Shown piece after piece: positions 1 to 37,641 of a stretch of DNA of 37,641 nt; within the stretch, counting starts at the first letter, position 1, and each line of letters opens with the position of its first letter. The DNA is from Terriglobales bacterium (lineage in GTDB: Bacteria; Acidobacteriota; Terriglobia; Terriglobales; Acidobacteriaceae), in NCBI GenBank assembly GCA_025927855.1, contig JAICKN010000007.1, forward strand, positions 1-37,641, written 5' to 3'. The notes below the pieces were generated by a model. The model did no database searches and was not told where the DNA came from. It saw only the letters and a list, made by a program, of their open reading frames with translations. Both the position numbers and the translations under genes were made by a program.

Positions 1-204
1 CGGGCTCTGCGTAAGATAAAGGAATACGCCTTATTCGCGAGTTCGAAAATTCATTTGGCGTCCATCAGTTGATCCGGTCTGGCTTGTTCCAATCCCCGTA
101 GAGGCGATTTATATTTGCTGTTCTTCTGCTTCCCACTCTGCTATTTTTTTCCAAAATTCTTCGCTGATTTTTCCGTTCGCTTTGTCCAGAAGCATCATGC
201 GAAG
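1..204 (-). pseudogene. Degenerate C-terminal fragment of a large serine site-specific recombinase
   Basis: Minus-strand translation reads ..EELRMMLLDKANGKISEEFWKKIAEWEAEEQQI*, then in a shifted frame SPLRGLEQARPDQLMDAK*IFELANKAYSF, then after another shift YLTQSP. This matches my recollection of the recombinase pattern (YLDKLDGKISEEFW..EW..EEQQ..LLDAK.IFELANKAYFLYLTQSP), with stops and frameshifts. Confidence 0.7.
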
Positions 205-1529
205 TTCTTCGATGCAAAGCTAGTCTTGCGCAAAATACGAACATCGGCGAAAGAGTAGAATGCGATCAACAAATATGCGAGTAAGGGAATGACGTAGGCT
301 GCCGCCATACCGCCGGAATTGAGAGATATCAGGCCCATGACCGGCGTGAGCACCGCGCCGCCTACAATTGACATCACGATTAACGAGCCTGCGAGTTTGG
401 TGTTCGCGCCCAGGCCACGGATTCCCTGGGCAAAGATCGTTGGGAACATCAAGGACATGAAGAAACTAGTAAGCACCAGGGCATAGACCCCAAGCCAGCC
501 GGGCAACAACACGCCGACGGCAGCTAATCCCACGTTGAGGACCGCGTACAAAGTCATCAGCGCGCTGGGATTGACAAAGCGCATCAGCCAGGCAGAAAAG
601 AAGCGGCCGATTCCAAACAGGACCAGGCTTCCGGTCAGAAGATATCCGGCAAGTTTCTCCGGGGCGTGCACGTAAGTCTGGATGTAAGGAATTAAATAGC
701 TCCATGTTCCCACCTGCGCGCCCACGTAGGCGAATTGGGCCGCGACAGCCAGCAGGAAATGACGATGATGCAGGAGTTCGGTGAACCGTCCGCCATGTGA
801 CTCGGCCTTTTCGGCTTCGCGCAATGCGGAAGGAAACCGCGTTGCCGCGATCAACAGCAACATGAGAAATGTGATGACGCTTAAAACGACATACGGCGCG
901 ACCACGCGCATGGTTTCGGAGTGCAGATAGGCGGTGTATTCGTGCTTAGCTTGGAGCAGCGCAACCTGGTCGGGGCGCAGTTCGATTCCAGAAAAAATGA
1001 ATACGGTCCCCACAAGAGCCCCGGTAACCGAGCCGAGCGGATTGAATGCCTGCGCCAGATTCAGGCGGCGCGCCGCCGTCCGCGGATCGCCTAACTGGGC
1101 GATGAAAGGATTGGAAGCGGTTTCAAGAAAAGACAAGCCGCTGGCAATGACGAACAATGCAGAGAGAAAAAGCGAGTAACGCGCGGCAAGAGCGGCGGGC
1201 CAGAACAACAGGCAGCCAAGAGAGAAGAGCGCCAATCCAATGAGAAATCCGGATTTGTAGCCCCACTTGCGCATGATCAGGGCTGCGGGCATCGCCAGAA
1301 CGAAATAGCCCATGTAAAACGCTGATTGAACTAAGCCTCCCTCAAACCGCGTCATGACAAATGACTTCATGAACTGGCGAATGAGGACATCGTTCAGGTT
1401 GTTGGGAATGGCCCACAGAAAAAACAGCGCGGTGATGAGCGCGAAGAGCAAGCCGTATCCCTGCGGAATAAGCCGAGGCTGGCTCTGCCCCGTTCCGGTT
1501 TGCTTCTCTGAATTGAACGCAGTTTCCAT
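195..1529 (-). CDS. fucP: MFS sugar transporter, L-fucose:H+ symporter (FucP) family
   Basis: 12-TM MFS protein with FucP-like 'FFLWAIPNNLNDVLIRQFMKSF' and 'GLSFLETASNPFIAQLG' motifs; located in a fucose gene cluster. Confidence 0.87.
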   Translation of the reverse strand: METAFNSEKQTGTGQSQPRLIPQGYGLLFALITALFFLWAIPNNLNDVLIRQFMKSFVMTRFEGGLVQSAFYMGYFVLAMPAALIMRKWGYKSGFLIGLALFSLGCLLFWPAALAARYSLFLSALFVIASGLSFLETASNPFIAQLGDPRTAARRLNLAQAFNPLGSVTGALVGTVFIFSGIELRPDQVALLQAKHEYTAYLHSETMRVVAPYVVLSVITFLMLLLIAATRFPSALREAEKAESHGGRFTELLHHRHFLLAVAAQFAYVGAQVGTWSYLIPYIQTYVHAPEKLAGYLLTGSLVLFGIGRFFSAWLMRFVNPSALMTLYAVLNVGLAAVGVLLPGWLGVYALVLTSFFMSLMFPTIFAQGIRGLGANTKLAGSLIVMSIVGGAVLTPVMGLISLNSGGMAAAYVIPLLAYLLIAFYSFADVRILRKTSFASKNFA

Positions 1530-1556
1530 TGTTTGAACCCTGCCTATGCGTAATAC

Positions 1557-2570
1557 CTATGACAACGAAACCATGATCTTCGTAAACCGGTCGGGATGAG
1601 CATCCCACTCCGCCAGAATTGCCGGCGCTTCCTCTAATCGCACAACGGAACTGATGGTTGCATCTGCAGGAAACCGGTCCTGCTCGAGCATCGCAATGAC
1701 TTCCTTGAAGTCAGGAGGAAGCGCATTGCGCGAGCCCATAATATCGAGTTCCTTCTGAACAAAAAATTGAGTTTCATAGCTCACCAGCTCCTTGGCATAG
1801 CCGATATAAACCACGCGTCCTGTATAAGCCACAAGATCAACTGCCGCACGAAACGTCTCCGGATGGCCAACTGCCTCAATGACCACTTGCGGGCCAAGTC
1901 CATTGGTGAGTTCGCGAAGTACCGCTCCAACATCCTGCTTGCGCGAGTTGATCACGTGCTGCGCTCCTGCTTTGCGTGATGTTTCGAGCTTTCCGTCATC
2001 AACATCAATGGCGATGGTGGTGGATCCCCGGAACGCTGAGGCGGCGACGGCCCCCAATCCTACGCCTCCGCAGCCGAAAATTGCGACTGTGTCCGACGAG
2101 CGAACGCGCCCACGGGATACCGCATGGCATCCGACGGTGAGCGGCTCAACCAGGCAAAGCTTCTGGAGACTCAGGCGCGCGAGATATAGTTTCTCAACCG
2201 GCACGGAAATAAATTCCGCCAGCGCGCCGTTCCGCTGCACTCCCAACGTCTGGTTGAACTGGCAAGCGTTGCACCGGTTGTTGCGGCAAGCCGCGCATTC
2301 TCCGCAGCTCGTGTAAGGCGACAAAGTTACGTCCTTTCCAACCGAAAGTCCCAGGCGGTTCTCCACAATTTCGGTAATGGTCGCGGCGATCTCATGCCCC
2401 GGAATGCGCGGATATGAAACCAGAGGGTTGCGGCCACGGTAGGAATTTAAATCTGTTCCGCACAGCCCGACGTAACGCACCCGCAACAGGGCGTCCCCTG
2501 CTTGTCGCGACGGAGCCGGAACTTCCTCGACCTTCACTGAGCCAGGCCCGTGCATGACGAGAGCTTTCAT
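1557..2570 (-). CDS. Zinc-dependent alcohol dehydrogenase (RspB/LgoD-like MDR)
   Basis: CGTD, GHE and structural-Zn CGECAACRNNRCNAC motifs; GCGGVGLGA Rossmann motif; 4-bp ATGA overlap with the upstream gene. Confidence 0.85.
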   Translation of the reverse strand: MKALVMHGPGSVKVEEVPAPSRQAGDALLRVRYVGLCGTDLNSYRGRNPLVSYPRIPGHEIAATITEIVENRLGLSVGKDVTLSPYTSCGECAACRNNRCNACQFNQTLGVQRNGALAEFISVPVEKLYLARLSLQKLCLVEPLTVGCHAVSRGRVRSSDTVAIFGCGGVGLGAVAASAFRGSTTIAIDVDDGKLETSRKAGAQHVINSRKQDVGAVLRELTNGLGPQVVIEAVGHPETFRAAVDLVAYTGRVVYIGYAKELVSYETQFFVQKELDIMGSRNALPPDFKEVIAMLEQDRFPADATISSVVRLEEAPAILAEWDAHPDRFTKIMVSLS

Positions 2571-3424
2571 CGCGCCACATCCTTAAGCCTGTAGGTTTCG
2601 ACGGCGTTGCCGCCGAGAACGGCATTCCGTTCATCGTCGGACAATTCAGAAAGCAGCATTTGCAGTGTCTCCCACCACAATTTATATCCGCAAGCAAGGG
2701 TGCAGACAGGCCAATCCGAGCCGGCTAAAATCCGCCGAGGCCCGAAAGCCTCAAGAGCAATTTCGACATAAGGGCGGAGATCGTCAACTTTCCATCCGCT
2801 CCAATCTGCCTCTGTGACTAAGCCGCTGAGCTTGCAACTGACGTGCGGACGTTCAGCGAGCGAGCGCATGTGCTCCCTCCACGGCGATATTTCGGCGGCG
2901 CGAATCTTGGGCTTTGCCAGATGGTCCACGACAAATCTCTGATGAGGATGCCGGTCGACAAATTGGACCGCCTTTGGGAGATGGTGCTCATAAATCAAGA
3001 TGTCGTACACGAGGTCTTTGCCTTTGAGCAGGCTTATGCCGCGGTTAAAATCATCGTGCAGCATGAACGTTTCGTCCGGCTCGTCCTGTAGAACGTGCCG
3101 CAAGCCTCGAAATTTCCGATGCTCACTAAGCCTGTCTAGCTGCGAAGAAAAATTGGCGCTGGCTATCGGCGCCCACCCAACCACCCCTGCGAGGCACGAA
3201 TTCTCCGCCGCCAATTCCAGAAGCCATTCCGTTTCTTCCAATGTCTGACGCGCCTGCACCGCGATTGACCCGTGCACTCCGGAAGATGTCATCTCAGCGT
3301 GCAGGTGTGAAGGCAAAAAATCCCGGCGGAGCACACTCATGCGCTCATCAATCCATTCATACCCCTGGGGCGAATATTTCCAGAAATGCTGATGCGCGTC
3401 AATGTACTTAGTCACAGTTTTCAA
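2567..3424 (-). CDS. Amidohydrolase family (COG3618), probable L-fuconolactonase
   Basis: N-terminal YIDAHQHFW, VVDHLAKP and GSDWPVC motifs; overlaps the neighbouring ORFs as in an operon. Confidence 0.82.
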   Translation of the reverse strand: MKTVTKYIDAHQHFWKYSPQGYEWIDERMSVLRRDFLPSHLHAEMTSSGVHGSIAVQARQTLEETEWLLELAAENSCLAGVVGWAPIASANFSSQLDRLSEHRKFRGLRHVLQDEPDETFMLHDDFNRGISLLKGKDLVYDILIYEHHLPKAVQFVDRHPHQRFVVDHLAKPKIRAAEISPWREHMRSLAERPHVSCKLSGLVTEADWSGWKVDDLRPYVEIALEAFGPRRILAGSDWPVCTLACGYKLWWETLQMLLSELSDDERNAVLGGNAVETYRLKDVAR

Positions 3425-4388
3425 GTGTCCCTGAAGGCCATTGCATATTTGAGACAGGGGCCAGGATAGTTTTTATTTGCCGCATTAAGTCACGGTCGGG
3501 TGAATTCCTGTAAGCGCGCAGATTGCGGCCGACCTCTTCGGGGCTTGCCATGCCTACCAAGGTTGTCGTTACCCGCGGATAATCCAGGCAAAATTGAAGG
3601 GCAATTTCTGCCAGGTCCACACCACGCATCCGGCAGAATGACTGCGCTTCTTTAACGGCCAGCCGTACCTTCAAAGGGGCTGGATGCCACTCAGGGGCTT
3701 CGCGCTCCGTTAGCATTCCCATATGAAGGGGCGAAGCATTGATAACTCCAATGGCAAGCTTTTCTGCAAAGGGCATGAGAACAGTATCCATGTCATCAAT
3801 AAGAAGGTTGTAATGACAATAGCTCAGAATGCAGTCCACCGGCGCCTTCTCTGCAATATGCATTAAGACCTTCAGCGGATAGCCAGATATCCCAACATAG
3901 CGAACTTTGCCCTGCCGCTGCAGACTCCGCATTGCCGGAATGGTTTCATTGACAATCTGTTCCGCGTGGCCGAACTCCACATCGTGGGCAAGCCATAGGT
4001 CTATGTAGTCAGTGCGAAGCCGCCGCAGCGATTCTTCAATACTTAAGCGAATACGCGAGGCAGAGAAATCGAATTGCTCAACGCCATAGCGCCCACATTT
4101 TGTCGTAAGAACCACGCGGTCCCGCTTCCCTAAAAGCGCCTGCCCCAAACGCTCTTCAGCCAGCGTCAAACCATAGTATGGAGAAACATCAAAGAAATTG
4201 ATTCCTTCGTCTATTGCCAAATGTACCGCCCGCGTGCCTTCTTCGGCATCAATGGGACCAAACGCATTGCCGAGCGGCGAGGCACCGAAACCAATCGCGG
4301 AAATTTGCAAGTCGGTTTGACCCACTTGGCGGTATTCCAGGCGAGAACTTCTGTTCATTTTGTCATTGAGAATTTTGGAATCTGACAT
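3408..4388 (-). CDS. Aldo/keto reductase, probable L-fucose dehydrogenase
   Basis: AKR fold motifs: GFGASPLGNAFG, FFDVSPYYG, LTTKCGRYG, DYIDLWLAHDVEF; context next to the lactonase gene. Confidence 0.82.
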   Translation of the reverse strand: MSDSKILNDKMNRSSRLEYRQVGQTDLQISAIGFGASPLGNAFGPIDAEEGTRAVHLAIDEGINFFDVSPYYGLTLAEERLGQALLGKRDRVVLTTKCGRYGVEQFDFSASRIRLSIEESLRRLRTDYIDLWLAHDVEFGHAEQIVNETIPAMRSLQRQGKVRYVGISGYPLKVLMHIAEKAPVDCILSYCHYNLLIDDMDTVLMPFAEKLAIGVINASPLHMGMLTEREAPEWHPAPLKVRLAVKEAQSFCRMRGVDLAEIALQFCLDYPRVTTTLVGMASPEEVGRNLRAYRNSPDRDLMRQIKTILAPVSNMQWPSGTLENCD

Positions 4389-4441
4389 GAGGTTCGCGAG
4401 AGCGCCGGAGATTCAATAGCGCAAATATAACTAAAAGTCAT

Positions 4442-4461
4442 CGGTAAAGTAAACCTTACCG
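4442..4461. promoter_or_regulatory. Inverted repeat CGGTAA-N8-TTACCG upstream of the fucose catabolic operon
   Basis: CGGTAAAGTAAACCTTACCG; perfect 6-bp arms, 54 bp upstream of the AKR start codon. Confidence 0.45.
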
Positions 4462-4579
4462 TAGCTCGGTCTTTAGTGGTCTTCAGCCGCTCAAAATGCC
4501 CTCAACTCCCATGGAAGCAAAATTTGTGCTTTCAGTCAGGCTTTCTGTTATTACAGCGCTCATGGCGACGGCGTTCCGC

Positions 4580-4969
4580 TTAGCTCGATTCTAGAATCAT
4601 GTTCGAATACTGGGTCGTGTCAGCGGTGCGGATCAGACCGATCGCCTGTGGTACTCGCTTCCTGAATTCCACGTGCGGTTCGTAGCGAATCTCCAATCCT
4701 GCTGTCGCTTCGGCAAACCGATTGATTACCGCGGCAGAATTTTGCTGCCGGAATTCTTCCGCCATCATGATTGCGCCGATGACGAAGTTCGAGCGGATGG
4801 CTTGGAATACATCCAGCACTCGGGGAATATCGTCTACCAAAGCGAGGTCAATTGTTTCTATTGTGGGCCAAAAGGGAAATCCGCGATCCGCAATAACCAA
4901 TGTATTCGTATGGCGCACTCTGCTAAGAAGCGAATTGATCTGGGGGTTAAGAATTCCTTGGCGGAGCAA
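4580..4969 (-). CDS. fucU: RbsD/FucU family sugar mutarotase (probable L-fucose mutarotase)
   Basis: LxxG(I)LNPQI..L....HTNTLVIADRGFP and C-terminal 'IRTADTTQYSNMIL' are typical of RbsD/FucU. TTG start preceded by AAGGAG. Confidence 0.82.
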   Translation of the reverse strand: MLRQGILNPQINSLLSRVRHTNTLVIADRGFPFWPTIETIDLALVDDIPRVLDVFQAIRSNFVIGAIMMAEEFRQQNSAAVINRFAEATAGLEIRYEPHVEFRKRVPQAIGLIRTADTTQYSNMILESS

Positions 4970-5021
4970 TCAGTCTCCTTGTCAAAGCGGATGCGAGTAC
5001 ATCCAGAATGCTCGCTTTGGA

Positions 5022-6824
5022 TTATGCCAAACTTACTTTGAGCGCGGCCGCATAATCCACCTTGGGCCGATAGTGGCGCGGTAGCTCTACCTGCAGGCTT
5101 TCGCTCTGCTGCTTCCATTTCAGCTTCTCGCCCGTGCCTAAAAGCTCCACGTGAGCCACTTTGCCTGGCTGCGTGGCCGCCGCGAGCCCCAAAGAGCGCA
5201 CAGCAATCGGTTTCTCCGGCAATCCCAAAACAAGCGCGTAAACTACGTCATTCTTCTTGTTGCGCGTGAACCGGATGTCCTCAGCCCCCAATGTGCTAAT
5301 GCTATTTCCCTGGAAAGAGCCGCTTTTAATGCTGTTCGGGCCTTCACCATAAATTTTCCACGGGCGTGTCTCGTAAATGGCCTCGCCATTCACCTGCATC
5401 CACGCGGTAACGCCGTCGAGCACGGCAATTTCTTTTGAATCAATCGTGCCGTCAGGCCGCCCCGGCACGTTCAGAATAAATGTGCCATTCTTGCTTACGG
5501 TATCAATGAGCCAGTGAACGACATCGCGGGGAGGCAAATAGCCGCCGTACTCACCCGCCTTTTCATAAAGAGAGCGGTTGTAGTGCCACTGGCCAATGCA
5601 GGTTTCCGACTGCCACGGATATTGCATGATTCCGCTGGTAAGTCCGCGTTCGTAATCCGCCACCACCGCTTTGGCCAGGCGGTCGGGAACATCCTTCACG
5701 TTCAGGACGGCTTCCATTCGACCACGCGTTTTAAGGTTGTGGTTATAGAAATACGCGCCTACATTCATTCCGCCCCAGCCCAACGGCAACAGCGAGTTAT
5801 CAAAATAGAGAAGGTCGGGATCATGCTGGTCAACCAGGTCACGTGTGCGGTCGTAAAAATTTTTAACGTAGGAAGCTTCAGGGAGGGCATCGAACGGGTG
5901 CTTCACGCTGTACAAACGTTGCGGATCAAGCCCTTGCCACCATTGATTTGTGCCTTCGGCCGCAGTTAGATCGCCGTCGTAAGGCACGCCCGCGAGCGCA
6001 CCAGTTTTGTCCGCGCCATGCGACGGTTGAAACCACCACCAATTGCGCGCCTGATGCACCGTCACCCCGACGCGCAGTCCTTGTTTGCGCGCCGCTGCCG
6101 CCCAGCCGCCAATCACATCGCGATGCGGGCCGATGGCAGATGCATTCCACGGATGGTGCTTCGAGTTCCATGCGTCGAAGCCGTCATGGTGATTGGCCAA
6201 GGCAATGAAGATTTTTGCGCCCGCGTTTTTGTAGCGCGTAATGAGGTCATCAGGCTCCCAGTTCAATAGCGTCCACTGAGCGCACAGGTCTTTGTATCCG
6301 AAGCGCGAGGGCGGGCCGTAATGGGTGAGATGAAATTGGTTTTGCCGGTTGCCCTCAATATACAAATTGCGCGCATACCAATCGCCGTCTTCCGGCACAC
6401 ACTGGGGGCTCCAATGAGCCCAGATGCCGAATTTTGCGTCTTGATACCATTCCGGCGCGTCATATCGCAGCAACGAATCCCATGTGGGTGCGTAAGGCCC
6501 GTCGCCAGCCAACCCAGATAGAGGAGATTCCATGGGCACTCCATCCCATGATCCTCCCGCGATGGGTAATGCAGGCGGCTTTCCCCATGCAGTGGGCTTC
6601 CAATCCGCGTTATCGAGCTTCGATTGGACAATTGCGCCATTGCTTACCTGATAGAAAGTTCTTTTTTCGGGAGGCAATGCACAGAACTGCGCATAATCCA
6701 GACTGGGGGTAGCAAAGTCCGCCGCTGGACCCGACTGCTTGGCAGAGAGAGTTTGTCCCCATACAGGCAAGGCGCTCGATGCAGCCGAAGCTGCTAATAA
6801 TTTGCAAAAATCTCGTCGCTGCAC
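5022..6824 (-). CDS. Secreted alpha-L-fucosidase, GH29
   Basis: GH29 motifs: WYQDAKFGIWAHWSPQCVPE, YYFxNHHDGF-like 'IALANHHDGFDAWNSKH', 'DLLYFDNSLLPLG'; N-terminal RRDF twin-arginine-like signal. Confidence 0.9.
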   Translation of the reverse strand: MQRRDFCKLLAASAASSALPVWGQTLSAKQSGPAADFATPSLDYAQFCALPPEKRTFYQVSNGAIVQSKLDNADWKPTAWGKPPALPIAGGSWDGVPMESPLSGLAGDGPYAPTWDSLLRYDAPEWYQDAKFGIWAHWSPQCVPEDGDWYARNLYIEGNRQNQFHLTHYGPPSRFGYKDLCAQWTLLNWEPDDLITRYKNAGAKIFIALANHHDGFDAWNSKHHPWNASAIGPHRDVIGGWAAAARKQGLRVGVTVHQARNWWWFQPSHGADKTGALAGVPYDGDLTAAEGTNQWWQGLDPQRLYSVKHPFDALPEASYVKNFYDRTRDLVDQHDPDLLYFDNSLLPLGWGGMNVGAYFYNHNLKTRGRMEAVLNVKDVPDRLAKAVVADYERGLTSGIMQYPWQSETCIGQWHYNRSLYEKAGEYGGYLPPRDVVHWLIDTVSKNGTFILNVPGRPDGTIDSKEIAVLDGVTAWMQVNGEAIYETRPWKIYGEGPNSIKSGSFQGNSISTLGAEDIRFTRNKKNDVVYALVLGLPEKPIAVRSLGLAAATQPGKVAHVELLGTGEKLKWKQQSESLQVELPRHYRPKVDYAAALKVSLA

Positions 6825-6884
6825 TGTGATCTCCTGGTCTTAGACTGCGCACTGCTCTTTGCTTCACTTCAATTGCAAGGGAGG

Positions 6885-6913
6885 ATGTTAGCAATCCAAC
6901 ATTTATGTGTCAA
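6885..6913 (-). promoter_or_regulatory. Sigma70-like promoter of the GH29 gene
   Basis: Minus strand TTGACA (6913-6908), 17-nt spacer, TAACAT (6890-6885). Confidence 0.65.
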
Positions 6914-6929
6914 CGATACAGTTATCGTT
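6912..6929. promoter_or_regulatory. Candidate LacI-family operator 1
   Basis: AACGATA-CAGT-TATCGTT, perfect 7-bp inverted repeat overlapping the GH29 -35 box by 2 bp; shares TAACTGTATCG with operator 3 and 10/11 with operator 2. Confidence 0.7.
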
Positions 6930-7057
6930 AACCTACGATATTCTCTAGGCCATCTCTCTCATTCGCGTGTTGACGCAATCCCGGCTTCTTCCATTTCACG
7001 GATTATTCGAGCTTCCCATAAATTCAAGGCCGCCTTTTCTACCGATTTTCCTCAGCC

Positions 7058-9649
7058 TCATGAGGGCTGAACGGGGGTAGAAATGGCATGCCCCTGATAT
7101 TCGACCGTGGCATCGGGATTCGAACTTGGCGCAATTCCTGTTCCCCGGCCCTCTCGGACGACCACAATATGAAAGGTACGGTCCTTCAGCATTCCGGGAA
7201 AGCTGCCGTTGCGGTCTGCCAGAGTGAGCGTTTTCGCCCTGTCGTCCCAATGGATGGGAATGACCGAGTAAGCTCCGTGTTCGTAGTTATAACTGTCGCC
7301 TTCATCCTCGTAGAGGGCGAAGTCGGCATCTGCTCCCGTGTAAATCCGCAGTTCTACAGGATCGGCCTTTGCCGCAGAGGATTCCACGCGCGGCCCGAGC
7401 GGAACAATGGAGCCGGCCTTGGCATAAATCGGCATCTTCTCAAGCGGAGCTTCCGCTGTAATGCTTTGACCGCCACTAAGGCGTTTTCCCGTCCAAAAAT
7501 CTACCCAATCACTGCCGGTGGGCAGATAAAGAGTCCGCTGTGTCGCGCCTTCATCTGTGACCGGATTGATCAACAGCGTGGGCCCGAACAGAAACTGGTC
7601 AGAAATGTTTTGGGCGCGGGGATCAGACGAGAACTCAAGAGGAAGCGACCTCATGAGCGTTTCCCCCCGATTTGTGACGCCCCAAGCTGCCGAATAGATA
7701 TATGGAAGCAGACGATACCGTAACTCGTCGTATTGGGTAAGAATGTTTTCAACCTGTGGCCCATAATTCCAAAGCTCAGCGTTTGACTGGTATCCGTGTA
7801 CGCGGAAAATAGGGCAAAACGCGCCGTACTCAAACCATCGCACGAGCAACTCATGGTACGCGTCCGAGGTGTATTGGTCGCGCGGCCGGAAGAATCCGCC
7901 GATGTCCGTAGTCCAATACGGGATTCCCGACATGCTGAAACTCAGTCCGGCAGCGATCTGCCGCCGCAGCGTCGTCCAGTTCGCGCTGATGTCACCCGAC
8001 CATGAGGCGGCAGCATTCCGCTGTTGTCCGGCGAATGCCGATCGCGTCAAAATCACCACCCGTTTTTTGTCGGTCGTTGCGCGTTGACCTTCATAGATCG
8101 CTTTTGTGACATACAAAGGATATGCATTGCGCACCGAATCGCCATCTCCTAGGAATGTTTTTCGCCCATGAAGGACGTCACCTTCCGGCTCGGAGGCATC
8201 CATCCACCAGCCGTCCATTCCATCTTGGAAGATTCCGTTCTTAAGTTCCGTCCAGAATGCCGTTTGCGCTTCGGGGTTGAAGAAATCCGTCCATGGAGTT
8301 CCGGGAATAAGAAGCGACCGGGCGCTCATTCGTTTATAAACGTCGGTATTCTCGCCGAATCTCGACCATATGGAGATCACCATGTGCAGATCGTTTGCGT
8401 GCAGTTGATCGAGCATTTCTTTGGGTTGGGGGTAGTAATCCTCGTCGAACTTCATCGCATTCCACCCATACTTGCCCCAGTACTGCCAATCCTGCACCAA
8501 AATGTCTACGGGGATCTTGCGTTTTCGAAATTCTGCTGCAATATCCAGAATTTCCTGTTGGCTATGGTAGCGTTCCCGGCACTGCCAATATCCATAGGCC
8601 CACTTCGGAAATAGGGGCGCCTCGCCGGTGAGCTGCCGATAATCAGAGATGACCCGGTTCAACTCGGGCCCATAAAAAAAGTAGTAGTCAATCGCCTGCC
8701 CGACTTCGGAGCGGAAGGTAGTCGTGTCTTGTGGAGGGCGCATCGTCAACTGAGTGCCTCCGGGCCCGCCCTTCGCTGAGACTTCGTAGTCCTTGTTCGC
8801 CTCCAGTTCCGCGAAGCCCGAGGCCGAGGTCGGAGTCCACATGTTATGCAGATCAATCACAGATTTTCCGCCCACTTTAAGCGTCAACTGTTTTTTATTG
8901 TCGCTGGTCAGGAGGAAGCCATAGGTGCCTTTTACGGTGGTAGTGAACTTGCCCTTACCGGTGATTGGATCAATGGCAATGGTTTGATCGGCAGGATTGA
9001 AGTCGGTAAGTGACGGATTGTCCCATAGAATGCCGTATCCCTCGCTTGACAACAAAAACGGAATGGAAATATTCGTATTCGCCTGGCTAAGGCGGACTGG
9101 AACTCCGCGGACATTGAAGATGCCTTCTTGATGCTGCCCCAGGCCGTACAATGCCTCGCCCGAAGGAGAAAGGAAAGTCTGCTGCACTTGCCAAACCTTG
9201 TTTTCAAAAGACGAGGGCACAGCAAATTCTCTGGCTCCGGCAGTAGGTTCGGCGAGAATGCTCTTGCCGTTCTTTGACAAGAATGTCAGCGAACCGTTTC
9301 GGTCATCAACTCGCGCTGTGATCACTGGAGTAGAAAGCGTGATGTCGTTCCTGCCGGTTCTGACGCGAAGATTCTTGGCCCGGCACGGTTGCGTGACGAT
9401 TGGAACCTTTGGCGTTGGAATGTTTGAAGCCGGGCTGACCACAACATGAAAGACGCGGTCCCCACACGATTCAATCCGCACTATTCCCGTAGATGTTCGA
9501 AATGTAATGCCATTAGGATCTTTCTGTGACTCTTTAATGGCAAATGGACGCTCATTCGCGGCGAATGCCGGTGAAATAGCACAAGCAATAAATAAAAAGA
9601 CACTGATGTATCTCTTGGCCATGGTCTGGTGTACTTTCGGTTTTTTCAT
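7058..9649 (-). CDS. Secreted GH31 alpha-xylosidase/alpha-glucosidase with PA14-like insert
   Basis: GH31 nucleophile motif DGWWMDASEPE, 'RSAFAGQQRNAAASWSGDISANW', 'GIPYWTTDIGGF'; PA14-like segment 'TVKGTYGFLLTSDNKKQLTLKVGGKSVIDLHN'; signal peptide. Confidence 0.9.
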   Translation of the reverse strand: MKKPKVHQTMAKRYISVFLFIACAISPAFAANERPFAIKESQKDPNGITFRTSTGIVRIESCGDRVFHVVVSPASNIPTPKVPIVTQPCRAKNLRVRTGRNDITLSTPVITARVDDRNGSLTFLSKNGKSILAEPTAGAREFAVPSSFENKVWQVQQTFLSPSGEALYGLGQHQEGIFNVRGVPVRLSQANTNISIPFLLSSEGYGILWDNPSLTDFNPADQTIAIDPITGKGKFTTTVKGTYGFLLTSDNKKQLTLKVGGKSVIDLHNMWTPTSASGFAELEANKDYEVSAKGGPGGTQLTMRPPQDTTTFRSEVGQAIDYYFFYGPELNRVISDYRQLTGEAPLFPKWAYGYWQCRERYHSQQEILDIAAEFRKRKIPVDILVQDWQYWGKYGWNAMKFDEDYYPQPKEMLDQLHANDLHMVISIWSRFGENTDVYKRMSARSLLIPGTPWTDFFNPEAQTAFWTELKNGIFQDGMDGWWMDASEPEGDVLHGRKTFLGDGDSVRNAYPLYVTKAIYEGQRATTDKKRVVILTRSAFAGQQRNAAASWSGDISANWTTLRRQIAAGLSFSMSGIPYWTTDIGGFFRPRDQYTSDAYHELLVRWFEYGAFCPIFRVHGYQSNAELWNYGPQVENILTQYDELRYRLLPYIYSAAWGVTNRGETLMRSLPLEFSSDPRAQNISDQFLFGPTLLINPVTDEGATQRTLYLPTGSDWVDFWTGKRLSGGQSITAEAPLEKMPIYAKAGSIVPLGPRVESSAAKADPVELRIYTGADADFALYEDEGDSYNYEHGAYSVIPIHWDDRAKTLTLADRNGSFPGMLKDRTFHIVVVREGRGTGIAPSSNPDATVEYQGHAISTPVQPS

Positions 9650-9721
9650 CTGGAAATTTCAAGCCTGCAGCGCGAGGCTTTAACTAGGCAATCGCTTTCT
9701 GCGTGTCCGGATCCTTCTAGC

Positions 9722-9737
9722 TTAACGGTATCGTTAA
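9722..9737. promoter_or_regulatory. Candidate LacI-family operator 2
   Basis: TTAACGGTATCGTTAA, perfect 6-bp arms with 4-nt centre, 73 bp upstream of the GH31 start. Confidence 0.65.
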
Positions 9738-10010
9738 CTCTATCGAATCCGGATGGATTCTATTATTCAGGAAGAAGATGGTGCAAGTTATTTCTCTGGT
9801 CTAAATCTAAGCGTCGAGGTGGAATCGCGAAAGTTCCAAGGAAAAATACAGGCAGTAGGTTTGGTCTGACGCAGAAAAAAACTGCGAAAAGGATAAACCT
9901 ACTCCTGAAATCTTGGTTCCGGGCAACATTGTGAATGAACCCGCGAAATGCGCACGTGACACCATCGCCGACTTAGTTGCACTGCAAGCATTCTGTATAC
10001 TGAGGTGTTT

Positions 10011-11063
10011 ATGGGCGTACGAATGAAGGACATCGCCCGGGATCTTGGTGTGTCGGTTATTACTATTTCCAAGGTCCTGCGCAACCATCCCGATGTTGGA
10101 GATGAGACTCGCGGGCGGGTGCTGGCCCGCGTTAAAGAACTGGGATACCGTCCCAATCTGGCGGCCCGCAGTCTGGTCACTGGCCGCACCTATCTGGTTG
10201 GCTTGGTAGTGCCGGATCTACTTCATCCTTTTTTCGCGGAAATCGCTAAGTCTCTTTCCGCCGCTCTAAGAAAGCATGGATACTACCTGATCGTTTCTTC
10301 TTCCGAAGAAGATCCGGACCTTGAAGAGCAGGAGATTAACCAACTTCTAGAGCGCGGGCTTGATACTCTTATCATCGCCTCGTGTCGTTCAACCGTAGAT
10401 CTCTTTTTCCGGATCGAAAAGCAAAACACCCCTTATGTGCTTATTGACCGCGCTCTTCCGGGACTTTCCACAAATTTTGTTGGAATAGACGATGAAGCGG
10501 TTGGAATGGTTGCAACCAGGCACTTGATTGATATCGGCTGTAAAAGAATTGCACACATTCGCGGCCCTGAGACCAGCCCCGGCATCCGCCGGATGGAAGG
10601 ATATAAGCGAGCGTTGGCCCAGGGGGGCCTAAAGATTATCGAGGACTACATCATCGCGGAACCTAAGGGAGATGTAGAGACAAGGCAGCGTGGCGCAGAA
10701 GCTATGCGGCAACTGCTGTCCCTTAAGACAAGGCCTGATGGCATTTTCTGCTTCAACGATCCTCTGGCTATGGGAGCCATGAATTATGCCCTGGATCAGG
10801 GATTGCGCATACCGGAAGACATTGCGGTCATCGGTTGCGGAAATCTTCACTACGATGACGCGCTGAGTGTTCCGCTTTCGAGCGTTAACCAGCACAGCAG
10901 GAGAATCGGAGAGGAAGCTGCCCGTATTGCCCTTGCGATCATAAACTCTAAAATACCCCCCAAGATTGAAAGCGTCATCCTGCAACCGGAGTTAGTCGCG
11001 CGCCGGTCCACACAAAGACATTCGGCAAAACAGGCCACATCCAGAGCCAGAGCACGGGGCTGA
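10011..11063 (+). CDS. LacI-family transcriptional regulator
   Basis: MKDIARDLGVSVITISKVLRNHPDVGDETRGRVLARVKELGYRPNLAARSL helix-turn-helix and periplasmic-binding-like sensor domain. GTG 10005, ATG 10011 and ATG 10023 are alternative starts. Confidence 0.92.
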   Translation: MGVRMKDIARDLGVSVITISKVLRNHPDVGDETRGRVLARVKELGYRPNLAARSLVTGRTYLVGLVVPDLLHPFFAEIAKSLSAALRKHGYYLIVSSSEEDPDLEEQEINQLLERGLDTLIIASCRSTVDLFFRIEKQNTPYVLIDRALPGLSTNFVGIDDEAVGMVATRHLIDIGCKRIAHIRGPETSPGIRRMEGYKRALAQGGLKIIEDYIIAEPKGDVETRQRGAEAMRQLLSLKTRPDGIFCFNDPLAMGAMNYALDQGLRIPEDIAVIGCGNLHYDDALSVPLSSVNQHSRRIGEEAARIALAIINSKIPPKIESVILQPELVARRSTQRHSAKQATSRARARG

Positions 11064-11110
11064 CATTCTAAAGTCAATAAACAACATTTTTTGCAGGCTT
11101 GAATGAATTC

Positions 11111-11137
11111 TTGACAAGCCTCGGCCCCACTGATACT
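11111..11137 (+). promoter_or_regulatory. Candidate promoter of the GH2 gene
   Basis: Consensus -35 TTGACA (11111-11116); -10 is weaker (GATACT at 11132-11137, 15-nt spacer). Confidence 0.4.
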
Positions 11138-11147
11138 TACCTAATGG

Positions 11148-11161
11148 CGATACAGTTAGCG
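11148..11161. promoter_or_regulatory. Candidate LacI-family operator 3
   Basis: CGATACAGTTAGCG; reverse complement CGCTAACTGTATCG matches operator 1 (CGATAACTGTATCG) at 13 of 14 positions; just downstream of the putative GH2 promoter. Confidence 0.65.
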
Positions 11162-11377
11162 ATATCTAAGAAATATTTGTTGGTTGTAACGGGGCGAGAA
11201 ATAGGCCGTGCGGCCACCACGAAGATCCAAAAAATCTGGGGTCAACGGAACCACTCCAGATGGAGCTTTGAACATTGAATTTCCCCGCAAACGGATGGCA
11301 TGTTTGATTACGGTGTAAGTGGAATTGCACTAGCGCGGAACCAAACGCGTATATCTATTTAAAAAGCAGGAGGCATT

Positions 11378-13927
11378 GTGCCGCGCATTACACGTCGTGA
11401 CCTGATCGCTTCTGGACTGGTTCTATCAGCCTCATCCTGGGTACCACACCCCGCCTTCGCAGACGTTGCCTCGTTGATGGAAGCCGAGCGGACGGCCGGT
11501 TCGGTTGAAACTGACGCCGCCATTGCGCCCCGTGAACAGTTGCTCTTCGACTTTGACTGGAAATTCAAATTCGGCCATGGCACCGATCCCGCGAAAGATT
11601 TAGGGTTCGGATTTGGCCAGAGTGACTTCTCCAAGACCGGCGATTTTAAATTTGCAAAGGCCGGTTTCGATGATTCCGGCTGGAGCACAATCAATCTTCC
11701 GCATGACTGGGCGGTCGAGCTGCCGTTCGTGCGGGACGATGCAGGGGCTGGCGACAGTTCTCTGCGTTCGCATGGTTATAAACCCCTTGGCCGCCGCTAT
11801 CCTGAGACAAGCATAGGCTGGTACCGGCGCGAATTCGAGGTTCCTGCCAGCGACCAAGGCCGCCGCATATGGGTCGAGTTTGACGGCGCCTTTCGCGACG
11901 TACTCGTTTTTGTTAACGGCTGCTTCATTGGTCGAAACACCAACGGCTACGCTCCATTCCGATTTGATCTCAGTGATTTCCTCACTTATGGCGGCAAGAA
12001 CTGTATTGTCTTACGGGTTGATGCCAGTTTTGGAGACGGCTGGTTTTACGAAGGCGCCGGGGTCTATCGGCACGTGTGGCTCACGAAGACCGATGCGGTG
12101 CATTTTGGAAAATGGGAGAGCGTCGTTCGTGCTGTGGTGGAACGGAACTCAGCCCTGCTCTCGCTTTCCACTGTAGTGCAGAACGACAGCGGGTTGCCCG
12201 TGAATGCCTCAGTAAAGTGGAAAATCCTTGATAGCCGTGGCGAGGTTGTGGCCACTGCTGGAGCACCCGCGCAATCTGTTCCCGTTGACGGCTCCGCCAC
12301 CTACAGCGCGACCGCGAAGCTTCAGAACGCAGCGCTCTGGTCGGTCGAGCAGCCAAATCTGTATTCCGCCTTGGTGACGATTGAGCATAACGGGAGCGTC
12401 CGCGATGCAGAGCGCGTCACCTTCGGCGTCCGCACCGTCCGTTTCGACGCGCAGAAAGGTTTCTTTCTAAATGGCAAACCGCTCAAGATCCAGGGCACAT
12501 GCAATCACCAGGACCATGCGGGTGTCGGCGCGGCCCTTCCTGATGGCCTGCAATTGTTCCGGCTCGGCGTATTGACTGAAATGGGCTGCAACGCTGTCCG
12601 CACTTCCCACAACATGCCGACCCCAGAATGGGTGGAAGCCTGCGATCGGATGGGGGTGATGATGATGTGTGAGACCCGCCAGATGAGTTCGAATCCTGAG
12701 GGCTTACAGCAACTCGAACTGATGGTTAAGCGCTATCGCAACTCCCCCTCGATTATCGTCTGGTCCATTGGAAACGAAGAGTGGCGCCTGCAAGACCAGA
12801 TGGCCGAGCAGGGCGCAAGGATCGCAGCCAGCATGGTGCGCCGCTGCCACGAACTCGACCCAACCCGGGTTGTTTCCGCCGCGGTTAATGGAGAGAACGA
12901 AAAAGGCCTGTCAATTCCGCTCGATATTATCGGTTTTAACTACAACACGCAGAAGTTTCCTCTTGCATTCCACAAGAAGTATCCTGGCCGGCCGATTTTC
13001 GGATCGGAGACATCGAGTGCAATCAGTACGCGCGGCGAGTACACCACCGATCCGCTGCGGAATCTCGTGAACTCCTACGACGGTGTAGTTTCCTGGGGTG
13101 AGACACCGGAGACATGGTGGAAATTTTATGGTACGCAGGATTGGGAGGCGGGCGGATTTGCCTGGACAGGTTTTGATTATCGGGGCGAGCCTACTCCTTA
13201 CGGCTGGCCATCGATCAACTCGCAATTTGGCATCGTTGATATGTGCGGCTTCCCGAAGGACTATTTTTATTATTACCGGGCCTGGTGGCGCAAAGAACCT
13301 TCCATTCATTTATTTCCTCACTGGAACTGGCATGGCCGCGAGGGTGATGAGATTCCGGTCTGGGTTTACTCCAACTTGGACGCCGTGGAGTTGTTCGTTA
13401 ACGGCAAGAGCCTTGGCACCCAAAAGGTGCCGTATCTTGGACACGTGCAGTGGAAGGTGCGCTATGAGCCCGGCATCATCGAGGCTCGAGGTTCAAAGGA
13501 TGGCAAAGTCATCGCGACGGAAAAACGAGAGACAACGGGATCGCCCAGCGCGATCCGGCTGACTGCTGACCGTATCAATATTAGAGCTGATGGCGAAGAC
13601 GTCTCTATGTTGAAAGTGGAGGTCCTGGACACCGAAGGCAGGCTGGTTCCAACTGCAAAGAGCAAAATCGCCTTCAGAGTCTCCGGTCCCGGCAAGCTCA
13701 TTGGAGTCGGAAACGGCGACCCCAACTGCCAGGAGAGCGACAAGGAGCCGAAACGCTCAGTATTCAATGGTCTGGCGCAGCTTATCATCCAAAGCACGAA
13801 GACCCCGGGTGAAATTTACGTGGAAGCCCTGAAAGATGGTTGGGGAGGTGCGGGGCCAAGGTCCACCACTCTGACTATTACTACAAAAGCGGTCAGGTTG
13901 AGGCCTTCCGTTGGGGTACTCGGATAA
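11378..13927 (+). CDS. Secreted glycoside hydrolase family 2 (beta-galactosidase-like)
   Basis: GH2 motifs: 'NLPHDWAVELPF', 'KIQGTCNHQDHAG', 'RTSHNMPTPEWVEACDRMGVMMMCE', 'IIVWSIGNEE'; RRDLI Tat-like signal; GTG start with AGGAGG at 11368-11373. Confidence 0.9.
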   Translation: MPRITRRDLIASGLVLSASSWVPHPAFADVASLMEAERTAGSVETDAAIAPREQLLFDFDWKFKFGHGTDPAKDLGFGFGQSDFSKTGDFKFAKAGFDDSGWSTINLPHDWAVELPFVRDDAGAGDSSLRSHGYKPLGRRYPETSIGWYRREFEVPASDQGRRIWVEFDGAFRDVLVFVNGCFIGRNTNGYAPFRFDLSDFLTYGGKNCIVLRVDASFGDGWFYEGAGVYRHVWLTKTDAVHFGKWESVVRAVVERNSALLSLSTVVQNDSGLPVNASVKWKILDSRGEVVATAGAPAQSVPVDGSATYSATAKLQNAALWSVEQPNLYSALVTIEHNGSVRDAERVTFGVRTVRFDAQKGFFLNGKPLKIQGTCNHQDHAGVGAALPDGLQLFRLGVLTEMGCNAVRTSHNMPTPEWVEACDRMGVMMMCETRQMSSNPEGLQQLELMVKRYRNSPSIIVWSIGNEEWRLQDQMAEQGARIAASMVRRCHELDPTRVVSAAVNGENEKGLSIPLDIIGFNYNTQKFPLAFHKKYPGRPIFGSETSSAISTRGEYTTDPLRNLVNSYDGVVSWGETPETWWKFYGTQDWEAGGFAWTGFDYRGEPTPYGWPSINSQFGIVDMCGFPKDYFYYYRAWWRKEPSIHLFPHWNWHGREGDEIPVWVYSNLDAVELFVNGKSLGTQKVPYLGHVQWKVRYEPGIIEARGSKDGKVIATEKRETTGSPSAIRLTADRINIRADGEDVSMLKVEVLDTEGRLVPTAKSKIAFRVSGPGKLIGVGNGDPNCQESDKEPKRSVFNGLAQLIIQSTKTPGEIYVEALKDGWGGAGPRSTTLTITTKAVRLRPSVGVLG

Positions 13928-14032
13928 TCATCGCGAAATGACAGCAGATGGGTGAAAGAGCATATCCAATTCGGTAGATCGAATCGCACCTGCTACAAGG
14001 CGCAAGTCAAGACCGCGCACGCGAGAATGATC

Positions 14033-16270
14033 TCATTTTGCCTCCGTTGCATTTGCAGATGCCGGTTTGGTAGATAGCCGCTTGAACAAAGCTGGATCGT
14101 ACTCCTCGAGGCCGTTGATTCCGTACAGGTGGTTCGAGCTGATCCACGGCAGCCAGAAGCGGTGCCCGCCCACGCCTCGGCCGTTCGGACCCGGTCCCAT
14201 GCGCCATCCTTCCTGTTGCCACCCGATGCCCTTCATGTCATACTGCCGGTCCGGCAGCGCCACCATGGATTTTGTGTCATGCAACAAAATGCGCGCGACG
14301 TCGAGATAGTGCTCGTCATGGGTGAGGTTATAGAGCTTCGCGTAGGATGGCACGGCCCAATCCAGGTATTCATCAGCGCTGCCGGCAACACGGGCGGTTA
14401 TGCCCTGAATCCCGACCGTGGGTACTCCTTTTTTGTAGTGGAGTTGCGCGTTGTCAGCATCCAGCGGCATGGGCAGATTCCATATCCATATCCAGCTCTC
14501 GGCAAAGTCGGCAGCGGCTTTGGCGCGCTCCAGCCACTTCGCCTCTTTGGTCGAATCGTAGAGACTCAGAAACGCCTCCATGCTGAGCATTCCGGCCTCT
14601 TTGTCAGTATTGTTGGGATTGTCGCTGGCCCCTCCGACATAAAGACCGTTTGCTCCCCAGTTGGCCCAAATGTACTCGGCGGCGCGAACTGCGGATTGCT
14701 GATACTTTGGATCTCCAGTCTCTTCGCTCATCAACACAAGCAAAGGCACGGGAGCGTAACTGGTGGTCCCTGTAGGCTCCGCGACTTCGCTGCTACCCGC
14801 TTTCCAACGTCTGGGGAAAGAGCCATCCTCACGCTGCTGCTGTATGAGCCAGTCCACATAAGACTTCACCCAGTTGAACCACTCCGGATGCTCGCGTCCT
14901 AACGCCCGTTCGCGGCGATATGCCCGCATCAAAACCCGCATGTCTTCCGTAGCGTTGCGCAGCCACGGCGCAAGCCAAATATGGTCGGACGGTTTACCGG
15001 TTGCCAAATCGTAGCCTGTGGCTTGCAGCGGCACGGTCGGGAGCGCGTGAATCATGGACGCGATCACCGCTAGCCCGGTTTGGCGCATTTTCTGCCCGCG
15101 TTCCGTGTGGTCACGATCACCTTCGCGCAATAATTGATCGGCACATTCAATGTTCTTGCCCACAAAGCCCATAGCCGCCATGGTCCAGTTCCACTGAAGT
15201 TTGTCCGTGACCGTGGACATGACGAAAGGAATAGCAGTCCGTCCATCAATTGTGGCCGCCTGCGACTCAAGATGATCGGTTAGAACGCGGCGCATCTGCT
15301 CTACATCTATGTAATACACCGGCGGCTTCAACGTGTTCCATGCCCAACGCCAGCTGTTGCGCGTCATTTCGCGGAAGGATTCGTCCCTCCCAAAGCGAAA
15401 GCTCACCTGATACGTGTGACTTACACCCGCAACGATCGGATGGTAGCGGCGCGCAGTCCTCTCCTTGGCGTTAGGAGGACCGCCCATGTAAATGCCGCTG
15501 ACCGTTCCGGGAAACCAGAAACCGAATTCGACCGGGCCATTGCCCTTCTGCCACGTTCCCAAAGCGCCGAACTGAAAGCGAGCATCGGTCATGACAGGCT
15601 GAGTAAGTTTGGTTTCTTCTACCGTAGAATCGCCTCGGGGCGAGGGGTCGAGAACCGCCACAGAAGTCCCATTGCGAAAGAAAAGCGCGAACAAAGGAGC
15701 GGGGAGAATGTCCTCGCGCATAAAGAAATGGTGGGCTGCATAGTTCAAAGTTCCGCCAGGGGAGCGGTCCCCGTCGTAAGTTGGGTCGCCATACAGAGCA
15801 CCCGGGGCCATATAGCTGACGTCAGACCAGCCGATCGAGGGCGGAGCCTCAAACGTAATCGCGGAGTCGAAACCGCCCGGAGAGTTGCCAATGACGTCCA
15901 CTTTTCTATGCACGGAGAGCACGGATCCGCTTACACTCCAGTGGTCCACAACGCGAAACACTACCCGGTCGTACTTAACTTCTGCACGGGCGTCAATCCC
16001 CGCCGCCGATTTCTGGATCGCTTTGTAGCCGGCGGCAAGCTGACGAATGTCGTCCTCGGCACGAAAAACCTCCAGCCTCGCAGGATTTTGTTGAGAGATG
16101 GTGGGAGATGCTCCGCCAGTAACTTCGAGGCCCCACTCACCCGCTGCGGAGCGCACGAAGTTTACGGTTGCGCCAGTCTGTAAATGTCCAAGCATAACTC
16201 GGGTGACCGGTTGCGCGAGCAAACTCGAACCTGCCAGAAATAAACAAAGCACCATGCATCGCGAGAGCAT
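14033..16270 (-). CDS. Secreted protein of unassigned family, probable alpha/alpha-barrel glycan-active enzyme
   Basis: Signal peptide MLSRCMVLCLFLAGSSLLAQ; beta-rich N-terminal half; helical C-terminal half with repeated Trp-rich helices ('WVKSYVDWLIQQQREDGSFPRRW', 'AAEYIWANWGANGLYVGG') suggestive of a 6-hairpin glycosidase fold. Confidence 0.6.
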   Translation of the reverse strand: MLSRCMVLCLFLAGSSLLAQPVTRVMLGHLQTGATVNFVRSAAGEWGLEVTGGASPTISQQNPARLEVFRAEDDIRQLAAGYKAIQKSAAGIDARAEVKYDRVVFRVVDHWSVSGSVLSVHRKVDVIGNSPGGFDSAITFEAPPSIGWSDVSYMAPGALYGDPTYDGDRSPGGTLNYAAHHFFMREDILPAPLFALFFRNGTSVAVLDPSPRGDSTVEETKLTQPVMTDARFQFGALGTWQKGNGPVEFGFWFPGTVSGIYMGGPPNAKERTARRYHPIVAGVSHTYQVSFRFGRDESFREMTRNSWRWAWNTLKPPVYYIDVEQMRRVLTDHLESQAATIDGRTAIPFVMSTVTDKLQWNWTMAAMGFVGKNIECADQLLREGDRDHTERGQKMRQTGLAVIASMIHALPTVPLQATGYDLATGKPSDHIWLAPWLRNATEDMRVLMRAYRRERALGREHPEWFNWVKSYVDWLIQQQREDGSFPRRWKAGSSEVAEPTGTTSYAPVPLLVLMSEETGDPKYQQSAVRAAEYIWANWGANGLYVGGASDNPNNTDKEAGMLSMEAFLSLYDSTKEAKWLERAKAAADFAESWIWIWNLPMPLDADNAQLHYKKGVPTVGIQGITARVAGSADEYLDWAVPSYAKLYNLTHDEHYLDVARILLHDTKSMVALPDRQYDMKGIGWQQEGWRMGPGPNGRGVGGHRFWLPWISSNHLYGINGLEEYDPALFKRLSTKPASANATEAK

Positions 16271-16340
16271 TATTGTTCATGCCTCCTACCTGTGCGCAAA
16301 CAAAGTTATCTTGAGGACAGGGGCGTAGTCTACAGGAGGT

Positions 16341-16562
16341 CTACCGGCGGTTGCACGTGAAAACATCGCCGGTTGCTTTCAGTTTTTTCAAAACCATCTC
16401 AGATCCGAGTAAGGCCGCATATTGCCAGATGCCTTCTGCCATATCCGTGAATGAATTAGTATGAAAGGAATCTATGTGGCCTCCATCTCCGGCACGCGTC
16501 ATGCAACTTCGCCTGTCAGCTACGTCCAGCTGCATGGCAGGCATTTCAAAGAACGGCTGCAA
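16341..16562 (-). pseudogene. Possible truncated C-terminal gene remnant
   Basis: Protein-like stretch 'GDGGHIDSFHTNSFTDMAEGIWQYAALLGSEMVLKKLKATGDVF' without a plausible N-terminal half. Confidence 0.25.
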
Positions 16563-16611
16563 GCGACAATCGCAACGACCGCTATAACGAATTCATGACT
16601 AAAGAAAAACA

Positions 16612-16627
16612 CCGCTCTCATCAGCGG
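16612..16627 (-). terminator. Minus-strand rho-independent terminator-like hairpin
   Basis: Minus strand: CCGCT-GATGAG-AGCGG followed by TGTTTTTCTTT. Confidence 0.45.
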
Positions 16628-16787
16628 AGTAGCGATCCTCGTGGGTGAAGCACCAGATCTACTGCTGCTTTCTGTGAGACTTTCGCGGAATTAAATAACC
16701 TTGTCCCAGAAATTATTCGGCAGAGCGAGAGAGATGCCCGCATATTACCCCGACTGTAACCACTAGAAACCACTCGCATAGCGGTCG

Positions 16788-16799
16788 TGACATAAGTCA
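16788..16799. promoter_or_regulatory. Dyad TGAC-ATAA-GTCA upstream of nirK (Crp/Fnr-like geometry)
   Basis: 4-bp arms with 4-nt centre, 77 bp upstream of ATG 16876; resembles NO/oxygen-responsive Fnr-type site geometry, but the arms are short. Confidence 0.3.
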
Positions 16800-16875
16800 T
16801 CGCGTGACACGGCCCAATTTTCTATCTTGTGCTTGGTACAGGCTGATCGCCGCTTGGACCAGAAGGACATTTCAA

Positions 16876-18087
16876 ATGAGCACGAGAAATCATTCCAAAC
16901 TTCTAATTACATGGGTTGTAGTTGCGCTGTTTTCAGTTGTTCTGTTGATCGCGGGAGCTGACATTTCTGTGGCGCAGGTGAAGGCGCATAGCCAAGCCAG
17001 CCACGCAGTTAAGCCGGCGGATATTGTCCGCGATCCGGCTGACATTCCACCTCCGCTCCCCAACCGGGCCCCGACGGTAGTCCACGTTACATTGACCGCC
17101 AGGGAGTTGGTTGGAACCCTCGATGCATCGGCAAACACCACTTACCGGTACTGGACATTCAACGGAAAAGTCCCCGGTCCCATGATCCGCGTCCGGCAAG
17201 GCGATACTGTCGAGGTTACGCTTCACAATGATCCCAGCAGCCGCATGGCCCACTCGATTGATTTTCATGCAGCTCTCGGGCCGGGCGGCGGAGCCGCTCT
17301 TTCGCAAACCATCCCGGGACAGTCGAAGACGTTTACGTTCCAGGCAACGACTCCGGGCTTGTTCGTGTATCACTGCGGCACACCAATGATTGCGGAACAC
17401 ATGGCCAATGGCATGTATGGCCTGATCCTGGTAGAGCCGGCAAACGGCCTTCTGCGTGTGGACCATGAGTATTACGTGATGCAGGGAGAAATCTACACCT
17501 CCGGAGCGAAAGGGACGAAAGGGTTGCAGACCTTCAGCGCGGCAAAGCTGATGGAGGAAAGACCCGAATACTCCATCTTTAATGGAGCAGTTGATGCGCT
17601 TACCACCGAACACCCCATGCCGGCCAAGGTGGGCGAAACCATCCGCGTCTTTTTCGGCAATGCCGGCCCTAACCAGACCGCATCGAGCCACGTTGTGGGC
17701 CAGATATTCGCTCGCGTTTATCAGCTGGGATCGCTGACTTCGCCTCCCTTGGAGGACGCGCAAACCGTAGGTGTGCCTCCGGGAGCGGCAGCTATTCTGG
17801 AATTGAAGGCAAAAATTCCGGGGAAATTCGCCTTGATGGACCATGCTATTTCCCGAATGGCAAAGGGAAACATGGCCATCTTTGACGTGACCGGTCCGGA
17901 AAACGCATCTCTCATGCACGCCGGACCAACAATTCCGCAAGACGGCTCGCAAAGCAACAAGCCTGGGTCAGCGGAATTACTTCCGGTGACGACAAAAGCA
18001 ACACCGAGAGCAATGCTGCCGGGAGCATGCCAATGCCTGGCGGCAACAATACTGTTCAGGCCGGCAATATGGAGATGCCGGGGATGA
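16876..18087 (+). CDS. nirK: Copper-containing nitrite reductase (AniA/NirK type), frame disrupted near its 3' end
   Basis: T1/T2 Cu motifs: HSIDFHAA, GLFVYHCGTPMIAEHMANGMYG, NQTASSHVVGQIF, FALMDHAISRMAKG. Catalytic Asp (SIDFH) and His (SSHVVG) present. ATG 16876 gives a signal/anchor 'MSTRNHSKLLITWVVVALFSVVLLIAG'. Confidence 0.88.
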   Translation: MSTRNHSKLLITWVVVALFSVVLLIAGADISVAQVKAHSQASHAVKPADIVRDPADIPPPLPNRAPTVVHVTLTARELVGTLDASANTTYRYWTFNGKVPGPMIRVRQGDTVEVTLHNDPSSRMAHSIDFHAALGPGGGAALSQTIPGQSKTFTFQATTPGLFVYHCGTPMIAEHMANGMYGLILVEPANGLLRVDHEYYVMQGEIYTSGAKGTKGLQTFSAAKLMEERPEYSIFNGAVDALTTEHPMPAKVGETIRVFFGNAGPNQTASSHVVGQIFARVYQLGSLTSPPLEDAQTVGVPPGAAAILELKAKIPGKFALMDHAISRMAKGNMAIFDVTGPENASLMHAGPTIPQDGSQSNKPGSAELLPVTTKATPRAMLPGACQCLAATILFRPAIWRCRG

Positions 18088-18782
18088 TGCACATGCAGGG
18101 TCACGATAGTGCCATGCCGGCTCCCGCCAATAAGCGATCCGCAGAGGGATCGAAAGCGCCCGGCGCGGCGGAAGTCTCGTTCAACGGCTGCCTCACCCTC
18201 ACTGCTGAAGGCAGGGCGATGCTGAACGTGTTCCAGTCGCGCAAAGTCTATCGCCTCGAAGCGCAACCGCTCCTGTTCTCGCAAAACGCAAACCGCATGG
18301 TGCATGTTACCGGATACCTCGGCAGCGTACTGGCAGTGGAAGACCCGCGTGTGCCGAGCTTCGTGGTCAGCAGGCTTGATCCCATTGTTCCGAACTGCAG
18401 CGGAAAAATCACCAGCGCGCAGATTCAACAGGCGGTGATGAAACAGACGGCGGTCACACAGGGCGTCGTGAATATGGGCGATTTGAGCTTCACTCCGCAG
18501 ACCATCATCTTGAATGCAGGGCAGAGAGTGGTTTGGAGAAATACATCGTCGGTCACGCATAACGTGATCGGCGATCCAAGTCAGGCTGTCAATAGAGTGG
18601 ACGTTAAGTTGCCGTCCGGCAGCCGCCCCTTCGGGTCCGGATACCTGCAGCCCGGGCAATCATTCAGCCGCGTGTTTGATGTCCCCGGCACTTACCAATA
18701 CGTCTGCACGTTACACGAAAACCTCGGTATGAAGGGCGTGATCATCGTCAAAGCTCCACAAATATTGCGGGCAGAAAAATAA
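17886..18782 (+). CDS. C-terminal extension of the nitrite reductase in the -1 frame: Met/His-rich linker plus plastocyanin-like cupredoxin
   Basis: Open from 17886 to the stop at 18782. Reads SNTESNAAGSMPMPGGNNTVQAGNMEMPGMMHMQGHDS.. and ends with type-1 Cu pattern VTHNV...YVCTLHENLGMKG. The track ORF starts at 18027 only because of an internal ATG. Confidence 0.7.
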   Translation, partial: RDRSGKRISHARRTNNSARRLAKQQAWVSGITSGDDKSNTESNAAGSMPMPGGNNTVQAGNMEMPGMMHMQGHDSAMPAPANKRSAEGSKAPGAAEVSFNGCLTLTAEGRAMLNVFQSRKVYRLEAQPLLFSQNANRMVHVTGYLGSVLAVEDPRVPSFVVSRLDPIVPNCSGKITSAQIQQAVMKQTAVTQGVVNMGDLSFTPQTIILNAGQRVVWRNTSSVTHNVIGDPSQAVNRVDVKLPSGSRPFGSGYLQPGQSFSRVFDVPGTYQYVCTLHENLGMKGVIIVKAPQILRAEK

Positions 18783-18796
18783 ATTGCGGGCGAAAA

Positions 18797-18828
18797 AAGA
18801 GGAGTGGAGCGAAAGCTCCACCCCTCTT
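18797..18828. terminator. Strong hairpin terminator after the nirK/cupredoxin gene
   Basis: AAGAGG-A-GTGGAGC-GAAA-GCTCCAC-C-CCTCTT; 13 paired bases with one A/C mismatch and GAAA loop; A-rich before and T-rich after. Confidence 0.75.
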
Positions 18829-18863
18829 AGTTCTTGCGTGGAACTACTAGTTACTCCTGAAAG

Positions 18864-19343
18864 CTAGTTCGTATGCAGGTCCACAAGTGTAACGTGTTGA
18901 GTGTCTTTTACCTTGTCACTGTCGAGCGGTTTTAATTTCTGAATTTCGTAAGAACCCTGTTCCGGCACTACGGCAATCAGGCGGCCATGGCCCTTCATAA
19001 ATCCGGTGGCGATTTCCAGGCGAATATAATATTTCTCGCCAGCCTTGAGATCGAGCGCGATCCCGGCCTGCTTGTCATTGGAATGGAACAAGTATTTGCC
19101 CGGGGCGAGTGTGACCACGAAATACCGACCGTTTTCCATGCGGGCGAGTTCAGTATCATCGCAATACACGGAAGGGGAGAGTGCCTTTCCCACAAACTGC
19201 TTGTAGCGATAGACGTAGACAGTGGCCTGGGAATTCGTGCCCTGGGCGGCCGAGCTCACTTCGGTTGACGGTGTTCCCTGCGCAAGCGCCACTGAAATGA
19301 AGAGCATGACGCACGCAACAGCATAGCCAAAACGCGATTTCAT
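18864..19343 (-). CDS. DUF2846-like secreted/lipoprotein-type protein
   Basis: Signal peptide; 'VYVYRYKQFVGKALSPSVYCDDTELARMENGRYFVVTLAPGKYLF' resembles DUF2846. Confidence 0.6.
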   Translation of the reverse strand: MKSRFGYAVACVMLFISVALAQGTPSTEVSSAAQGTNSQATVYVYRYKQFVGKALSPSVYCDDTELARMENGRYFVVTLAPGKYLFHSNDKQAGIALDLKAGEKYYIRLEIATGFMKGHGRLIAVVPEQGSYEIQKLKPLDSDKVKDTQHVTLVDLHTN

Positions 19344-19643
19344 TTATTTTCTCCTTAAAAAAAACTAAATGAGAAATAACAGCGGGCACCATTCAACAAA
19401 AGATTACCGAAGTCATTTCTAAACGGCTGGGTGCACACGTGCGTCACCAATTGTGAGTCCTCAGATTCCCGTGTTATTTCGTCAACTGTGGCAGGTCGCC
19501 CCTGGCAAGTACAAAGAAATGAGAAAACGGCAGAGTGAATTCCCTCATCCCAGTTAAGTCACACACCGGTGAGGGGTTGTGCGCCAGGTGCTTGATCGTC
19601 AAAACGAGCCCCAAAAAGGCTATTTCAAAAGAGGAGTGTGGTC

Positions 19644-20186
19644 ATGTCCCAAATTCTATCTACAAGATCAGCGCGCTGTTGCTCGGCATTCTTGAGCGCA
19701 GGCGCTCTCGTAGTGCTGCTCGTAGCAGGCACCAATGCCATGGCAGCCGATGTCAATTCCCTTTTCCAGCAGGCACGAGTCACGGCCAGGCAACTGGACA
19801 GAGATGCCGCTACCCTCGAAAGCTATACGAAATCCAATCTGGCATGGAAGACCCATAGCGCTCAGATTACAGAGATCAAAGAACACATCAACAAAGCGGG
19901 AACCATCTTGTCCCAGTTGCACGCGGCGCGCGAAGATGCGCAACCGTGGCAACAGGATGGCATTGACGCGATTACCCCGACACTCAAGGAGTTGGCTTCT
20001 AACACGGAGGCAGCCATCAACCACTTAAATGACAATCCTAAGCGGCTAAAGGACCCCGACTACCTGCAATACGTTAGGTCAAATGCAGCGTTGGCGCACG
20101 AATTGGCTACCGCTCTGGACAATATAGTTGAGTTTGAAAACACGAAGACCAAGATGGAGCAGTTGGAAACAAAATTGGGAAAGTAA
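19644..20186 (+). CDS. Secreted helical protein of unknown function
   Basis: Signal peptide followed by a ~140-aa helical region; no recognised family. Start could be ATG 19638 or 19644. Confidence 0.6.
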   Translation: MSQILSTRSARCCSAFLSAGALVVLLVAGTNAMAADVNSLFQQARVTARQLDRDAATLESYTKSNLAWKTHSAQITEIKEHINKAGTILSQLHAAREDAQPWQQDGIDAITPTLKELASNTEAAINHLNDNPKRLKDPDYLQYVRSNAALAHELATALDNIVEFENTKTKMEQLETKLGK

Positions 20187-20216
20187 TAACCGACGTTTAT
20201 GGCGCTCCTGCCGGGC

Positions 20217-20247
20217 CCCACATCTCACCGGTTTTGTGAGATGTGGG
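20217..20247. repeat. Perfect 12-bp-stem palindrome in intergenic DNA
   Basis: CCCACATCTCAC-CGGTTTT-GTGAGATGTGGG; no T-tract downstream on the plus strand. Confidence 0.7.
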
Positions 20248-20338
20248 ATAAGGATGATCAGAATGACCGAAGCCCGTATCTCGCAAAATTGGCGAGCCTT
20301 GGGGCATTTATCAGGCGAATTGGGAGACAGACTGCAAA

Positions 20339-21766
20339 CTATGGTGCGGTAAGGTGGAAACGGCTATCCGCTTCCGCCGCCCAAGCCCGCAAAATCTCCT
20401 GGAAATCAGGGTCTGATTGAAAAGGCTGGAATTCCGGCGCATTGAGCGCCAAGACATCGTGATAGCCATCTGACGATGCCTGCTTTAATTCAGCGAGCAT
20501 GTGCTTTTTGTCGGAAGTGATTGCATACACACATGCGCGCTGAAAGTAAGCCCAACCGGGATTGTCCGATCCGGACACTGCCAGATCGAAGAACTGAAGT
20601 GCAATGTCATATTTCTTTTGGGATATGGCGAACTGGCCTCCCTCAAATGCCTCTACAACCAGCCCACTCAATGCGCGGCGAGTAGGAATCAAGCGCGGAT
20701 CCTTTCCCGCCCCGCTGGCCTGCGTTTGCCGCAACAGGACTGCAAGGTTACTTCGCAATGCCATAAAATCTTCCGGGGATAGGTTGCCCGCGGCGAGATC
20801 CTGCATTTGCTGGGATGGTCGCAAGATGATTCGGCGCTGATTCTCAGCAACAGCCGTTTCCTGTTTCCGGGCGTTGTTGAGACGTTTGTCGGCGACGAGG
20901 TCTTTGACCTCTTTTTGTGCAACCGCAGTGTCGGTCAAGCCGGAGAAATCTTTCACCGTGAACTGATACTCGCGGAATGCCGTCAGGAAATCGTTTTGCG
21001 CCAGCAAATGGCTGGCTCTTTGCATTGCAGTATCATAGAGTTCTTTGACTCGCGCGTTGTCGGCCTTGAGGGAGCCAGCGCGTATGGCTTGCAGATCCAT
21101 CCAGTTCAAGGCCTCCTGCCAGACATCCGGAGGCGCCCACCCATGGGTACCTTCGAAGGGGCGAATCCGAAACTGCATTCCACTTTCTTCGAGTTCGCTG
21201 CGCAGATCGAAAAATTCCAAAAAATTGAAATCAGCGTCGCCCACCGCGGCGAAGTACGCAAACTTAAGCGAACCGGAAGGTTTCATTCCGTGGGGAAATC
21301 CGGCAGCATTGGCCATCACGCCTGCGACACAACCCTTGCAGGAGATTGCAAACGCTACCGCGAGACGCGCCCCTCCTGACATTCCCGCAAAGTAGCGGCG
21401 GCGCTCATTGATGGAGAACCTTCGTTGCGTATCGTCCCAAATTGCCCGCAGCGCCTGGGTTGAAACAGCCTCTTCTCCATTACGCGAGTTGTTGGAAGCT
21501 GCAACGATGTAGCCGGATTTCTCAGCGGCCCCGCGGATAGCTTCAACCGCAATTTGCCCGCGTGCGCCCGGATCGAATGCGTAGATGATGGGCCAGCTTT
21601 TGCCAGCCGAATATGTAGCGGGCAAGTAGAGTGCGTAGCTCTGTTGCGGATTGCCGGCACAGATAACTTTCGAAATGACCGTGCCTGAAGAGAGATGACC
21701 GGTATCTTGCGCGCTGGCAACGGCAAAGCAGAGAAGACAGCACGTGGCGGCCAGAATTTTTCCCAT
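20339..21766 (-). CDS. Secreted alpha/beta hydrolase (esterase/depolymerase-like) with helical C-terminal region
   Basis: GMSGG nucleophile elbow in 'RRRYFAGMSGGARLAVAFA'; 'YALYLPATYSAGKSWPIIYAFDPGARG'; signal peptide from ATG at 21766. Confidence 0.75.
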   Translation of the reverse strand: MGKILAATCCLLCFAVASAQDTGHLSSGTVISKVICAGNPQQSYALYLPATYSAGKSWPIIYAFDPGARGQIAVEAIRGAAEKSGYIVAASNNSRNGEEAVSTQALRAIWDDTQRRFSINERRRYFAGMSGGARLAVAFAISCKGCVAGVMANAAGFPHGMKPSGSLKFAYFAAVGDADFNFLEFFDLRSELEESGMQFRIRPFEGTHGWAPPDVWQEALNWMDLQAIRAGSLKADNARVKELYDTAMQRASHLLAQNDFLTAFREYQFTVKDFSGLTDTAVAQKEVKDLVADKRLNNARKQETAVAENQRRIILRPSQQMQDLAAGNLSPEDFMALRSNLAVLLRQTQASGAGKDPRLIPTRRALSGLVVEAFEGGQFAISQKKYDIALQFFDLAVSGSDNPGWAYFQRACVYAITSDKKHMLAELKQASSDGYHDVLALNAPEFQPFQSDPDFQEILRAWAAEADSRFHLTAP

Positions 21767-21880
21767 GTTTAACGATAGACAGTACCACACCGGCAGAGCA
21801 ACTCCGATGCGTTTTTGGCGCGCGGAGATCCGCTTAAAATCTCGCGAGAAAAGGCGCAAGCATGCGGCACCGATTATTTT

Positions 21881-22591
21881 TTACCGATTGCAACTGGCGG
21901 AAAAAGCACCTGGTTTGTTTGCAGCCGCTGCGGCAAAGAAGGATTGAGCGATCGAGGACGTTTCCTGAAGAAAATCTTTTAGCGCCGCCGGTTTTATCTC
22001 GGAAGAGTAGCGATAGACCACCAATTTATTGCCTGCTCCCTCAATCTGCCATGGCTTTTTGCTGTTCAGCTGTTTCACAAAAGAAATGAGAGGTTCGCTG
22101 AACAGGCCTTTGATTTTCTCGCGGTCCTCTCCGCGAACGGAATAGTGATGCAGAAACTCTTTGTCGGATGTGACTTCCACATTCTGATGGCCTACGGCGG
22201 CAAGAATTTTTCCTGCCAGCCCTCCCGGCCCGAGCGCGAAAACCGGAAAGTCCACGTTATGCGTATAAACGGCAACCGTTTGTAGCGTGACCGATGTATT
22301 TTGCGCACTGCCGGTGGAATGCGAGTAGTCGAATATCTCAACATCCATCCCGGCGTAGTTGCCGGTCATTACGTTTTTGAAGCCGGCTGACGCTTTGATA
22401 AAAAATGGGGCGGCAATTTCAGACGCTGAGAGTGCGCCGCTCCAATGGCTAAATGTGAAGCCCAGTAGCTGCGCTTCCGTTTCCATTTGTTGGCTTCGGT
22501 TTTTATTGCGGAAGATGCCTGTGACTACGCTGATGACAAAAAGGCCGAACATTACGAACGGCATCAGCAACATGAAACTGCGGATAGGCAT
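21881..22591 (-). CDS. Conserved-looking hypothetical membrane-anchored protein
   Basis: N-terminal TM helix 'FMLLMPFVMFGLFVISVVTGIF' and a soluble domain; no confident family. Confidence 0.55.
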   Translation of the reverse strand: MPIRSFMLLMPFVMFGLFVISVVTGIFRNKNRSQQMETEAQLLGFTFSHWSGALSASEIAAPFFIKASAGFKNVMTGNYAGMDVEIFDYSHSTGSAQNTSVTLQTVAVYTHNVDFPVFALGPGGLAGKILAAVGHQNVEVTSDKEFLHHYSVRGEDREKIKGLFSEPLISFVKQLNSKKPWQIEGAGNKLVVYRYSSEIKPAALKDFLQETSSIAQSFFAAAAANKPGAFSASCNR

Positions 22592-22849
22592 GGGTTGATG
22601 CTAGCGAGCTGTGGGAAGTGGGGCAAGGTTACCTCCGTTTTTGCGAAGGAGGAAGCCGGACAAAGAGGTCTACTAGCTACACCTGACGGACACGATGTTG
22701 ATAATCAGCAGGTAGATTTGCCGGGATGCCCTATTTGGTGGGATGTCGGATTGGGACATTCGCAAGCTCTTAACTGATCTAGCGTGTCGCAAAAACGACG
22801 AGATATGGGCACCCCCGAATTTCTCTAAGTCAATTTAAGGGCACTGGGA

Positions 22850-24364
22850 TCAGTGCGCCAAACTTGCCTGTAACGTCTTCGGCAGTTCATCTCCGCGGAA
22901 ATATTTTCCGGCAGAAGCTTTCATCTCCGGCATGGCGATGTAGGGCTTGCTGTAGTCATTGGCGGCATTCCAGAAGAGAAAGCCGATACCGCCTTTTTCT
23001 TTAGCAGTCAGCACCTGGATTTTTATGTACTCGGGCGAATACGTCTTGGTGCGCCAGTGGAAGGCTTGCAGCCAGGGCCGGATGGTTACGCCACTGCCTG
23101 CAGTGATTTTTTCGAAGCGTTCCATGGACTCGCCGATAAAGTGGGCAGGCTCGTCTCCGGGATGCGCGATTCCATCCATGCCGAAAAAGTGCGAAGGATA
23201 GATCATGGGCGAAATTACATCGCTATACCTCGCCATGCTCACAATGTCCTGACCGGTATGGGAAAGATCTACGGGACGCTGCCAGGCCATCACGCCAAAT
23301 ACGTCAAGCGAGAGAAGAACACCGGTCGGGTGAATTTGGGCATAGGCATTTTTCAGGAAATTCGTAATTACATCCGAACGGTGCCAGGCGGGATGCTCGG
23401 TCTGGAAGAGAAACGTGGCATCTTTCTGGTCGCCTTCCGCCGGAAAGCGCACGTAATCAAACTGCACTTCGTCTACTCCGGCTTCGGCTGCCTTTTTGGC
23501 TAAAGCAATGTCATATTCCTGCACTTTGGGCTGCGAAGGATCGGTCCAAACTAATTTGCCGTTTTCCTTCCACGGCAAACCAGTCTTATGTGATTTCACA
23601 GCCAGCTCGGGATGGGCTTTCACCAAGCGCTCATCGCGGAAGATTGCCACGCGGGCAATGGCGTGCAGGTTCTGCGAATGCAGGAAGGCAACGAACTTCG
23701 GCAGATCGTAAAAATCTACGCGGTGCGGCCCAAGTAATGGATGCTCGAACGGAATATTTACGCTGCCGTCGCTGTCTTTAATGTCGAACACAACCGCGTT
23801 GCCGCCGACCTCGCGCCAATGCTTAATAATGCTGATTCCATGGTCGCTTGCTGCCATCAAACCGGTTAGGTAGATTGCACGCACTTCAAAGTCTTTGGGC
23901 ACGGGAATGGTTTTGGCGGTAACGGGAGCAGTCAGAATTCCGGGGACTGTGATCTGCTGGCCAGCTTTAAAAAATGTGCCCTGATAATTGCCATTCGCCT
24001 GGCGAATCGCCGTGGCCAGCTCTGAAGAAGTTAAATAAGAAGTCTGCGGCAGAAAATGACGCGCCACTCCAATCACGCTTTCTCCGCGTTTGGTTGTGTA
24101 AATTTCAGTTCCCGGAAGCTTGCCAGCCGGAAGCGGAGCAGCTTGCGAGGAAGCTGTGGAAATCGTAGCGCTGGCGGTGGTTATCAGGTGCGCGGATTTG
24201 GGCCTTTCCGAAGCCGTTGCGGAAACTGCAAATGCAAGATGCCACGCGAGATATCCCGCGCACAAAAAGCCGCCGAGAGCGATAAAAATCCAACGAAGAC
24301 GGGTCAAAGGTTCTCCTATTATTGAACAAGTCTGTGCTGCCATGCTAGCTTTCCAGCAATCCAA
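22850..24364 (-). CDS. LysM-containing DUF4015-type putative glycoside hydrolase
   Basis: LysM-like 'IYTTKRGESVIGVARHFLPQTSYLTSSELATAIRQANGNYQGTFFKAGQQITVPG'; TIM-barrel-like 'DEVQFDYVRFPAEGDQ', 'VLLSLDVFGVMAWQ', 'ISPMIYPSHF'. Confidence 0.78.
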   Translation of the reverse strand: MDCWKASMAAQTCSIIGEPLTRLRWIFIALGGFLCAGYLAWHLAFAVSATASERPKSAHLITTASATISTASSQAAPLPAGKLPGTEIYTTKRGESVIGVARHFLPQTSYLTSSELATAIRQANGNYQGTFFKAGQQITVPGILTAPVTAKTIPVPKDFEVRAIYLTGLMAASDHGISIIKHWREVGGNAVVFDIKDSDGSVNIPFEHPLLGPHRVDFYDLPKFVAFLHSQNLHAIARVAIFRDERLVKAHPELAVKSHKTGLPWKENGKLVWTDPSQPKVQEYDIALAKKAAEAGVDEVQFDYVRFPAEGDQKDATFLFQTEHPAWHRSDVITNFLKNAYAQIHPTGVLLSLDVFGVMAWQRPVDLSHTGQDIVSMARYSDVISPMIYPSHFFGMDGIAHPGDEPAHFIGESMERFEKITAGSGVTIRPWLQAFHWRTKTYSPEYIKIQVLTAKEKGGIGFLFWNAANDYSKPYIAMPEMKASAGKYFRGDELPKTLQASLAH

Positions 24365-24686
24365 GGTGCCAGTTACGTCAGGTCATTGCCGGATTGGAGT
24401 ACTGGCTTCTCGAAGCCAAAGATGTTTCCAGCATGCGCAAAGAATTTCTCTTTACAGTATTTCCCGTGAATATGTAAGTAGCTCCTTATGGGCAGCGAGA
24501 GCATCTAACTTCTGTAGAAAGAGAATGATGGGTAGTAACCCCAGGATGGCGAGCCACTTGCACTATGGTACGTGTTCCAATTGACAAGGGGAGATCAACC
24601 AGTCCCCCCGGCGCGGCAGGAGTTAGAGACTCGCTCCCCAGGAAGCCAGCGAGGCCCAGAAAGGGAATAAAAGGGCCAAAGACCCT

Positions 24687-25850
24687 ATGAAAAACGTCCT
24701 TAATACCGTCCTCGACCCCAATCGCAGGGGTAATGATGCCAAAGAGTTTGATAACGCGCTTCGTCGCAGAATTGTGGGCCAGGACCAGGCCATCGAAAAA
24801 GTGGCCGAAATTTACCAGATGTTTCTGGCTGGTTTGAATCCTCCGGGGAGGCCTGTCGGCAATCTACTGTTCCTTGGGCCGACAGGTTCGGGAAAGACCC
24901 GGGTGGTTGAGTCAATTGCCGAGGCACTCTTCGGCGACGCGCGCGCTTGCATAAAAATTGACTGCGCTGAGTTCCAGCATTCGCATGAGATCGCGAAGTT
25001 GATTGGTTCGCCCCCGGGCTACTTGGGGCACCGTGAAACTCATCCCCTGCTTACGCAGGAAGCGCTGAACCAGTGGCACACCGACAAACTGAAGCTTTCC
25101 ATTTTGCTGTTCGATGAAATTGAAAAAGCTTCGGATGCGCTGTGGCAATTACTGCTTGGAATTCTGGACAAAGCTACATTGACGCTGGGCGATAACCGCA
25201 GGGTTGATCTCTCGCAATGCATCATCATTATGACCTCAAACCTGGGCGCCGGAGAGATGAGCACCATGGTGGATGGCGGCATGGGATTCGCCCAGAAGGT
25301 CATAGAAATTGACGCATCGCTCGACGAGAAAATTAACCGCACCGCGGTGGATGCAGCCCGGCGGAAATTCACGCCGGAATTCATGAACCGCATAGATAAG
25401 GTCGTGGTCTTCCGCACGCTACGGCCGGAGCACCTGCAACAGATTTTAGAAATTGAGTTAGGCATGGTGCAGCAGCGGATTTTGATGGCCTCCGCCGCCA
25501 ACCAATTTGTTTTTAACTGCACAAACAAAGTAAAAAGCTTTTTGCTGCACGAGGGAACTGATCCGAAATATGGCGCGAGACATCTGAAGCGCGCCATTGA
25601 GCGGCACCTGGTCTTTCCTTTGGCGAACTTGGTCGCAACCGGGCAGGTAAAACTGGGGGATTTCATTCGCGTTGATATGAACCCCGAGGGCAAACTGATG
25701 TTTGTGAAGGAAGCCGAAGGCGCGATGGTGCCATCGTTGCTGGAACGTTACGGTGCTGCTGCGAACAGCGGACCGCTTTCAGCGCGGGCGACACGCTCTA
25801 TCCCGCTGCGCCGTGAGTTCGGCGCTACGGGAACGACCGACGGCAAATAA
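24687..25850 (+). CDS. Stand-alone Clp-type AAA+ ATPase (ClpA/ClpB D2-like)
   Basis: Walker A GPTGSGKT, pore loop GSPPGYLGH, Walker B ILLFDEIEKA, sensor 'IIIMTSNLGAGEM', 'FTPEFMNRIDKVVVF', C-terminal ClpB_D2-small-like 'DPKYGARHLKRAIERHLVFPLANL'. Confidence 0.88.
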   Translation: MKNVLNTVLDPNRRGNDAKEFDNALRRRIVGQDQAIEKVAEIYQMFLAGLNPPGRPVGNLLFLGPTGSGKTRVVESIAEALFGDARACIKIDCAEFQHSHEIAKLIGSPPGYLGHRETHPLLTQEALNQWHTDKLKLSILLFDEIEKASDALWQLLLGILDKATLTLGDNRRVDLSQCIIIMTSNLGAGEMSTMVDGGMGFAQKVIEIDASLDEKINRTAVDAARRKFTPEFMNRIDKVVVFRTLRPEHLQQILEIELGMVQQRILMASAANQFVFNCTNKVKSFLLHEGTDPKYGARHLKRAIERHLVFPLANLVATGQVKLGDFIRVDMNPEGKLMFVKEAEGAMVPSLLERYGAAANSGPLSARATRSIPLRREFGATGTTDGK

Positions 25851-25898
25851 GTTAGAAGAAAAGCTAATTCGGCAAAAAATCTGGATTAGCAAAATAAG

Positions 25899-25935
25899 GG
25901 CTTGCACGCTAAAAACTGAGCATGCAAGCCTTTTT
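25899..25935. terminator. Rho-independent terminator between convergent genes
   Basis: GGCTTGCA...TGCAAGCC followed by TTTTT. Confidence 0.8.
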
Positions 25936-25980
25936 GATTTCTATTTTCTGTTTATTCCGTACCGCCCGGATTCGGTAACT

Positions 25981-27042
25981 TCAGTCCAGCAAAGACCATT
26001 TATCTTTCGGCAGTTCCTGCTTGATCATCTCGGCCTTCTGGAAACCATCTTTGATGACGGTTTGCTTCACGTTGTCCCTGGTCACCACAATAGAATCCAG
26101 CAGAATGGCCTGAATTTCCGCTGTGCCATTAGAAACGGTTCGGTGGGTATCGAATTTCTCTCCGCGAGCTAAAGCCACTGCCGCCTCCGCCGCCCGGTCG
26201 GCGGCGAGTGAAATCGGCTTATAGATGGTCATAGTCTGCGATCCCTCAAGGATCTTAACGATGCCTGCGAGGTCCGCGTCCTGTCCGGAAACCAACACCT
26301 TGCCGGCAAGATTATGCTCCTGCAACGCCTGGATTGCTCCTCCCGCAGTTCCGTCATTGGCAGCGACCACGGCGGCAATATCATTTCCATTGCTGGCGAT
26401 GGCCGAAGTCATGTGCATATAAGCCTCCGTCGGAGACCAGTCGGCGGACCAGCTATCAGCTACGATTTTAATATCTCCACGCTCTACCAGCGGCTTTAGA
26501 ACGCTCATCTGGCCCTCGTGCGTGAGTTTGGCGTTGAGATCATTGGGAGAGCCTTCGATAAGGACATAATTCCCTTTGGGAGCGCGTTGCGCCAGCGTGG
26601 CTGCCTGGCGCGCCCCTATAGAAAAGCTGTCAAAACCTACAAATAAATCCACATCTTTGGTATTGCGGATCAGCCGGTCATAGCAGAGGACAGGGACTTT
26701 TTTAGCCTTCGCGGCCTCGACGATTCGTGAAGCTGTATCGGTATTGTGGGCCACAACAACCAGCACTTGTATGCCGGAGCGCAGAAGCTTCTGCGATTGC
26801 TGATATTGAAGATCGGCATCGCCGCCTGCTGTTTCCACCAGAACGGTTGCCCCCAGTTCGCGGGCACGTTTTTGGAACTCGGCAACGTCGGTTTGCCAGC
26901 GCTCGATCTTTAATGATTCCAGTGAGTATCCGATTTTTACCGGAGCATTGGCAGCATGGCTGGACTGCTGGGCAAAAAGCGGCGCTCCGGCAAAGAGAAG
27001 AAGGCCAACTAAAATTGAAATTCTGCGAATGGCAAAGTGCAT
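25981..27042 (-). CDS. Periplasmic sugar-binding protein (XylF/RbsB-like)
   Basis: Signal peptide from ATG 27042; 'VKIGYSLESLKIERWQTDVAEF', 'VLVVVAHNTDTASRIVEAAKAKKVPVLCYDRLI', 'AVVAANDGTAGGAIQAL', 'KVLVSGQDADLAG'. Confidence 0.85.
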   Translation of the reverse strand: MHFAIRRISILVGLLLFAGAPLFAQQSSHAANAPVKIGYSLESLKIERWQTDVAEFQKRARELGATVLVETAGGDADLQYQQSQKLLRSGIQVLVVVAHNTDTASRIVEAAKAKKVPVLCYDRLIRNTKDVDLFVGFDSFSIGARQAATLAQRAPKGNYVLIEGSPNDLNAKLTHEGQMSVLKPLVERGDIKIVADSWSADWSPTEAYMHMTSAIASNGNDIAAVVAANDGTAGGAIQALQEHNLAGKVLVSGQDADLAGIVKILEGSQTMTIYKPISLAADRAAEAAVALARGEKFDTHRTVSNGTAEIQAILLDSIVVTRDNVKQTVIKDGFQKAEMIKQELPKDKWSLLD

Positions 27043-27248
27043 CAAATCCCCCAAGCGAAAGAGCTGGAGCCGTTCACGATATTGAACTATGGATAAACCT
27101 GGAGCATTTTGAATGACTTGGCAAACTATAATCAAGAATCGAATGTACTTCGCGGCGCACCAAGGTAACGCTTGACACAAGGGTTGCACGGAATCGTCGC
27201 TGGATGCCGCCGGCGCCACGTGGAACTTCTAGTGACGGAAGAGGCAAT

Positions 27249-28664
27249 GTGACACAAAGGACTTGGCGCGCAAAACTCCGGTTTCTCGCGGCAGTTGGAA
27301 TCATGGTTGCGCTTGCGACGCTCTCTCAAGCGCGAGTGCAGCCGAGCAGCGGATTTGACCTTTTTTCGCCCCAGGAGGAAATTCAAGCGGGCCGACAGGC
27401 GGCAGGAGAAGTCGTGCGGCAACTCCCATTGCTTCCGGAACCAAGCGCGGTCACAAAATATATTCAGAAGCTCGGCCATGAACTGGCGTCCCACGCTCCG
27501 GGAGAGAAATGGCCTTACAGCTTTCGCGTGGTCAATCAAAAAGATATCAATGCCTTCGCGCTTCCGGGCGGGCCGATTTTCATCAACCTGGGCACGATAC
27601 AAGCGGCCGACAATGAGGCAGAGTTGGCCGGCGTGCTTGCGCATGAAATTTCCCACGTGGTGCAGCGGCATGGCACGCGTGCTGCCAGTAAGCAAATGGC
27701 GGCGGAGCTGCCCCTGGCGATTATCGGCAGCATGATGGGACGCAGCACTTTGTCACAGATGGCACAACTTGGAATTTCATTTGGAGTAGGCTCTTACTTT
27801 TTGAAAAATTCGCGGGAATCGGAATCGGAGGCGGACCTGCTGGGGACCGACATTATGTATGACACCGGCTTCAATCCCCATGCAATGGCGGATTTTTTCG
27901 CCAAGTTGGAGGCGCAGGATGGCAAGCAAGGATCCCTGGCGCAGTTCCTCAGCGATCATCCCAACCCCGGAAACCGAGCCAGCGCGGTCTCACAGGAAGT
28001 TTCGACTTTGCCGGCAAAAAAATACCGGCCAGACAGCGCCGACTTCCGAAAAATAAAAGAGCAGGTCGCGTCCCTCCACCCTATGACTGCAGAGCAAATC
28101 GCGGAGTGGCAGAAGGGCCATGCCACAACCTCACAACCTGCTTCCTTCCCAGGCAATGGAATTGCCCCGAGTACCGCGCTGAAGACCTTCGAACATGAAG
28201 GCTACAAAATTTCTTATCCTGAAAATTGGCGAGTGGTGGCCTCGCAAAACAAGGACAGTAACGGTTTTGCAGTCACGATTGCGCCCGCCAACGGAATTTC
28301 TAATGGCCAGCTCACCTACGGAGTGGTCATAGACCGTTATGCGCTTCCCTCGGCCAGCGTGGATATGGAAGATGCGGCCAACAAACTGATCCAATCGTTG
28401 AGCGAGGCGAATCCGGGGATGCGCGCCGCCGGAAGCGCCACGAACATTCGGGTGAATGGCAGGGAAGGAAAATCTGTGGATTTGATCGGCAACTCTCCGG
28501 AGAAAGCCGCAAACGGCAACACCCAGCAGGAGCGGGATTGGCTGGTAAGCATCCCGCGCGGAGATGGATCGCTGCTTTACTTTGTGTTCATCGCGCCGGC
28601 AAATAATTTCGATGCGCTCCGGCCGACATTTGAGCAAATGCTGCGCTCCGTGCAAGTGCACTAA
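27249..28664 (+). CDS. Secreted M48-family metalloprotease
   Basis: LAHEISHVVQRHG zinc motif, ESEADLLGTDIMYDTGFNP; GTG start 27249 with purine-rich RBS; signal peptide. Confidence 0.87.
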   Translation: MTQRTWRAKLRFLAAVGIMVALATLSQARVQPSSGFDLFSPQEEIQAGRQAAGEVVRQLPLLPEPSAVTKYIQKLGHELASHAPGEKWPYSFRVVNQKDINAFALPGGPIFINLGTIQAADNEAELAGVLAHEISHVVQRHGTRAASKQMAAELPLAIIGSMMGRSTLSQMAQLGISFGVGSYFLKNSRESESEADLLGTDIMYDTGFNPHAMADFFAKLEAQDGKQGSLAQFLSDHPNPGNRASAVSQEVSTLPAKKYRPDSADFRKIKEQVASLHPMTAEQIAEWQKGHATTSQPASFPGNGIAPSTALKTFEHEGYKISYPENWRVVASQNKDSNGFAVTIAPANGISNGQLTYGVVIDRYALPSASVDMEDAANKLIQSLSEANPGMRAAGSATNIRVNGREGKSVDLIGNSPEKAANGNTQQERDWLVSIPRGDGSLLYFVFIAPANNFDALRPTFEQMLRSVQVH

Positions 28665-28720
28665 GGCCTGCCGCTTCTCCCCTGTCTCGATCCTCGATGA
28701 AAAGAACAAAGCTAATCGTA

Positions 28721-28759
28721 TAGCTGTCTCTGCTAGCTGTCTCTGCTAGCTGTCTCTGA
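28721..28759. repeat. 13-bp tandem repeat x3
   Basis: TAGCTGTCTCTGC TAGCTGTCTCTGC TAGCTGTCTCTGA in the convergent M48/holB intergenic region. Confidence 0.9.
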
Positions 28760-28811
28760 GGCTTGCGCATAGCGTCGTTTATTGGGGCGAATGACACTCC
28801 CGATGACTGGC

Positions 28812-29924
28812 TTATGGCCGGAGTTCGCGGGTGCGTTCGAGCGCCAACGCGAATGAATCGAGAGAAAGCGAACGCATTAAATTCCGACGCATTCCGCGCT
28901 CTAGTTCCGCTAAGCGGTTCGCCGCGTTTTCAATCCAGTCCATGTCTGCGAGGGCAGCCAGTTTCTTAAGCTCGGTTTGAATATCAACGTTCCTCACTAA
29001 CTCCGGCGCATTGGAGTTGATCCGCATAATATCTTCCAGCAATGAGTAAATCGTATGAAGCAGGCTGTCCATTTTCTCGCGGCCTTCTGCTCCTGCGCGG
29101 AAGCTTTCGGTCAGTTTGAAAAGCTCGCTGTGGTCTCCGCCCTGGAGCGCCGAGCCCAAAATTGAGATTGCCTGGGAACGCGCAGAAACGTAGGCAGCAA
29201 CATCGAAGCTGCGGGAGCGGCCTACTGCTCCATCGCTCAGGCGTGCGACAAGAGAGCGCTGTTGCGGCTTCCATTCGGGACGATGCTTTGCCAGATCGCG
29301 TTCGATCTCTTCCAGCGGCAAAGCGGCCAGCGAAATAATCATGGAACGGGAACGAATGGTAGGCAGAAGCTCTCCGGCATTTTCCGTAAGGATGAAAATC
29401 GTGGCGAAATCCGGAGGCTCCTCCAGAACTTTCAACAGAGAATTGGCGGCTTCTTTAATAAAAGAAGAATCGGTAAAGATGTAAACCCGCTCTTTCGCCT
29501 CAGCCGGCCGGAAGTGGATGGTCTCGATGACGCGGCGCACCTGGTCCACCTTGATCATTAACTGCGGCGGATCGGGAGGAATAATCAGCACGTCGGGATG
29601 GGTCTGGACCAATAACCTGGTTTCTTTCTTATCGGTTTCGCGCAACGCTTCGCGCGCGTCTGCTGCTTCTTGGCAGCGCGCTCCAAGATCGCGGGCCTGC
29701 GCGATGCGCATGCAATTCGAGCATCGGCCGCAGAAATCAGGCAGACCATCGCTGGTGGCAGTTTCCAGGCAATTCATCGCCTGGGTCAGCATCAGCGAAA
29801 GAGTGTATTTTCCCGATCCATGCGGGCCGCGTAAAACTACGGCCTGCGGAAAGCGGTTGCGGGCCAGCATGTCGCGCAAGCGATGGACTACGTCCGCATT
29901 GCCGTGAAAATCCTGAAAAGACAT
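28812..29924 (-). CDS. holB: DNA polymerase III subunit delta'
   Basis: AVVLRGPHGSGKYTLSLMLTQAMNC, Zn module CGRCSNCMRIAQ, 'SLLKVLEEPPDFATIFILTENAGELLPTIRSRS'. Confidence 0.88.
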   Translation of the reverse strand: MSFQDFHGNADVVHRLRDMLARNRFPQAVVLRGPHGSGKYTLSLMLTQAMNCLETATSDGLPDFCGRCSNCMRIAQARDLGARCQEAADAREALRETDKKETRLLVQTHPDVLIIPPDPPQLMIKVDQVRRVIETIHFRPAEAKERVYIFTDSSFIKEAANSLLKVLEEPPDFATIFILTENAGELLPTIRSRSMIISLAALPLEEIERDLAKHRPEWKPQQRSLVARLSDGAVGRSRSFDVAAYVSARSQAISILGSALQGGDHSELFKLTESFRAGAEGREKMDSLLHTIYSLLEDIMRINSNAPELVRNVDIQTELKKLAALADMDWIENAANRLAELERGMRRNLMRSLSLDSFALALERTRELRP

Positions 29925-29927
29925 TCC

Positions 29928-30626
29928 TCAACCCTTCAACTTTTTCCGCACTGCTTGCATCACGCGCTCATGTGTTTCTGCAATCGTCCCCCGCGCATCT
30001 ACCAGCGCCACCCGGCGCGGCTCCCGCCTGGCAATCGCCAAATACGAATCGCGCACCCGCGTGAAAAATGCCCGGCTCTCGCGCTCGAAACGGTTCTCAT
30101 CGCTGCTTTTATTCTCCGCGCTTTCACTAGCCTGGTTGCGCCGGCGCGCTCGCGCCACGCTGGCAGCGACGTCGGAATCCATCAGGATTGTGACGTCTGG
30201 CTGAAGATCGCCACAGACAATGCGGTGCAGCTCCAGAACAATCTTGCTGCCGAGTTCCCTGCCGCCGCCTTGATAGGCTTCCGTGGAGTCGGTAAAGCGG
30301 TCGCACAATACCAGCTTTCCCGCCTCCAGAGCGGGTTCGATTACTTCACGAATGTGCTGCGCGCGCGCGGCGAACATCAGGGTAAGTTCCGCCATCGGCG
30401 CAAGTGAGCGGGTGGCGCTATCGAGCAAAATACCGCGGATTTTTTCGGCCAGCGGCGTGCCGCCCGGTTCACGCGTCACTACTACCGTGGATCCTTCTGC
30501 GCGCAACGCCCCTGCCAGCTTCTCCAACTGCGTGCTCTTTCCCGAACCGTCGAGCCCTTCAAAGGTAATGAATTTTCCACGCTTAGAATGGGTAGGCACC
30601 GGGTCATCATAACAAAGCTGGCGCAC
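29928..30626 (-). CDS. tmk: Thymidylate kinase
   Basis: FITFEGLDGSGKSTQ P-loop, TREPGGTPLAEKIR, LCDRFTDSTEAYQGGGR; 3 nt from holB. Confidence 0.93.
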   Translation of the reverse strand: MRQLCYDDPVPTHSKRGKFITFEGLDGSGKSTQLEKLAGALRAEGSTVVVTREPGGTPLAEKIRGILLDSATRSLAPMAELTLMFAARAQHIREVIEPALEAGKLVLCDRFTDSTEAYQGGGRELGSKIVLELHRIVCGDLQPDVTILMDSDVAASVARARRRNQASESAENKSSDENRFERESRAFFTRVRDSYLAIARREPRRVALVDARGTIAETHERVMQAVRKKLKG

Positions 30627-30714
30627 CGCATGATTTGCTTGCAGTTCCGGGTCCGCTGGTATATTGAAACTCTAGCTGCCCCATGGAGCATCTTCAGTCC
30701 GCAAGGAGCCCTGC

Positions 30715-32649
30715 ATGAAAGTCCTGTCTTGTCCGGCATTCAAAAGAGCGGCATTATTTTTTTTCATCTTTATTTACATCCCTTCTATTTCCCTCCCGGT
30801 TATGGCAAAAGAAAGACGGGCGGCGAACCCAGCTATCTCCGCGAAATCCGCTCCAGCAACCATCACGCTGGCGGTGGATGCAACCAATGCTCCGCGAAAA
30901 ATTATTCATGCGCGGCTTAATATTCCCGCCGCCCCCGGCACGCTTACATTGTTATATCCAAAATGGATTCCCGGGGAACACGGCCCAACCGGCCCAATCA
31001 CGCAACTTGCAGGATTGGAATTTCGAGCCAATGGAAAAACGCTGCCGTGGCGGCGTGATCTTTCTGACGGCTGGACTTTTCATGTAGAAGTTCCGGCGGG
31101 CGCAACCAGCGTGGAAGCATCCCTTGACTACATGTCCCCGACGGAAGAAGGAATTTATACGGGCGGCCCCTCCGCCACCGACAAGCTCGCGGTGCTCAAC
31201 TGGAACACATTGCTTCTCTACCCCGCCGGATTCTCCAGCGATCAACTCCATTACCAGGCCAGCTTGCGTCTGCCGAAAGGATGGAAATTTGCAACTTCGC
31301 TTCCTCTCGCCTCGCAAGAAAATCAGGATCTCGCCTTCAAGCCAGAATCGCTGACCATGCTGGTAGATTCTCCTGTAGCCATCGGCGAATATATGCGGAC
31401 TGTCTCCCTGGCGGAGAACCCTCATCAGGAATTGGATATTACCGCTGACAGCGCGGCGGCGCTCAACGCGCCGGACGATGTGCTTGATCACTACAAATCT
31501 CTCACTGAGCAGGCATATAAGCTGTTTGGAGTACAGCATTTTCGTGATTACCATTTCCTCTTCACGCTGAGTGACAATGTCGCACACTTCGGCCTTGAGC
31601 ATCATGAATCGAATGACAGCCGGATTTGGGAGGATGGGCTGACCGATCCCTCCGCTATCCTGCTCTCCGCCGGGCTTCTTCCCCATGAATACGTGCACTC
31701 CTGGAACGGAAAGTACCGGCGACCTGCTGATTTGACCACTCCTGATTACGAAGTGCCCATGAAAACCGATCTTTTGTGGGTGTATGAAGGACTCACATCG
31801 TATCTGGGCGATGTCTTGAGCGCGCGCAGCGGATTGCGCACTCCGGAACAGTATCGTGATGAACTGGCCTCGATTGCCGCGAACCTCGATCATCGCTCAG
31901 GACGCGTGTGGCGGAACCTGCAAGATACCGCTGACGGCGTTCCATGGATTCAGAATGCACCGGACGAATGGACCTCATGGCGTCGCGATCTCGATTACTA
32001 CGATGAAGACGTTCTCAACTGGCTTTGGGTAGATACGATCATTCGCCAGCAAAGCCACGGACAAAAAAACCTCGATGATTTTTGCCGCTCATTTTATGGC
32101 GGCGCAAATGGCGATGCTGAAGTCGTCAAGACCTACACCTTCGATGACATTGTGGACGCGCTCAACCAGATTGTTCCCTATGACTGGCGCGGATTCTGGA
32201 CGGAACGCCTCACCAACCATGGCCCGGGCGCTCCTCTTGGCGGAGTGGAAAACAGCGGCTGGACATTGACCTACGACAGTTCGCGTACAGGCCAGATCCG
32301 CGCATGGGAATCCATTCACCGTGAAATCAACGCCGAATATTCCATCGGTCTGCTGTTGAAAGACGACGGCACAATCGTTGACACAGTAGAAAACATGATG
32401 GCGGCAAAAGCCGGCATTGGCCCGGGAATGAAAATTATTGCAGTGAACGGACGACGCTTTACTCCGGGAATTTTCCGCATCGCCCTGGCGGAAGGCGTGA
32501 ACAGTCCGCAGCCGTTACAACTGCTCGTCGAAAACACGGATTACTTCACCACGTACAAGCTCAATTATCACGAGGGAGAACAATATCCGCACCTGACGAG
32601 GAATGATTCCAAGCCCGATGTTTTGGGAGACATTATCAAACCTCTGTGA
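30715..32649 (+). CDS. Secreted M61 glycyl aminopeptidase-like protease with C-terminal PDZ-like region
   Basis: HEYVHSWNGKYRRP zinc motif, LLWVYEGLTSYLG, N-terminal M61 domain. Confidence 0.88.
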   Translation: MKVLSCPAFKRAALFFFIFIYIPSISLPVMAKERRAANPAISAKSAPATITLAVDATNAPRKIIHARLNIPAAPGTLTLLYPKWIPGEHGPTGPITQLAGLEFRANGKTLPWRRDLSDGWTFHVEVPAGATSVEASLDYMSPTEEGIYTGGPSATDKLAVLNWNTLLLYPAGFSSDQLHYQASLRLPKGWKFATSLPLASQENQDLAFKPESLTMLVDSPVAIGEYMRTVSLAENPHQELDITADSAAALNAPDDVLDHYKSLTEQAYKLFGVQHFRDYHFLFTLSDNVAHFGLEHHESNDSRIWEDGLTDPSAILLSAGLLPHEYVHSWNGKYRRPADLTTPDYEVPMKTDLLWVYEGLTSYLGDVLSARSGLRTPEQYRDELASIAANLDHRSGRVWRNLQDTADGVPWIQNAPDEWTSWRRDLDYYDEDVLNWLWVDTIIRQQSHGQKNLDDFCRSFYGGANGDAEVVKTYTFDDIVDALNQIVPYDWRGFWTERLTNHGPGAPLGGVENSGWTLTYDSSRTGQIRAWESIHREINAEYSIGLLLKDDGTIVDTVENMMAAKAGIGPGMKIIAVNGRRFTPGIFRIALAEGVNSPQPLQLLVENTDYFTTYKLNYHEGEQYPHLTRNDSKPDVLGDIIKPL

Positions 32650-32679
32650 TTCTGACAGTGGCGCGTTTTAAAAACGAGG

Positions 32680-33426
32680 TCAGGAATCGGCCGTGATTCC
32701 TGCGAATAAATCCGTCTCGCGCTCCAGCGTACCAACTTTGGCGGACGCTGCCAGGTGAAACAGCTCGCAAGTTCCGCGCCTGCGAATATTTTCTTCGAAC
32801 ATCTTCCAGAGTGGAGACTGGCTGGTGTGCGCTTTGAAAGCGGCGATTTTGGTTTCCAGGTGTTCTCCAATTTCAATGATGGCAGTTGCCGGCGGAGGAG
32901 TGACCGGAGGCCTTCCCGGAATTGCGAAATTTGAAGTTGAGTAATAAAGCTTCTGCGCGCGGTGCGGGGCTCTACCATTTGCTAACTGATCGGGAAAGCG
33001 GTTCTCGCGCCCTGCCCATTGGAAGGCCAGCGATGCAAACACCCCTGCCATCGAATGGTCGGTATGTCCCGTGACCCCACCTTCCGGGCCAAACGTCATA
33101 AGCACGTGCGGGCGGAAATCGCGAATGTGCTGCGTCAAATCGCAGACCACGCGGTACAAGTCCTGGCGGTGGAGCTTGCCATCGGGGTAATCCAGCACGA
33201 TGCCCTTGTTTACTTTGAGAATTTCGCAGGAAGCAGCGAACTCCTTTCGCCGCATGGCAGCCAATTCGTCATCGCTTTTTGCCCCACCGCGATTTGTAGC
33301 CGCCTGCCCCGGAGTCAAGCAAACAACGCAAGTTTCCATACCTTTTTCCCGGTACAAACGCAGCGTACCGCCAAAGCCTCCGGCCTCATCATCCGGATGT
33401 GCGGTAATACACATTAGTCGAAGCAT
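32680..33426 (-). CDS. PIG-L/LmbE family deacetylase
   Basis: MCITAHPDDEAGGFGGTL and TGHTDHSMAG motifs. Confidence 0.88.
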   Translation of the reverse strand: MLRLMCITAHPDDEAGGFGGTLRLYREKGMETCVVCLTPGQAATNRGGAKSDDELAAMRRKEFAASCEILKVNKGIVLDYPDGKLHRQDLYRVVCDLTQHIRDFRPHVLMTFGPEGGVTGHTDHSMAGVFASLAFQWAGRENRFPDQLANGRAPHRAQKLYYSTSNFAIPGRPPVTPPPATAIIEIGEHLETKIAAFKAHTSQSPLWKMFEENIRRRGTCELFHLAASAKVGTLERETDLFAGITADS

Positions 33427-33494
33427 GAAATCATTCTAACGTGGAGAAATGCCGGAACACATGCAAGAGATAAGCAGAAAACATGCGAGGCGCT

Positions 33495-34709
33495 TCAGTC
33501 GAGGTTTTCAAAGATTCCGGCGGCACCCATGCCGCCGCCCACGCACATTGTGACCATGCCATAACGCGCCTTGCGCCGCTTCATCTCACGCAGAATCGTC
33601 GCAGTCAGCTTCGCTCCGGTACAACCAAGAGGATGGCCGAGAGCAATGGCGCCGCCATTCGGATTCAGGCGATCCGGGTCGAGACCTGCTTCGCGGATCA
33701 CGGCCAACGCTTGCACTGCAAAAGCTTCGTTCAACTCAATGACGCCGATTTCGGAAAGCTTGAGTCCGGCGAGCTTTAGGGCTTTAGAAATTGCAAATAC
33801 CGGGCCGAGCCCCATCTCTTCTGGTTTGTATCCTGCAGTTGCGAACGCAATATAGCGGGCGAGCGGCTTGATTCCAAGTTGAGCGGCCCTCTCAGCAGAC
33901 ATCATCACGGCAGCAGCCGCTCCATCCGACATTTGCGAAGAATTCCCCGCAGTCACCGCGCCTTTAACGTGGAATGCAGGCTTGAGCGCCGCAAGAGCTT
34001 CCATGGATGTATCGGCGCGTGGGCCTTCATCCACAGTCAGATATGTTTCCATTTTCGTAGAGAGGCCAGCATCCTTCCTGTTATTCCGATCCGCTTGAGC
34101 CAACGGCTGACTCAGCGGCACGGGGACAATTTCATCGGCAAACTTACCTGATTGCGCCGCGGCCAACGCCTTCTGGTGACTTTTCAAGGCAAATTCATCC
34201 GCTTCTTCGCGGGTAATGCCGAAGCGCTGCGCAAGGCGTTCCGCGGTTAAGCCCATGGAGAGATATGTTCCCGGTGCGTGTTCCACCAGCCATGGGTTGG
34301 GAGAAAATTTATGCCCCGCCATTGGAACCATGGACATGGATTCGGTGCCACCCGCAATAATAATTTCTGCGCTTCCACACAGAATGCGCTCGGCGGCCAA
34401 GGCAATGGCCTGCAATCCGGAAGAACAAAACCGGTTGATGGTAAAGGCGGAAACTTCGTTCGGCAGCCCGGCTCGGAGCGCGGCAATGCGGGCGACGTTC
34501 ATTCCCTGCTCAGCCTCGGGCATAGCGCAGCCGAGGATTACGTCGTCAATTTCGTTTTGCAATGCAGATGAGGCAAGCTGGGGCACTCGTTCGAGAGTGC
34601 CTTTGATGGCAAACGCCGCTAGTTCGTCCGGCCGCGTAGAGCGCAGGCTTCCCTTGAAAGCACGCCCAACTGGAGTACGAACTGACGAAACCAAAACCGC
34701 TTCAGGCAT
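33495..34709 (-). CDS. Acetyl-CoA acyltransferase (thiolase)
   Basis: [12 protein letters not shown] active Cys region, [31 protein letters not shown]. Confidence 0.93.
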
Positions 34710-34731
34710 GACAACTCCAGATATCTGTTTC

Positions 34732-34765
34732 TGACCGTCCGGTCTAATGATCGGCGATCCCGATC
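34732..34765. promoter_or_regulatory. Two adjacent dyads in the HAD-thiolase intercistronic gap
   Basis: GACCG-TC-CGGTC (34733-34744) and GATCGG-CGATC-CCGATC (34749-34765). Confidence 0.4.
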
Positions 34766-34772
34766 GCAGATC

Positions 34773-37244
34773 CTAATTCCGCAACGGCTTCCCTGTTTTC
34801 AACGTGTGTTGAATACGCTCTTGCGTCTTGCGCTCTCCGCAGAGTGATTTGAATGCTTCGCGTTCCAAGTCCAGCATGTATTGCTCACTGATCGCGCTGC
34901 CGGGAGTAATATTTCCGCCGCAAAGCACCTCCGCGATTTTTCCCGCCAGCTTCATTTCATACTCTGTAATATAGCCGCCCTCGTGCATGAGATATGCGCC
35001 CAGCTTAAGAGTGGCGAGGATATTTTCGCCGGGCGCGGGAATATCGTTGCATTCCGCAGGCGGCTCATAACCGGTCCGCAGCAGAGACAGAGCGCAAGCT
35101 TTGGCATCGCTCAGAACGCGTTCGCGGTTCATGGTGATTTCATCGCTGTCGCTCACAAAGCCGAGCGAGCGCGCATGCACCGCCGAAGTTGAAACTTTTG
35201 CCATGGCAATTGTTTCAAATGCGCGCTTCATTGCATCCAGAAGTTCCACGGAATTTATCAATACGGCATTGCTTTGGCCAGCCCGGGTTGTTCCATGGCT
35301 CCCGCTCGCGCTAGCAATGGCACGCAGCAGCATCTCCTTGCACCCGCCGCCGGCCGGGAGAAGCCCCACTCCGGCTTCCACCAAACCTGTATAGAGTTCA
35401 GCATGAGGCTGGCGCACCGCAGCATGCAGTGACATCTCGCATCCGCCGCCCAGCGTCAGGCCGAATGGCGCAATCACCACGGGCTTGGGAGAAAACTTGA
35501 TGGCCTGGGTCATTGCCTGGAACTGCCGGACCATCAGGTCTATCTCATCCCACTCCTCTCCCTGTGCTGAAAGCAGCAGCATGACCAGGTTCGCGCCCGC
35601 CGAAAAATTCGCGGCATCGTTACCAATCACAAACGCGTCAAAGCTGCTCCCAATGCCATTTCCATTCCCTTGCGGAACCAACGTTTGAGCAAGCAGCGAA
35701 ACGATATCGCCCCCAAGAAGATTCATCTTGGAGTGGAACTCGATGCAGCCGACGCCGTCGCCCATATCCACCAGAGATGCGCTGGCATTACTTGCGACTA
35801 CTCCATTTCTTCTTTTGAGCACCGTTACTGTCAGTGTGCCCGGAGGAAGGTGCTCGGGCTTATAGCTTGCGCTTGCGAAGTCGAAGTACGCACGTCCTGA
35901 GGTCGCGTTTGGATCATCTCCGTACCAGGATTTTTGTCCGGATGCCAGGACCTTTTGTACGTTTTCAGATTGCCGCTGTTCTGGGGAGAAGCGCGCGACG
36001 GTGTTTTCAACTCCAGCGGTATCCCACAATTCAAATGGGCCGAGCTCCCAATTAAATCCCAGCCGCATGGCACGGTCCATTTCGACGATGGAGTCTGCCG
36101 CTTCAGGAACAAGGGCAACCGAATAAATCCACAGATCGGAAAGCATGCGCCATAGAAACTCGCTTTCTTTCGGCCTCTTCAGATGAGCACTTTCGCCGCG
36201 CGAGGCATTTGGGAAAAGGACCGTCCTTACTCGCTCCCGTAGATTCTCAATATTTTTTGCCAATTCGAGCACGGAAAATTTCGGTTTATTACTCGGATGG
36301 TATTCGAGGGTCTTCCAGTCAAGTGCCAGTATTTCATCTTCCCCCGAGCCAGTTCGTACCTTTTTATAAAAACCGCCGCCCGTTTTGTCTCCCAGCCATC
36401 GGCGTTGCAGCATCTCTTTGTAAAAGTCGGGCAGTGGATCGCACGTCGCCGGTCCAGCCGGTTGCTCTGCTGAAAATGTATTCCTTGCCACGTGGCCCAA
36501 AACATCGAGTCCAACCAGATCAAGGGTACGGAAAGTGGCCGAGCGCGGCCAGCCGATGATCGGGCCCGTCAACGCGTCCACTTCTTCAATGCTCAAGTCC
36601 ATTTGCTGCATCAGCCGCATGATGTTGAGCAGGGAAAAAACACCAATTCGATTGGCAATGAAGTTGGGGGTATCTTTGGCGAACACTACGCCCTTGCCCA
36701 GGCGCACATCGCAAAACCACGCTACCGCGTCTACTAAATTGCCGTCGGTATCCGGTGCGGGAATAATCTCCACCAGACGCATATAGCGCGGCGGATTAAA
36801 AAAATGCGTGCCGAACCATGAGCGTCGAAATTCTTCGGAAAATCCCTCGGCAATCTTGCTTACCGGAAGTCCGCTGGTGTTTGTGGTAATGATGGTTCCC
36901 TGCTTACGGACTGCCTCTACACGCGTCAACAGCGCGCGCTTAATTGAGAGGTCCTCCACAACCGCTTCGACGATCCAATCAACCTGGGCAAGGCTGGATA
37001 AATCATCGTCGAAATTTCCGACGGTTACCAATTGGGCGAAAGAAGGATCGAAAAGAGCGGCGGGCTTGGACTTAATCACCGCTTCCAACCGGGCGGCTGC
37101 GACATTTGTAGGAGGCACGTCGAGCAAGAGGCAAGGCACACCGGCATTACCAAAGTGCGCGGCGATGCGCGCGCCCATGGTTCCAGCGCCGAGCACAGCG
37201 GCTTTATGAATTCGCTTCACGGAATATGGCCTGCCCGGATGCAA
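34773..37244 (-). CDS. 3-hydroxyacyl-CoA dehydrogenase / enoyl-CoA hydratase fusion
   Basis: N-terminal AAVLGAGTMGARIAAHFGNAG and HFFNPPRYMRLVEIIP; C-terminal crotonase 'APFGLTLGGGCEMSLHAAVRQPHAELYTGLVEAGVGLLPAGGGCKEM'. Confidence 0.92.
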   Translation of the reverse strand: MHPGRPYSVKRIHKAAVLGAGTMGARIAAHFGNAGVPCLLLDVPPTNVAAARLEAVIKSKPAALFDPSFAQLVTVGNFDDDLSSLAQVDWIVEAVVEDLSIKRALLTRVEAVRKQGTIITTNTSGLPVSKIAEGFSEEFRRSWFGTHFFNPPRYMRLVEIIPAPDTDGNLVDAVAWFCDVRLGKGVVFAKDTPNFIANRIGVFSLLNIMRLMQQMDLSIEEVDALTGPIIGWPRSATFRTLDLVGLDVLGHVARNTFSAEQPAGPATCDPLPDFYKEMLQRRWLGDKTGGGFYKKVRTGSGEDEILALDWKTLEYHPSNKPKFSVLELAKNIENLRERVRTVLFPNASRGESAHLKRPKESEFLWRMLSDLWIYSVALVPEAADSIVEMDRAMRLGFNWELGPFELWDTAGVENTVARFSPEQRQSENVQKVLASGQKSWYGDDPNATSGRAYFDFASASYKPEHLPPGTLTVTVLKRRNGVVASNASASLVDMGDGVGCIEFHSKMNLLGGDIVSLLAQTLVPQGNGNGIGSSFDAFVIGNDAANFSAGANLVMLLLSAQGEEWDEIDLMVRQFQAMTQAIKFSPKPVVIAPFGLTLGGGCEMSLHAAVRQPHAELYTGLVEAGVGLLPAGGGCKEMLLRAIASASGSHGTTRAGQSNAVLINSVELLDAMKRAFETIAMAKVSTSAVHARSLGFVSDSDEITMNRERVLSDAKACALSLLRTGYEPPAECNDIPAPGENILATLKLGAYLMHEGGYITEYEMKLAGKIAEVLCGGNITPGSAISEQYMLDLEREAFKSLCGERKTQERIQHTLKTGKPLRN

Positions 37245-37405
37245 GAACTTACGAATCTTCCAGTTACGCAGGCAGAATATCGTGAGCCGCAGGGATTGTC
37301 ATTCCAGATAGCTCCACGAAGTGATAGAAAATCTGGTCCTCGCATCCAACCTGTGCGGCAGAATTTGTATCTTTGTCTAGGAAAGTAGTAATATGTTGAG
37401 GCCTC

Positions 37406-37468
37406 ATGATTCGCAATTCCTACTGTCGCGCTTGTTGTTGCCCCTGTTGTAGCACCATTCTCTTCTAG
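37406..37468 (+). CDS. Candidate poly-cysteine leader peptide (20 aa)
   Basis: ATG ATT CGC AAT TCC TAC TGT CGC GCT TGT TGT TGC CCC TGT TGT AGC ACC ATT CTC TTC TAG = MIRNSYCRACCCPCCSTILF*; GAGG at 37398-37401; 83 nt upstream of the sat start. Confidence 0.7.
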   Translation: MIRNSYCRACCCPCCSTILF

Positions 37469-37551
37469 CTCTGCCGGGCGATTTCCTGCCCACTCTGTAC
37501 CAAAGTTCAAAATGCAGTTCAGAATCTAAACCAACGTGGAGGGTTACTGCT

Positions 37552-37641
37552 TTGACTGTTTCATCGGGCCATTTGATTGCGCCGCACGGCGGCGAACTGA
37601 TTGATTTAATGGTGCAGCCGGAACGCGCCAACGAACTGAAG
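37552..37641 (+). CDS. sat: Sulfate adenylyltransferase, N-terminal part (runs off window)
   Basis: TTG start with GGAGGG at 37538-37543; LTVSSGHLIAPHGGELIDLMVQPERANELK matches the ATP-sulfurylase N-terminus 'L(I)xPHGGxLxxLxV'. Confidence 0.75.
   Translation, partial: MTVSSGHLIAPHGGELIDLMVQPERANELK

Follow-up and report, generated by a model that had tools for sequence, protein, structure and literature searches.

A cysteine-rich mini-ORF upstream of sat-cysC in a Terriglobales bacterium as a probable cysteine-sensing leader, with counterparts before other sulfur genes in Acidobacteriota

The window, which here means the whole 37,641-nt stretch of Terriglobales DNA that was analyzed, ends within a sat-cysC gene that is preceded by a short ORF rich in Cys codons. 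We propose, with a probability of about 0.8, that this ORF encodes a cysteine-sensing leader peptide (attenuator) of a sat-cysC/tauE/cysQ-like sulfate-assimilation operon. The proposal draws on conserved ORFs in the same genus and in two further genera, and on Cys-run leaders found before other sulfur genes. The leader is very probably a cysteine sensor of the kind described so far mainly in mycobacteria.

The leader ORF (MIRNSYCRACCCPCCSTILF, followed by the stop) occupies positions 37406-37468 of the forward strand, from an ATG at 37406 to a TAG at 37466-37468, and its homologues are found at loci L006, L010 and L016. It has 20 codons, six of them for Cys, and 83 nt lie between its stop and the TTG start of sat at 37552; this layout, first described in a sequence-only reading of the DNA, was confirmed in the sequence and in the ORF list. 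The Cys codons (TGT 37424-37426, TGT 37433-37435, TGT 37436-37438, TGC 37439-37441, TGT 37445-37447 and TGT 37448-37450) make up a proposed stall region at 37424..37450 on the forward strand, and five codons lie between the last of them and the stop. The TGT:TGC ratio of Cys codons is 5:1 in the leader versus 31:80 across 22 long ORFs. The leader peptide had no NCBIfam match, and Rfam gave no match in the window. Like leaders of the mycobacterial polycysteine type, the ORF is short, has adjacent Cys codons and precedes a cysteine/sulfur gene.

The sat-cysC frame, encoding a bifunctional ATP sulfurylase/APS kinase, covers 37552..37641 on the forward strand and continues on contig C266 (L003). 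Positions 37501-37641 of the window are identical to positions 1-141 of L003, an exact 141-nt overlap between the ends of contigs C86 and C266 of the same assembly, and the operon of the window therefore continues on C266. The protein encoded on this contig, a bifunctional sulfate adenylyltransferase/APS kinase of 579 aa, matches NF004040 (947 bits, cutoff 669) and bears out the earlier assignment of the downstream frame as sat. The operon order is the sat-cysC fusion (NF004040), a TauE/SafE permease (PF01925) and an inositol-phosphatase-family protein that is closest to CysQ, yet scores below the CysQ cutoff. The closest named relatives of the window sat are from Candidatus Sulfotelmatobacter and from Terriglobia and Acidobacteriaceae MAGs, which makes an origin in Terriglobales (Acidobacteriota) very probable. 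A long divergent ORF in the ORF list (34773-37244) lies upstream of the leader; judging its sequence by eye, we take it to resemble a 3-hydroxyacyl-CoA dehydrogenase.

A candidate -10 box, TAATAT (37389..37394, forward strand; GTAGTANTATG is kept in L006), sits 11 nt before the leader ATG. Transcription would be expected to start at about 37400-37402, making the window uORF nearly leaderless; a GAGG is also present 4-5 nt before the ATG. The TAATAT box was missed by a strict sigma-70 scan. At L016, TACTAT lies 5 nt ahead of the leader GTG, and across 21 leaders -10-like hexamers were found before 43% of the poly-Cys uORFs versus 7% in the control.

The only same-genus genome compared (G041, locus L006) carries MNNLLYCRCRCCSCCCLCCSTIQL, followed by a stop, at the equivalent place. 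In the pairwise alignment the two leaders differ by an in-frame 12-nt length change within the Cys block, with all six window Cys codons kept. Substitutions fall at non-Cys codons, the CCSTI tail is common to both, and the promoter element GAAGTAGTANTATGT is conserved. Unlike the leader with its in-frame indel, the spacer after the stop carries indels of 1-2 nt. The pair has zero synonymous Cys changes and hence provides no evidence of the synonymous bias that had been predicted; its changes are confined to other codons. Poly-Cys ORFs occupy the interval upstream of sat in two more genera as well, ending in CPSSCCSCCCRCQ at L010/L035 and reading MLTFHDYCCCCCR at L016, each followed by a stop. 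The stops of the homologous leaders lie 75-87 nt before sat.

The Cys-coding frame is thus conserved in four species of three genera, with a patchy distribution. Leader length ranges from 13 to 24 aa, and Cys spacing varies freely without a fixed CxxC pattern. Both features, together with the constant position before sat, argue against a functional metal- or thiol-binding micropeptide that is not a sensor. Such a peptide could account for the Cys-rich composition and for the CCSTI terminus conserved in the genus, but in the comparable leaders that precede other genes the Cys run is all that recurs, and we give this explanation little weight.

Another possibility is a TGT-repeat DNA or RNA motif, or a Val or Leu frame, with Cys coding incidental: (TGT)n encodes Val or Leu in the other frames, and L016 is a pure TGT repeat. 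However, the Cys frame is the only one that, at each of the four loci, opens with a start codon just past the promoter and closes shortly behind the run. The Val frame has no ATG, GTG or TTG start at any of them; the Leu frame has no leader-type start at L006 or L016, and its upstream starts in the window overlap the promoter. Cys codons also lie outside the repeat, TGT and TGC are mixed, and such leaders recur before cysteine/sulfur genes. An incidental Cys frame is therefore scarcely probable.

The frequency of such ORFs was assessed with a criterion chosen in knowledge of the four loci, and hence not blind: an ORF of at most 40 codons with at least five Cys in seven codons. It was passed upstream of 5 of 89 sat loci, in which one record is counted twice as L010 and L035, corresponding to 4 of 88 species. 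None of 17,800 dinucleotide shuffles passed, and when the corresponding 250 nt of the window were shuffled 20,000 times, a single shuffle did. Control tiles passed in 3 of 2144 cases, all of them the same kind of out-of-frame peptide downstream of sat. A chance Cys-rich ORF would fit the absence of the leader from most sat loci of the order, but given these shuffles and the occurrence in four species at the same distance from sat, this explanation is barely credible.

The poly-Cys leader is missing from the remaining sat loci of the order, about 84 in number. The expectation that related genomes would retain a Cys-rich ORF upstream of sat held for the four species, while most related sat loci lack it, which by the criterion set in the sequence-only reading speaks in part against the proposal. 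In a tree of 51 sat sequences, three changes are needed to explain the trait, and well-supported branches force two of them. Occurrence at 4 of 88 loci, with at least 2-3 gains or losses on the tree, means that the leader is dispensable or often replaced, and its history among sat loci is, as read from these sequences, one of patchy gain or loss. Where the poly-Cys ORF is missing, most Terriglobales sat loci have a different conserved leader in common, some 150 nt ahead of sat, with a TACTCTG promoter, a CCTCTCCCTT block, ATCTGCAA and CTGGGAAGCAATCCAG, and then the Shine-Dalgarno sequence (L030, L179, L189, L194, L196, L206, L216 and similar). These non-Cys leaders gave no Rfam match and no consensus fold; they are possibly a different regulator in the same interval. 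Genome- and family-wide searches with Cys-codon patterns returned mostly out-of-frame or antisense matches in coding genes. One example is L129, antisense to a Gln-rich protein. In these searches, in which the context of part of the matches was examined, nothing beyond the four sat leaders stood out as a convincing leader. A match in G474, out of frame near dnaK/dnaJ, was also rejected.

The sequence-only reading had also proposed a switch in which two GCCC tetramers compete for one GGGC. The tetramers are present at the positions given (GCCC at 37440-37443 and 37488-37491, GGGC at 37476-37479), and GGGC-GATTTCCT-GCCC (37476..37491, forward strand) may form a weak hairpin. The switch itself found no support: the window leader folds no better than shuffles (MFE z +0.82), no intrinsic terminator was found between the leader ORF and sat, as a classical attenuator would have, and the pairing register is shifted in L006, where a stronger hairpin, GGCGAA-CCA-TTCGCC, occupies the equivalent place. 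No U run was found between the window leader and sat. Of the original proposal of a cysteine attenuator, the Cys-sensing leader is backed by conserved ORFs and recurrence, but the fold is not. Cysteine sensing by the window leader is, as a prediction, well supported.

Downstream of the leader, a G-poor spacer runs from the uORF stop to the sat Shine-Dalgarno sequence (37469..37537, forward strand; C 31%, G 19%). Post-stop spacers average C 32% and G 16% over 21 leaders; C-rich, G-poor spacers are compatible with Rho, not proof of it. The Shine-Dalgarno sequence itself, GGAGG (37538..37542, forward strand), is conserved across sat loci. At L005, L007, L009, L012, L029 and others, the sat Shine-Dalgarno sequence lies inside a small inverted repeat, GAACCtgggaGGTTC, which recurs with variants at many loci.

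We suggest that transcription starts at or a few nucleotides before the ATG, at the position implied by the -10-like box, and that a ribosome translates the leader ORF. When Cys-tRNA(Cys) is short, the ribosome would dwell on the UGU run near the 3' end of the ORF, and its occupancy would keep sat expressed; when cysteine is plentiful, it would finish and depart, and sat expression would presumably fall. Since the stop closely follows the Cys run in the window leader and in the rhodanese class described below, stalled and terminating ribosomes cover nearly the same RNA and differ in dwell time. Occupancy would then block something adjoining the ORF, rather than set a trp-like choice between distant helices. 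The candidates are an RBS-occluding fold and Rho, and for the window we regard the two readouts as having similar odds.

In the translational version, to which we give not quite even odds, ribosome stalling prevents an mRNA fold in which the sat ribosome-binding site would be buried. The closest precedent is that of the mycobacterial poly-Cys leaderless ORFs (PMC9031893 and PMC13236596), and the sat Shine-Dalgarno sequence lies within a weak local hairpin at all four loci. However, ribosome-masked folding of the window gave near-equal Shine-Dalgarno accessibility with the modelled ribosome at the Cys codons and at the stop (0.28 vs 0.29), and by duplex energies the pairing of the Shine-Dalgarno sequence with an anti-Shine-Dalgarno in the spacer was no better than in shuffles (mean z +0.2). 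In the Rho-dependent version, put forward tentatively and at clearly less than even odds, a ribosome on the Cys codons shields the C-rich, G-poor stretch, and its departure leads to termination before sat. The lack of an intrinsic terminator in the window, the spacer composition and the position of Cys runs 0-6 codons from the stop are in line with this version, and the same arguments led to the suggestion of Rho for the mycobacterial cys leaders (PMC1262725). Against it, C-richness is weak evidence, the rut site and termination point are putative, and the window leader has five further codons between its last Cys and the stop.

Similar leaders were found before a different sulfur gene elsewhere in the class. 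A class-wide pattern search identified MRDHSEAVLPRTATVQSILACCCCR, followed by a stop, upstream of a two-domain rhodanese (thiosulfate sulfurtransferase) in G515. In the family of G515, another Terriglobia family than that of the window, 17 of 24 rhodanese genes have a leader upstream of their start that ends in a Cys run (CCC, CCCR or CCCC before the stop; L254-L279), with the stop 52-84 nt before the gene. Among all rhodanese loci examined, a Cys-run leader was present at 18 of 31, versus 11 of 6200 shuffles. The Cys codons of these leaders are TGT:TGC 45:20, versus 2:62 in the rhodanese genes. Elsewhere in the phylum, 23 rhodanese genes of other families were examined, and none was preceded by a Cys-run leader. 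Rhodanese is rare in the window's own order (8 of 150 genomes), where one of the seven loci that passed the start finder (L280) has a leader ending in CCCC. Cys-rich short frames (CCCCST, AACCST and CCGCG) were also seen upstream of rhodanese in this order (L284, L281 and L285).

A second type of sat, monofunctional and sharing about 45% identity with the window sat, is also present in the family with the rhodanese leaders. Nine of these genes carry leaders containing CCC (MCCC), with a run that is all TGT (L299-L309; for example, L299 1309-1448 and L300 1289-1425, oriented coordinates). Behind the leader comes a GC-rich hairpin (GCCCGCTGA..TCAGCGGGC and TTTTTGTTTTT; terminator z -6.3). Its 5' arm (CGCTGACGG) is complementary to the part of the uORF directly behind the Cys run (CCGTCAGCG; antiterminator z -2.3), and antiterminator and terminator therefore exclude each other. 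In the alignment, 89% of antiterminator cells are paired, with one compensated pair (slid controls 27-55%), and 94% of terminator cells, with two compensated pairs (slid controls 30-54%); with only nine related rows, the covariation is modest. For the leader peptides, pS exceeded pN in 33 of 36 non-independent pairs. Rfam gave no match for these leaders. We read the nine as putative classical cysteine transcription attenuators. A design, and no sequence, is all that the three leader classes share, and common descent does not follow from it.

Known Cys-codon leaders provide a basis for comparison. A poly-Cys ORF precedes mycobacterial cysA2 (PMC4633059), translation attenuation of mycobacterial cysteine genes is described in PMC13236596, and a functional study of mycobacterial poly-Cys leaderless ORFs (Canestrari 2020) is cited in PMC9031893. 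Like these ORFs, the window leader has contiguous Cys codons before a sulfur-assimilation gene, lies near the predicted 5' end and has no obvious terminator; the rhodanese behind the L254-L279 leaders is of the same general kind as mycobacterial cysA2 (thiosulfate sulfurtransferase). The window leader differs in belonging to another phylum and in preceding sat-cysC, and the peptides share only the Cys run; its cysteine response and RBS-masking structure are putative readings of the DNA. A study restricted to Actinobacteria, unlike the window, reported Cys-codon runs near the stop, including an acnes leader and cbs in B. longum (PMC1262725). These leaders resemble the window design in that position, in the absence of a terminator and in a pyrimidine-rich spacer suggested for Rho.

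The uORFC-8-2 motif upstream of cysS in Rhodobacterales, for which attenuation was proposed (PMC8632094), is a uORF with tandem Cys codons; the tandem Cys at codons 14-15 of the window leader matches it, a feature that does not define membership. Its intrinsic terminator design is shared by the monofunctional sat leaders (L299-L309), whereas the window leader differs in its gene (sat, not cysS), its phylum, its lack of a U run and terminator and the absence of an Rfam match. As in classical trp/ilv-type attenuators, the window leader peptide is rich in the end-product amino acid, but the mutually exclusive antiterminator and terminator of that type occur in L299-L309 and not in the window leader. 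For the attenuators predicted in Acidobacteria, a 2010 survey noted associated functions in almost no case (PMC2965389), and a literature search that lacked most subscription journals found no description of Cys-run leaders in Acidobacteriota.

Taken together, the leaders point, on balance, to a cysteine-sensing network in Acidobacteriota. In this network Cys-run, nearly leaderless, UGU-biased mini-ORFs would independently gate two kinds of sat and a thiosulfate sulfurtransferase, through at least two readouts (with a terminator, or terminator-less as in the window), and the leader would have been repeatedly gained or swapped at the same sat promoter. Such a network would offer a concrete account of how cysteine supply is regulated in a phylum dominant in soil, and would mean that leaders of poly-Cys design also exist outside Actinobacteria. 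The matched natural set of loci with a terminator, without a terminator and without a leader would be suited to the question of how mycobacterial cys leaders are read out.
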